From assembly GCF_022965805.1 (NCBI RefSeq), contig NC_133103.1:33389281-33453280 (forward strand): a DNA stretch of 64,000 nucleotides, in the 5' to 3' direction. Under the pieces are notes generated by a model. That model worked only from the letters and a program-made list of their open reading frames with translations. It made no database searches and was not told where the DNA came from. Position 1 is the stretch's first letter. Each line of letters begins with the position of its first letter. A program made the translations under genes and the position numbers. Source of the stretch: Primulina eburnea (lineage: Eukaryota > Streptophyta > Magnoliopsida > Lamiales > Gesneriaceae). Shown in pieces: positions 1-64,000 of this stretch.

Positions 1-145
1 TAAAAATTGACTTCTCAGTTAACCTCTTAAAACCATTATTCCCCCTTAATTGGTGCACAAAAATAATTAAAGCGAATAAATAAATATCAGAGATATTATT
101 TGTTGCTGAAACGTTGACGACCCTTCAGCTTCCTTGATAGTCTGC

Positions 146-153
146 TATAAATA
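146..153 (+). promoter_or_regulatory. TATA box of antisense ORF
   Basis: TATAAATA lies 64 bases before the ATG at 217, a normal plant distance giving a leader of about 35-40 bases. It is on the strand opposite to element A's own transcription. Confidence 0.5.
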
Positions 154-216
154 GAAATAACATTGTTAGTTTCAGTCATATTGGTGAAAGAAAGAAAAAA
201 CAATCATAACAAAAAA

Positions 217-615
217 ATGACAGATGCGAGTTGCTCGAGTATTTCGCCATTTTCTCTGGAAGCTAGGAAGGCTGCTATCGAAGATAAAGTCTTCTACACT
301 AGTCTTCCCTACCGGGAAAAATTACAGGAGCTTGCGTTCCTGTATAATTCTGGAGAGGCTACCACTCCCAGACTGGTGGCACAGTTGGCAGAAGTGCGGG
401 AGCGCTTGAATATAGCTATGTGGGTGGACGTCTTTAAAGATGGTCATATCTATCAGCTGATGCTCCAAAAGGAACTAGAGATTCTCAATCGCATAGCTTC
501 TTCTCACAGATTTTGTAAGACGTCTTCCTCAGCTCTATCAGTTTGGTTGAGAATGTGGATAGACGATGTAGAGGAAAAGTATGAAAATGTAATCCAAGCG
601 AATATTTATCGTTGA
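217..615 (+). CDS. Antisense accessory ORF of SIRE-type element, unknown 132-aa protein
   Basis: This intact 132-codon frame runs opposite to element A and lies between its RNase H end and the left window edge, where SIRE elements may carry an env-like gene. I chose the ATG at 217 because it is the first ATG in the frame and sits in an A-rich context; the frame is open upstream only without an ATG. A TATAAATA box is at 146-153 and AATAAA at 673-678, so the layout is a complete small gene. The product looks soluble and helical, with no signal peptide or membrane segment, and contains AIEDKVFYTSLPYREKLQEL near residues 20-39 and a Trp-rich stretch near 110-114. I do not recognise the family. 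Antisense extra ORFs are known from several plant LTR retrotransposons. It could be a passenger gene or an element-encoded regulator; the open frame beside decayed pol makes it notable. Confidence 0.55.
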   Translation: MTDASCSSISPFSLEARKAAIEDKVFYTSLPYREKLQELAFLYNSGEATTPRLVAQLAEVRERLNIAMWVDVFKDGHIYQLMLQKELEILNRIASSHRFCKTSSSALSVWLRMWIDDVEEKYENVIQANIYR

Positions 616-672
616 ATGAAATATTTATTTTGATGTAACTTTGTTTTTCTTTCATCAGTTGAGAGTCATATG

Positions 673-678
673 AATAAA
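673..678 (+). terminator. Possible polyadenylation signal of antisense ORF
   Basis: AATAAA occurs 58 bases after the stop codon of the 217-615 frame. Plant signals are loose, so this supports but does not prove a transcription unit. Confidence 0.35.
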
Positions 679-753
679 CAACTAACTGAAGAATCAGTAA
701 ATGACAGTAAAGCTGAAAGATGAATTAAGAATCAAGACAACAATAACAACAGA

Positions 754-1503
754 TTAGGATAAATCAATTAATCCAAGTATATTGCGAAAATGAGAAAACT
801 TAGTCTCAGCCGGTGGTTTGGTGAAGATATCAGCTGCTTGCTGCTCAGTTGAGACATATTCCAGTCTGATGTCCTTCTTCAGGGTATGATCTCTGATGAA
901 GTGATGTCTGACATCTATGTGCTTGGTTCTGTAGTGAAGAACTTGATTATAGGTGATAGCAATTGTACTTGTATTATCACAAAATATTGGCGATTCTTTA
1001 GCATCAATTCCATAATCTCTCAGTTGTTGTTGAATCCAGAGCAGTTGAGCACAACAGCTTCCAGCATCAAGATATTCTGCTTCAGTTGTGGAAGTTGCTA
1101 TGGATGTTTGCTTCTTGCTAAACCATGAGATCAGTCTGTCCCCTAGAAACTGACATGATCCACTAGTACTTTTACGATCAAGCTTACATCCTGCATAATC
1201 TGCATCGGAATATCCAACTAAATTGAAAGATGAATCTTTAGAATACCAATACCCAACATTTTGTGTGCCCTTAAGATATTTCAAAATACGCTTGGCAGCT
1301 GCAAAGTGTGATTGCATAGGATTTGCTTGAAATCTAGCACACATACATACAGAAAATACAATATCAGGATGACTAGCAGTTAGGTACAATAATGAACCTA
1401 TTAAACCTCTGTAAAGTATCGTCTCAACTGATATTCTCCCTTGATCAATGTCCAGTTTTACTGATGAGATAATGGGAGTACTTGCAGCTGAACATGATTC
1501 CAT
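754..1503 (-). pseudogene. Element A RNase H domain (copia)
   Basis: The frame encodes the end of RT and the RNase H domain of a SIRE-type copia polyprotein: YSDADYAGCKLDRKSTSG contains the first catalytic aspartate region, STTEAEYLDAGSC the conserved glutamate, and IFCDNTSTIAI the next aspartate. The C-terminus holds the usual QQAADIFTKP motif. The 249-residue frame is open, but it is separated from the RT by a stop near 1533, so the polyprotein is dead unless read through. Confidence 0.85.
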
Positions 1504-1533
1504 TCCAAAATTCTTCAGTAGTTCTTTCGTGTA

Positions 1534-2367
1534 TTAAGTTTGACTAATGAAGGTACCCGACTCTAGTTGCTTCACTTGTAATCCAAGAAAGAATGTCAGT
1601 TTCCCCATCATGCTCATTTCAAATTTCTCATGCATTAACTTAGCAAACTTCTCGCATAATTTGGGGTTAGTTGACCCAAAAATAATGTCATCAACATAAA
1701 TTTGAACGAGTAGAATATGATCATTTTTAGAAAATTTGAACAATGTCTTATCAACTGAACCAACAGAAAAATCGTGATCAGTTAGAAATTTTGAAAGAGT
1801 TTCATACCAAGCTCTTGGAGCTTGTTTAAGACCATATAAGGCTTTGTTCAAATGGTAGACATGATCAGGAAGGTGATGATTGACAAAACCTGGAGGTTGT
1901 TCAACATAGACTTCTTCCTGCAACTGGCCATTCAGAAATGCACTCCTTACATCCATTTGATAGACTTTGAAGTTTTTGAATTAAACATAGGCAAGGATTA
2001 TCCTGATTGCCTCCAGTCTTGCAACTGGTGCATATGTTTCATCGTAATCAATTCCTTCTTCTTGCCTATATCCTTGTGCTACTAGCCTTGCTTTGTTGCG
2101 CACAACTGAACCATCTTCGTTCAGTTTGTTCCTGTACACCCATTTTGTACCTATAACAGTTTTTGAAATTGGTCTTGGAACTAAGTTCCAGACATTGTTA
2201 TGGATAAACTGATTTAGCTCCTCTTGCATTGCATTTATCCAGTTTGGATCAGCAAGAGCTTCATCAGTCTTCATGGGCTCTAGTTGTGATACGAAAGCTG
2301 AATGAATGAATAGATTGAGCATCTGATTTCTGGTTCTCACTGGATCAGATGGTTTACCTATTACCAA
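1534..2367 (-). pseudogene. Element A reverse transcriptase (copia), frameshifted
   Basis: Two adjoining frames (2367-1981 and 1956-1534) make up the copia RT. The first has [11 protein letters not shown] and [20 protein letters not shown]. The second has [33 protein letters not shown] and the active-site YVDDIIFG. A frame break lies between 1957 and 1980. The RT motifs are undamaged where readable, but the protein cannot be made in one piece. Confidence 0.9.
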
Positions 2368-2388
2368 CTCTGGAGGATGTGATTTCTT

Positions 2389-3532
2389 CTATCTGAGTTC
2401 AGCATTTATTGCTTCTGAATCAGCAACTGCTTCTGTGGGCAACTGAACATTTTCAGTTTCAGTTGGTAACTGAATGTCATTTGGTGGCTCTATTAACTGA
2501 TCATTAGGAACAGCTTCTGGTTCTTCTGGTTGATCTAATGCTTCTGGTTCAGGTGTTTGGAGGTTGCTTTGATTGATATGCATGTCTTCTTCATCATTAT
2601 CATCCAAGCTTATATCTGTAAATCTATCAGCTAGCTCAACTTGATCAGTTGGCTTATTAGTTAGTACAGTTTCATCAAAAAAACATGGATAGATTCCTCA
2701 ACATTTAAAGTATTTTTGTTGAAGACTCTATAAGATTTACTTACTGAAGAATAACCAAGAAATATTCCTTCTGCAGATTTAGCATCAAAGGGTTTTAAAT
2801 GAGTTTTACCATTGACAAGTATAAAACATCTGCAGCCGAATATTTTGAAGTAGGAAACCACACTTTTTCTTCCATGCCAGATCTCATAAGGTGTTTTCAT
2901 ATGATTCTTATTAATCATTGATCTGTTTTGAGTGTAACACGCAATGTTCACTGCCTCTGCCCAAAACCTTTGAGAGATATTAGAATCAGCAAGCATTGTT
3001 CTAGCAGCCTCTTTGAGGGTCCGATTTCTCCTTTCAGCTACACCATTTTGCTGAGGAGTTCTAGCTGCTGAAAGCTCATGCTTGATTCCGGTATTCTCTA
3101 AATAATTGAAAGAATTTGATTGATAAATTTAGTTCCTCGATCGGATCTGATTCTATCAATTCAAACTGATTTTTCATTTAATAATCTTTTGAAAAGCTTA
3201 ATCAGTTGAGCAGCAGTTTGGTCTTTGGATTTGAGAAATATAAACCAAGTGAATCTTGAAAAATCATCTACAACCACCATGGTGTATTTCATTCCCCCTA
3301 AGCTCATGACTGGCATTGGACCAAATAGATCCATATGTAACAGCTCTAAGCATCGGGAAGAAGATTTACGACCCTTGTTCTTAAAAGAGGATTTGATTTG
3401 TTTACCAAACTGACATGCTGAGCAAATTTTGTCTTTGATAAAATCCATTTTGGGCAATCCAGTAACAAGATCATGGTTACTCAAATATGCAATAGACTTG
3501 AAGTTCAGGTGGTTTAATCTCATATGCCACAA
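2389..3532 (-). pseudogene. Element A integrase and acidic linker, broken
   Basis: The frame 3532-3161 gives the integrase zinc region (H-M-R-L-N-H, then C-S-A-C) and the first catalytic aspartate in LLHMDLFGPMPVMSLGG. The frame 2996-2661 continues the integrase C-terminal part (MLADSNISQRFWAEAVNIAC; PYEIWHGRKSVVSYFKIFGC). Residues from 2607-2389 are an acidic, Pro/Glu-rich linker usual between integrase and RT. Between 2997 and 3160 the frame is interrupted. Confidence 0.85.
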
Positions 3533-3601
3533 CCATTTTTTAGAGGATTTTGAAGTAATAAAACATTCTGGTGCATAAGGTTGATCATTCCAGCTGACTT
3601 T

Positions 3602-3949
3602 TTAAGTGTTTCCACACCTTTTGCCAGTTAGGATGATCTCTTCAGTTGAGTTTTTGACTGAACAAGAATGTTTGCCAAACTGAACTGAGAATCCATTATC
3701 GCATAATTGACTGATACTAATCAGATTATACTTAAGATTCTCAACTAATAATACATCATTAATGGTGAAGTTACCATGGATAAGCTTATCCTTACCCACA
3801 GTTTTACCTTTAGAATTATCTCCAAAACTGATGTTTGGTCCAGTGTATTTGACCAGTTGAGATAATAAGTCTGAATCTCCTGTCATGTGGCGTGAACATC
3901 CGCTATCCAAGTACCATATAGATTCAATGCTTGTACCTGTTACCTGCAA
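3602..3949 (-). pseudogene. Element A aspartic protease region (copia)
   Basis: The frame contains the protease active site IWYLDSGCSRHMTG, with the DSG variant normal for SIRE elements, followed by the GAG-pre-integrase region (DVLLVENLKYNLISISQLCD). It is cut from both neighbours by stops, so this is a remnant. Confidence 0.8.
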
Positions 3950-5142
3950 TCACACACAAGATAAGATTTTGGTACCCTTTTACTATTTGGGTCCAAAAGG
4001 TTATTAGTCCTTTAGGAATCCAGACTTGGATCAGTCTAACTGACCGTCCAGTTGCTATATTCTAGATGTTCTTTCCCGGTCTGTGTGTGCTTGGTGTATG
4101 GTGTGCAGGAGATACAATATGTGATTTGCCCTTTTTCAACTGATTGTTCAGCCAGTATCTCTTCTGAACTGGCTTCCTGTTATAGTATTTGAGTAATTTT
4201 TTCTGAAAATTTTTGGTGGCTAACTTCGTGAGTCAGTCGCAACTTTTGGGCTATAACCAATAGCACATCTTTTGCCCTTGTTCATACTTTGAGTTGGATG
4301 TTCAATCAGTTTACTTGGCTCAGCTTGTTCTTGTACAATAACTTATTTGACAAAGTGAATGTATTTCCCTTTATCCATATTCAGTTTTTGTCGAGTATCC
4401 TTGGGAGACATTTCATCTTTGTTACTGAACCCTAAACCAGTAGAAGATTCTCCTTCTCGAGTTGTGACTGCTGGAGTAGAAGATTATCCTTCTCGAGTTT
4501 GCAATTCAAAGTCGTAAGATTTCAAATAAGCAAATAGATCATGAAGCTCAACTTTGTTCAGATCCTTGGATTCCCTCATTGCCATGGTCTTTACATCCCA
4601 CTCCTTGGGAAGACCTCTGATTATCTTCAATGCAACTTCTTTGTTTGAGTACACTTTCCAAGTGCATTTAGTTCATTGATGATGCAGCTGGTTCTTTCAT
4701 CATAATCATGCATCATTTCACCAACTCTCATTTTGATATTGTCAAACTTCTGAACAGCAACAAAAAGTTTGTTTTCTTTGGTTTATTCGTTCCCTTCGCA
4801 GAGCTGGATCAGCTTTTCCCAAATTTCTTTGGCTGTCTTGCACATTTTGATTTTGCAGAAAGTTACTTTATCCAGCGTCTTATATAGTATATCCTTTGCC
4901 ACATTATCCAAGTTGGCTTTTCTTTTATCCTCTGTGTTCCATTCTTCTCTGGGCTTTTCTATACGATGAAGTGCCCCATCAGTAATGGCAACAGCTGTGT
5001 TTGCTTTCAAAATCTTCATGGGTCCGTCAGTTATAACGTACCACGTATCATCATCTTGTGCAGCTAGGTGAGCCTGCATCCTGATCTTTCAATGATCAAA
5101 GTCTTCTCTAGAGAACATATGAATCTTGTTGAATGAAGACAT
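3950..5142 (-). pseudogene. Element A gag, heavily decayed
   Basis: The gag start is near 5142 (Met-Ser-Ser-Phe-Asn). After an early stop, the readable part 5079-4783 contains QAHLAAQDDDTWYVITDGP and TAKEIWEKLIQLCEGNE, both SIRE gag features. From 4782 to 3950 the reading is scattered over all three frames with many stops; no zinc knuckle can be read in one frame. The region is non-functional. Confidence 0.75.
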
Positions 5143-5185
5143 AATGAATAATTTGAGTATATATATTTTGAGACGAGATATAATC

Positions 5186-5197
5186 GCTCTGATACCA
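5186..5197 (-). promoter_or_regulatory. Primer-binding site of element A (tRNA-iMet)
   Basis: On the minus strand this reads TGGTATCAGAGC, the 12-base complement of the plant initiator tRNA-Met 3' end. It sits two bases inside the LTR end at 5200. Confidence 0.9.
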
Positions 5198-5199
5198 CT

Positions 5200-6165
5200 T
5201 GAAAGGATCGGTTAAACTAATAAAGAGTGTTTAGAGGGGGGTGTTGAATAAACACTTCTCGAATTTATGTATTCTTCGACAATATGAGTTCAGTTATGTT
5301 ACAAACTGAAACTAAATATCCCGTCGGTCAATGACAATCAGTTAAACTGAACAAAACAATTGCGGAAAATGAACTGACTGAAAGATAGAGTATCTAACTG
5401 AAATAATGACAGAAGTAAAAGATAACACAATATGTTTCTGGATGTTCGGAGACTTGAATAACTCCTACGTCACCTCTTCTATCACGAGGATAGGATATCC
5501 ACTAAAAGACTTTGATCAAATACAAGATACTGCACTGACCCACTTTATTTTGGACTTATCACTTTGCCACAACTGAAACTCTTAGTATATAACACTTTTA
5601 CAGATGGTAACTGATGTTAGCACATCTTAGAAAATCTATCAAAGATTACAAAGTGATATTTAAGCTCGAGAATGTAGCCTTGAATGCTACTGATAAAACT
5701 AGTAAGCGAGAGCTTTTGGCTTCTGAGTATGAGTAGATATTTTAGCAGCGTAACAGCAAGTAGAATGAGATAGCTAAGATCAGTTGTTGTTTCTTCGGCT
5801 GCTATCTTCGATTATTTACAGGCTTCTCTCTCAACGGTAACATTAAAGGATATTTGAATATTCTAACCGTTGATTGCCACGTTGATATACTCTGACAGTC
5901 GTACACTGCTTATCTGAAATGCGGCGTTCCACTACCAGTTGCAGGTAGTTGTACTATTTGTCGGTTGTCGCTTTCAACTGATGACGTGTACAGCTGAGAG
6001 ATCAACTTGTAAAGAATCAGTTGGCGAGAATGAACTTCAGTTGTATCGATCAGTTAACTGAATTCAGCTGATGACGTGTTAAGTTGGCGATCAGTTCAGT
6101 TGCTTAGTTCAGTTGGTTTATCTTTTGTCAAAACACCGGAATTAAGTTTCAAACAGACTCTACCA
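5200..6165 (-). repeat. 5' LTR of element A
   Basis: On the minus strand the LTR begins TGGTAGAGTC at 6165 and ends in CA at 5200, directly before the PBS. It is 966 bp long. The other LTR is not in the window, so its boundary at 6165 rests on the TG/CA ends and on the adjoining TSD of element B (6162-6166). It contains many Tyr/Gln-like short repeats of the CAGTTGA type. Confidence 0.75.
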
Positions 6166-6230
6166 GTGTAATGCCCGAAAATCGTAGATGGATAAGACGA
6201 GATTATGGAATGTCGCAATGATGAAAGACC

Positions 6231-6415
6231 GCACCTGCGCTACCATGATTGACCGCACCCGCGGTTGTTAGGCAGAAATTTAGAGTTTGAGTTCGAGAGG
6301 AGACCGTACCCGCGGTAAAAATGATATTGCACCCGCGGTCAAGTTTCTGGAAATTTTAGAATGTAGGCCGTGAGCTGAGCGTACCCGCGGTGGAGAGGCA
6401 GCGCGCCCGCGGTGC
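6231..6415 (+). promoter_or_regulatory. Array of six GC-rich palindromes in U3 of B 5' LTR
   Basis: Copies of ACCGCACCCGCGGT or close variants occur in an otherwise AT-rich LTR. The unit is an interrupted palindrome (ACCGC...GCGGT). The array lies in the first 250 bases of the LTR, where U3 enhancers are expected. Function is inferred from position only. Confidence 0.5.
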
Positions 6416-7887
6416 AACGTGTTTGCTGAAAAATAATAACACTTGTCCTAGGCCATGCATATACGTTGAGGTGTCTTTCATTCCCTCACTATCTCAGCAG
6501 TAAAAACCGAGAGGGAGATCTGAAAGTTCCTATAGTTGCATCCTAGCTTGAAACTTAACTTGTGCAATATCTATTCATCTGATTTGTATTCCGAGTAGAG
6601 ATTCTTGCTCCTTGCATCATAAGATTCAAAATGATGTAAGTATTTATATGTTTCAGCATGTTTTGAAGATTAGATGTTGGGGAAATTTGTATATGAGTGA
6701 GATTATATGTTCTTATGATTATAAGCAACATTTCTTCGCAACCGGATCGAAGAATTGATATCGTATGCAATTTGTGTAAATTCCAGCATGTTGGCCGAAA
6801 CTAGATGATGTAGAATTATTGTGTTTTGGCTTAGTATTGTTGTAGATTTCGAGTTGTGATGTTAGTTGATTGTTGTTTGAGTTATCGGTATCGAGAAACT
6901 ACACCGTTATGCCGTCGAAATGTACCGAGATAGATTATTGATAAATACATGTGTTGATTTGAGTTAAAGAGTGATAGAATACATCTTGAATATGTTATTT
7001 CAGATTGAATTTGTTATCGATCATGAATTTAGACTGATATCCGTTGATACTATATTGATGGAAATATCGAGAGTGTATTATTATACCGTCGAGACCTCAG
7101 TAGATGGATTCAATTAGATTCCGTATTGATTGAGATTGGAGATCATAATTGTATTATCATTGATTCTGAGATGTTGGGATCGATATCTGATAGATATGTT
7201 ATTACTGGGTATATCGTTATTGCGCAGTTATGACATTGAAATATAATTTGATTGAATTCTGATTATATCCAGTATTGATTTGAGAATGTATATTGATACT
7301 GTAGCTATTCGATATTGTTATTGTCAGATTGGAATGGACAAATTGGAATCCAAGACTTCAATTTTGTCAGACCGCGAAGAGAAAGGTATAATTCATGTTG
7401 ATGCGGGATTGCACAACTCGAGTTAGATTCGACTCGAGTCTCCCAAAATCACATACTAGATTGTTTATACTTTGATATGGTGTGCCTTGTTTATAGATTC
7501 ATATTCAAGCCTTTAAGATAGGTGTGTCATTTGGTAGATTCTCCAAATAACTAGACGTTCGGTGGTATCGACGCTTCGGATCAGAATCACTCCGATTGTA
7601 GACATTCGATACAGTCAAGACCGAAGTCTAGGAATAAGATGTAACGCCACCCCGAATGGGAGAGTATGTGGGAGATCTGTTACATCTTATTCACATCGGG
7701 ATCCCGAGAGTTATATAAGAGTCAAGTCCAAGATATGAGTTAGATTTTAAGTTGATTGTCTTATATTGCTCATATTTTATAGACTAGGTGGAACATGATG
7801 TTATTGATTTTATTCATGATAGTATGCTTCATGATTTATATTGTGTATATGCATGTTTACATGTTTTATACTGGGGATTTATTCTCA

Positions 7888-7934
7888 CTGGAATATCCGG
7901 CTGTTGTTGTATCTGTATGTGTGCAGAACAACAG
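7888..7934 (+). promoter_or_regulatory. Conserved double stem-loop in B 5' LTR
   Basis: An imperfect CTGGA...TCCGG hairpin is followed at once by CTGTTGTT (7901-7908) pairing with AACAACAG (7927-7934). Related LTRs in the window have the same pair of hairpins, some with a C-G pair replacing the last T-A pair. Confidence 0.5.
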
Positions 7935-8234
7935 GTGGGGCAGGATCAGGGTCAAGACAAAGATGAGAGATCGAGTTAGCGTGGTGATCTCGGGCGCAGC
8001 AGATTACTAGTGATTGTACATATGATTTGTAGTTTGTATAGAACACTAGTTTGTATGAATGTACTTAAATAAGAAATATATTTAAGCTTGTGGAAATAAA
8101 ATAGAAACAACTCTTGTGCTTAGATTATATACATTTGATTTAATGTTAAAAGCAAAATTTTGACCCACATTTTCTATTAAAGTTCCAATTAATCCCAGAC
8201 AGAATTGAGTTAGAGCCCGGGTCCCCACAACAGG

Positions 8235-8246
8235 TGGTATCAGAGC
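8235..8246 (+). promoter_or_regulatory. Primer-binding site of element B (tRNA-iMet)
   Basis: TGGTATCAGAGC is an exact 12-base complement of the initiator tRNA-Met 3' end and begins six bases after the LTR. Confidence 0.9.
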
Positions 8247-8591
8247 GATAGATCCTTTAAACTGAGATAGAAGCTAGTGAGCGGGGTAGAATGAGTTCTT
8301 TTTCCTTGCTTAACTATTGATACTAGCATGAGAATATTGTATTACTATTATACTTATGTTCTATGCTAGCATGGAAGCATGTTTTATTGCTTTGAGAGTA
8401 CATGGTTACTTGATTTCTCTAGTAATTGTAATGTGTACTTGTAAAGAATGAATCAGAACCGACTCTTGATCAGCTATAAGATGATCAGAGGAGGACTAGA
8501 ACAGTTTTGTTGTATTGGTTACTAATTCTTTTGGTAATCAGATATACCTCCTCGAAGAATTCGAGAATCAGGTGGTACTTCGACTAATCAG

Positions 8592-9582
8592 ATGGATGTG
8601 TCAGAAACTCTGGTGGAAACACAGTTAAAGAGATTTCAGTTGTTTCAACCGCCAATTCTGAAGGGTACTGAGATGTCAGTTGATTGTGAAAATTTTCTAG
8701 AGGATATAGAAATGCTATTTGATTTCCTTGACTTCACAGATGATTGTAAAGTTAAACTGATTGGGCATCAGTTACGGGAAGCCGCAAGGAGTTGGTGGCT
8801 GGTAACCAAGGAAGCCCTAGAACAACGTGGTTCAGTGATTACGTGGAAACTTTTTAAGGTTGAATTCTATCAAAGATTTTTCCCCGTATCATACAGACAG
8901 GATAAAGGTGCAGAGCTTGCAAATCGGAGACAAGGTCAGTTGAATATTGATGAGTATCTGGCCCAGTTCTTCACCTTGCTACATTTTGTCCCTCACATGG
9001 CCAGGAATGATGAAGCTGTATGTGGTCAGTTCATCCAGGGATTGAATCTGGAATTACGGACATTGGTTAATGTGAAACAACCGAATAACTTTGTTGATAC
9101 TTTGAACAGAGCTAGAAAAGCAGAAACAGTTCTGAGAAGACAAGAGGAAGCTTCGTATGTTCTTCCAGCACCGAAACCACAAGAACTGCTTTCTAGAATC
9201 GAGGTTGGCAGCACCAGTGGTGGAAAAAAGAACAGTTGAAAGCTCGAAAGAAACAGTTTAAGAAGTTAGGAAGCGGTTCGTCCAGCTCCAGTGATTCTAG
9301 CCCGAGTTATACCGGAGTGTATTGTAGAACCTGTGGAGGAAGACATCTCACAGAGCAATGCCAAGGTGTGTCTGGCAGTTGCAATACCTGTAGACGACCA
9401 GGACATTTTGCGAGAGTCTGTCCACAAAGAGGTTCCCGAAGACTTCAGGGAGCAGAAGCATCAGGTAGCAGTGACAGAGGAACAGACCCAGGATACACTT
9501 GATTATATAGTGACAGGTACTCGTTCTTTTATGATTATTCTGTGTATGTATTGAGAGATCTTCATACATCTTACACATTATT
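8592..9582 (+). pseudogene. Element B gag (Ty3/gypsy), one frameshift, cut by element C
   Basis: From the ATG at 8592 the frame encodes a retrotransposon gag domain (ARSWWLVTKE; FKVEFYQRFFPVSYRQDKG; QGQLNIDEYLAQF). It ends at 9239, and the reading continues in another frame from about 9236 to 9502 with a Ser-rich stretch and the zinc knuckle CNTCRRPGHFARVC. The break coincides with a run of six A's, consistent with a slippage indel. A stop at 9502 follows; the protease would lie further on, but element C is inserted at 9583. The companion gag in element C is similar but not the same. Confidence 0.8.
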
Positions 9583-9879
9583 TGTGGGGACCCGGACGCT
9601 AATCATCTTCTTAATCATCTTTGGGATTTAATTATCAATTAAGATAATACAGGGTCTAAAAATTTTTCTTTTTAGAATAACGTGCGGAAGGTAATGGCGA
9701 TCTACAAAATATACATATCTGTATAAACTACAATTCAGTATAAAGATACAACAATCTTTTAACTAATCTAAGGTTCAACTACTATAGTTCAAGTAATAAA
9801 ACCCAAATCTATCCAAGTCCGGAACCACCACGCTAACTCGTCTCCTCTCGTCATCTTCTCGACCCTGATCCAGCCCCAC

Positions 9880-9928
9880 CTGTTGTCATGCACACATACA
9901 AAACAAGACAACAGCCGGATAACTCCGG
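9880..9928 (-). promoter_or_regulatory. Conserved double stem-loop in C 3' LTR
   Basis: On the minus strand CCGGAGTTATCCGG (hairpin) is followed by CTGTTGTC pairing with GACAACAG (plus-strand 9907-9914 and 9880-9887). The outer eight pairs are perfect. Confidence 0.5.
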
Positions 9929-11472
9929 TGAGAATAAATCCCAGTATAAAACATGGTAAGCATGTATAGAAACAATCTAAATCATAAAACATGCTATCAT
10001 GTTCATATTCAAAAGTAATAGATTTCATAATCTATGAAGTCAAATCAAAATAAGCATGCAACTCAATTCAGATAAACATGCAATTCAATTCAATTCATAT
10101 AAACATGCTATCATGACTGAAAGCAATAACCATGGGTTTCATAATCTATGAAACCACATCTCTAAACACATACAGCTCTAGTCAAATCATGTCTAGACTC
10201 GACTCGACTATAACTCTAGGGATCCCGGTGTGAATAAGACGTCACTGTCTGTCACCTACCCTACCAATCGAGGTGTTGTACGTCTTATTCCTAGACTTCG
10301 GCCTGATCTGTATCCGCATCTACAATAGGGGCGGTGATCTTCCCCTAAGCTGTGATATCGCCGAACGTCTAGAAGTCTGGATGATCTCGCAGACTTTCCT
10401 ATCTTAATGCATGAATACAAAATCTGTAAGCAAGCATAATCATCTGAACATGATTTGCATACAAGTTCTATACGCAAATCGATCTATAACAAACATAATC
10501 ATATCAAGATATGCAATAATCATATCACGATAAAGCATAAACAAGAATATAGTATGTGATTTATTGGGCAACTCAAGGATGATCTCGATTGAGTTGTTTC
10601 TTCCCGAATATCACATGAATTATACCTTTGTCGTCCCCGTCTGAGGAAGACGAAGTCTCGAAGTTCAGTCTGTCCATATCCGATCTGACATGACAATATA
10701 AATACACTGTATCAATGTGTAACTCAAAACACAATCTGTTCTGATCAATACTCAACTCAGTACAAAATCTGATTAATATCTGAACAAAATACAATCTGAT
10801 TCATATCAACAATATCACGATATAATCGAAATCATTTCTGAATCTAATCAATCTGAATCAGCTGATGTTTCAACGGTACAAGAATACAGTCTTGATAAAC
10901 CCGTCGATGTCAACATCACAAATATCATATCAGAACTCGTAATCAATACCATATTATCATTCTTCTAATTACAGCATATCAATATCTATCAAATGCAACT
11001 CAAGATATGCTGAGATTCATAACATAGTCATACGGTATGATTTCTTCGATCTGACTTCACATATATACTGAATAATCTATCCAGAACACATAAAATAATT
11101 ATCTCTCTATTCCTCAAGCAAGAACAATACAAATCTAGTGTTTAATCTAAATCAATATCTTCTGAAAATCATAACAATTACAGAAACAGTCTGTTCTTTA
11201 ATCTGTCTTCAATTCTACATTGTCTACGGTAGTAGAAACACCATATCTGAATCCCATGCAATTCTAGAAACATCATATTTTCAAAACACTGCAAAACGTA
11301 ATAAAACTTACGTCCTTGTGTAGCTCTAGTTGCGAGGAATATGATACTGCGTTCAGATTTGAATTCTGATAGACGAATCTTCCACAATCGTAAATCTAAA
11401 AGGCGTAAGGATTTTCTTTCCAAAATCTCGTCCCTTTTTCCGATTTTCTGATGGATTTACGTGTCATGCTCC

Positions 11473-11755
11473 TATATATACTGCATGCAACAACATAAGA
11501 CGTGGCTTCATTTTCATAGTGCACGTCGCACCGCGGGTGCGGTCATGCCAGCACCGCGGGTGCGCTCAAACGGTGATTCCTATCCATTCTCTCAAAGCTG
11601 AGACCGCGGGTGCGCTGCCTACACGACCGCGGGTGCGGTGTCATCAGCGCGGGTGCGCTCCATCTAATACCGTAGGTGCGGTGTGGCTACGGGCTTTGCA
11701 CTACATTTTCTGCACACACACCGCGGGGGCGGTCGTGCTAGCACCGCGGGTGCGG
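11473..11755 (-). promoter_or_regulatory. U3 promoter of C 3' LTR: eight GC-rich palindromes plus TATA box
   Basis: Plus-strand copies of ACCGCGGGTGCGGT or variants start near 11530, 11552, 11602, 11625, 11645, 11670, 11720 and 11742. On the coding (minus) strand they end about 50 bases before a TATATATA at 11480-11473. That is an enhancer-array then TATA layout. Several copies lie in pairs 22 bases apart, about two helical turns. Confidence 0.55.
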
Positions 11756-11923
11756 TTGTGCAAACTTCTAAATTCTAGTTTTCTGATCATGCCACACCTG
11801 ATTTCTCAAGTCTTTCCTTCCCTCATTGCATGTCATGCATTCTCATATCTTCCGAGTCTCCCGTTAATGAAGATTAATAATTAATAAGCTTGGTTTAACA
11901 ATTCTATAATTCTCGGGCATTAC

Positions 11924-14372
11924 GTTTCTCCCCCTCTTAGATCTGAGTTCGTCCTCGAACTCTCAAGTAATCAATTCAGCTGTACAAGAAGAAATGTATA
12001 CTAGAGTTCAACTCGTACTCAACTCTCTGATTCCAGTCTGGAATAAGAATTCATGAAGTATCCTATCATAATACTTCTTAAACTAACTCTGACAGAATCA
12101 ATCTTGCTATGCTGGTTATACAACATCTGTATAAACCAATTATAATTTATAACAAAACAATACCAGTAATTGTTATCCAATCTGTTTATCCCAATCAAGG
12201 ACCTATACCATCTTTATATTCAAATACCAATCGTCATCATCCGACGTTGGTGTCTTCAATCTATTCATGCTGAACTATCTGGATAACTAGTGCTAACCTC
12301 CAGCACTAAAGTTCCACCAATATCTGCCAATATCTGATTACTACACCCTGACTATCTGTCAATCTCTCTGATTACCTGCCAATCTGTAATAAATCTGCAC
12401 AAGAGAGCTTATGATATATTTTATCACAAGTACAACTCCATCAAAATCACAATCTGATATCATCTTATTCAATATTCTAATCCATCTGATTATTTCTTTG
12501 ACATCGATCTATGTCATCTAGTTCTGTTTGTACGTACTCTGGTACAAACTGATAGATATAGATTGAGAAATCTGTCAATCATAATCATATCATATCATAA
12601 TCTGGAAGTATTGCAATGATCTTATTACGAACTTCATCGAAATCTACTCCCCAATTCTAGTCTGAAATGTACGGAGTCTTTAATAAATCTTTTGATCTCT
12701 ATCTTTTTGTCTTTTCTGTTAGCAATTCAAACATATCAGTACAATTTCTGCCAACCTTTCAATACAATTTCTGTTATAACCGATTTAATCTGTCAACTAT
12801 CTGTTCGAATATCATACATTCACAGTCATCAGAATGAAACTGAATCCACTACGGTACATTTCTGACCCTATCTGTGGTTTCCGATCCGAACTACTGACAT
12901 AAACAATCAGTTAATAACATAAATAAAAGAAAATATACCTACCTGGTATTCGGCTCTGACTATCGATATCAAATCCTGTTAACCATTCTGAAAAATTCTG
13001 ATATCAGATAATAATCAATCTCATACGCAACACAAAACCCCATATCTGTTACTCTGTTCTGATTATTACAATCAAGTTCTGAACATTCTGATCACATGTT
13101 TGACTGTTTACATTAATCTGTATCAAACACTGATTCACAATAACAGTAATATCACATCAGGTTCAGAATAGAAAGACCCTATACAGATCTAGTGAGTCTA
13201 AGAAAACTCATAAAATAACAAAATCAAGCAACTGTAAATTCTGGCTATCTGACCACTCCTCATACTGCCCAGATCAACTGCTCTATCTCATCTGCAAATA
13301 ACATATGCTCCCAACACTATCAGATATCACAATTACTGATGTAAAACAATAACAATACTTAGCAAAGCAACAGTCGAATAAAATAATCTGCCAAATCAGA
13401 CAAAATATATCTCTGACAATTCTGATATTTCTGAAATTTCTGGTCTTTCTGATCTCGGTATCTTATCAACCACTGATCGAAATCTCAACTGTGTCAAAAT
13501 CAATCTGTATACTAACTTCAGATATCGCATACTCTGAATACTATCTGTTTCAAGCAGGATTCTTATCTGAATAGTTTCTGTATACAATCATCATTGTTCT
13601 CAGACTATTCAATAAAATCTTCAAATATTCAATTTGATCAATTAAATACTGCAAATATATCAAAATCTCATAGATATAACAACATCAGACCATCTCGGAC
13701 TATACGGACATATGCCAAAGAGGAACACTAAATCAGCGGTAACTCTTGGCTGATAATTTTCTACTGATCTTTCAATTCTTCTAATTCGTTCTGTATCATT
13801 TTATTCATTCAATATCATTCTGTACTGAAATCTAACATACAATCAATGTCTGATCTCAATTCAATTCTGAACTCTATCTTTCTGGTATAAGGCAATTCTA
13901 AAATCTTATCTAGGCAAACATCAGTCAACCCATACATCATTGGCAAATCTGCCAATGCTAGGCTCGATTTCAGTAAATCTACTGAATACATAAGGTTACC
14001 ATCTGCTCCTTTCTGTAATAATCCAGTCATAAACAACACAGATATCAAAGGAATTCTAAATTTAGAATCCTTATCGTGAAATCTCTACTTATCAGCCATA
14101 TCTGGTCTGAATCTTATATGTTCCTGACTGGAATCTATAATAGTTCTGTACTGGTTCAGCATATTAACATCAATAATGCAATCAAATCAGCAACACAAGT
14201 ACATAAATATTACAGTCATATAGACCCAACAGATAATGCATATCTCCATGCAACTCATTCAAGGATAATCTTAAGGAATGCATTAGTATATATCAATACA
14301 TATGCAATCTCATTATAAAGAATAGTACCTGTTGTGAATTCTGGATCTATGTTTTCAATTGAACTCTGTTCC
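11924..14372 (-). pseudogene. Element C degenerate pol region
   Basis: No long frame exists. The stretch 14048-13815 still shows a ghost of the protease-RT junction: LPMMYGLTDVCLDKILELPY followed by RKIEFRIEL is recognisable as the gypsy segment ahead of the RT fingers, and stop-ridden traces of the next part run to about 13690. The rest, 13690-11924, is AT-rich with frequent CTGAT/TCTGA words and no recognisable domain. The purine tract before the 3' LTR is present opposite 11929-11940 (CCCCCTCTTAG on the plus strand). Confidence 0.6.
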
Positions 14373-15230
14373 CTACAATCTTCGGGAACGCTTCTGGGGA
14401 CAGAATTTAGCAAAGTGTCCCGGCTGTCCACAATTATTGCATCTACCAGTCACTCCCTGGCATTGCGCGGTGGAATGTCTCCCTCCGCAACTCCTGCAAT
14501 ACACTCCAGTATAGCTCGGACTAGAACTACTGGAACTCGAGGAATCACCCCCTAACTTCTTGCGGGCTTTCAGCAAATCTTGCTTCCCACTCGTACTGCC
14601 GTGATCATATCGGAGAGGGGATTGCTGTGTCTGGGGTTGCTTCACACATAACCTTGTCAATTGTCTAATCAGACTCGCCTCCGCTCTCTTCGCTCTACTC
14701 AGGATGTCAGCAAAATGGTAAGGTCGCTGCAAATTCATAAATGCAACTACCTCCGAGTTCAATCCTCTGATGAATTGATTTACTATAGCTTCATCATTTC
14801 CAGCTAAATGAGGAGCAAAATGCATTAGAGTCGAGAATTTAGCAATATATTCGTCAATATTTAGCTGCCCTTGGCTCAAATTCTCAAACTCTAATTTCTT
14901 GTCCTCTCGGTACGAAGCTGAGAAAAATCTTCGACAGAATTCAGTTCTGAATATTTCCCACGAAATCACTGTACCTCTCTGTGCCCACATTCTTGTACTG
15001 GTAATCCACCAACTCCTGGCGGCTTTTCGTAGCTGGTAAGGCACCATTTTAACCCTCTGGTCATCTGTACAATCAAGTAAATCAAACAAGATTTCTATAT
15101 CATCAAACCAGTTCTGACAATCCTCGGATGTCTCGGAACCACTCAGAGTCGGCGGCTGTAATAACTCAAATTATTTCATCTTTTCTTCTAACTGAGTTTC
15201 TGATACATCTCTCTGTTCAAACGAAGTACT
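14373..15230 (-). pseudogene. Element C gag, nearly intact with one early stop
   Basis: From about 15230 the reading gives a gag N-terminus with one UAA stop near 15170, then an open 238-codon stretch (15089-14373 and its upstream extension). Visible are QLRKAARSWWITSTRMWAQRG, GQLNIDEYIAKFSTLMHFAP, a Ser-rich linker and two Cys/His clusters, the second a zinc knuckle CNNCGQPGHFAKFC. It ends naturally with SRRL-stop. It is similar to element B gag. Compared with pol, gag is strikingly well kept. The open part has no ATG start of its own at 15089. Confidence 0.75.
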
Positions 15231-15604
15231 GCCCTTTTCTGAAATTCTTCGAGGCGGTATATCTGAATATCAAACAGATTAGTACACAATCTATACAATC
15301 TGTCTCAGCCCTCCTCTGATCATATACCTCTGATTCAGACTCGGTTCTGATTCAGGCTTAACAATTACATGCTGCAATCAACTCAGATACAAACAACATG
15401 TAATAGGGAAAACAGTAAATCATGCTAGCACCCATAATGTAATTCAACATTATAATAAATCTCATGCTAGCAATCACATGCAAGGAAGAAAGTTTAATCT
15501 ACCCCCTCATTCTCTACTATCTCAGTCTAAAAGATCTATCAACTCTGACTATGTCAATCTAAAGGATATATCGCTCTGATAATCTAAGTCTAAAGGAACT
15601 ATAC
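15231..15604 (-). other. Element C leader (untranslated)
   Basis: AT-rich leader between PBS and gag. I see no gene. It contains three close copies of a short TCTAAAGGA-ATATC-GCTCTGAT type phrase at about 15530-15610, ending in the PBS itself. Confidence 0.5.
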
Positions 15605-15616
15605 GCTCTGATACTA
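15605..15616 (-). promoter_or_regulatory. Primer-binding site of element C
   Basis: On the minus strand this reads TAGTATCAGAGC, the initiator tRNA-Met complement with one mismatch at the second base, five bases from the LTR end at 15622. Confidence 0.8.
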
Positions 15617-15918
15617 CTTGTTGTGGGGACCCGGACGCTAATTATCTTCTTAATCATCTTTGGGATTTAATTATCAATTAAGATAATAAAGGGTCTAAAA
15701 ATTTTTCTTTTTAGAATAACGTGCGGAAGGTAATGGCGATCTACAAAATATACATATCTGTATAAACTACAATTCAGTATAAAGATACAAAAATCTTTTA
15801 ACTAATCTAAGGTTCAACTACTATAGTTCAAGTAATAAAACCCAAATCTATCCAAGTCCGGAACCACCACGCTAACTCGTCTCCTCTCGTCATCTTCTCG
15901 ACCCTGATCCAGCCCCAC

Positions 15919-15967
15919 CTGTTGTCATGCACACATACAAAACAAGACAACAGCCGGATAACTCCGG
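15919..15967 (-). promoter_or_regulatory. Conserved double stem-loop in C 5' LTR
   Basis: Same structure as in the 3' LTR: CCGGA...TCCGG hairpin then CTGTTGTC/GACAACAG stem. In a transcript starting at the TATA box it lies in the 5' leader, about 300 bases before the PBS. Confidence 0.5.
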
Positions 15968-17512
15968 TGAGAATAAATCCCAGTATAAAACATGGTAAGC
16001 ATGTATAGAAACAATCTAAATCATAAAACATGCTATCATGTTCATATTCAAAAGTAATAGATTTCATAATCTATGAAGTCAAATCAAAATAAGCATGCAA
16101 CTCAATTCAGATAAACATGCAATTCAACTCAATTCATATAAACATGCTATCATGACTGAAAGCAATAACCATGGGTTTCATAATCTATGAAACCACATCT
16201 CTAAACACATGCAGCTCTAGTCAAATCATGTCTAGACTCGACTCGACTATAACTCTAGGGATCCTGGTGTGAATAAGACGTCACTGTCTGTCACCTACCC
16301 TACCAATCGAGGTGCTGTACGTCTTATTCCTAGACTTCGGTCTGATCTGTATCCGCATCTACAATAGGGGCGGTGATCTTCCCCTAAGCTGTGATATCGC
16401 CGAACGTCTAGAAGTCTGGATGATCTCGCAGACTTTCCTATCTTAATGCATGAATACAAAATCTGTAAGCAAGCATAATCATCTGAACATGATTTGCATA
16501 CAAGTTCTATACGCAAATCGATCTATAACAAACATAATCATATCAAGATATGCAATAATCATATCACGATAAAGCATAAACAAGAATATAGTGTGTGATT
16601 TATTGGGCAACTCAAGGATGATCTCGATTGAGTTGTTTCTTCCCGAATGTCACATGAATTATACCTTTGTCGTCCCCGTCTGAGGAAGACGAAGTCTCGA
16701 AGTTCAGTCTGTCCATATCCGATCTGACATGACAATATAAATACACTGTATCAATGTGTAACTCAAAACATAATCTGTTATGATCAATACTCAACTCAGT
16801 ACAAAATCTGATTAATATCTGAACAAAATACAATCTGATTCATATCAACAATATCACGATATAATCGAAATCATTTCTGAATATAATCAATCTGAATCAG
16901 CTGATGTTTCAACGGTACAAGAATACAGTCTTGATAAACCCGTCGATGTCAACATCACAAATATCATATCAGAACTCGTAATCAATACCATATTGTCATT
17001 CTTCTAATTCCAGCATATCAATATCTATCAAATGCAACTCAAGATATGCTGAGATTCATAACATAGGCATACGGTATGATTTCTTCGATCTGACTTCACA
17101 TATATACTGAATAATCTATCCCGAACACATAAAATAATTATCTCTCTATTCCTCAAGCAAGAACAATACAAATCTAGTGTTTAATCTAAATCAATATCTT
17201 CTGAAAATCATAACAATTACAGAAACAGTCTGTTCTTTAATCTGTCTTCAATTCTACATTGTCTACGGTAGTAGAAACACCATATCTGAATCCCATGCAA
17301 TTCTAGCAACATCATATTTTCAAAACACTGCAAAACGTAATAAAACTTACGTCATTGTGTAGCTCTAGTTGCGAGGAATACGATACTGCGTTCAGATTTG
17401 AATTCTGATAGACGAATCTTCCACAATCGTAAATCTAAAAGGCGTAAGGATTTTTCTTTCCAAAATCTCGTCCCTTTTTCCGATTTTCTGATGGATTTAC
17501 GTGTCATGCTCC

Positions 17513-17794
17513 TATATATACTGCATGCAACAACATAATACGTGGCTTCATTTTCATAGTGCACGTCGCACCGCGGGTGCGGTCATGCCAGCACCGCGGG
17601 TGCGCTCAAACGGTGATTCCTATCCATTCTCTCAAAGCTGAGACCGCGGGTGCGCTGCCTACACGACCGCGGGTGCGGTGTCATCAGCGCGGGTGCGCTC
17701 CATATAATACCGCAGGTGCGGTGTGGCTACGGGCTTTGCACTACATTTTCTGCACACACACCGCGGGGGCGGTCGTGCTAGCACCGCGGGTGCG
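17513..17794 (-). promoter_or_regulatory. U3 promoter of C 5' LTR: GC-rich palindrome array plus TATA box
   Basis: Eight motif copies as in the 3' LTR, then TATATATA at 17520-17513 on the minus strand. This copy would drive the element's genomic RNA. Confidence 0.55.
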
Positions 17795-17969
17795 GTTGTG
17801 CAAACTTCTAAATTCTAGTTTTCTGATCATGCCACACCTGGTTTCTCAAGTCTTTCCTTCCCTCATTGCATGTAATGCATTCTCATATCTTCCGAGTCTC
17901 CCGTTAATGAAGATTAATAATTAATAAGCTTGGTTTAACAATTCTATAATTCTCGGGCATTACATTATT

Positions 17970-19209
17970 TCTGAATGGGTTGCATTGATTATGCACTATT
18001 TGCTGAATACTTATCTGCTATAATATTTATCTCTTCATATTTTGGGAAACTGGTTGATATCGATGAATTTTATGAAATATTTTATACTGCAGTAAGATGA
18101 GAATGAGATTGAGTCAGCTTGTATTGTACTTGGATTGTGTGATTCTGACTGCATTATTGATATTGATATGCTGACCAAGTACAGAACTATTATAAACTAT
18201 TTATGAAAGAGGGTGAGATTCAGACCTGAAATAGCCAAAGAATGAATAAGATAAGATTTCAGATTTGATTCCAGTCAGGGAGATTGATTCCAGCCTTGAC
18301 TTGATACCAGGTATTTTTTTATCTTCTAAAACCCTGTACAGAATGATATCGAATGAATTGAAAGAATTGAGAAAGCAGTTAGAATATTACTGGCCGAGAA
18401 TTGCATCTGATGGTGTGTTTCTCCGTGAGATGTGTCAACTGTGTGTATAGTTTGATGAATCCCATGTTCAGAAATATTTTGACGATCTTATGCTTGTGTT
18501 AGCGGTGATGTTCTGATATAATTGAAGAATACGACTGATTTGGTTGAATATTCAGAGAATTGAAAAGTTATATACAGAAATTGCTGAATTGTAAATCTTT
18601 ACTGAAAACAGATTGTATTCAGGGTTTGTTATATCTGAGAGGATATATTTATTGATTTGAGTATTGTGAAGCTGTAATCAATAGGCCGAGACCGACATCA
18701 GTGTCTGATATTTGAAAATATATGAGCTTAGTAGATTATGGTCGATGAATTATGTTCTGAATTTGATTTGAAATTTGATTTTTGAATAAATAATTGAGAC
18801 AGCTTATAAACCGTTGAGACTGTATATTATGCCAGTGAATCAGAGTTGATTTTGAGAATTAAAGCGGCTCAGAAGGTTGATTAGAATGTCTAGAAATTGA
18901 TATCGAGAATAAGAATAAGATATCGATCAGAATATTCGGATATACGATATCCAACGATTATATATAGATTGTTTGTAACACAGTTAAAGTCGTGATCAGT
19001 TGTAGAAGAACGATATCGCTGTTAGAAATTTATAGATGTATGAGATTAGCAGGCTATTATATACGATTGTTGTATTGAATCTGCTTGAGACTTGTATCTT
19101 TATATCAGTATAGATGATTGATATTCCGAATCTGAGCCGATATTGCTGTTATTTTTTAATTCGTGTTTGACACAGATTGGTGTATAGTATTGAGATTATA
19201 TACAGTTCA
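17970..19209 (+). pseudogene. Element B degenerate pol, with an RT remnant
   Basis: This continues element B after the element C insertion. At about 18250-18425 the plus strand still shows SLDLIPGIF, SKTLYRMISNELKELRKQLE and then RIASDGVFL, which matches the gypsy RT N-terminus ([12 protein letters not shown]...ELKELK...) in damaged form. Nothing else is readable. The relics match the place of the pol ghost in element C. Confidence 0.5.
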
Positions 19210-20070
19210 TGTCACACCCTTACTCTATACTTTGCATAATTACCATAATCAAAATAAGGTTTGAATGATATAACTATATTATGAATCAAATCAAACAAGG
19301 GGCATCACTTTGACGGTTTGTAAAAATTTTGGCATGACGTCCCTATATTTTGTATAAGCCCAAACCAAGCAACAACATTCATATATACATAGACACAAAC
19401 TCAACTCAAGCAACAACATCGACCCATATATATATAATCGTATATCATTGGCGCTCGGGCGCTAATTTCTTACCGCTCGGGCGCCACTCTGCGCACAACC
19501 CTCTCAAAGATCGCTTCCGAAATGGCTCTTCCGTTCATAATCTGAGAAAATGGTAAACTACAAAGTTGTAGCTCTAAATCTTGGCCTGAATCTCCCACTA
19601 GTTTCAGGTCATTTGGAGGTCTGAGTAAAAAGTTATGCCCATTCTCCCAACATGTGTCATTGTAGGAGTGACGATACACACGACCCACTTCGGGGCGCTT
19701 TTGGCTTGTCTTCCACAATGATTTGGACAAAACCCAAAACGTGAAAGTGGTAACCTTACATCTTAGCTTTCTAAAGATTATGGCCTAACACAATTTGGAT
19801 CAATACTCAAATGATTATGCTAAAACCCTTAAAAACTGCCATATTTCATCTCATTTCCTACCAACTTCATAACACTACTTCTACCTACACATCTTACTAT
19901 CACTATTTTAACACATATTCATTCTCAAGATACCATGGACGATATAAAAGTCATGTTCAATCTCAATATTGATACCTCAATCATCACGTGAAATCTAACG
20001 AGCTAAATAACTACATAATAAACGACATAAACGTATTACTAATCATTTGTACGAGTAACCGGGCATTACA
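19210..20070 (-). repeat. Solo LTR S, 861 bp, inserted in element B
   Basis: On the minus strand it begins TGTAATGCCCGG and ends GGGTGTGACA. A perfect TSD GTTCA is at 19205-19209 and 20071-20075. There is no internal region, so it is a solo LTR. It contains a pair of GC-rich motifs of another type (GCGCTCGGGCGC family, 19451-19485). Confidence 0.85.
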
Positions 20071-20075
20071 GTTCA

Positions 20076-21423
20076 AGCCGAATCAGAGTTAAACTCGAGA
20101 ATTACAGTGGTACAGAAGATTGATCAGAATGTTCAGAACTTGACTTCGTTGATCAGAGTAAGATGTCGGACTATCAGGTATGAGATAGTGTATTGTATGT
20201 GAATAACTGATTTATTGTGCTGTATGTTTCGGATTTGAAACGACATGTATTGTCAGATGGATACAGAAATGGAGTCAGTATTCATTCTGAAGATAGAAAT
20301 TATTAGAAGCGTACAGTAGTCGGTTCAATACAGATTTTAGTAGCAAAAAAAATATATATACGGTAAGTGGAAAAGACAATTTTAGTAGAAATAGATGAAA
20401 GCTGATATTTCCGAAATTTCTATTCAGATTTATGAATTGACAGCAGAGAAAACAGAAAGAATAAAGACAAGAGACGGATAATATAGATTAGCAATTCTTG
20501 AATGAAAATGAGATTACATTTCAAAATTACTGTAATGAAGCTATTACTTTCTTCTTGAGGTAATGATATGATTTAGGTCACTAGAGACAGAGTAATCAGG
20601 CCAAGAGGTGTTGTTTTACACACAAAGACGTCCAGACCTAACCAGATGACTGTGATTTATGTCTGACCAGAGGTTAGATTACACCAAACACCGGAGGATA
20701 TCTGTGGAACCATAGTGCTGGATGTTAGCACTAGTTGACAAGACTCATTGTCACTTTGTAAATTATTGTACAACAATAGTGATTTGATAAGTATTGAAAA
20801 CAGCTCAGAATAGACCGATTGAATATGCCAATGTCAGATGATGACTAGTGGTATCTAAAACAAGAGTTTGACTATTGAATTGAGTTAGATTAAACTGATT
20901 TGATAGCGGATGATGTTATTGAATTGTTGTGTGTATTTATTTGTATAGCCTGTATTCTGAGATTGATTCGATCAGGGTTACTTCGAGTGATATTATGATA
21001 TTATATTTCCTGAAGTCTTATTCCAGATTGAAATCAGAATCAGTAAAAGAAAGATAATTCAGAATGGAGACTATTCTGTTGTTAGAAGGTCAATAGAGGG
21101 GTTAGAATATCGAAGAAGTTATTTGGAAGACAGTTTAAGCCAGATGAGGCCGAATTTGATGAAACATCGAACTAAGTCGAAATGTCGATTCCGAGTTTGA
21201 TTGTAAAGAACATAGCTCAGAATGAAAACTATTCCACTTATGAAAGTTTAGTGGAGTCGTTATGGCATTGAAGAAGTGACTTGGGAGACAGAAGCAGAGG
21301 TGAGATAGAGATATTCAGAGTTATGCTCATAATGTGATTATTTATTCAGTTTTTGATTATATTGAATCTTGTTTGGATTGCCTGTGAGTTTGGGGACGAA
21401 CTCATATCTAAGAGGGGGAGAAA
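20076..21423 (+). other. Element B 3' internal region and polypurine tract
   Basis: AT-rich, stop-filled sequence with no recognisable domain; by position it is decayed integrase and 3' untranslated region. It ends with the purine run AGAGGGGGAGAAAG at about 21410-21424, the expected polypurine tract. Confidence 0.55.
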
Positions 21424-22975
21424 GGTAATGCTCGAAAATCGTAGATTGATAAGACGAGATTATGGAATGTTGCAATGATGAAAGACCGCACTTGCACTAC
21501 CATGATTGACCGCACCCGCGGTTGTTAGGCAGAAAGTTAGAGTTTGAGTTCGAGAGGAAACCGCACCCGCGGTAAAAATGATACTGCACCGGCGGTCAAG
21601 CTTCTTGAAATTTTAGAATGTAGGCCGTGAGCTGAGCGCACCCGCGGTGCAGAGGCAGCGAACCCGCGGTGCAACGTGTTTGCTGAAAAATAATAACACT
21701 TGTCCTAGGCCATGCATATACGTTGAGGTGTCTTTCATTCCCTCACTATCTCAGCAGTAAAAATCGAGAGGGAGATCTGAAAGTTCCTATAGTTGCATCC
21801 TAGCTTGAAACTTAACTTGTGCAATATCTATTCATCCGATTTGTATTCCGAGTAGAGATTCTTGCTCCTTGCATCATAAGCTTCAAAAGGATGTAAGTAT
21901 TTATATGTTTCAGCATGTTTTGAAGATTAGATGTTGGGGAAATTTGGATAGATATGTTATTACTGGGTATATCGTTATTGCGCAGTTATGCCATTGAAAT
22001 AGAATTTGATTGAATTCTGATTATATCCAGTATTGATTTGAGAATGTATATTGATACTGTAGCTATTCGATATTGTTATTGTCAGATTGGAATGGACATA
22101 TTTGAATCCGAGACTTCAACCTCGTCAGACAGCGAAGAGAAAGGTATAATTCATGTTGATGCGGGATTGCACAAATCGAGTTAGATTCGACTTGAGTCTC
22201 CCAAAATCACATACTAGATTGTTTATACTTTGATATGTTGTGCCTTGTTTATAGATTCATATTCAAGCCTTTAAGATAGGTGAGTCATTTGCTAGATTCT
22301 CCAAATAACTTGACGTTCGGTGGTATCGACGAATCACTCCGATTGTAGACATTCGATACAGTCAGGACCAAAGTATAGGAATAAGATGTAACGCCACCTA
22401 GAATGGGAGAGTAGGTGGGAGATCTGTTACATCTTATTCACATCGGGATCCCTAGAGTTAGATAAGAGTCAAGTCCACGATATGAGTTGTATTTTAAGTT
22501 GATTATCTTATATTGCTCAAATTTCATAGACTAGGTGGAACATGATGTTATTGATTTTATTCATGATAGTATGCTTCATGATTTATATTGTGTATATGCA
22601 TGTTTACATATTTTATACTGGGATTTGTTCTCACCGGAATATCCGGCTATTGTTGTGTCTGTATGTGTGCATAACAACAGGTGGGGAAGGATCAGGGTCA
22701 AGACAAAGATGAGAGATCGAGTTAGCGTGGTGATTTTGGGCGCAGCAGATTACTAGTGATTGTACATATGATCTATAGTTTGTATTGAACACTAGTTTGT
22801 ATGAATGTACTGAAATAAGAAATATATTTATGCTTGGGGAAATAAAATAGAAACAACTCTTGTGCTTAGATTATATACATTTGATTTAATGTTAAAAGCA
22901 AAATTTTGACCCAAATTTTCTAGTAAAGATCCAATTAATCCCAGACAGAATTGAGTTAGATCTCGGTTCCCCACA
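21424..22975 (+). repeat. 3' LTR of element B (internally deleted)
   Basis: It starts with a mutated GGTAATG instead of TGTAATG and ends CCCCACA. At about 21947 the sequence jumps to what corresponds to 7190 of the 5' LTR, so roughly 500 bp are missing. The GC-rich motifs are at 21484-21672. Confidence 0.88.
22634..22680 (+). promoter_or_regulatory. Conserved double stem-loop in B 3' LTR
   Basis: CCGGA-ATA-TCCGG (perfect five-pair hairpin; damaged in the 5' LTR) is followed by CTATTGTT pairing with AACAACAG, in which one G has become A so that an A-C mismatch arises. Confidence 0.45.
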
Positions 22976-23213
22976 ACCAGTGTGGGGACCCGGACGCTGA
23001 TCTTTTTATTAATCATCTTTGGGACTTAATTATCAATTAAGATAAACAGGATCTAAAAATTTTTCTTTTTAAAATGTCAATGCGGAAGGTAATGGAATCA
23101 ACTAAGGTTCAACTATTATAATCAAGTAATAACACCTACTATACAATAAGTCCAGAATCACCACGCTAAACTCGTCTTCTCTCGTCATCTTCTCGACCCC
23201 GATCATACCCCAC

Positions 23214-23262
23214 CTGTTGTCATGCACAAATACAAAACAAGACAACAGCCGGATAACTCCGG
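23214..23262 (-). promoter_or_regulatory. Conserved double stem-loop in LTR D
   Basis: On the minus strand CCGGAGTTATCCGG precedes CTGTTGTC/GACAACAG; the stem is intact although the loop and surroundings differ from element C. Confidence 0.5.
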
Positions 23263-24564
23263 TGAGAATAAATCCCAGTATAAAATATGGTAAGCATGTA
23301 TAGAAACAATCTAAATCATAAAACATGTTATCATTATCATATTCAAAAGTAATAGATTTCATAATCTATGAAATCAAATCAAAATAAGCATGCAACTCAA
23401 TTCAGATAAACATGCAATTTAAATCAAATCATATAAACATGTTGTCATAACTGAAAGCAATAAACATGGGTTTCATAGTCTATGAAACCATATCTATAAA
23501 CACATGCAGTTCTAGTCAAATCATGTCTAGACTTGACTCAACTATAACTCTAGGGATCCCGGTGTGAATAAGACGATCTATCACCTACCCTACCAATCGG
23601 GGTGACGGTACGTCTTATACCTAGACTTCGGTCTGATCTATATCCACATTTACAATAGGAGATTGATCTTCTCCTACGCTGTGATACCACCGAACGTCTA
23701 GAAGTTTGACTGTTTCTCTCTCCTATCTTAAATGCAATGAATAACAATCTTTAAACAAAGCATAATCATATCAAAATATAACAAGAATTTAGTATGTGAT
23801 TTTGTTGGGAAACTCAAATAGGATCTTATTTGAGTTGTATCTTCCCGAATATCACATGCATTATACCTTTGTCGTTCCGGTCTGACGAAGACGAAGTCTC
23901 GAAGTCAAATCTGTCCATATCAATCTGATAATGACAAGTCACATAAATACAATATCAGTATATATCTCGGTTCAGAATCTGTTCTGATCAATACTCAATT
24001 CAGTATACAATCTGATCAATGTTTGAACAACATACAATCTGATTCATGTCATTGATATCACAATATAATTGAAATCATATCTGTATCTGATTAATCTAAA
24101 GCACTACTGAATCTGATCACTATCAATTTACTGATGTTTCAACGGCATTCAATACAATCTGAATAACCCCGTCAATCTGAACATCACAAATATAATACTT
24201 GAACTCATAATCTCAACGATAACACAAATCTGATATCGAATCTCCGTCAATACCTTTCAAAAATCATAACAATTACAGAAACAGTCTGTTCTTTAATCTG
24301 ACTTCAATTCTACAATGTCTACAGTAGTAGAAACACCATATCTGAATCATATTCAGTTCTGACAATATCATATTTTCAAAACATCTCAAAACGTAACAAA
24401 ACTTACGTCCTTGTGTAGCTCGTGGCGAAAGGAACTCAGAACTGCAGTCGAATTTGTATTCTGACGGGCGGATTTCTCACAATCGCAACTTTAAAATGCG
24501 TAAGGATTTTTCTCTCAAAAGCCTCGCCTCTTTCTGAATTTTCTGAGGAATTAACGTGCCATTC

Positions 24565-24880
24565 ACTTATATATATATTGCAAGCAATTCTAGAAACGTG
24601 TCTTATTTTTCAGCAACCACGCATGACCGCGGGTGCGGTGTATTCAGCAGCGCGGGTGCGCTCATGCTTCGGCATGCTTATCATTTTCTAAAATGCACGA
24701 CCGCGGGTGCGGTACATCTTAGACCGTGGGTGCGGTACCATCACCGTGGGTGCGGTCTTGTTCTTACCGCGGGTTTGGTCTTGGTTGCACCGCGGGTGCG
24801 GTGATGCTTCGGCCTCACCTTCCAAAATTCCATTTTTAATGACCGCGGGTGCACTCCTGTTCTGGGCGCGGGTGCGGTCT
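24565..24880 (-). promoter_or_regulatory. U3 promoter of LTR D: GC-rich array plus TATA box
   Basis: About nine copies of ACCGCGGGTGCGGT or variants (24624-24878) precede, on the minus strand, a TATATATATA near 24577-24568. Same order as in element C. Confidence 0.5.
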
Positions 24881-24996
24881 TGCAAACCTTATTTTCTCAT
24901 GTCTTTTCTTCCCTCATTGCATGTCATGCATTCTCATATCTTCCGAGTCTCTCGTTAATGATGATTAATAAGCTTGGTTTATCAATTCTATAATTC

Positions 24997-25708
24997 CATC
25001 CAAGCACCGATCGTCCATGACCCTAACCTTCCCTGGACCACGCCCAGACCAAGCCCAGACCAACCCAGGCCCTGGAACCCAAGCACGAAGCCTCTAAACT
25101 CAGAAGAAACAAGGTGCGCGAGATGTGCTTCTTAATGATTTCAGCTTCTTCTCTCGAGCCAGCTGCGACCCAGCCGCACCAGCCCCTAGCCCGACCCCTG
25201 CCCATTATCCTTAGACCCTATAGGACCTACCTAACTTGCCCAAGCCCCAACAGCAAGCCCCTGAATCGCGCTACAACCCTGCACAGAACAAGAGCTGCGC
25301 ACGCCTCCTCTCGCAACTGCTGCTATTTTTTTCTTGGAGGTTCTTACTCAGGCCACCAACGTGCCCAGCCCTTCCTAACCCTCACGGGACAATCCTAAGG
25401 CACCATCTAGACCACATAGCCCAGCCCCATACTGAGCCACCCTCTGAAATCTCTCGGCCCCTCTTGATCACGCGTGGGAAGAGTCCTTTCACGCAAGGAC
25501 TCTTCTCCAAACACCTAGCGCTAGTCCTAACCCTCCGAGGACCCTTCTTAGGACATAACCATGATTTCCTTAAAAACTCTCGGCCCTTAAACTGATTTCC
25601 TTCCTACGGTTCCAGCTTGTTTGATCCTTGTATTCAGTATGTTTTGGTGTCTTATGACTCCATGAAATCGTGTAAAACATGGCCTTTTTTAATCCTATAC
25701 ATGGCAGC
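24997..25708. other. Unassigned C-rich segment
   Basis: No gene is supported. The first 570 bases are strongly C-rich and G-poor on the plus strand (many CCCAGACC, CCTAACC and AGCCCC words), unlike everything around. Open frames at 25114-25398 and 25236-25595 are low-complexity Pro/Ser-rich and do not look coding. From 25590 the composition becomes AT-rich. It may be a fragment of another LTR or leader. Confidence 0.3.
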
Positions 25709-27751
25709 TGAAAGGGATCGATTTTATGGTGCCCGAATGCGCAACGGAAGCAACAAAATTTCGATTTTTACAATAAAAATTCGAGCACCACTATACTAGT
25801 GTGTAGCATATACAAAAACACAAAAATGACATTCATAGTGTGTTTAGAAATGTACCTATCAATCTTAAAAGATTGATGATGGCTCCAACTAAGGTGTAAA
25901 CACCTTAGATTTTGAATGACAAGACAATCTTCAAGCTTCCTTTGAGCCCACCTTGCTCAAATATTAAGCCCACCACCAACTAGCTAGAACCACTCTAATT
26001 TTGCACTAAAAAACTAGAGCATTTTTCTTTGGGAAGTGTATTGTTTCCTCAACAATTGAAGAACGAAAATTGGGAGAGAATGTTGAGAATCAAATTTCGG
26101 CTATAAAGGGTGGGAGGAGAGAAGGGAGACTTTTCTTGGTGCTTGAAAAAGTGATTGTATGTCCCAAAGGCATGCCATGCCTTGGATGTGTAAAAAGTTG
26201 TCTCCCAACCCTTCACCTCCCATGCATGCTTTCCTATTTGGGCTTGTAACAATTACAAGGCCCATGGACTTTAATTTAATTGTCTCAAACATATTTGAGC
26301 CATTTAAACCTTACTTGATATTACTCAAGTCACTAGTCGAATAATTATTTCACTATTGGGCTCTACAAGACCCAATATGATTTAATTAATTCAACACTTG
26401 AATTAATTTAATTATTTGGACTCTACTAGTTCCACTAGTGTTTAATTAATTCAACACTTGAATTAATTTAATTTAGTCCATAATAATGTTTATGAAAATC
26501 ACAATTTTCAAATACATTATTTATTTGGCCAACTTTTAATTTAGGAACACTTCCTCAAATTAAAAGTTACATTCTCCTCATAGAAGTCATACTTCTATTT
26601 TTCCTTACGCTTATAAACTTCTTTATAAGCCGTTCAACACATTGAACTATTTTACTTCTCAACGGGATCTAGAAAGCTAGCACTTGTGTGGCCCTCAATG
26701 GTTCATTGATACAACTAGTCGTGGGTTCACATCTCCATGTGATTCGGACTAAACATGTCCTTATATGAGCATACCCCAATTGCTCCATTCTTACTTATCA
26801 ACTCCTTGATAACAAGAATGTCAGAACTCAAGTCTGATAGTACCCAACCAATCATGTTAAACGCCTAGCTGCATCGCTTACATGATTCCCTAAGTATCAA
26901 GTGATAGTTCTTGCAAGAACCATTAAATTATGGTTAGCGTACAGTACGGTCCCTTCAACTCATATATCCCGACTGATTCGACAACCATTGGTTTATCAAG
27001 AGTTGTCAATGAATCGATACTATGTGTCATGTTGTTACATCGATGGTGTAATCTATGCAACCCCTTCATAATTACCACCATAATCTGATCAAAGATTTCA
27101 TACTACATACACATAGGATATTCATACCCGAAGGTAAGCGGTGAATCCCCGATTACAATGCATCGACTCCTATATGTTTCGACAAAACACCCAACCTTGC
27201 CACCTGATGACCCCTTGAGAGTCGGTAAACAAGTCAAAGTGTAATGCTAGCACATAGAGTCTCAATGTTGTCCCGGGTCATAAGGACTAATGGTGTACAA
27301 TCATAAACTAGGACGATTCCACTCGATAAGTGAGAACCACTTCGAAAGTCCTTTATGGAGGGTTGTTCAGTGCACTCTACCAGGAGCACCTATCTGCATG
27401 TTCGGACATCACAATGTCCCCTACCAATGAAACATGGTACTCACATCGCAGATACTAGTCTCGAACTCGAGCGGCCTATATCCTTCTTAGCGGCGGCTGA
27501 ATCGACTAGGAACTGTTTAGAATATACAGTATTCCAAATATGAGTTTCATGATACTCATCATATGAGCATCTCATATTCTTTCTACTATTTGTATAATCA
27601 AGGGCTTTATCTATGCAACTAACATGGGTATACAGATAAAGATGTGCCAAAATAATAATTTCAAATATTATTAAAATAAAGATCGTTTATACGTAGAGTT
27701 TCATTGTGAACACTCGGCCAACACTTGGCTCGACGGGCACCTATTCTAACA
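25709..27751 (-). repeat. 3' LTR of element F1
   Basis: The plus strand starts TGAAAGGGATCG and ends TATTCTAACA, 2043 bp. It is related over its length to the F-family LTRs at 34118, 37213 and 44967. The neighbouring ATCTCCCACTTGC at 27752 is the complement of the polypurine tract. Confidence 0.88.
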
Positions 27752-27753
27752 AT

Positions 27754-29140
27754 CTCCCACTTGCACTAGAGCCAACTACCCATATGCTTCAAACCCATTG
27801 ATTCGCGATGCTTCTCGAATAATGGTCCAGGTAAAGGCTTAGCTAGTGGATCAGCAACATTATCTGCGGAGCCGACTTTGTCGATCGACACTTCTCCTCT
27901 TTTCACAATCTTTTGGAGGATGTGGTACTTTCTCAATACATGTTTGGACTTCTGATGAAACCTTGGCTCCTTTGCTTGAGCTATAGCTCCCGTGTTGTCA
28001 CACAACACCGGGACAGGAGCAATTCCATTTCGAATGACGTTTAACTCTTGGACGAAATTCCATATCCAAACACCTTCTTTGCTGTATCTGATGCAACAAT
28101 GTATTCGGCCTCTGTGCTGGAATCCGTAGTACTATCTTGCTTGGAACCCATCCAAGAGACAGCAGCACCATTGAGCATGAATACAAACCCAGAGGTTGAC
28201 TTCGAGTCATCGATATTTCTTTGGAAGCTAGAGTCGGTATAGCCTTCCAATTTCACTTCTCCACCCCATAGTCCAAGAACAATATTGGTCCTTCTCAACT
28301 ACTCTAGGATGTATTTCACAGCTTTCTAGTGTGGAAGACCAGGGTTCGATTGATATCTACTCACTACACTTAGTGCGAAAGCCACGTAAGGACGTGTAGA
28401 TATCATCCCATACATGATGCTACCAACTGCAGGTGCATAAGAAATGCTTGTCATCGCCGCTATCTCTGCATCAGTCTTGGGAGACATAGACTTGGATAGG
28501 GACATGCCATGACACATTGGTAGATGTCCTCTCTTGGACTCATCCATCGAGAACCGCTTCACGATGGTATCAATGTATGTGGATTGGGTGAGACCAAGCA
28601 ATCTTCTCGATCTATCTCTATAGATTATGTATTCCCAATACAAAAGATGCTTCACCCAAGTCCTGCATCGAGAACTTACTTGCTAACCATATTTTAGTTG
28701 ATTGCAACATTCCTACATCATTCCCAATGAGTAGAATGTCATCAACATAAAGCACCAGGAATGTCACAGCACTCCCACTGACCTTCTTAAACACACAGGG
28801 TTCCTCAGGATTCTTGGTAAAACCAAACTCTTTGATTGTACTGTCGAATATGAGGTTCCAACTCCTAGATGCCTGCTTTAGACCGACCATAAATAGATCT
28901 CTGAAGTTTGCATACCATATGCTCACTTCCGACAGATGTAAACCCTTCGGGTTGAGATATGTAAATCTCTTCCTTAATATCCCCATTAAGAAAGGCTGTC
29001 TTGACATCCATCTGCCATATCTCATAGTCATACCATGCAGCTATGGCTAGCAATATCCTTATGGACTTGAACATTGCAACTGGAGAAAATGTTTCCTCAA
29101 AGTCAACTCCTTGTCTTTGAGTATATCCTTTTGCAACCAA
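27754..29140 (-). pseudogene. F1 reverse transcriptase and RNase H, frameshifted
   Basis: RT parts are readable in frames 29140-28865 ([20 protein letters not shown]), 29031-28618 (YVDDILLIGNDVGML) and 28655-28326 (SIMYGMISTRPYVAFALSVV). RNase H appears in 28298-28041 (YTDSSFQRNIDDSKSTSGF; STEAEYIVASD) and 28008-27766 (LCDNTGAIAQAKEP; DPLAKPLPG). At least three frame changes separate them. It keeps the segment SISYAPAVGSIMYG that F2 has lost. Confidence 0.88.
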
Positions 29141-29143
29141 TCG

Positions 29144-30430
29144 CTACTTGAAGGTCAATACATTCCCATCCGCCCCAAGTTTCCTCTTGTAAATCCATTT
29201 ACACCCTATGGGAACAATTCCCTCAGGTGGATCCACGAAATTCCACACTTGGTTCGAATGCATGGAATTCATCTTAGATTCCATTGCTTCAAGCCACTTG
29301 GATGAATCGGCATCAGATAACGCTTCCTTGAAGGTCCTTGGATCACATCCATGGTTAGGCTCATCATGGCCCTCTTCAAGAAGCAGGCCATACCTCATAG
29401 GTGGTCTCGAGACTCTCTCGGATCTTCTAGGAGCTTGTATTTCCTCTCTTGGCTCTTCGGGTGTGGGTTCTATAATTGTGGGTGTCTCTCGAACCTCTTC
29501 GAGTTCTATCATCTCCCCTTTTCTATCCAATAGAAATTCCTTTTCCAAAAGTTTTGCATTCCTAGAAACAAACACCTTTGTTTCTTAGGGATGATAGAAG
29601 TAGTATCCAACCAAATTCTTTGGATATCCCACAAAGTAACATAAAATGGTTCGACTATCCAATTTATCTCCCACTACCTGCTTCACTTAAGCAGGGCACC
29701 CCCATATTCTAAGATAAGAATATTTGGGTGGCTTACCCATCCATATCTCATATGGTGTCTTGTCAACTACCTTTGAATGGACATTTTTCAACAACAGTGC
29801 CGCTGTCTCAAGCGCATATCCCTAAAAGGATGGCGGCAACTCCGCGAACCCCATCATAGACCGAACCATGTCCATCAAAGTCCGGTTACGACGCTCCAAA
29901 ACACCATTCAACAGTGGTGTAGCGGGCGGAGTCCACTGCGAGAGAATCTCATTCACTCTAAGATACTCTTGCAACTCGGTACTCAAGTACTCACCACCTC
30001 GATCCGATCGAAGTGTCTTGATGCTTCATCCCAACTGTTTCTCTACTTCACTTCTGAATTCTTTGAACATTTCAAAGGCTTCAGACTTGTATTTCATCAA
30101 ATACACATACCCGTACCTCGAAAAGTCATCGGTAAAGGTGATGAAGTAGGCATGTCCATGCTTAGTGGTGATGCTAATCGGACCGCTCACATCGGTATGG
30201 ATCAAATCCAATAACCCTTTGGCTCTCTCCACATGGTCCTTAAAGGGAATTTTGGTCATCTTTCATTTCAGACAGGATTCACAATTCGTGAGAGCATTAA
30301 TATCAGACATATCAAACATGCCTACTTCCACTAGCTTGTTCACCCTTCTTAGGGAAAAATGTCCTAATCGAGCATGCCATAATTGTGACGAATTTAGAGT
30401 ATCTTGTTTTCGCTTGCTTGTTGTTGTTAT
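29144..30430 (-). pseudogene. F1 integrase and linker, frameshifted
   Basis: The frame 29575-29144 is the linker and RT start (PRRSERVSRPPMRYGLLLEE; WKWIYKRKLG region). The integrase core is read in 30259-30026 (GLLDLIHTDVSGPISITTKH; FTDDFSRYG), with the rest in other frames up to 29580. The Tyr codon that is a stop in F2 (GYYF-Tyr-HP) is intact here, but a stop follows three codons later. Confidence 0.82.
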
Positions 30431-30433
30431 AGC

Positions 30434-31346
30434 TTAGACATTGTTTAGTGGAATATCTTGCAATTTTAAGTTACAGAGATCATTTTCAAGTTCACCAGTA
30501 CCAATTAAACATTCATTCTTGTAAATGTTGCAAACACTTTTGCTAAATAAACAAGAATATCCATATTTATCAAGCATAGAAATGGAAATAATGTTTTTCA
30601 CCAATTCAGGTACAAACAAAACATCTCTTAACATTAACTTAAAATCATTGTTCAACAATAAGTAAACATCTTCTACGGCCTTGGCAGCAACTCTTGCTCC
30701 ATTGCCATTCTCAAGAAGGTCTCACCTTCACTAAGCCTTCTACTTCTTCCCATCACCTGTAACTCATTACAGAGATGTGAGCCACAACCGGTATCTAATA
30801 CCTAAGAAGTAGAGTTAATTGAAATGTTACCTTCAACGTAGAACATACCAATTACAAAACCTTTCTGGGCAAGATATTCTCTGCAGTTACGCCTCCAATG
30901 TCCATGCTTCTTGCAGCAATGACATATGTCAACAGTCTTGTCAGGCTTTACTGGTATGGCTGCCACAGCGGGACTCGGACATTGCCTCTTCAAGGGCACG
31001 TTCTTCTTTGGACGCTGGAAAGAACGTTTCTTTCCCTTCCCAGGTGGACCAGTCTTCGTACCAGATAAAGAGCCCACATAAAGAACCGACTTCTCATCTT
31101 TCATAGAAGCCTGCATATAACACTTGGCTTTCAAGTCATGGTCACATCATTCCTTGTAAGTCTGCAATCCTCAGGAGTGCAGTCAGTCAGAGCCTCAACA
31201 TGGGGCGACTCAGTAAGTGTATATGCTATCCTTTGCGAATTCAAGACGATTTTCAGGTTTCTTAGCCAATTGAGGTAATTAGGTCTGGTTAATACGTGTT
31301 TGTCGAGTATTAAATATAGCGAATTTCGAATCGAAGACATTGTCAA
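30434..31346 (-). pseudogene. F1 gag and protease, internally deleted
   Basis: The gag start (31346-31131) is open to the LTESP region. The frame 31134-30802 continues with the basic linker and the zinc knuckle CHCCKKHGHWRRNC. Compared with F2, the stretch between QASMKD and EKSVLY lacks about 124 residues. The protease region is damaged and the frame 30658-30434 holds the pre-integrase part (DVLFVPELVKNIISISMLD). Confidence 0.8.
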
Positions 31347-31518
31347 AAAGTATTGAAAAGTAAACAGATAAATGTTAATGACTATTTTAAAATATTTAGT
31401 ATGATATGAAGTGTAATGCCTGAGACTTAATTACTGTAATCATACGTTGATTAATGGACATGATTGAGGTTATACGAACTTGAAATGAAGAAGCAGGACA
31501 TCTTTACATTATTAGCCA

Positions 31519-31658
31519 AGATGTTGGACTGAACATCTCAAGATGTTGGACTAAACGTCTCGAGATGAGATGTTGGACCGAACATCTTAAGATATTGGAC
31601 TGAACATCTCGAGATGAGATGTTGGACCGAACATCTCATGATGTTAAGCCGAACATCT
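31519..31658 (+). repeat. Six tandem copies of a 20-bp inverted repeat in LTR G
   Basis: Units AGATGTTGGACCGAACATCT (or near-copies) begin at 31519, 31541, 31568, 31590, 31617 and 31639. Each unit has seven-base arms AGATGTT/AACATCT around GGACCG. Spacing alternates between 22 and 27 bases. The array lies directly before the GC-rich motifs and the TATA region. Confidence 0.75.
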
Positions 31659-31890
31659 CGCACCCGAGCGGCAGAAAAGAACCGCCCGAGCGCTAATTTT
31701 ACTTCTTGGACATAATGTTTGGCGCCCGAGCGGTAGAATATTACCGCCCGAGCGCCAGGAGATGTTCAACCGAGTATCTCGACAGAAATTGCCGCGCCCG
31801 AGCGGTAACTTATGACCGCCCGAGCGCGAGTCATGCAGAACAAAAACAAGACATTTGGCTTTAATTGTGCAACGTGTATGTGTATATGTG

Positions 31891-31921
<31 letters not shown>

Positions 31922-31926
31922 ATACC
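31659..31926 (+). promoter_or_regulatory. GC-rich motif pairs and TATA region of LTR G
   Basis: Three pairs of a GCGCCCGAGCGGTA / ACCGCCCGAGCGC type motif lie at about 31661-31696, 31731-31756 and 31793-31828. They are followed at 31892-31924 by an uninterrupted TATATA run. This is the arrangement seen in element C but with a different GC-rich word. Confidence 0.5.
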
Positions 31927-33205
31927 AGCCTATATTCCTTCAGAAACGGAAAAGGGAAGGATTAGCTGGGGAAAAGCTTTAAGGGTCCTTCGACACTTAT
32001 TTTGTAAGTTACGAGAAATCCGTCCGTCTGTTTTTGAATCCGACTTCAGTACTGTGTTCCTATCAACGCAGGCTAAGCTGAAACCCTTCGAAAATTCAGC
32101 AAAAATCGAGAAAGGGTCTGAGGAATTGTGTTGAAAATCCTTACGCCTTTGAGAAATCCGTCCGTTAGATTTTGAATCCGACTTCAGTATTGAGTTCCTA
32201 GCAACGTAGGCTACAACTGGACGTAAGTTTTACTACGTTTTGACATGTTTTAGAATTATGATATTGTCAGAATTGAATGGAACTCATATATGTTGTTCTT
32301 GACATATTAGACATCATAGAATCGAAGTCAGATTAAGAAACGGACTGATTATGGAATTGTTACGATTTTCTAATTATATTGTTTTGAAATCGGACAGATT
32401 TGGATGATGAATGAATTACAGATTGTAATAGATATGAGTTATGATTTGTAATTGATGTCTATTGATTTGGTATTGACGGCGATACTGAGATTGTACCGTT
32501 ATGCCGTTGATTTTTAATTAAATCAAGATTTATCAGATTGTTATTGATTTGAAAGGTATATTGATATGAGATTATTGATATTGTCATTGCCAGACAGACT
32601 GTGAATTCAGGACTTCGACTGAGCCAGAAACCGACGAAAGAAAGGTATAAGTCAATGTGGTATTGGGAGATCGACTTGAGTCGGATTAGACATGAGTTTC
32701 CCTAAATCACATACTTTACTTTATTGCATTGATATTTGCATTGATTTGACTGATGTACTTGTTTTCTTGAGTTATAGATAGCAGGTATCAGATGAGTAAT
32801 CTTGTGACAAAAGTTCCTGATAGTGGTGGAATCGCCACGGGAACATTGCACGATGTCTCAAGATAATGATATTAGTGATAGAGCTACAGTCCATGACGGA
32901 TAGGTCAGGACACCAGATGTTGGTTATATCGAGTAATTAGGATTGGAATTCTTCTATTACGGAATTCGATATAGGAACACCATATTTGGTTATATCGAGT
33001 AATAGGAACAGAGTTCCTTCTATTACGGAATTCGATATAGGAACACCACATTTGGAAACTGGGATCCCTAGACTAGGATTGAGTCTAGTCTGAATGATTG
33101 TTCATGTTTCAGATTTTGATACATATTACTGTTACCTGATTACATGCTTTATATTTGTTTATATGATTGCATGTTTCGTTGATTTATACTGGGATTATAT
33201 TCTCA

Positions 33206-33253
33206 CCGGAGTTATCCGGCTGTTGTCTTGTCTGTATGTGTACATGACAACAG
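33206..33253 (+). promoter_or_regulatory. Conserved double stem-loop in LTR G
   Basis: CCGGA-GTTA-TCCGG is followed by CTGTTGTC (from 33219) pairing with GACAACAG (33246-33253). Confidence 0.5.
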
Positions 33254-33537
33254 GTGGGACAGGATCAGGGTCCAGGAGATGAGGAAAGATCGTGATTAGA
33301 GTGGAGGCTCCGGACTTGGATTAGAGATAGGGTTGGACACTTGACATTAGTTGTTAAACCTTAGTTTATTTTGAATGCATGCAGTACATGACATGTACAT
33401 TATTTTATACTGAGTTGTATATGAGTTTGATTTCACAACGTTCCGCATTTTAAAAAAAAAATTTTAGACCCTGTTTTATAATTGATTAATTAGTCCCAAT
33501 GATGCTTAAGAACATGATTAGCGTCCGGGTCCCCACA

Positions 33538-34117
33538 GCAATCTTGGAGAAATCTGAAATGAAACGACGATAATAACCCGCCAAACCAAGGAAACTGCGT
33601 ACCTCTGATACAGTGGTAGGGATAGGCCATTTTTGAATCGCCTCTATCTTCACAGGATCAAAAGCTATCCCATCCTTCGAAACAACATGGCCTAAGAACG
33701 AAATCTGCTCCAACCAGAACTCACATTTCTTCAGCTTAGCATACAACCTCTTCTCTCTCAGCAACTGAAGAACAACTCTGAGGTGCTCTGCATGAAGCTC
33801 TCTGGTCTCGGAATAGATCAAGATGTCATCGATGAAAACAACGACGAAGCTATCCAAATAAGGCTTGAACACACGGTTCATCAGATCCATAAAGAATGAA
33901 GGAGCATTGGTCAGACCAAAAGACATGACAAGAAATTCATAATGACCGTACCTGGTCCGGAACGCCGTTTTAGGGATATCAGACTCCCTAACCTTCAACT
34001 GATAATAGCCAGATCGTAGATCAATCTTCGAGAATACTATAGCCCCATGCAGCTGATCAAACAAATCATCTATCCGTGACAACGGATATTTATTATTGAT
34101 AGTCACTTTGTTGATAT
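33538..34117 (-). pseudogene. H reverse transcriptase, second part
   Basis: It continues the RT from the first part at 36270 after removal of the solo LTR. Motifs: [40 protein letters not shown], active site [11 protein letters not shown], and [11 protein letters not shown]. The frame is intact to [14 protein letters not shown] and is then cut by LTR G. Confidence 0.88.
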
Positions 34118-36269
34118 TGAAAGCGGACCGGTTACGGTGGCCGGAAGCGCAACGGAAGCACAAAAATCGAATTTTATAGAGGAAATTTCGGCCACCCCAT
34201 CTTCATGTGCAACAAATACAATAAAAACAAAATATGACATTCATAGGGTGTAAGAAAGTATTACCTATCAACTTTAAAAGTTGATTGTGGCTCCAACTTT
34301 GTTGTCAAACAACAAAGCTCCTCAAGGCATGAAGATCTACAAGCTCCTCCTCCAAATCCTTGAATCTTTCCTTCAAATTAGGCCCACCACCAACTAGGTA
34401 GATCCCCTCACAATTTTCACTAGAAAAATGTGAGGATTTTTCAAAGAGAAGTGTTTTATTCTTCAACAAATTGAAGAACACAAAAGAAGAGAAAAATGGA
34501 GAGAATTTGTATGGAGAGTTTCGGCCATATGGAGTGTAGAATGAGGGAGGAGAATCAAGTCTTGGGGTTGCAAAAAGTTGATACAAAAAGTTGCATGCCA
34601 ACCATTATTTTAATCAAAAGTATTCCCAAACTCTTCACCTCCCATGCATGCATATAATATAGTTTTTAATCAAATTAAAAACTTTGGACTAAATTTAATT
34701 ATCTCAAACACATTTGAGACTAATTAAACATTACTTGAATTTACCCAAGTCCCACTAGTTAAATAATTATTTTAATTGAGCTCTACAAGACTCAATATTA
34801 TTTAATTAATCCAACACTTGAATTAATTTAATTATTTGGGCTCTACTAGGCCCACTAGTGTTTAATTAATTCAACACTTGAATTAATTTAATTTAGTCCA
34901 TAATAATGTTTATGAAAATCACAATTTTCAAAAACATTAGTCACTTGGCCAAATTTTAATTTAGGAACACTTCCATAAATCAAAATTTACATTTCTCTCA
35001 TAGAAGTCATACTTCTATTTTTCTTTACACTTATAAACACATTTATAAGCCGTTCAACACTTTGAACTATTTTCTCCTTTATAGAAGTCATACTTCTAAT
35101 TTTTCCTTACGCTTATAAACTCTTTTATAAGCCGTTCAACACATTGAACTATTTTTACTTCTCATCGGGATTTACAAAGCTAGTACTTGTGTGGCCCTCA
35201 ATGGTTCATTGATACAACTAGCCGTGGGTTCACATCTCCATGTGATTCGGACTAAACATGTCCTTATTCGAGCATACCCCAATTGCTCCATTCTTACTTA
35301 TCAACTCCTTGATAGTAAGAACGTCAGAACTCAAGTCTGATAGTACCCAATCAATCACGTTAAACGCCTAGCAGCATCGCTTACGTGATTCCCTAGGTAT
35401 CACATGATAGTGCCTGCAAGAACCATTCAATTATGGTTAGCGTACAGTACGGTCCCTTCAACTCATATATCCCGATCGATTCGACAACCATTGGTTTATC
35501 GAGAGTTGTCAATGAATCGATACTATGTGTCATGTCGTAGTTGCATCGATGGTGCAATCTATGAAACACCTTTCATAATTACAACCATACTCTGGCCAGA
35601 GATTTCGATCTACATACACATGATAACACATAGGATATCCATACCCGAAGGTAAGCGGTGAATCCCCGACTACAATGCATCGACTCCTATGTGTTTCGAC
35701 AGAACACCCAACCTTGCCACCTGATGACCCCATGAGAGTCGGTAAACAAGTCAAAGTGTAATTCTAGCACATAGAGTCTCAATGTTGTCCCGGGTCATAA
35801 GGACTAATTCTGTACAACCATAAACCAGGACTTTTCCACTCGATAAGTGAGAACCACTTGGAAAGTCCTTTTATGGAGGGTTGTTCAGTGCACTCTACAA
35901 GGAGCACCTATCTGCATGTTCGGACATCACAATGTCCCCTACCAATGAAACATGGTACTCACATCGCAGATACTAGTCTCTAACTCGAGCGGCCTATATC
36001 CTTCTTAGTGGCGGCTGAATCGACTAGGAACCGTTTAGAATATACAGTATTACAAATATGAGTTTCATGATACTCATCATATGAGCATCTCATATTCTTT
36101 CTACTATTTGTATATTCAAGGGCTTTATCTATGCAGCTAGCATGGGTATACAGATAAAGATTTGCCAAAGTAATAATTTCAAATATTATTAAAATAAAGA
36201 CTGCTTATTCATAGAGTTTCATTGTGAACACTCGGCCAACACTTGGCTCGACGGGCACCTACTCTAACA
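34118..36269 (-). repeat. Solo LTR of the F copia family inside H reverse transcriptase
   Basis: 2152 bp, plus strand TGAAAGCGGACCGG ... CTACTCTAACA. Perfect TSD GATAT at 34113-34117 and 36270-36274. It contains a local duplication of the ACTTATAAAC...CATTGAACTATTTT region (about 35000-35160) not found in F1 or F2. Intra-element LTR recombination removed the rest. Confidence 0.92.
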
Positions 36270-37212
36270 GATATCTCTGTAATCAATGCAAAGACGCAAT
36301 GATCCATCTTTCTTCTTGACAAAAAGAACCGGAGCTCCCCAAGGCGAAGAACTCGGTCGAATGAAACCTTTATCTAAAACATCTTGCAACTGCGTCTTCA
36401 ACTCTTTCATCTCTGTAGGGGTCATTCTATACGGAGCCTTAGAAATAGGAACCGAACCTAGAACTAGATCAATCACAAACTCTACATCTCTGTCCGACGG
36501 CAAACCCGGCACATCATCCTCAAATACTTCAGAGAACTCTCTCACAACATCAATATCATCAACATTCAACTTAATCATTCTATCCACATCAACAGTAGAA
36601 GCCAGAAACCCATCACAACCTATATACGACAACTTCTTAGCCTCAAGACACGAAATAAAAGGAAGGACCAGCGAAGTACCTGCACTGGCGAGCATACCTT
36701 CCTTATTGCCATCATCTGCAAATGTCACCGTCTTAACAACACAATCAATCACTGCACGATAGGTTGAAAGCCAATCCATGCCAAGTATAATATCAAATGC
36801 GACCATTGGAATAACAATCAAATCAGCAAAAACCACTCGCTCATCAATTTGAACAGAGCACGCATACACAATAGACGTCGGGCACAACACATCCCCCGAA
36901 GGCAAAACAACATTGAACTGGAGGGGAAGAACAGAAGGAACTATACCCAAAGATCTCAAAAATAGTTCAGACATAAAATAATGAGTAGCACCTGTATCAA
37001 TCAATGTCGTAGCTACTCTGCCTGAAATTAAAATAGTGCTAGAGATCATAGAAGAATCATGGTTTATACCTTCCTTGGTCATGGTAAAGATGCGACCCTG
37101 AACCTTCTCTTTACTCGCTCCTCTTGGACAGTCTTTGGCAATATGGCCTGCAGTGCCACATCGATAGCAAGTATGAGTACCAAATCTGCACTCTCCCCGA
37201 TGATGTCGACTG
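36270..37212 (-). pseudogene. H gag zinc knuckle, protease and first part of RT
   Basis: From 37212 the frame gives the zinc knuckle ([14 protein letters not shown]), then the protease [14 protein letters not shown] with its conserved [13 protein letters not shown], and the RT beginning [16 protein letters not shown] and [20 protein letters not shown]. It is open until the solo LTR. The upstream part of gag lies at 47024-47896 beyond element F2. Confidence 0.88.
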
Positions 37213-39281
37213 TGAAAGGGGATCGGTTACGGTGGCCGGAAGCGCAACGGAAGCTCAAAAATTTCGATTTTAGCATATAAATTTCGGCCACCTTGATTTT
37301 GTGTAGGAAATACAATAAAACACCAAAATGACATTCATAGTGTGTTTAGAAATAGTTACCTATCAACCTCTTAAGGTTGATGATGGCTCCAACTTAGTTG
37401 ATATACAACTAAGCTCTTGATGGCAAGACAATCTACAAGCTTCACCTTGTTCTTGAATCTTTCCTTCAAAATTAGGCCCACCACTAGCAAACTAGAACCC
37501 CTTTTATTTTGCACTAGAAAAATAAAAGGATTTTTCAAGGAGAAGTATTTTTCTTCCTCAACACTTGAAGAGAAAAATTGAGAGAAAACTTGAGAGAATT
37601 ATGCATCAATATTTCGGCCTTTGTATGTATCAATGGGGAGAAGGGAGACTTGTCTTTGCCTTGCAAAAAGTAGAGACAAAAGTAGCATGCCAAGCCTTGA
37701 TAGTTGCAAAAGTTGTCTCCAACCCTTCACCTCCCATGCATGCATATTATATGGTTTATTATCAAAATAAAAACCATGGACTAAATTTAATTATCTCAAA
37801 CATATTTGAGACTAATTAAACATTACTTGAATTTACCCAAGTCCCACTAGTTAAATAATTAATTTAAATTGAGCTCTACAAGACTCAATATAATTTAATT
37901 AATTCAACACTTGAATTAATTTAATTATTTGGACTCTACTAGGTCCACTAGTGTTTAATTAATTCAACACTTGAATTAATTTAATTTAGTCCATAATAAT
38001 GTTTATGAAAATCACAATTTTCAAATACATTATTCAATTGGCCAAATTTTAATTTAGGAACACTTCCATAAATTAAAATTTACATTTCTCTCATAGAAGT
38101 CATACTTCTATTTTTCCTTACACTTATAAACTCATTTATAAGTCGTTCAACACATTGAACTATTTTTTACTTCTCAACGGGATCTAGAAAGCCAGCACTT
38201 GTGTGGCCCTCAATGGTTCATTGATACAACTAGCCGTGGGTTAACATCTCCATGTGATTCGGACTAAACATGTCCTTATATGAGCATACCCCAATTGCTC
38301 CATTCTTACTTATCAACTCTTTGATAAAAAGAACGTCAGAACTCAAGTCTGATAGCACCCAACGAATCATGTTAAACGCCTAGCAACATCGCTTACATGA
38401 TTCCCTAGGTATCAAATGATAGTGCCTGCAAGAACCATTCAATTATGGTTAGCGTACAGTACGGTCCCTTCAACTCATATATCCCGACCGATTCGACAAC
38501 CATTGGTTTATCAAGAGTTGTCAATGAATCGATACTATGTGTCATGTTGTAGTTGCATCGATGGTGTAATCTATGAAACCCCTTTCATAATTACCACCAT
38601 ACTCTGATCAGAGATTTCAATCTACATACACATGAGAACACATAGGATATCCATACCCGAAAGTAAGCGGTGAATCCCCGACTACAATGCATCGACTCCT
38701 ATATGTTTCGACAGAACACCCAACCTTGCCACCTGATGACCCCATGAGAGTCGGTAAACAAGCCAAAGTGTAATTCTAGCACATAGAGTCTCAATGTTGT
38801 CCCGGGTCATAAGGACTAATGGTGTACAACCATAAACTAGGACTATTCCACTCGATAAGTGAGAACCACTTGGAAAGTCCTTTTATGGAGGGTTGTTCAG
38901 TGCACTCTACAAGGAGCACCTATCTGCATGTTCGGACATCACAATGTCCCCTACCAATGAAACATGGTACTCACATCGCAGATACTAGTCTCTAACTCGA
39001 GCGGCCTATGTCCTTCTTAGTGGCGGCTGAATCGACTAGGAACCGTTTAGAATATACAGTATTCCAAATATGAGTTTCATGATACTCATCATATGAGCAT
39101 CTCATATTCTTTCTACTATTTGTATATTCAAGGACTTTATCTATGCAACTAGCTTGGGTATACAGATAAAGATGCGCCAATATAATAAATTCAAATATTA
39201 TTAAAATAAAGATCGTTTATACATAGAGTTTCATCGTGAACACTCGGCCAACACTTGGCTCGACGTGCACCTACTCTAACA
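37213..39281 (-). repeat. 3' LTR of F2
   Basis: 2069 bp. It holds GCGCAACGGAAG near its left end, which the 5' LTR lacks. The polypurine tract complement (ATCTCCCACTTG) follows at 39282. Confidence 0.92.
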
Positions 39282-39295
39282 ATCTCCCACTTGCA

Positions 39296-41074
39296 CTAGA
39301 GCCAACTACCCATATACTTCAGACCCATTGATTCGCGATGCTTCTCGAATGATGGTCCTGGTAAAGGCTTAGTTAGTGGATCAGCAACATTATTTGCGGA
39401 GTCGACTTTGTCAATCATGACATCTCCTCTTTCCACGATCTCTCTGAGGATGTGGTACTTTCTCAATACGTGTTTGGACTTCTGATGAGATCTCGGCTCC
39501 TTTGCTTGAGCAATCGCTCCCGTGTTGTCACAAAACACAGGGACAGGAGCAACTCCATTAGGAATGACGCCCAACTCTTGGACGAAATTCCTTATCCAAA
39601 CTGCCTCCTTTGCTGCAGCTGATGCAGCAATGTATTCTGCCTCAGTGGTGGAATCCGCTGAACTGTCTTGCTTGGAACTCTTCCAAGAGACAGCAGCACC
39701 ATTGAGCATGAATAGGAATCCAGAGGTTGACTTTGAGTCATCAATATCGCTTTGGAAGCTAGAGTCGGTATAGCCTTCCAATTTTAGTTCTCCACCCCCA
39801 TAGACCAAGAACAATTTATTGGTCCTCCTCAAATACTTGAGGATGTCTTTCACAGCTTTCCAGTGTGGAAGACCAGGGTTGGATTGATATCTACTCACTA
39901 CACTTAGTGCGAAGGCCACGTCAGGACGTGTAGATATCATCGCCGCTATCTCTTCATCAGTCTTGGGAGACATGGACTTGGATAGGGACACGCCATGACA
40001 CATTGGTAGATGTCCTCTCTTGGACTCATCTATCCAGAACCGCTTCAGGATGGTATCAATGTATGTGGACTGGGTGAGACCAAGCAATCTTTTTGATCTA
40101 TCTCTATAGATCTGTATTCTCAATACAAAAGATGCTTCACCCAAGTCTTGCATCGAGAACTTGCTTGCTAACCATATCTTAGTTGATTGCAACATTCCTA
40201 CATCATTCCCAATGAGTAGAATGTCATCAACATACAGCCCCAGGAATGTCACAGCACTCCCACTGACCTTCTTATACACACAGGGTTCCTCAGGATTCTT
40301 AGTAAAATCAAACTCTTTGATTGTACTATCGAATCTAAGGTTCCAACTCCTAGATGCCTGTTTTAGACCATAAATAGATCTCTGAAGTTTGCATACCATA
40401 TGCTCACTTCCGACAGATGTAAACCCTTCGGGTTGAGACATGTAAATTTCTTCCTTAATATCCCCATTAAGAAATGCTGTCTTAACATCCATCTGCCATA
40501 TCTCATAGTCATACCATGCAGCTATGGCTAGCAAAATCCTTATGGACTTGAACATTGCGACTGGACAAAAAGTTTCTTCAAAGTCAACTCCTTGTCTTTG
40601 AGTATATCCTTTTGCCACCAATCGCGCCTTGAAGGTCAATACCTTCCCATCCGCCCCAAGTTTCCTCTTGTAAATCCATTTGCACCCTATGGGAACAATT
40701 CCCTCAGGTGGATCCACGAGATTCCACACTTGGTTCGAATGCATGGAATTCATCTCAGATTCCATTGCTTCAAGCCACTTGGATGAATCGGCATCAGATA
40801 TTGCTTCCTTGAAGGTCCTTGGATCACATCCTAGGTTAGGCTCATCATGGTCCTCTTCAAGAAGCAGACCATACCTCATAGGTGGTCTCGAGACTCTCTC
40901 GGATCTTCTAGGAGCTTGTATCTCCTCTATTGGCTCTTCGGGTGTGGGTTCTATAATTGCGGGTGTCTCTCGAACTTCTTCGAGTTCTATCATCTCCCCT
41001 TTTCTATCCAATAGAAATTCCTTTTCTAAAAAAGTTGCATTCCCAGAAACAAACACTTTTGTTTCTTGGGGATG
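39296..41074 (-). pseudogene. F2 polyprotein, C-terminal part: linker, RT, RNase H
   Basis: It is in frame with the upstream part and separated from it by one UAG at 41075-41077. Visible: RT ([32 protein letters not shown]) and RNase H (YTDSSFQSDIDDSKSTSGF; STTEAEYIAASAAAKEAVWI; DPLTKPLPG). Between IAAM and ISTRPDV about 15 residues present in F1 are deleted in frame. No other break is seen. The stop and deletion suggest that this copy is inactive despite its youth. Confidence 0.88.
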
Positions 41075-43177
41075 CTAGAAGTAGTATCCAACCGAATTCT
41101 TTGGATATCCCACAAAGTAACATAAAATGGATCGACTATCCAATTTATCTCCCACTACCTGCTTCACATAAGTAGGGCACCCCCGTATTCTAAGATAAGA
41201 ATATTTGGGTGGCTTTCCCATCCATATCTCATATGGAGTCTTGTCAACTGCTTTTGAATGGACATTGTTCAACAACAGTGCCGCTGTCTCAAGCGCATAT
41301 CCCCAAAATGATGGCGGCAACTCCGTGAACCCCATCATAGACCGAACCATGTCCATCAAAGTCCGGTTACGACGCTCCGAAAAACCATTCAACTGTGGTG
41401 TAGCAGGCGGAGTCCACTGTGAGAGAATCCGATTCTCCCTAAGATTCTCTTGGAACTCGGCACTCAAGTACTCACCACCTCGATCCGATCGAAGTGCCTT
41501 GATGCTTCGTCCCAATTGCTTCTCTACTTCACTTCTGAATTCTTTGAACCTTTCAATGGCTTCAGATTTGTATTTCATCAAATACACATACCCATACCTC
41601 GAAAAGTCATCGGTAAAGGTGATGAAGTAGGCATGTCCATGCTTAGTAGTGATGCTAAGCGGATCGCACACATCGGTATGGATCAAATCCAATAACCCTT
41701 TGGCTCGCTTCACATGGCCCTTAAAGGGAATCTTGGTCATCTTTCCTTTTAGACAGGATTCACAAGTCGTGAGAGCATTAATATCGGACATATCAAACAC
41801 GCCCACTCCCACTAGCTTGTTCATCCTTCTTAGGGAAATATGTCCTAATCGAGCATGCCATAATTGTGCCGAATGAAGAGTATCTTGTTTGCGCTTGTTT
41901 GTTGTTGTTACAGCTTGGACATTGTTAAGTGGGATATCTTTCAATTTTACGGTGTAGAGATCGTTTTCAAGTTCTCCGGTACCAATTAAACATTCGTTCT
42001 TGTAAATGTTGCAAACACCTTTGCTAAATAAACAAGAAAATCCATCTTTGTCCAACATAGAAATGGAAATAATTTTTTTCACCAAATCTGGTACAAACAA
42101 AACATCTCTCAAAACAAACTTAAAATCATTGTTTAGATGCAAGTAAACATCTCCTACAGCCTTGGCAGCAACCCTTGCCCCATTGCCCATCCTTAAGAAG
42201 GTCTCACCTTCCCGGAGCCTCCTACTTCTTCCCATCACCTGCAAATCATTACAGAGATGTGAGCCACAGCCGGTATCCAATAACCAAGAAGTAGAGTTAA
42301 TTGAAATGTTTACTTCAATATAGAACATACCCTTTCCAGAACCCTTCTGGGCAAGATATTCCTTGCAATTACGCCTCCAATGTTCAGGCTTCTTGCAGTG
42401 ATGACAAATATCAACAGTCTTGTTTGCTTTATCTGGTGTAGCTACCACAACGGGACTCGGAGCTTGCCTCTTCAAGGGCACGTTCTTCTTGGGACGTTGG
42501 AAAGAACGCTTCTTCCTCTTCCCACGTGGCTCGGTCTTCGTACCAGATGAAGAACCCACATAAAGAACCGACTTCTCTTTCTTGATGGTGGACTCAAAAG
42601 TCACAAGCATGTTCACCAACTCCTCAAGGGTCGGTTCCATCTTGTTTATATTGAAATTCACCACAAAAGGATCAAACGAGCTAGGCAGCGATAACAGCAA
42701 CACGTCGGTGGTCAACTCCGAAGGCAACATCAAATCCATGCCAACAAGCTTGTCCACGAGTCCAATCAACTTTAGGCCATGCTCATGGACCGAGGCCCCA
42801 TCTCGCATGCGCAAAGTGATTAGCTCCTTGACGGTAGCATGCCTAAGAGGCCGAGTCTGCTTACCAAAGAGCTCTTTGAGGTGCAAATGAATGTCAGCAG
42901 GACTCTTTGCACCCTCAAAACGCCTCTGCAGCTCATCATTCATAGAAGCCTGCATATAACACTTGGCCTTCAAGTCATGGTCACACCAATCCTTGTAGGT
43001 CTGCAATTCCTCAGGAGTGCAGTCAGTCGGAGCCTTATCAGGGGGCGACTCATTTAGTGTATATGCAATCTTTTCCGAGTTCAAGACAATTTTCAGATTT
43101 CTTAGCCAAGTGAGGTAGTTAGGTCCGGTTAACACATGTTTTTCGAGTATGGCAGAAGGATTGCGAATTGAAGACAT
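41075..43177 (-). pseudogene. F2 polyprotein, N-terminal part: gag, protease, integrase
   Basis: The start is the ATG at 43177 (MSSIRNPSAI); the frame is open further upstream, but gag homology begins here. Order: gag with FEGAKSPADIHLHLKELFGK, zinc knuckle CHHCKKPEHWRRNC, protease SWLLDTGCGSHLCND, integrase zinc region (HARLGHISLRRMNKL...CESCLKGKMTK), catalytic Asp in HTDVCDPLSITT, Asp in LRSDRGGEYL, Glu in NGFSERRNRTL. It ends at a UAG where F1 has a Tyr codon. Confidence 0.9.
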
Positions 43178-44952
43178 TGTCAAATAGTACTGAAAAGTAA
43201 ACAGATAAATGTTAATGACTATTTTAAAATATTTAGTAAGATATAAAGTATGGACTTTAACTTTATAAATGTTTACTCCCACTGTTTTGACATCTTTTAC
43301 TACCCTCTAGTGAAAACGGGAAACTCCTTTCCTCAGTAGGTACGTAAGGTCCAATTAGCGAATCATGATCCCGAATAATATCAGCCAATCACAATTCCTA
43401 AAAGGTAGTTTCCAATTGCATCACAATGCAACCCTCTACGTAAACTTTTGTCTCACGTTTGATTAGGACCCAATAATATGACGTCGTTCATCTTCACGTG
43501 TCAAGCCTTACCCGTCGATGTTGAACCTTAATGGACTGTCGCCATGAGTTCCCCCAATAATATGAGCCGAAATCATGGGAGTTCCACGTAGTTCACATCA
43601 CCATGTCAATGGATGTCACAGCTTTCCGGCACCCAAAGCTCCCCCAATAATATGAGCCGAGCCCCGAGTACGGGTAGCGTTCATCATGCACCCATTGTCG
43701 ATGGAAGACAAGGAAATTATAAACAAATTTATAATTCCTCTTTTCGGGCTTGATATTAATTTTGAATCTTATTCAAAATGAGGGTTTTTAATTTTGAAAG
43801 GTCTCATCATTAATTTTATTTAAAAGCTCGCCATGTTTGATCGTATGTTTGCCGGATTCATGCAACTTTGTTATTATCATAATAATAACGCACATACTCA
43901 TTATTTATAACATATCATGCATATATTATAAATAGTAAACAAAACAAGGATGATCAATCGCCCCAATACTAACGGACCGTGTGAGCTAAACATGGGCCTA
44001 GGTCCAATCCTAGGGTAAATGCACGGGATGCAATGCAACTATTACATTAGCTTCCAATATTTACATGTCTTCGATCTTCATAATCATCATGGCCACCATC
44101 TTCCAATCTTGATCATCCACTATACTAATATTTACAAATAAATATCCATGGCAAATAGGGATACATCTCATGGGGTGGGAACGGGCCATAAACCAAGCCC
44201 ACTTTATAAATTTATAATTATTACAATCATTCAACACAAAATATCCTAGCATACACCTAGCAAATTGGGCTTGGGCTTTTGATCATCCTTCATGCATAAT
44301 ATCACATATCATACACCATCAATTAATTATCACAATAATTAATTGATCCAATATTATATATCTTGATCCAATCACTAACCGCCACGATTATAAACTAAAT
44401 TAACAAAGTATACAAACACCTTTGTCTACTTTCAAATTAATTTATTTATAACCGAATGTCTTATAAATCACCATTTACTATAAATATTTAAAGTCCAACT
44501 TAAAATATTTATTTCATGAGAAAATATTTGCAACTTTGTTATTTTAAACTTAAGGGCCCTAAAATTATTTTTCACCAAAAACCGTTTTGGCCCATTTAAA
44601 ATCACAAACATGTTAGCCATCTAATGGCCCAACAACTCAAGGCCCATGACACTTTGATAATCCAAAACACTTTTGGAAAACCCTAGTCGTCATCGCCGTC
44701 GCCGGATTCCGGCCACAAAAAATTTTTTTTTTATTTTTAAAAGAGGGGCGTTCGGGCAGCCCCTCGGGCTGCCCTTGCTGCCCGAAACGGGCAGCCCCTC
44801 GGGTAGCCCGAGCTGCCCGACACGGGCAGCAACAAGCTGCCCGAAATGTCCCCAAAAAGGCCTTGGTATTTTGTTGCAAAAAATACACTCATGCGGTTAG
44901 AAATCGATCTCATCATAATATCTTGTATTTGCTACACAAAAACGTAACCATA
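43178..44952 (-). other. F2 leader, about 1.8 kb, untranslated
   Basis: No gene is supported. The 20-base phrase CCCCCAATAATATGAGCCGA occurs at 43551 and 43641, with looser copies near 43372 and 43470, all in a stretch rich in ATG-containing short frames. Toward the PBS it has a GC-rich hairpin cluster (44754-44830). Confidence 0.6.
44754..44830 (-). repeat. Three consecutive perfect hairpins in the F2 leader
   Basis: Stems GGGCAGCC/GGCTGCCC (44754-44774), GCTGCCCG/CGGGCAGC around a three-base loop (44777-44795), and the same stem again (44812-44830). The block is the only GC-rich part of the leader and lies about 120 bases from the PBS. A packaging or dimerisation role is a guess. Confidence 0.65.
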
Positions 44953-44964
44953 GCTCGGATACCA
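44953..44964 (-). promoter_or_regulatory. Primer-binding site of F2
   Basis: On the minus strand TGGTATCCGAGC, the initiator tRNA-Met complement with one mismatch, two bases from the LTR. Confidence 0.85.
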
Positions 44965-44966
44965 CT

Positions 44967-47023
44967 TGAAAGGGGATCGGTTACGGTGGCCGGAAGCTCA
45001 AAAATTTCGATTTTAGCATATAAATTTCGGCCACCTAGATTTTGTGTAGGAAATACAATAAAACACCAAAATGACATTCATAGTGTGTTTAGAAATAGTT
45101 ACCTATCAACCTCTTAAGGTTGATGATGGCTCCAACTTAGTTGATATACAACTAAGCTCTTGATGGCAAGACAATCTACAAGCTTCACCTTGTTCTTGAA
45201 TCTTTCCTTCAAAATTAGGCCCACCACTAGCAAACTAGAACCCCTTTTATTTTGCACTAGAAAAATAAAAGGATTTTTCAAGGAGAAGTATTTTTCTTCC
45301 TCAACACTTGAAGAGAAAAATTGAGAGAAAACTTGAGAGAATTATGCATCAATATTTCGGCCATTGTATGTATCAATGGGGAGAAGGGAGACTTGTCTTG
45401 GTCTTGCAAAAAGTAGAGACAAAAGTAGCATGCCAAGCCTTGATAGTTGCAAAAGTTGTCTCCAACCCTTCACCTCCCATGCATGCATATTATATGGTTT
45501 ATTATCAAAATAAAAACCATGGACTAAATTTAATTATCTCAAACATATTTGAGACTAATTAAACATTACTTGAATTTACCCAAGTCCCACTAGTTAAATA
45601 ATTAATTTAAATTGAGCTCTACAAGACTCAATATAATTTAATTAATTCAACACTTGAATTAATTTAATTATTTGGACTCTACTAGGTCCACTAGTGTTTA
45701 ATTAATTCAACACTTGAATTAATTTAATTTAGTCCATAATAATGTTTATGAAAATCACAATTTTCAAATACATTATTCAATTGGCCAAATTTTAATTTAG
45801 GAATACTTCCATAAATTAAAATTTACATTTCTCTCATAGAAGTCATACTTCTATTTTTCCTTACACTTATAAACTCATTTATAAGTCGTTCAACACATTG
45901 AACTATTTTTTACTTCTCAACAGGATCTAGAAAGCCAGCACTTGTGTGGCCCTCAATGGTTCATTGATACAACTAGCTGTGGGTTCACATCTCCATGTGA
46001 TTCGGACTAAACATGTCCTTATATGCGCATACCCCAATTGCTCCATTCTTACTTATCAACTCTTTGATAACAAGAACGTCAGAACTCAAGTCTGATAGCA
46101 CCCAACGAATCATGTTAAACGCCTAGCAACATCGCTTACATGATTCCCTAGGTATCAAATGATAGTGCCTGCAAGAACCATTCAATTATGGTTAGCGTAC
46201 AGTACGGTCCCTTCAACTCATATATCCCGACCGATTCGACAACCATTGGTTTATCGAGAGTTGTCAATGAATCGATACTATGTGTCATGTTGTAGTTGCA
46301 TCGATGGTGTAATCTATGAAACCCCTTTGATAATTACCACCATACTCTGATCAGAGATTTCAATCTACATACACATGAGAACACATAGGATATCCATACC
46401 CGAAGGTAAGCGGTGAATCCCCGACTACAATGCATCGACTCCTATATGTTTCGACAGAACACCCAACCTTGCCACCTGATGACCCCATGAGAGTCGGTAA
46501 ACAAGCCAAAGTGTAATTCTAGCACATAGAGTCTCAATGTTGTCCCGGGTCATAAGGAATAATGGTGTACAACCATAAACTAGGGCTATTCCACTCGATA
46601 AGTGAGAACCACTTGGAAAGTCCTTTTATGGAGGGTTGTTCAGTGCACTCTACAAGGAGCACCTATCTGCATGTTCGGACATCACAATGTCCCCTACCAA
46701 TGAAACATGGTACTCACATCGCAGATACTAGTCTCTAACTCGAGCGGCCTATATCCTTCTTAGTGGCGGCTGAATCGACTAGGAACCGTTTAGAATATAC
46801 AGTATTCCAAATATGAGTTTCATGATACTCATCATATGAGCATCTCATATTCTTTCTACTATTTGTATATTCAAGGACTTTATCTATGCAACTAGCATGG
46901 GTATACAGATAAAGATGCGCCAATATAATAATTCAAATATTATTAAAATAAAGATCGTTTATACATAGAGTTTCATCGTGAACACTCGGCCAACACTTGG
47001 CTCGACGGGCACCTACTCTAATA
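44967..47023 (-). repeat. 5' LTR of F2
   Basis: 2057 bp. The plus-strand right end reads CTAATA in place of CTAACA, so the terminal CA has mutated. TSD follows at 47024. Confidence 0.92.
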
Positions 47024-47897
47024 GACTGCACTTGGGACACAAAGGCTTCTCAGGATCAAATGGAACTGCCGGTGGTTTAGGACTCAGCTCTATTTTGCCT
47101 TTCACTTTGAAACGATCCTTTCCTCTTTGATTTGAACCCTGGCCTCTCTGAGCAATGGCCTGCTGCCTCGCCTGTCTTTCCCTGGCAATGTCTTTCTCAT
47201 CTTGCTCGGCAAACAAAGCCTTAGCCACAATCTCTTTAAATGTCACAGCCTTCGACATGTTGATATCTCTCCGAATCTCTGCTCGAAGGCCTCGAATGAA
47301 ATGAGCACCCTTATCTTTGTCATTGGAAGCAATATATGGGACAAACAGACAGCCCTCCTCAAACTTCAAGATGTACTCATCAACATTCATACCTCCTTGT
47401 CAAAGCTCCAAGAACTCAGTCACCTTCCTGGCTCGAAGTGCGTCTGGGAAGTACTTGTCATAAAACAGATCAGTGAACTCTTGCCATTTCAATGCTGGAA
47501 CGTCAACACCAACCTTAGTAGAATTCCACCAAATGCGTGCAGCTTTGACTAACATGAATACTGCACAACTGATTCTGTCCTTGTCTTCGTAGTTGAGATG
47601 ATTGAAAATCGCTTCAAGAGCTTTGATCCATTCTACGGCTATCAATGGATCAGTGCTTCCTGCAAATTCAGGCAGATCCATCCTCTTGAAAGCAGTAAAG
47701 ATGCCATCGGTACCAACTGTTTGAGCTACCTGACCTCTACGCTGTCCTCTACCTTGGCCTGTACCTTGCATACGTAGCAACTGCTGGATCTGCTCACTAT
47801 GGATCTTGGCTTGCTCTTTCAACAACCTGCCGAACTCATCGACAACTCTAGAGGAAGAACTATCCTCACCCTCTACTGCTTTCCTCTTAGGAGGCAT
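47024..47897 (-). pseudogene. H gag, N-terminal and capsid part
   Basis: The start codon is exactly at 47897-47895 (MPPKRKAVEGEDSSSS). The capsid region shows FKRMDLPEFAGSTDPLIAVE, WWNSTKVGV and FTDLFYDKYFPDALRARKV. A UGA stop at about 47400 interrupts the phrase before QGGMNVDEYILKFEEG. The zinc-binding tail (CPKC...) continues at 37212 after F2. Element J inserted at the start codon. Confidence 0.88.
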
Positions 47898-49466
47898 GTT
47901 GCGACTTTGATTGTTGCACTCCCAAGAGCAGGTTGTCCACAAGTAGTATAATTCGGTGAGTCCGAATATCGTATCCACAGGGAAGCTAAGGTAATTACAA
48001 GTCCACTACAATGTCTTTTTGTTTTTGTTTTTGTTTCTTTTTAATTTTAATTGAATCTTTAATGGGTAAATTTTAATTGTTCAAATTTAAATTTAAGTAG
48101 TTGAGATTAAAGGATCCACTCTTGGTATTTTAATAAAGTTAACATTAACGAACAATATTGAAATCCACTTAATAAAATGGTTCCAATATATTAAATAATC
48201 ATATTTATATTATGTTATAAATTATAATCTTATAAGTACATAATATATACCAAAACTTATAAATGTGGTCAAGTATTTATTGTGCTATATATATTTGTAA
48301 ACACTAAATCAAGGTTCCCACTTTAAATGGTTGGTAAAACCAAACAAACATTTAAATGGTACCAATAAATTAATACTATAATATATTCATATATAATAAA
48401 TCAAGGAATCCAAGTTAAATGGTTGGTAAAACCAAACTAACATTTAAATGGTTCCAAGAATTTAATATTATAATATATTTATATATAATAACTCAAGGCA
48501 TCCATTTTAAATGGTTGGTAATACCAAACTAACATTTAAATGGTTCCAAGAATTTAGTGTAACATATAGCAACAATAAATCAAAACTCCCACTTATAAGT
48601 AGGGTATAAAAATGCTTAAAGAAATAAATATAACATAAACAATAAATAATGATTAAATAATATAAAACATAGATTCTTACCTTATAATAACCTTATTATC
48701 ATGCCAAGAGCTTCACCTTATCATCTCAACTTTAGGAAGTTAGCTATTCATTATTCAAAGTGTAAAACTTTGAATATGAAATTAACATGCTAATTATATT
48801 TAAATGAAGAAATAAAAGAAAAATATAGAGAGAAATATTATGAACTCAAAGATTTGTTCATAGAATGAGGGATATCTCAATACATTACAATGCACCCCTA
48901 TTTATAGCCAAATTTGGGGAGACAACCACAAATAAAATATTATTTTTTACACATAAGTCTTCATTGGTGTTCCAAGAAATTAATATTATATTGCACATCA
49001 CTTTTGACAAGCATCTTCTTTGAATTTTCTTCTTCACATAAAATGAAACATGTGGATAATTGAGTTGTCTAGTTGTGGTATTTTTTTCAGAATATTTGAC
49101 CAAGTAGTTTGAGAGATATGGTCAAAATACTAGAGCATGGTAAAACTGCCACTCCTTCGGTAACTTTAATTGTTGCTTAATTTGATCCCAATTGTGAGAG
49201 GATTTTTATCTCATGCTTGCCACCAATATTGTAGATATTAACATCAACTTTCTACAGGTCCAAGAATCATCTTAATCCCATTTGCAACGCCAAGGTTATT
49301 CTTGTTTTATCGAACCTGTAAAAATAGTAAAAACTTATAATTACACAACAACTTATATTTTATACAATTTATTATAAAACATATAATATTTAAAAATTTA
49401 ATAAAACAAAAACTATATATTTATATTATAAAACATTTAATTAATGTACAATTTTTATGTTTATCA
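47897..49466 (-). repeat. 3' LTR of element J
   Basis: On the minus strand TGATAAACAT at 49466 to GCAACA at 47897. It contains three 92-bp tandem repeats. A 72-codon open frame at 49103-48885 is repeated in the other LTR and is probably chance. Confidence 0.95.
48306..48555 (-). repeat. Three 92-bp tandem repeats in J LTR (also 58149-58398)
   Basis: Units start at AAATCAAGG (48306), AAATCAAGG (48398) and AACTCAAGG (48490). Each contains TTTAAATGGTTGGTAA and CATTTAAATGGT. The same three units occur in the 5' LTR 9843 bases to the right. Confidence 0.75.
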
Positions 49467-50722
49467 CACCTCCCAACCAGCTTATTGCTAGTCCCTAGCA
49501 ATTTAAGCGTTAATAGCAATACAAAACATATTGATTAATTTAAATAGAAATGTAATCAGAACTATCTAAGTGTTTAAATAAAATTTGAAAACTGTCAAAG
49601 TTATATCAAGATCATCATAATTATAATTTATGAAATAATTTGAGATGATTAATTCAAAGCTTATTTTAGGTAGTTAAATGTACACGGCCTTCAGAAATTC
49701 CTAGTAAGAGTCTCAACTCCATATCCTCACAGGTTAATAAATGTTTCAATTTATGGCAACGATTTCTCTCATGGAGTTGGAATACAGATAAATGCTCAGA
49801 AAAATGGTTTACAGAATGCAGACAGACAAACGAGCCAAACTAATCAAAAGATAGAAAATCAATTGATTTAAAATCCAGTTGTTCTTATTATATTTTTTTT
49901 TCCTGATTTTTTTTTTTTTTTTTTACATCATGGAATCAGACTAAGTTTATGCTTTTTGACCACATATTTATTTAATTTGTACAATGTATTTCTCTCTTTC
50001 TTTTTTTATTTATTTTTTTATTTTTTTATTCTTATGAGAGAAAAATGGGTCGCAGCATATAACTTAAAAATTACATAGATCTTCAACATCTTTCTTTTTG
50101 TATTTTTCTTTTTTTTTCTTTTTTTTTTTCAGGAAATATATATTTTTTTTTTCAAAATAAGAACTCAAGATCTAAACAATAGATAGTCTCTCTCATGATC
50201 AATAAAGGCTCGAAAGCTGTTTTCTCAGTCCTCTCCACTCACTCACAAAATATGTGTGAGTTCAAAAATTTTAGGCACTCTTATAAGGTATATCTTGGGC
50301 CATATACTTTACTACCTAATTTTATCACAATGGTTAATCACTCAAAAAGATTTCATAAATCATATTTTTATATTGATCAGAATATTAAAAATGACCTTTT
50401 TTCAAATAAAATTTAAACATTCTTAAATAGATTAATGCATGTTCTAATTTAAATCTTTCAAATATGTAATGTATGACATTTTTGCAAAAAATTACTAAGG
50501 TACAAACAATAAACATGGTTTTATTTTAAAATAATATTTAATTTTTTTTTAAATTTGTTTTTTTTTTTTTTTTATATGTGTTCTCCCCCCAATCAGAATA
50601 TGACATTGTCCCTAATGTCAAAATAGCTATTAATAAAGAGTACATAATGAAAGAGATATCACCTGGAACTTTATTGAAGATAACAAACTGAAACAAACAC
50701 AAACCAATCCACGACTTTTGAA
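49467..50722 (-). other. Element J 3' untranslated region and polypurine tract
   Basis: No convincing gene. Next to the LTR the minus strand reads GGTTGGGAGGTG, the polypurine tract, preceded by the small hairpin TGCTA-GGGAC-TAGCA (49486-49500). From 49890 to 50160 and around 50550 there are long T runs on the plus strand, i.e. A-rich on the coding strand. A 73-codon plus-strand frame at 50195 has no recognisable features. Confidence 0.7.
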
Positions 50723-51361
50723 TCAATGATCCAACTTCCTTTTCTTACTGCTTGATTGCGACCAATTGATCTTTGTTATCATCGGATCAGGCTTATGAAC
50801 AAAAGCTTCCAAATCATCAATTAATTGATCGGCAGTCGAAGCACAGATGAGCATCCGTCGTGAATTTTCTGAAATGAAATTCTGTTCCACAGCTTTATCA
50901 AGAAATGTCAACAAACTGTCATAATAATTATTGATATTCAACAAGCCCACGGGTTTATTATGGATATTAAGTTGTGCCCAAGAAACAGTGTGAAAAATTT
51001 CTTCTAATGTACCAAAACCACCTGGTAGTGCGATAAAAGCATCAGAATTTTCAATCATTTGAGTGATTCTTTCATACATAGAAGAAACTTTTAATTCCTC
51101 CCCAATCGTAACACCTGTAATATTTCCTTCAGCTAAAGCTATAGGAATAATACCCAATACCTGACTACCTCCAAGATGAGCAGATGTTGAAACAGATCCC
51201 ATTAACCCAATATTACCTCCCCCATATACCAAGTGAATTTTTCTCTCAGCCAATATCTTTCCAAGATTATTCGCTGCTTCTACAAACACTTCATTTTTTC
51301 CAGGACTCGACCCACAAAATACACAAATATTTTTCAATGTTTGTGCAGAGGATCCAGTCAT
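50723..51361 (-). CDS. LOG-like: Cytokinin riboside 5'-monophosphate phosphoribohydrolase (LOG family), retrotransposon cargo
   Basis: LOG enzymes cleave cytokinin nucleotides to free active cytokinin and ribose 5-phosphate in the cytosol or nucleus. The 212-residue product covers the whole family length: CVFCGSSPGK (13-22), YGGGNIGLMG (46-55), the signature PGGFGTLEE (113-121), and SWAQLNIHNKPVGLLNINNY downstream. R98 and E121 of the catalytic set are kept; the usual M-H-x-R-K motif is M-Y-E-R-I (95-99), so His and Lys are changed. The C-terminus is basic (SSKKRKL), possibly a nuclear signal. I start at 51361 because homology begins there; an upstream in-frame ATG (51499) would add 46 residues, partly hydrophobic. 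Plant LOG genes normally have introns; this one has none, so it came through RNA. It lies in element J between the NABP-like gene and the 3' LTR. Confidence 0.93.
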   Translation of the reverse strand: MTGSSAQTLKNICVFCGSSPGKNEVFVEAANNLGKILAERKIHLVYGGGNIGLMGSVSTSAHLGGSQVLGIIPIALAEGNITGVTIGEELKVSSMYERITQMIENSDAFIALPGGFGTLEEIFHTVSWAQLNIHNKPVGLLNINNYYDSLLTFLDKAVEQNFISENSRRMLICASTADQLIDDLEAFVHKPDPMITKINWSQSSSKKRKLDH

Positions 51362-51384
51362 GTTTTTACTTTCCTTTTTTTTTT

Positions 51385-51422
51385 TTCTGCGAAAGTAGAA
51401 AGAAAGATGAGAGATTTTATAG
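51385..51422 (-). promoter_or_regulatory. Possible TATA box and splice acceptor before LOG
   Basis: On the minus strand CTATAAAATC (51422-51413) lies about 55 bases before the LOG start, and a pyrimidine-rich TTTCTACTTTCGCAG ends at about 51388. Either could explain how a gene 6 kb inside the element is expressed: its own promoter, or splicing from the leader. The two are alternatives. Confidence 0.4.
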
Positions 51423-51573
51423 GGGTAATATGTTATCATGACAAAACTATGGGTCACAGCTGTAAACAGAATAAATAGTAAAAAAATAATGACACACATG
51501 CTTATAAACAGTAGTGTGATTGTGGCTCACAATTTTCCTCTGGTTTTACGTCCAGAAACGGCTTCAACGCCTT

Positions 51574-52119
51574 CTATGAGTCGAGGATATGCTTCCCATC
51601 CAATTTTCTTATAAATTGGCAAACAGGGTCTTTTTTAGTCAGATTCCCAAGACTATGACGCTCATCTTGAAATTGTTTCCATAAACGGAGAAGTTCAATA
51701 TGCACATGTCCACTAGAATGCGTCTCAAGAGTCAATAAGATGTTATCTAAAGACTCCTTACTCAGCCCATTCTTAATGAAATCAATTTTATCTTCTCTGT
51801 TATTGGAAACACATCCCAAAGATCTGCATCGTTTGTCACAAGTCCATCTTGCACACTTATGACAAACCCCTAAACTTTTGGCCCTTCGTTTTTTCGCATA
51901 AGTGCTTTTTCCTAATCCAGGCAAATACCGAATAAGCAATGATTGTGGAACTTCTCCTCCTAATCGGACCTTAGCTTCTATTACAAGACGAATATCTTCT
52001 GGAATTCCTTTTTGCATTAGTAATCTCAATCTTTCACACCTTCCTGCATAAATTTTTCTTAGAACATTTTCAGAAACAGAGGGAAAATATTTACAAATTT
52101 TTGAGAGAATTTCATCCAT
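51574..52119 (-). CDS. Carlavirus-type nucleic-acid-binding protein homologue (cysteine-rich), retrotransposon cargo
   Basis: The 181-residue frame begins at the first ATG (52119); the open part upstream has none. After a helical N-terminus it shows GKSTYAKKRRAKSLG (70-84), a basic patch, followed directly by Cys at 86, 89, 94, 98 and 103 (C-x2-C-x8-C-x4-C usable as a zinc finger), then DFIKNG. This order, including GxSxYAxxRRA before the finger, is what I know from the nucleic-acid-binding proteins of carlaviruses and relatives, several of which suppress RNA silencing and enter the nucleus. The C-terminal 60 residues are extra and unrecognised. The match rests on motif order only. It follows pol by 224 bases and precedes LOG by 212. 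I consider it a captured viral gene; an unrelated retrotransposon zinc-finger protein is the alternative. Confidence 0.7.
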   Translation of the reverse strand: MDEILSKICKYFPSVSENVLRKIYAGRCERLRLLMQKGIPEDIRLVIEAKVRLGGEVPQSLLIRYLPGLGKSTYAKKRRAKSLGVCHKCARWTCDKRCRSLGCVSNNREDKIDFIKNGLSKESLDNILLTLETHSSGHVHIELLRLWKQFQDERHSLGNLTKKDPVCQFIRKLDGKHILDS

Positions 52120-52343
52120 TTTGAAAAGAAAAGAAATGATTTTTTTTTTTTTAAATTTTTGTATCAGCAATTGTGGGAAACTGATTTAACCGACTATGAG
52201 AGTCACGGAGTACCGTTATCCGCCATTTAACCGGGAAAATAAAAAGATTAAGAAAACCTGAAATAAAAACAAACAATAATCAAATGCAACACAAAAAAAA
52301 AAAATCAAGGATCAGAAAGGGAAATAAACTCTTCTTGAAAGAT

Positions 52344-55232
52344 TTAATTTTCCAAAAATGGTTTAAGCCTTTGTCCATTCACTTTAAAAACATCACCATT
52401 TTTAGGATTTTCAATATCCACAGCTCCATAAGGATACACATGCTTTATAACATATGGGCCTGTCCATCTTGATCGTAATTTTCCTGGGAATATGTGAAGT
52501 CGAGAATTATAAAGCAAAACTTTTTTACCAATCTCAAAAGATTTTCTAAGAATTGTTTTATCATGAAATGATTTGATTTTTGCTTTATAAATCCTTGAAT
52601 TCTCATACGCATCATTTCTGAGTTCATCAAGTTCATTAAGTTGCAATTTACGCAATTTGTTGGCATCATCAATGCTTGAATTTAAAGTTTTTATCGCCCA
52701 ATAAGCTTTATGTTCCAATTCCACAGGCAAATGACAATGTTTTCCATAAACCAACCTATAGGGAGACATATTCAATGATGTTTTAAAAGCTGTTCGATAT
52801 GCCCACAGTGCATCATTAAGTCGCAGAGACCAGTCTTTTCTATTTGAGTTAACAGTTTTTTCCAAAATTTGCTTTATCTCCCTATTAGCTAATTCAACTT
52901 GTCCATTTGTTTGAGGATGATAAGGAGTTGTTACTTTGTGAGTAATACCATATTTTTTCATTAATGAAGCAAATGGTTTATTAACAAAGTGAGTTCCCCC
53001 ATCACTTATCATAGCTCGAGGAATTCCGAATCTACTAAAAATATTTTCTTTCAAAAATTTGATGACGATTTTATGATCATTTGTTCGACATGGAATTGCC
53101 TCTATCCATTTGGAAACATAATCAACTGCAACTAAAATATACAAGTATCCAAACGACGGTGGAAAAGGTCCCATAAAATCTATTCCCCAACAATCAAATA
53201 TTTCAATTTCAATGATAGGATTCAAAGGCATCATGTTTCTTTTTGAAATCGCACCCAATTTTTGACAATTTTCACAGATCTTGCAGATTTCGTGGGTGTC
53301 TTTAAACAAAGTGGGCCAATAAAATCCACACTGCAAGATTTTTGCAGCTGTTTTCTTTGAAGAAAAATGTCCCCCGCATGCTTCTGAATGACAAAATTTA
53401 ATGACACTACTTACCTCATTGTCGGGTATGCAACGTCGAAAAATTTGATCCGGACAATACTTGAACAGATACGGATCATCCCAATAAAAGTTTTTTACCT
53501 CATTCAAAAATTTTCTTTTATCTTGGGAACTCCATTGCGGTGGCATTTTTCCTGTCACAAGAAAATTTACTATGTTAGCAAACCAAGGTGTAGTAGTAAC
53601 TGAAAATAGATGTTCATCAGGAAAATTATCGTTAATTGGTGTCATTTCAAAAGATGATCCTGTTACTAGTCTCGATAAATGATCGGCTACGACATTCTCG
53701 GTTCCTTTTTTATCTTTGATTACAATGTCAAATTCTTGGAGCAACAAAATCCATCGTATCAGTCGTGGCTTTGCATCCTGTTTGGTCAACAAATATCTAA
53801 TAGCAGAATGATCAGTAAACACGATAGTTGTTGATCCAATCAAATAAGAACGAAATTTATCTAATGCAAATATTACAGCAAGTAGCTCTTTTTCAGTTGT
53901 GGAGTAATTCATTTGAGCATTGTTTAAAGTTCTACTTGCATAATATATCACATAAGGCTTACCGTTTCTTCTTTGACCCAATACTGCACCGACTGCATAA
54001 TCACTCGCATCGCACATGATTTCAAATGGTAAAGACCAATCAGGAGGTTGCATGATAGGAGCTGATGTTAAATGTCGAATGATTTTATCAAAAGCATTTT
54101 GACATTCTTGAGTCCACTCAAATGCACTGTCTTTTGTTAAGAGGTTACAAATGGGTTTAGAGATTAAACTAAAGTCCTTTATAAACCTCCTATAAAATCC
54201 AGCATGTCCCAAAAATGAGCGAATTTCTTTAATGGTTTTTGGAGGGGGTAAATTGGCAATGACATCAACTTTTGCTTTATCGACTTCAATTCCATGAGAT
54301 GACACGACATGTCCCAAAACAATTCCAGAAGTAATCATGTAATGACATTTTTCCCAATTTAAAATAAGACCTTTTTCCTCGCATCTTTTTAAAACTTTTT
54401 CCAAATTTTCAAGACAATTATCAAATGTATTCCCAAAAACAGTTAAATCATCCATAAAAATTTCCAAACAATTTTCAACCATGTCGCAGAAAATGCTTAG
54501 CATACATCTTTGAAATGTTGCTGGGGCATTGCATAAACCAAATGGCATCCTTCTGAATGCAAATGTTCCAAAAGGACATGTGAATGTAGTTTTTTCTTGA
54601 TCTTCGAGTGCAATGGGAATTTGATAATAGCCTGAATATCCGTCAAGAAAACAGTAGTAGGGATGACCTGCTACTCTTTCTAAAATTTGATCCAAAAATG
54701 GTAATGGAAAATGATCTTTTCTAGTGGCGTCATTTAATTTTCTATAATCAATACACATCCGCCAACTAGATGGGACTCGACTTGTTAACAATTCACCTTT
54801 TTCATTTTTTATCACTGTGATGCCAGATTTTTTTGGAACTACTTGTGTTGGGCTTACCCACTTACTATCAGAAATAGGGTAGATAATTCCAACATCAAGT
54901 AGTTTGAGAACTTCAGTTTTCACAACATCTTTCATGTGTGGATTTAATCTCCTTTGTGGTTGTTGAGATGTTTTTGCATTTTCTTCTAAGTGAATTTTGT
55001 GTGTGCAAATTAGTGGATTAATGCCCTTAAGATCTTTTAGTGTCCAACCAATTGCATTTTTATGTCTTTTAAGCATATCAACTAATTTACCTTCTTGATT
55101 ACTTGAGAGTTTGGAAGAAATTACCACCGGATATGTTTCATCTTCTCCAAGAAATGCATACTTCAATTCTTCTGGCAAGGGTTTTAACTCCAATACTGGT
55201 GGTTCGTCTTTGTTCTCATATTTTTCATCAAA
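52344..55232 (-). CDS. pol: Element J pol: reverse transcriptase, RNase H, integrase
   Basis: The open frame follows the gag stop directly in the same frame; the first Met is at 55193, giving 949 residues. From that Met: RT with [10 protein letters not shown] (146-154) and active site FMDDL (246-250); RNase H with [10 protein letters not shown] (D396), TEKEL and [10 protein letters not shown]; integrase with a zinc site (H602, H609, C640, C643) and the D672, D731, E767 triad in [16 protein letters not shown] and [15 protein letters not shown] and the tRNA-Asp PBS indicate Athila. It ends at integrase; there is no chromodomain. No frameshift or missing catalytic residue is visible, so the enzyme looks competent if expressed. 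Confidence 0.95.
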
Positions 55233-57551
55233 TTATTTCTCTGATCCTGGTAACGAGTGATACCTGAAAAAATCGTCAAGATCAATTTCAATATTTTCTT
55301 TAACAGTTTCAATTGAACAAATATCTAATTGATCACGAGTACTCCCTTCTTGAATGTTTTCTTCCACAAGAGTTTCAATAAGATTTTCATCTTCACTTTC
55401 ATCTCCTTTGTCATGTGGTTGCTTACAAAGATTAAAAACATTGAGCTCCAAGGTCATGTTACCAAATGACAACTTCATTATTCCATTCCTGCAATTTATA
55501 AGAGCATTAGAAGTTGCTAAAAATGGACGACCTAAAATTACAGGAATTGCATTACAAGCTTCAATAGGTTGTGTATCTAAAACTATGAAATCGACAGGAT
55601 ATACAAAGTTATCAACTTGGACCAACACGTCTTCTACCATACCTCTTGGCACTTTAACAGATCTATCAGCAAGTAAAAGTGTTACCGAAGTAGGTTTTAA
55701 CTCGCCTAGATTGAGTTCTTGATAAACTGAATATGGAAGTAAATTCACACTAGCTCCAAGGTCAAGCAAGGCTTTTTTAATCTTTCGTTCTCCAATAATA
55801 CACGAAATAGTAGGACAACCAGGGTCTTTGTATTTCAAAGCATTATTATTTTGAATGATTGCACTTACTTGTTCGGCTAAAAATGCTTTCTTTTTCACAT
55901 TCAATTTTCTTTTCACAGTGCACAAGTCTTTCAAAAATTTGGCATATGATGGTACCTGTTTTATTACATCTAATAAAGGAATATTAACTTTTACTTGTTT
56001 AAAAATATCATATATATCAGAATTCAAATTTGATTTTTTTGTATTTTTCAATGCATGAGGGAATGGTGGTGACACTGTCTGTTGAACCTCCTCTTCGCAA
56101 GTTATGGGTTCCACTTCCTTACCCTTTGGAGTTGATTTATCATCATCTTCACAAGGTTCAAGAATGGATTTTTCCACAACCTTACCACTTCGAAGGGTAA
56201 TAACAGATTTTACCTGATCCATCGGTTGAGTTCCAGAAGTTCCAATTTGTGTATGATGATCCTTGGGATTAGGCAGAGGTTGTGAAGGAAATTTACCTTT
56301 TTCATGAACATTAAGTGCAGATGCAAATTTAGCAAGAGTATCTTTCAAGTCTGTCATGGTTTGAGCAGTTTGAGTATTGATAGACTCTTGCTTTGCAATG
56401 AAAGAATTCAATGTATCTTCCAAATTTCTTTTCGGCGGAGGAACATAAGGTGCATAATTTTGAAAATTTTGTTGATTTTGAAAATGTGGTTGCGGAAATT
56501 GTGCAGCATTATCATTCCTCCAACTAAAATTTGGATGATTTCGCCAACCTGAATTGTAATTTTGAGAAAATGGTTCAAAATTTGGCCTTTTGAAATTGTT
56601 CAAAATATTGGCTTGCTCATGGAGACATTCTTTAAAAGAGGGCAAAGTGGGACAATCTTTTGTAAAATGATCACTTGTATCACAGATGTGACACACAATT
56701 TCTTGAACAGATTTTAATTGACCATTCTTTTTCAATTCAAGTGCCTCAACTTTTCTTGCCAAAGAGGTAAATCTAGCTTGAAGATCATGTTCATCTTTGA
56801 GAGTGTACATACCTCCACCAGATGTAGGAGATTGAATCTTGTTTGACGGTTCGATTGTACCTATAGTGTCCCAATTTTGAGCATTTTCAGCTAATGAATC
56901 GAGATACTCAATTGCCTCGTTCGGATCTTTATCTTCAAATGTTCCATTACACATAAATTCAACCATTTGCCTATCTTTAGGTGTTAAGCCTTCATAAAAT
57001 TGAGAAACAACTCTCCAAATTTCAAAACCATGATGTGGACAAAGATTAAGCAATTCTTTGTATCTATCCCAACACTGATAAAAAGTTTCTCCTTGTTTTT
57101 GAGTGAAAGTGATGATTTGCCTTTTGAAAGAATTTGTTCTATGAGATGGAAAAAACATTTTCAAAAATTGTTGTTGCAATTCATCCCAAGTTCGAATGGA
57201 TCCCGATCTAAGATTTTGTAGCCAAGTTTTAGCTTTATCTTTTAAAGAAAAAGGAAAAAGCTTAAGGCGAATGGTGTTCATGCTACAATTTAGATCATTA
57301 TATGTGTTGCACACTTCTTCAAACTCTCGTAAATGCATGTATGGATTTTCAGAATCTAAGCCATGAAAGTTGGGTAAAAGTTGGATAATACCAGGCTTAA
57401 AATTGAAATGAGATGCATCAGGGGGAAAAACTAGACATGAAGGTGCACTAGTACGTGTAGGATTCATGTGATCTCTAAGTGTTCTTCGTCTATCATGATC
57501 ATGTTGAGATTGAATTTCATCTTCATTTTCTTGGATGGGTTCTTCCGCCAT
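55233..57551 (-). CDS. gag: Element J gag and protease
   Basis: Start at ATG 57551 (MAEEPIQENEDE); the frame upstream lies in the leader. 772 residues: gag core (WLQNLRSGSIRTWDELQQQF; FYQCWDRYKELLNLCPHHG), a zinc knuckle CHICDTSDHFTKDC, a Pro/Gln/Asn-rich stretch, and a C-terminal protease ALLDLGASVNLLP (Asp near 597) with VILGRPFLAT. DLGAS in place of DTG/DSG is usual for Athila relatives. The frame ends in a UAA at 55235-55233 and pol continues in the same frame immediately afterwards. Confidence 0.95.
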   Translation of the reverse strand: MAEEPIQENEDEIQSQHDHDRRRTLRDHMNPTRTSAPSCLVFPPDASHFNFKPGIIQLLPNFHGLDSENPYMHLREFEEVCNTYNDLNCSMNTIRLKLFPFSLKDKAKTWLQNLRSGSIRTWDELQQQFLKMFFPSHRTNSFKRQIITFTQKQGETFYQCWDRYKELLNLCPHHGFEIWRVVSQFYEGLTPKDRQMVEFMCNGTFEDKDPNEAIEYLDSLAENAQNWDTIGTIEPSNKIQSPTSGGGMYTLKDEHDLQARFTSLARKVEALELKKNGQLKSVQEIVCHICDTSDHFTKDCPTLPSFKECLHEQANILNNFKRPNFEPFSQNYNSGWRNHPNFSWRNDNAAQFPQPHFQNQQNFQNYAPYVPPPKRNLEDTLNSFIAKQESINTQTAQTMTDLKDTLAKFASALNVHEKGKFPSQPLPNPKDHHTQIGTSGTQPMDQVKSVITLRSGKVVEKSILEPCEDDDKSTPKGKEVEPITCEEEVQQTVSPPFPHALKNTKKSNLNSDIYDIFKQVKVNIPLLDVIKQVPSYAKFLKDLCTVKRKLNVKKKAFLAEQVSAIIQNNNALKYKDPGCPTISCIIGERKIKKALLDLGASVNLLPYSVYQELNLGELKPTSVTLLLADRSVKVPRGMVEDVLVQVDNFVYPVDFIVLDTQPIEACNAIPVILGRPFLATSNALINCRNGIMKLSFGNMTLELNVFNLCKQPHDKGDESEDENLIETLVEENIQEGSTRDQLDICSIETVKENIEIDLDDFFRYHSLPGSEK

Positions 57552-57717
57552 GTTTTGTAAAAATAAAGGGTTATTTCTAATGAGTCGACCACTAAGTGTA
57601 CGTGACCAAATGCTCATGCAAATGCAAAACAAAAAGAAAAAAAAAACACACAAAAGCAATAAAAAGAAAAATAAACTTTAAACAATATTAAATAGACTTG
57701 AAATTAAATTATACTTC

Positions 57718-57733
57718 CCCGGCAACGGCGCCA
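57718..57733 (-). promoter_or_regulatory. Primer-binding site of element J (tRNA-Asp)
   Basis: The plus strand CCCGGCAACGGCGCCA equals the 3' end of plant tRNA-Asp over 16 bases including CCA. It is the primer used by Athila-type elements. Confidence 0.93.
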
Positions 57734-57739
57734 AAAACT

Positions 57740-59309
57740 TGTTGCGACTTTGATTGTTGCACTCCCAAGAGCAGGTTGTCCACAAGTAGTATAATTCGGT
57801 GAGTCCGAATATCGTATCCACAGGGAAGCTAAGGTAATTACAAGTCCACTACAATGTCTTTTTGTTTTTGTTTTTGTTTCTTTTTAATTTTAATTGAATC
57901 TTTAATGGGTAAATTTTAATTGTTCAAATTTAAATTTAAGTAGTTGAGATTAAAGGATCCACTCTTGGTATTTTAATAAAGTTAACATTAACGAACAATA
58001 TTGAAATCCACTTAATAAAATGGTTCCAATATATTAAATAATCATATTTATATTATGTTATAAATTATAATCTTATAAGTACATAATATATACCAAAACT
58101 TATAAATGTGGTCAAGTATTTATTGTGCTATATATATTTGTAAACACTAAATCAAGGTTCCCACTTTAAATGGTTGGTAAAACCAAACAAACATTTAAAT
58201 GGTACCAATAAATTAATACTATAATATATTCATATATAATAAATCAAGGAATCCAAGTTAAATGGTTGGTAAAACCAAACTAACATTTAAATGGTTCCAA
58301 GAATTTAATATTATAATATATTTATATATAATAACTCAAGGCATCCATTTTAAATGGTTGGTAATACCAAACTAACATTTAAATGGTTCCAAGAATTTAG
58401 TGTAACATATAGCAACAATAAATCAAAACTCCCACTTATAAGTAGGGTATAAAAATGCTTAAAGAAATAAATATAACATAAACAATAAATAATGATTAAA
58501 TAATATAAAACATAGATTCTTACCTTATAATAACCTTATTATCATGCCAAGAGCTTCACCTTATCATCTCAACTTTAGGAAGTTAGCTATTCATTATTCA
58601 AAGTGTAAAACTTTGAATATGAAATTAACATGCTAATTATATTTAAATGAAGAAATAAAAGAAAAATATAGAGAGAAATATTATGAACTCAAAGATTTGT
58701 TCATAGAATGAGGGATATCTCAATACATTACAATGCACCCCTATTTATAGCCAAATTTGGGGAGACAACCACAAATAAAATATTATTTTTTACACATAAG
58801 TCTTCATTGGTGTTCCAAGAAATTAATATTATATTGCACATCACTTTTGACAAGCATCTTCTTTGAATTTTCTTCTTCACATAAAATGAAACATGTGGAT
58901 AATTGAGTTGTCTAGTTGTGGTATTTTTTTCAGAATATTTGACCAAGTAGTTTGAGAGATATGGTCAAAATACTAGAGCATGGTAAAACTGCCACTCCTT
59001 CGGTAACTTTAATTGTTGCTTAATTTGATCCCAATTGTGAGAGGATTTTTATCTCATGCTTGCCACCAATATTGTAGATATTAACATCAACTTTCTACAG
59101 GTCCAAGAATCATCTTAATCCCATTTGCAACGCCAAGGTTATTCTTGTTTTATCGAACCTGTAAAAATAGTAAAAACTTATAATTACACAACAACTTATA
59201 TTTTATACAATTTATTATAAAACATATAATATTTAAAAATTTAATAAAACAAAAACTATATATTTATATTATAAAACATTTAATTAATGTACAATTTTTA
59301 TGTTTATCA
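57740..59309 (-). repeat. 5' LTR of element J
   Basis: 1570 bp, same length as the 3' LTR at a constant offset of 9843. No mismatch found on inspection of several hundred bases. It should contain the promoter, but I see no clear TATA box beyond the general AT-richness. Confidence 0.95.
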
Positions 59310-59446
59310 AGGCATAACTCCTACAATGTGCTCACACAATACATATCAATATATAATATTGAATAGATGTAGAAGAAGACATACCCATACAGTTGAAAGT
59401 AGACGAAGTCATATGCATTGGTCCGAAGAACGGTGCTCTGATACCA
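59310..59446 (-). promoter_or_regulatory. H leader and primer-binding site (tRNA-iMet)
   Basis: Short leader between the interrupted H gag start and the LTR. PBS at 59435-59446 reads TGGTATCAGAGC on the minus strand, exact for initiator tRNA-Met. The first five bases are the TSD of J. Confidence 0.85.
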
Positions 59447-59451
59447 CTAAA

Positions 59452-60660
59452 TGTGACACCTCTGGGCGGTTTTAATAAAATCACAGCAGAATTTAAAATG
59501 TTTCTTGAAGGAAAGAAGGATTCAAAAATTAACTACCATAGAACATTTACAATAAGAAGTAAATACATGATCATTCAAATGACATAACAAAATGCAAAAT
59601 ATCATTTCTAGGATCATGTCCAAAAATATTTGCAAAATGGCCTTCTTCCTTCCAACTATATGCATATGACTCCGGCCCCAATAAACGTCCCGGCCCGTCA
59701 CTCATATCTGCAACATATGAATAAACTGAAATGAGTATAAAACTCAGCAAGTGGAACTCTTACATAGCAATGTACATATCATACTCTGAAAACATAGCTT
59801 TGAAATCAATAAATACCATCAACTCTTGGATCATGAATAACATAGCACTAAAACAATAAGATGGTATTTCTCTTTTCTCTGTTGGATTGGTATCTATATA
59901 GTATCTCTGTCTCTGTACCTATACCCCATCGATATAAATCGATAACTCTGAGGGATATAAGCCTATGGTCGTTGATCAACTAATTACATGCAATCTCCAA
60001 CTATGTATCTATCAATCCAAAAATCATTTGAATTCTCTCTTTGGCATTACATCAAACACTTTGAAGACTTTAATCTCTTGTATTCCCTTTTACAATAATT
60101 GAGACATAAAAATGCCTCCAATAAATACAACAAAGTGTATCAATATATAATCAAGAATCAATGAAGGGAATAACACATTAAAACCATTGAAATACAATAC
60201 ATATATTATCATGTGAGCACAATAAATGAGATTCCACTTACAACCAACAAGAACACCTTCAACCTAAACCCTTGGTTGAATTCCTACAACAATAAACCAT
60301 AAATAACACCATCAATAACACAATAATCAAAAACCCATATCAATTAATCCATTACACCAACACACCAACAAACCCATAACAATTCTCACCCCAAAACCAA
60401 AGAATAACTATACCAAAATGCTTACCTTAGCTCCTAGAATCCAAGAGAAACTTGCTCTCACAACAATAATCCAACTACGAGCTTGAATCAAAGGCAGAAA
60501 ATAAAAGATATGAGAACCCTAGGTCTCCCTTAGCTGAAGAAATCGGGAATGAGGCGAAATAATGAGGAAAATGAAGCCAATCCAGGAATTATATCACTTA
60601 TAAACTCGAAACACGCTTCTACTGTTCATGCACCGCGGGTGCGCTCCAACATGCACCGCA
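59452..60660 (-). repeat. 5' LTR of element H, truncated by LTR K
   Basis: The plus strand begins TGTGACACCTCTGGG directly after the PBS. It reaches a GC-rich palindrome motif (60632-60660) and is interrupted there by LTR K. The missing 5' end of the LTR is not found in the window. No coding sequence. Confidence 0.75.
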
Positions 60661-60793
60661 TGTAATGCCCGAACACTGATTGACATTTTTGAATTAATAG
60701 ATATGTTATGAATAATGTATATAGAGATCAGATGTGGGAAATGAAGAAGTTTGGCATGAAACCTTGAATTTTGAAGGAATGGCCGAAGCCATA

Positions 60794-61060
60794 CCGCACC
60801 TGCACTGCATTTCCTACCGCCCCCGCGGTGCAAGGACAAAAAATGAGAGTTTTTATTCGAAGCAATACCGCACCCGCGCTCAGGAAAGTACCGCACCCGC
60901 GGTAGATGTCCAGTAGGGTAGGAAATTTTATTCGAAGCAAGACCGCACCCGCGGTGCAACCAGGACCGCACCCGCGGTCGATGATTTTAGAAAAATGTCA
61001 GGGCTGCCGAGAGCACAGCGCACCCTCGCTGAAGATATCACCGCACCCGCGGTCATGCGT
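60794..61060 (+). promoter_or_regulatory. GC-rich palindrome array in LTR K
   Basis: Eight copies of ACCGCACCCGCGGT or variants, in pairs 20-22 bases apart, within the first 400 bases of the LTR. No clear TATA box follows. Confidence 0.5.
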
Positions 61061-62240
61061 GTAACTTGAAAAATAAACCATGTGTCCCTTGCCATGCAAT
61101 ATGATATGAGTTGTCTTCTTTTCGTGCATTTCAAAATGCTGAGGGCCGAGAGAATCCAAGGAGAAAGCTTCCATTTCTTTTGATCTTCGACTGGTGATTT
61201 TGAATGATTTAGTGGTCTGATTTCCGATACGAGTTCATTTCCGTAATCCTTGCATTAAAGGCTACAAGAAGATGTAAGTTTCTTTGCATTTCAGCATGGT
61301 TCAGATTGAATTGTTAAAGAAATTTAGGATTTGAACTATATGGTATGTTTTTATGATTGTTGGGAACTTATATTTGAAACTGGATCGATTTGTGGATACT
61401 GTGTGAGATGGGTTCGATTTTCCAGCATATATTATGGGAAAATGGTATAGATTTCAGAGTATATATTTGTGTTGTGATGGGATTATGAGTTGATTTCGAA
61501 TGATTATGATGTTGTTGTATTATCAGTATCGAAGAATTACGCAGTTGTGCTATCGATTTATACCGAGACTGATTATTAATTGATACAAGAGGTACTTTGA
61601 ATTGTATCTTGATAGATTATATCTATACATTGCCATTTCAGAGTTGATATTGTCAGATTCGGCATTGAGACTTCGACTACGACAAATACTGTGCCACAAA
61701 ATGTATAATTCATGTGATTGTTGGGAAGATACGACTCGAATCAGATTTGATTGGAGTTTCTCAACAAAATCACATACTAGATTTATTGTTTATCTCTTTG
61801 ATATGAATTGGATTTGTTTATAGATTTATATTCAAATCTCTTGATATAATCATGCTTTGTCTATAGATATATATTCAGGCATTGAAATAAGAGAGTCATT
61901 GACAGATTTGTCAAAACTAGACGTTCGGTGTATCGACGCATAGGAGCAGACTTCCTCCGATCGTAGACATTCGATACAGACACGACCGAAGTCTAGGAGT
62001 AAGACGTACAGTTACCCCGATTGGGAGGGTAGGTAACAGACAGTGACGTCTTATTCACACCGGGATCCCTAGAGTAGAGTCGAACTGAGTCTAGACATGA
62101 TTTGAATTAGACTGCATGTTTTTATAGATTGGTTTCATAGACTATGGAACCCATGATTTATGTTACATGCATGATATGATGTTTTATGATTCTATTATGC
62201 ATATGCATGTATACATGTTTTATACTGGGATTTGTTCTCA

Positions 62241-62287
62241 CCGGAGTTTCCGGCTGTTGTTATGTCTGTATGTGTGCATAACAACAG
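62241..62287 (+). promoter_or_regulatory. Conserved double stem-loop in LTR K
   Basis: CCGGA-GTT-TCCGG is followed by CTGTTGTTATG (62254-62264) pairing with CATAACAACAG (62277-62287): eleven perfect pairs, the longest stem of the set. Confidence 0.55.
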
Positions 62288-62423
62288 GTGGGGCAGGATC
62301 TAGGTCACGACAGAGATGAGATCGAGATAGCGTGGTGACTACGGGCGCAGAAGATCACTAGTGGTGTTGTACTAGAATTGGACTACTTGTACTAGTTGGA
62401 TGGATGTATTAGAACAAGGCATG

Positions 62424-64000
62424 GAATTAAAACCTTTCTGCGTCCTTGGAAGACCAGTCACGAAGTCCATCGTAATATGCTCCAATTTCCATTGAGGAAT
62501 CGGCAATGATAATAATGTCCCAGCAGGTCTCTGGTGCTCAATCTTAACCTGCTGGCAAGTTAGACACTGAGAAATAAACATGGCAATATCTTTCTTCATA
62601 CCTGGCCACCAATAAAGTCTACGAAGATCCTGATACATCTTGGTGCTGATTGGATGTATCGAATATGGCGTGGTATGAGCCTCAATCAAAATGACTCGCC
62701 GAATATCATCACCAACAGTAACACAAATACGGCCTCTAAAAGTCGTCAAACCATCTCCATTCACTCCAAACTCTGAGTTACCTCTCTCCTCTGCTCTAGC
62801 TCTCATCTCTGGCAACTGCAAATCACTGGCCTGCTCTCTACGGATCCTGTCCGTCAATGTAGCTCGAATAACCAACGCTGAAAAGCGAGCAATGGTCCCC
62901 GGAACTACCAAAGCTATCTCCTCTCTCTGTAAGTCTAACAGCAACGGCTGCTGAATCATCGAACTCAAAGAAGAACTCGACTTACGGCTCAAAGCATCCG
63001 CTACAACATTCGCTTTCCTTGGTTGGTAACTGATCGTCACATCATAGTCTTTGACAAGCTCTAACCACCTCTTCTGTCGCATGTTGAGCTTTTTCTGAAA
63101 GAACAAATACTTCAAACTCTTGTGGTCTGTGAAAATTTCACACTTTTCGCCATACAAATAATGTCTCCAAATCTTCAGGGCGAAAACCACAGCTGCCAGC
63201 TCCAAATCGTGCGTAGGATAATTCTTCTCGTATTCCTTCAACTGGCGAGAAGCATAGGCTATGACCTTTCCACGCTGCATCAGCACCGCACCAAGACCCT
63301 TCTTCGACGCATCAGTAAAAACAACAAAATCCTCAGAACCACAGGGCAATGCAAGTATTGGAGCTGACGTCAACTTATCCTTCAACTCTTGAAATCCACT
63401 CTGGCAATCATTGGACCACTCGAACTTCACAGTCTTCCTCGTCAGATTGGTTAATGGTAGGGCAATCTTAGAGAAATCTGAAATAAAACGACGATAGTAA
63501 CCCGCCAAACCAAGAAAACTGCGTACCTCTAATACAGTGGTAGGGATAGGCCATTTCTGAATCGCCTCAATCTTCACGGGATCAACAGCTATACCATCCT
63601 TCGAAACAACATGGCCTAGAAAAGAAATCCGCTCCAACCAGAACTCACACTTCTTCAACTTAGCATACAGCCTCTTCTCTCTCAACAACTGAAGAACCAC
63701 TCTGAGGTGCTCTGCATGAAGCTCTCTGGTCTTGGAATAGATCAAGATGTCGTCGATGAAAACAATGACGAAGCTATCCAAATACGGCTTGAACACACGA
63801 TTCATCAGATCCATGAAGACCGAAGGAGCATTGGTCAGACCAAAAGACATCACAAAAAATTCATAATGACCGTACCTGGTCCGGAATGCCGTCTTAGAGA
63901 TATCAGACTCCCTAACTTTCAACTAATAATAGCCGGAACGCAGATCAATCTTCGAGAACACGGTAGCCCCTTGCAGCTGATCAAACAAATCATCTATCCG
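62424..64000 (-). pseudogene. Element M: chromovirus-like gypsy pol fragment (RT, RNase H, integrase start)
   Basis: It runs off the right edge. Visible: [17 protein letters not shown] then a UAG at about 63923 where Gln is expected, [20 protein letters not shown], RNase H ([36 protein letters not shown]), integrase zinc region (CLTCQQVK) and the first catalytic Asp in [18 protein letters not shown]. It is cut at 62424 by LTR K. Apart from the stop, the 500-codon frame is intact. It is the same family as H. Confidence 0.9.

Follow-up and report, generated by a model that had tools for sequence, protein, structure and literature searches.

The window analysed here, a 64,000-nt stretch of the Primulina eburnea genome (contig NC_133103.1, positions 33,389,281 to 33,453,280), contains a complete Athila-like Ty3/gypsy retrotransposon that carries two accessory reading frames behind pol, the second of which encodes a LOG-family protein. 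The element is laid out as follows:

47897..59309, minus strand: complete Athila-like Ty3/gypsy element, bounded by identical LTRs and a target-site duplication (TSD)
57740..59309, minus strand: 5' LTR, 1570 bp, same sequence as the 3' LTR
47897..49466, minus strand: 3' LTR, 1570 bp, same sequence as the 5' LTR
47892-47896 and 59310-59314: TSD AGGCA, 5 bp, flanking the element
57717..57733, minus strand: primer binding site (PBS) TGGCGCCGTTGCCGGGG, the same site as in family-B copies
55233..57659, minus strand: gag and aspartic protease frame, 808 aa (Pfam PF03732, PF13650)
52344..55193, minus strand: pol frame with RT, RNase H and integrase, 949 aa (Pfam PF00078, PF17917, PF17921, PF00665)
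52258..52272, minus strand: putative 3' splice-acceptor-like site 5' of the cysteine-rich ORF, found by eye, similar in family B
51574..52119, minus strand: accessory ORF 1, carlavirus-type cysteine-rich nucleic-acid-binding protein, 181 aa, by its Carla_C4 match
51387..51401, minus strand: putative 3' splice-acceptor-like site 5' of LOG, found by eye
50723..51361, minus strand: accessory ORF 2, LOG7-derived protein by sequence placement, 212 aa, with altered pocket and basic C-terminal tail
49467..49483, minus strand: polypurine-tract (PPT)-like site adjoining the 3' LTR

With two LTRs, TSD, PBS, PPT and open gag and pol frames, the element has the features of an autonomous LTR retrotransposon. 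The original prediction of an intact, intronless LOG gene between pol and the 3' LTR, inside the TSDs of a complete element, is confirmed by the identical 1570-bp LTRs and the 5-bp TSD, and the predicted PGGxGTxxE signature is present as PGGFGTLEE. The primer binding site is presumably of the tRNA-Asp type, and the Athila label reflects a presumed resemblance of the proteins and of this site. Neither a chromodomain nor an extra RNase H domain was listed for gag and pol in the Pfam scan. Both extra ORFs sit between pol and the 3' LTR; extra ORFs are found in most OTA elements, according to the relevant passage of PMC6317226. Judged by eye, a pyrimidine-rich stretch ending in CAG lies upstream of the cysteine-rich ORF in both families of the element described below, and a CAG-ended site precedes LOG in both, the one of family B being less pyrimidine-rich. 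Env-like RNAs of barley Bagy2 are spliced, as a passage of PMC7264820 states, and by likeness to Bagy2 the cysteine-rich ORF and LOG may be read from spliced RNAs.

Further features were observed around these genes. Both families share a strongly conserved non-coding block 5' of the cysteine-rich ORF (window ~52170-52245, core 52207-52224; ~570-640 in locus L009), while the ORFs on either side of it differ at about one third of their residues. It is possibly an RNA or translation signal, and its RNA fold is not the same between variants. Elsewhere in the window (39296-43282 and 47013-47978) we observed two frames (586 and 735 aa) that look like a polyprotein of Ty1/copia type, together with gag pieces of what is presumably another gypsy-type element, the latter being the insertion target of the LOG-bearing element.

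In the 812-Mb host assembly, two families of the element could be distinguished. Family A, to which the window copy belongs, was scored at at least 150 LOG places (of 1464 first-look candidates) that are 98-100% identical, 149 of the 150 being stop-free. Family B, whose LOG shares ~68% amino-acid identity with that of the window, was scored at 80 places of 82-100% identity, 57 of them stop-free by hand count and some partial. Since the scored places are the best-scoring copies, these numbers overstate the integrity of LOG copies. A LOG-independent sample was therefore drawn from the gag side, comprising 20 of 150 gag places, chosen by eye down the list, at which 801 bases at the expected LOG position were read. 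LOG was matched in 15 copies, 12 of them full-length and stop-free; of the other three, L063 has a stop, L075 is frameshifted and L080 is truncated by the edge of the fetched sequence. Five copies showed no match at the position read; in two of these an intact LOG follows gag in the same orientation, 4.9 and 4.5 kb further on, and one of the other three has LOG upstream of gag instead (C9:20836603). Counting the 15 matches and the two placed further downstream, LOG is present in 17/20 gag-selected copies and intact in 14/20, in a gag list that is itself biased toward well-kept copies. Presence in most sampled copies, by which the original prediction was to be judged, is thus found here. Of 58 fetched loci, a non-random set of best-scoring LOG places, 56 have the cysteine-rich ORF as well as LOG; it lies upstream of LOG on the same strand, is in some cases partial, and was not found at L039 and L054. 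A recently active, very abundant element family is the best explanation. One public record, P0130 ('LOG3-like [Primulina eburnea]'), representing family B, matches 11 top-scoring places at 100% (G000:C1:5220777-5221403 and others, L009-L019); a gene of the retrotransposon is here annotated as a hormone gene of the host.

Selection was assessed by Nei-Gojobori dN/dS using 17 family-A loci, hand-chosen from 28 fetched by leaving out near-duplicates and incomplete ones, together with family-B loci, 30 for LOG and 25 for the cysteine-rich ORF. In comparisons across families, dN/dS is 0.198 for LOG (dN 0.247, dS 1.247; 510 pairs), well away from the value near 1 expected of a pseudogene, and 0.212 for the cysteine-rich ORF (425 pairs), these ratios being approximate, since a dS above 1 approaches saturation and the pairs are non-independent. 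In single-pair comparisons of the window element with L059 or L062, pol gave 0.075-0.076, RT/RH 0.086-0.088 and gag-PR 0.192-0.195, and against L062 LOG gave 0.193 and the cysteine-rich ORF, over its first 140 residues, 0.144, so that the constraint on LOG is similar to that on gag and weaker than that on pol. Judged by their codon substitutions, both accessory ORFs are under purifying selection between families. Within families the ratios are weaker, at 0.419 (A) and 0.529 (B) for LOG and 0.606 (A) and 0.549 (B) for the cysteine-rich ORF, which fits copies drifting after insertion.

The donor of the gene, which the original prediction had left to a LOG phylogeny, was sought with the window protein and 118 relatives, picked by similarity to it, together with 116 plant LOGs, for which P0230, AtLOG3 and AtLOG8 served as similarity queries; P0122 and P0123 were left out as chimeric. 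Most of these 119 proteins are element-type by similarity, location in elements being established for few. In the FastTree phylogeny all 119 form one clade (support 1.0) within the LOG7 group (support 1.0), with Asteraceae sequences nearest to the clade (supports on the path 0.958 and 0.613). In an IQ-TREE phylogeny of 58 sequences the clade is nested likewise, on a stem of length about 0.65; the exact sister of the clade is not to be trusted, because the printed IQ-TREE labels may be shifted by re-rooting. By its place in these trees, the element LOG is derived from a plant LOG7 gene and shares common descent with plant LOGs. Named carriers are Primulina, Populus, Reevesia, Diplodiscus and Xanthoceras, which belong to Lamiales, Malpighiales, Malvales and Sapindales. 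Evidence for location in elements is direct for Primulina (two families) and for P0122 of Xanthoceras, and the many LOG loci of Reevesia suggest the same there. P0122 (Xanthoceras sorbifolium, 359 aa) consists of two LOG pieces joined by sequence like the gag of the window element and is probably a recombinant element. When pieces of AtLOG3 were used as queries for host LOG exons, both result lists looked like element copies throughout.

The window protein has the PF03641 domain and the LOG fold, as found by Pfam and fold search, the latter also returning SLOG-domain sensors such as ThsA at a lower Z of about 11. In CgLOG, the relevant section of PMC4979012 gives Arg99 and Glu122 as proposed catalytic residues; the prenyl site proposed there comprises Met96, His97, Lys100, Glu125 and Trp129 and is the same in AtLOG3, OsLOG and CpLOG. 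The window protein keeps Arg99 and Glu122, but three of the five prenyl-site residues are changed (His97Tyr, Lys100Ile, Glu125His), the site reading Met, Tyr, Ile, His, Trp; the originally predicted intact hormone-activating enzyme is thus not supported by the pocket. All 116 plant LOGs carry M, H, R, K, E, E, E and W at positions 96, 97, 99, 100, 121, 122, 125 and 129, and the Lys and Glu of the pocket are present also in the Pseudomonas 5zbj and B. subtilis 1t35 structures. Among the 119 element-type LOGs, R99 is kept in 115, E122 in 116, W129 in 117, M96 in 109 and H97 in 47, whereas position 100 is M (43), L (40), I (32) or K (4) and position 125 is H (59), Q (52), E (4) or other (4). The canonical pocket is found in four members, P0160, P0230, P0233 and P0234, which are the earliest-branching, P0230 and P0160 being from Xanthoceras. 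From this residue pattern, the pocket change looks like a coordinated shift in one lineage rather than decay. The element LOGs further differ at the C-terminus, where a basic cluster lies within the last 22 residues in 108 of 118 element-type versus 1 of 116 plant LOGs, and an LxLxL motif within the last 12 residues in 99 of 118 versus none of 116. We take the basic tail to be NLS-like and the LxLxL ending to be EAR-like, a putative TOPLESS co-repressor-binding motif. The window protein itself ends in KKRKLDH, basic without LxLxL, and family B in KKRKFM, likewise without LxLxL. Since pocket residues are replaced in most element-type LOGs and an NLS-like tail is added, the label of a cytokinin-activating enzyme is doubtful, and we file the protein as LOG7-derived and not as a proven cytokinin enzyme.

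The cysteine-rich ORF (51574-52119) matches Carla_C4 with 30.6 bits against a Pfam cut-off of 20.9, while Viral_NABP stays below its cut-off of 23 (22.1 and 22.4 in two scans). Its core consists of a basic KKRRAK followed by C-x2-C and further cysteines, and its predicted structure is of poor quality, with a mean pLDDT of 54.8. We found 367 relatives at E <= 1e-3, the best 120 of which include proteins from Xanthoceras, Populus, Rhamnella, Acer and Orobanche; among 20 relatives chosen for alignment, Carla_C4 was matched by 20 and Viral_NABP by 18 (E <= 0.01). In viral contigs, 153 stretches matched a search pattern, none of which was confirmed as a viral relative. Two pairs of records lie on contigs of equal size (P0032/P0126, 8723 bases; P0015/P0190, 4511 bases), and these equal sizes by themselves suggest that the pairing with LOG exists elsewhere too. 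In family B (L060-L062) the C-terminus of the ORF is shortened, the old C-terminal sequence lying out of frame just downstream (L062). Carla_C4-like proteins are also widespread in eudicot sequence (P0081, P0101, P0104 from Orobanche gracilis, and others), one cluster having 566 member sequences, and elements with such a gene may therefore have a wider distribution than those with LOG. With the carlavirus protein the element protein has the Carla_C4 domain, the basic stretch and the cysteines in common, as compared by sequence alone and with viral sequences through the Pfam model; in contrast to it, the element version resides in a retrotransposon instead of an RNA virus and has its own flanking regions. 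The carlavirus protein acts in nucleic-acid binding and silencing suppression in viruses, and by analogy the element protein might suppress silencing as well.

We propose a model in which an abundant Athila-like family carries, in the env position, two long-retained accessory genes, and in which LOG would be a nuclear phosphoribohydrolase of altered base specificity that serves the element; our confidence in this model is evenly balanced. Both accessory proteins would be made from spliced RNAs, and LOG would act in the nucleus on nucleoside 5'-monophosphates. Together, LOG and the cysteine-rich protein might blunt host control of the element or shift the nucleotide or hormone state of the cell in its favour, so that LOG would be kept for element fitness alongside a virus-type nucleic-acid-binding partner. 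A wider version, which we offer tentatively and consider somewhat unlikely to hold in full, is that a retrotransposon lineage present in several eudicot orders remade the hormone enzyme it had captured as a nuclear hydrolase of LOG fold acting on a new substrate, often LxLxL-ended and then perhaps able to recruit TOPLESS, and paired it with a virus-type zinc-finger protein as a host-manipulation cassette.

The kept catalytic residues leave a real rival, namely that the LOG of the element activates cytokinin in the ordinary way, raised free cytokinin favouring the dividing, meristematic cells that transmit the element. Fold, signature and LOG7 descent agree with it, and because Mycobacterium marinum LOG (MmLOG) also differs at the prenyl site (text of PMC4979012), changed residues there need not abolish cytokinin activity. 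We nevertheless consider it unlikely, since Lys100 and Glu125 are each replaced in 115/119 element-type LOGs but kept in all plant LOGs of the set and in both bacterial structures. Less likely again is a non-catalytic use of the LOG fold as nucleotide-binding sensor, decoy or nuclear scaffold, with LxLxL-ended members perhaps binding TOPLESS: the distinctive tails and the SLOG sensors of the fold search would suit it, but a pure scaffold has no need of the nearly invariant Arg99 and Glu122, and LxLxL is absent from the window LOG and from family B. That LOG is a passenger transduced by chance and of no use to the element, or that the locus is an assembly join, we reject as extremely improbable, since transduced genes in LTR elements do exist but usually in one or few copies (as stated in part of PMC7264820), whereas this gene occupies at least 230 scored places in two families, is paired with the cysteine-rich ORF, is constrained between families and has relatives in several plant orders.

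Contrary to the original prediction, a LOG-family domain in elements of this kind had been described: section 12 of PMC9289625, citing Steinbauerova 2011, states that a YgdH (LOG-family) domain occurs in Gypsy elements of Citrus and, without a frequency filter, of Populus, which like the window element are plant Ty3/gypsy elements with a LOG-family domain. That section gives presence alone, without partner gene, selection, pocket change, tail or LOG7 origin. The same paper also mentions an AlkB-type RNA demethylase in Gypsy elements of Phalaenopsis, likewise an enzyme domain that a Gypsy lineage captured and retained, but a different enzyme whose activity was shown in vitro, whereas the window LOG is known from sequence. 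The VANC anti-silencing proteins of VANDAL transposons (PMC5735166) offer an analogy of a plant-transposon accessory protein acting on host control, in another transposon class and with another protein, such action being conjectural here. Plant LOG7 cytokinin riboside 5'-monophosphate phosphoribohydrolases, the ancestor group, have fold, PGGxGTxxE and catalytic Arg and Glu in common with the element LOG, in which Lys100 and Glu125 are replaced, a basic tail is added and the coding sequence is part of a multicopy element. In the open-licence literature, consulted mostly as titles and abstract openings, we did not find the two-gene arrangement, the LOG7-nested clade, the pocket change or the tail, and a 2026 gene-capture review (PMC13317346) has no occurrence of cytokinin, LONELY or YgdH. 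LOG in Gypsy elements is therefore known, and these four features are apparently new within that literature.

In public annotation, copies of the element are taken for LOG genes of the host, as P0130 is, and can thus mislead surveys of cytokinin gene families. Three Populus LOGL10 records (P0164, P0175, P0214) with the same pocket and tail are probably further element copies annotated as host LOGs. Loss of Lys100 and Glu125 together with the basic tail sets most element copies apart from host LOGs. If our model is true, the family would be a clear example of a plant retrotransposon that, under selection, has kept and reworked a hormone enzyme of its host along with a virus-type protein, and the old question of extra-ORF function in plant elements would become testable.
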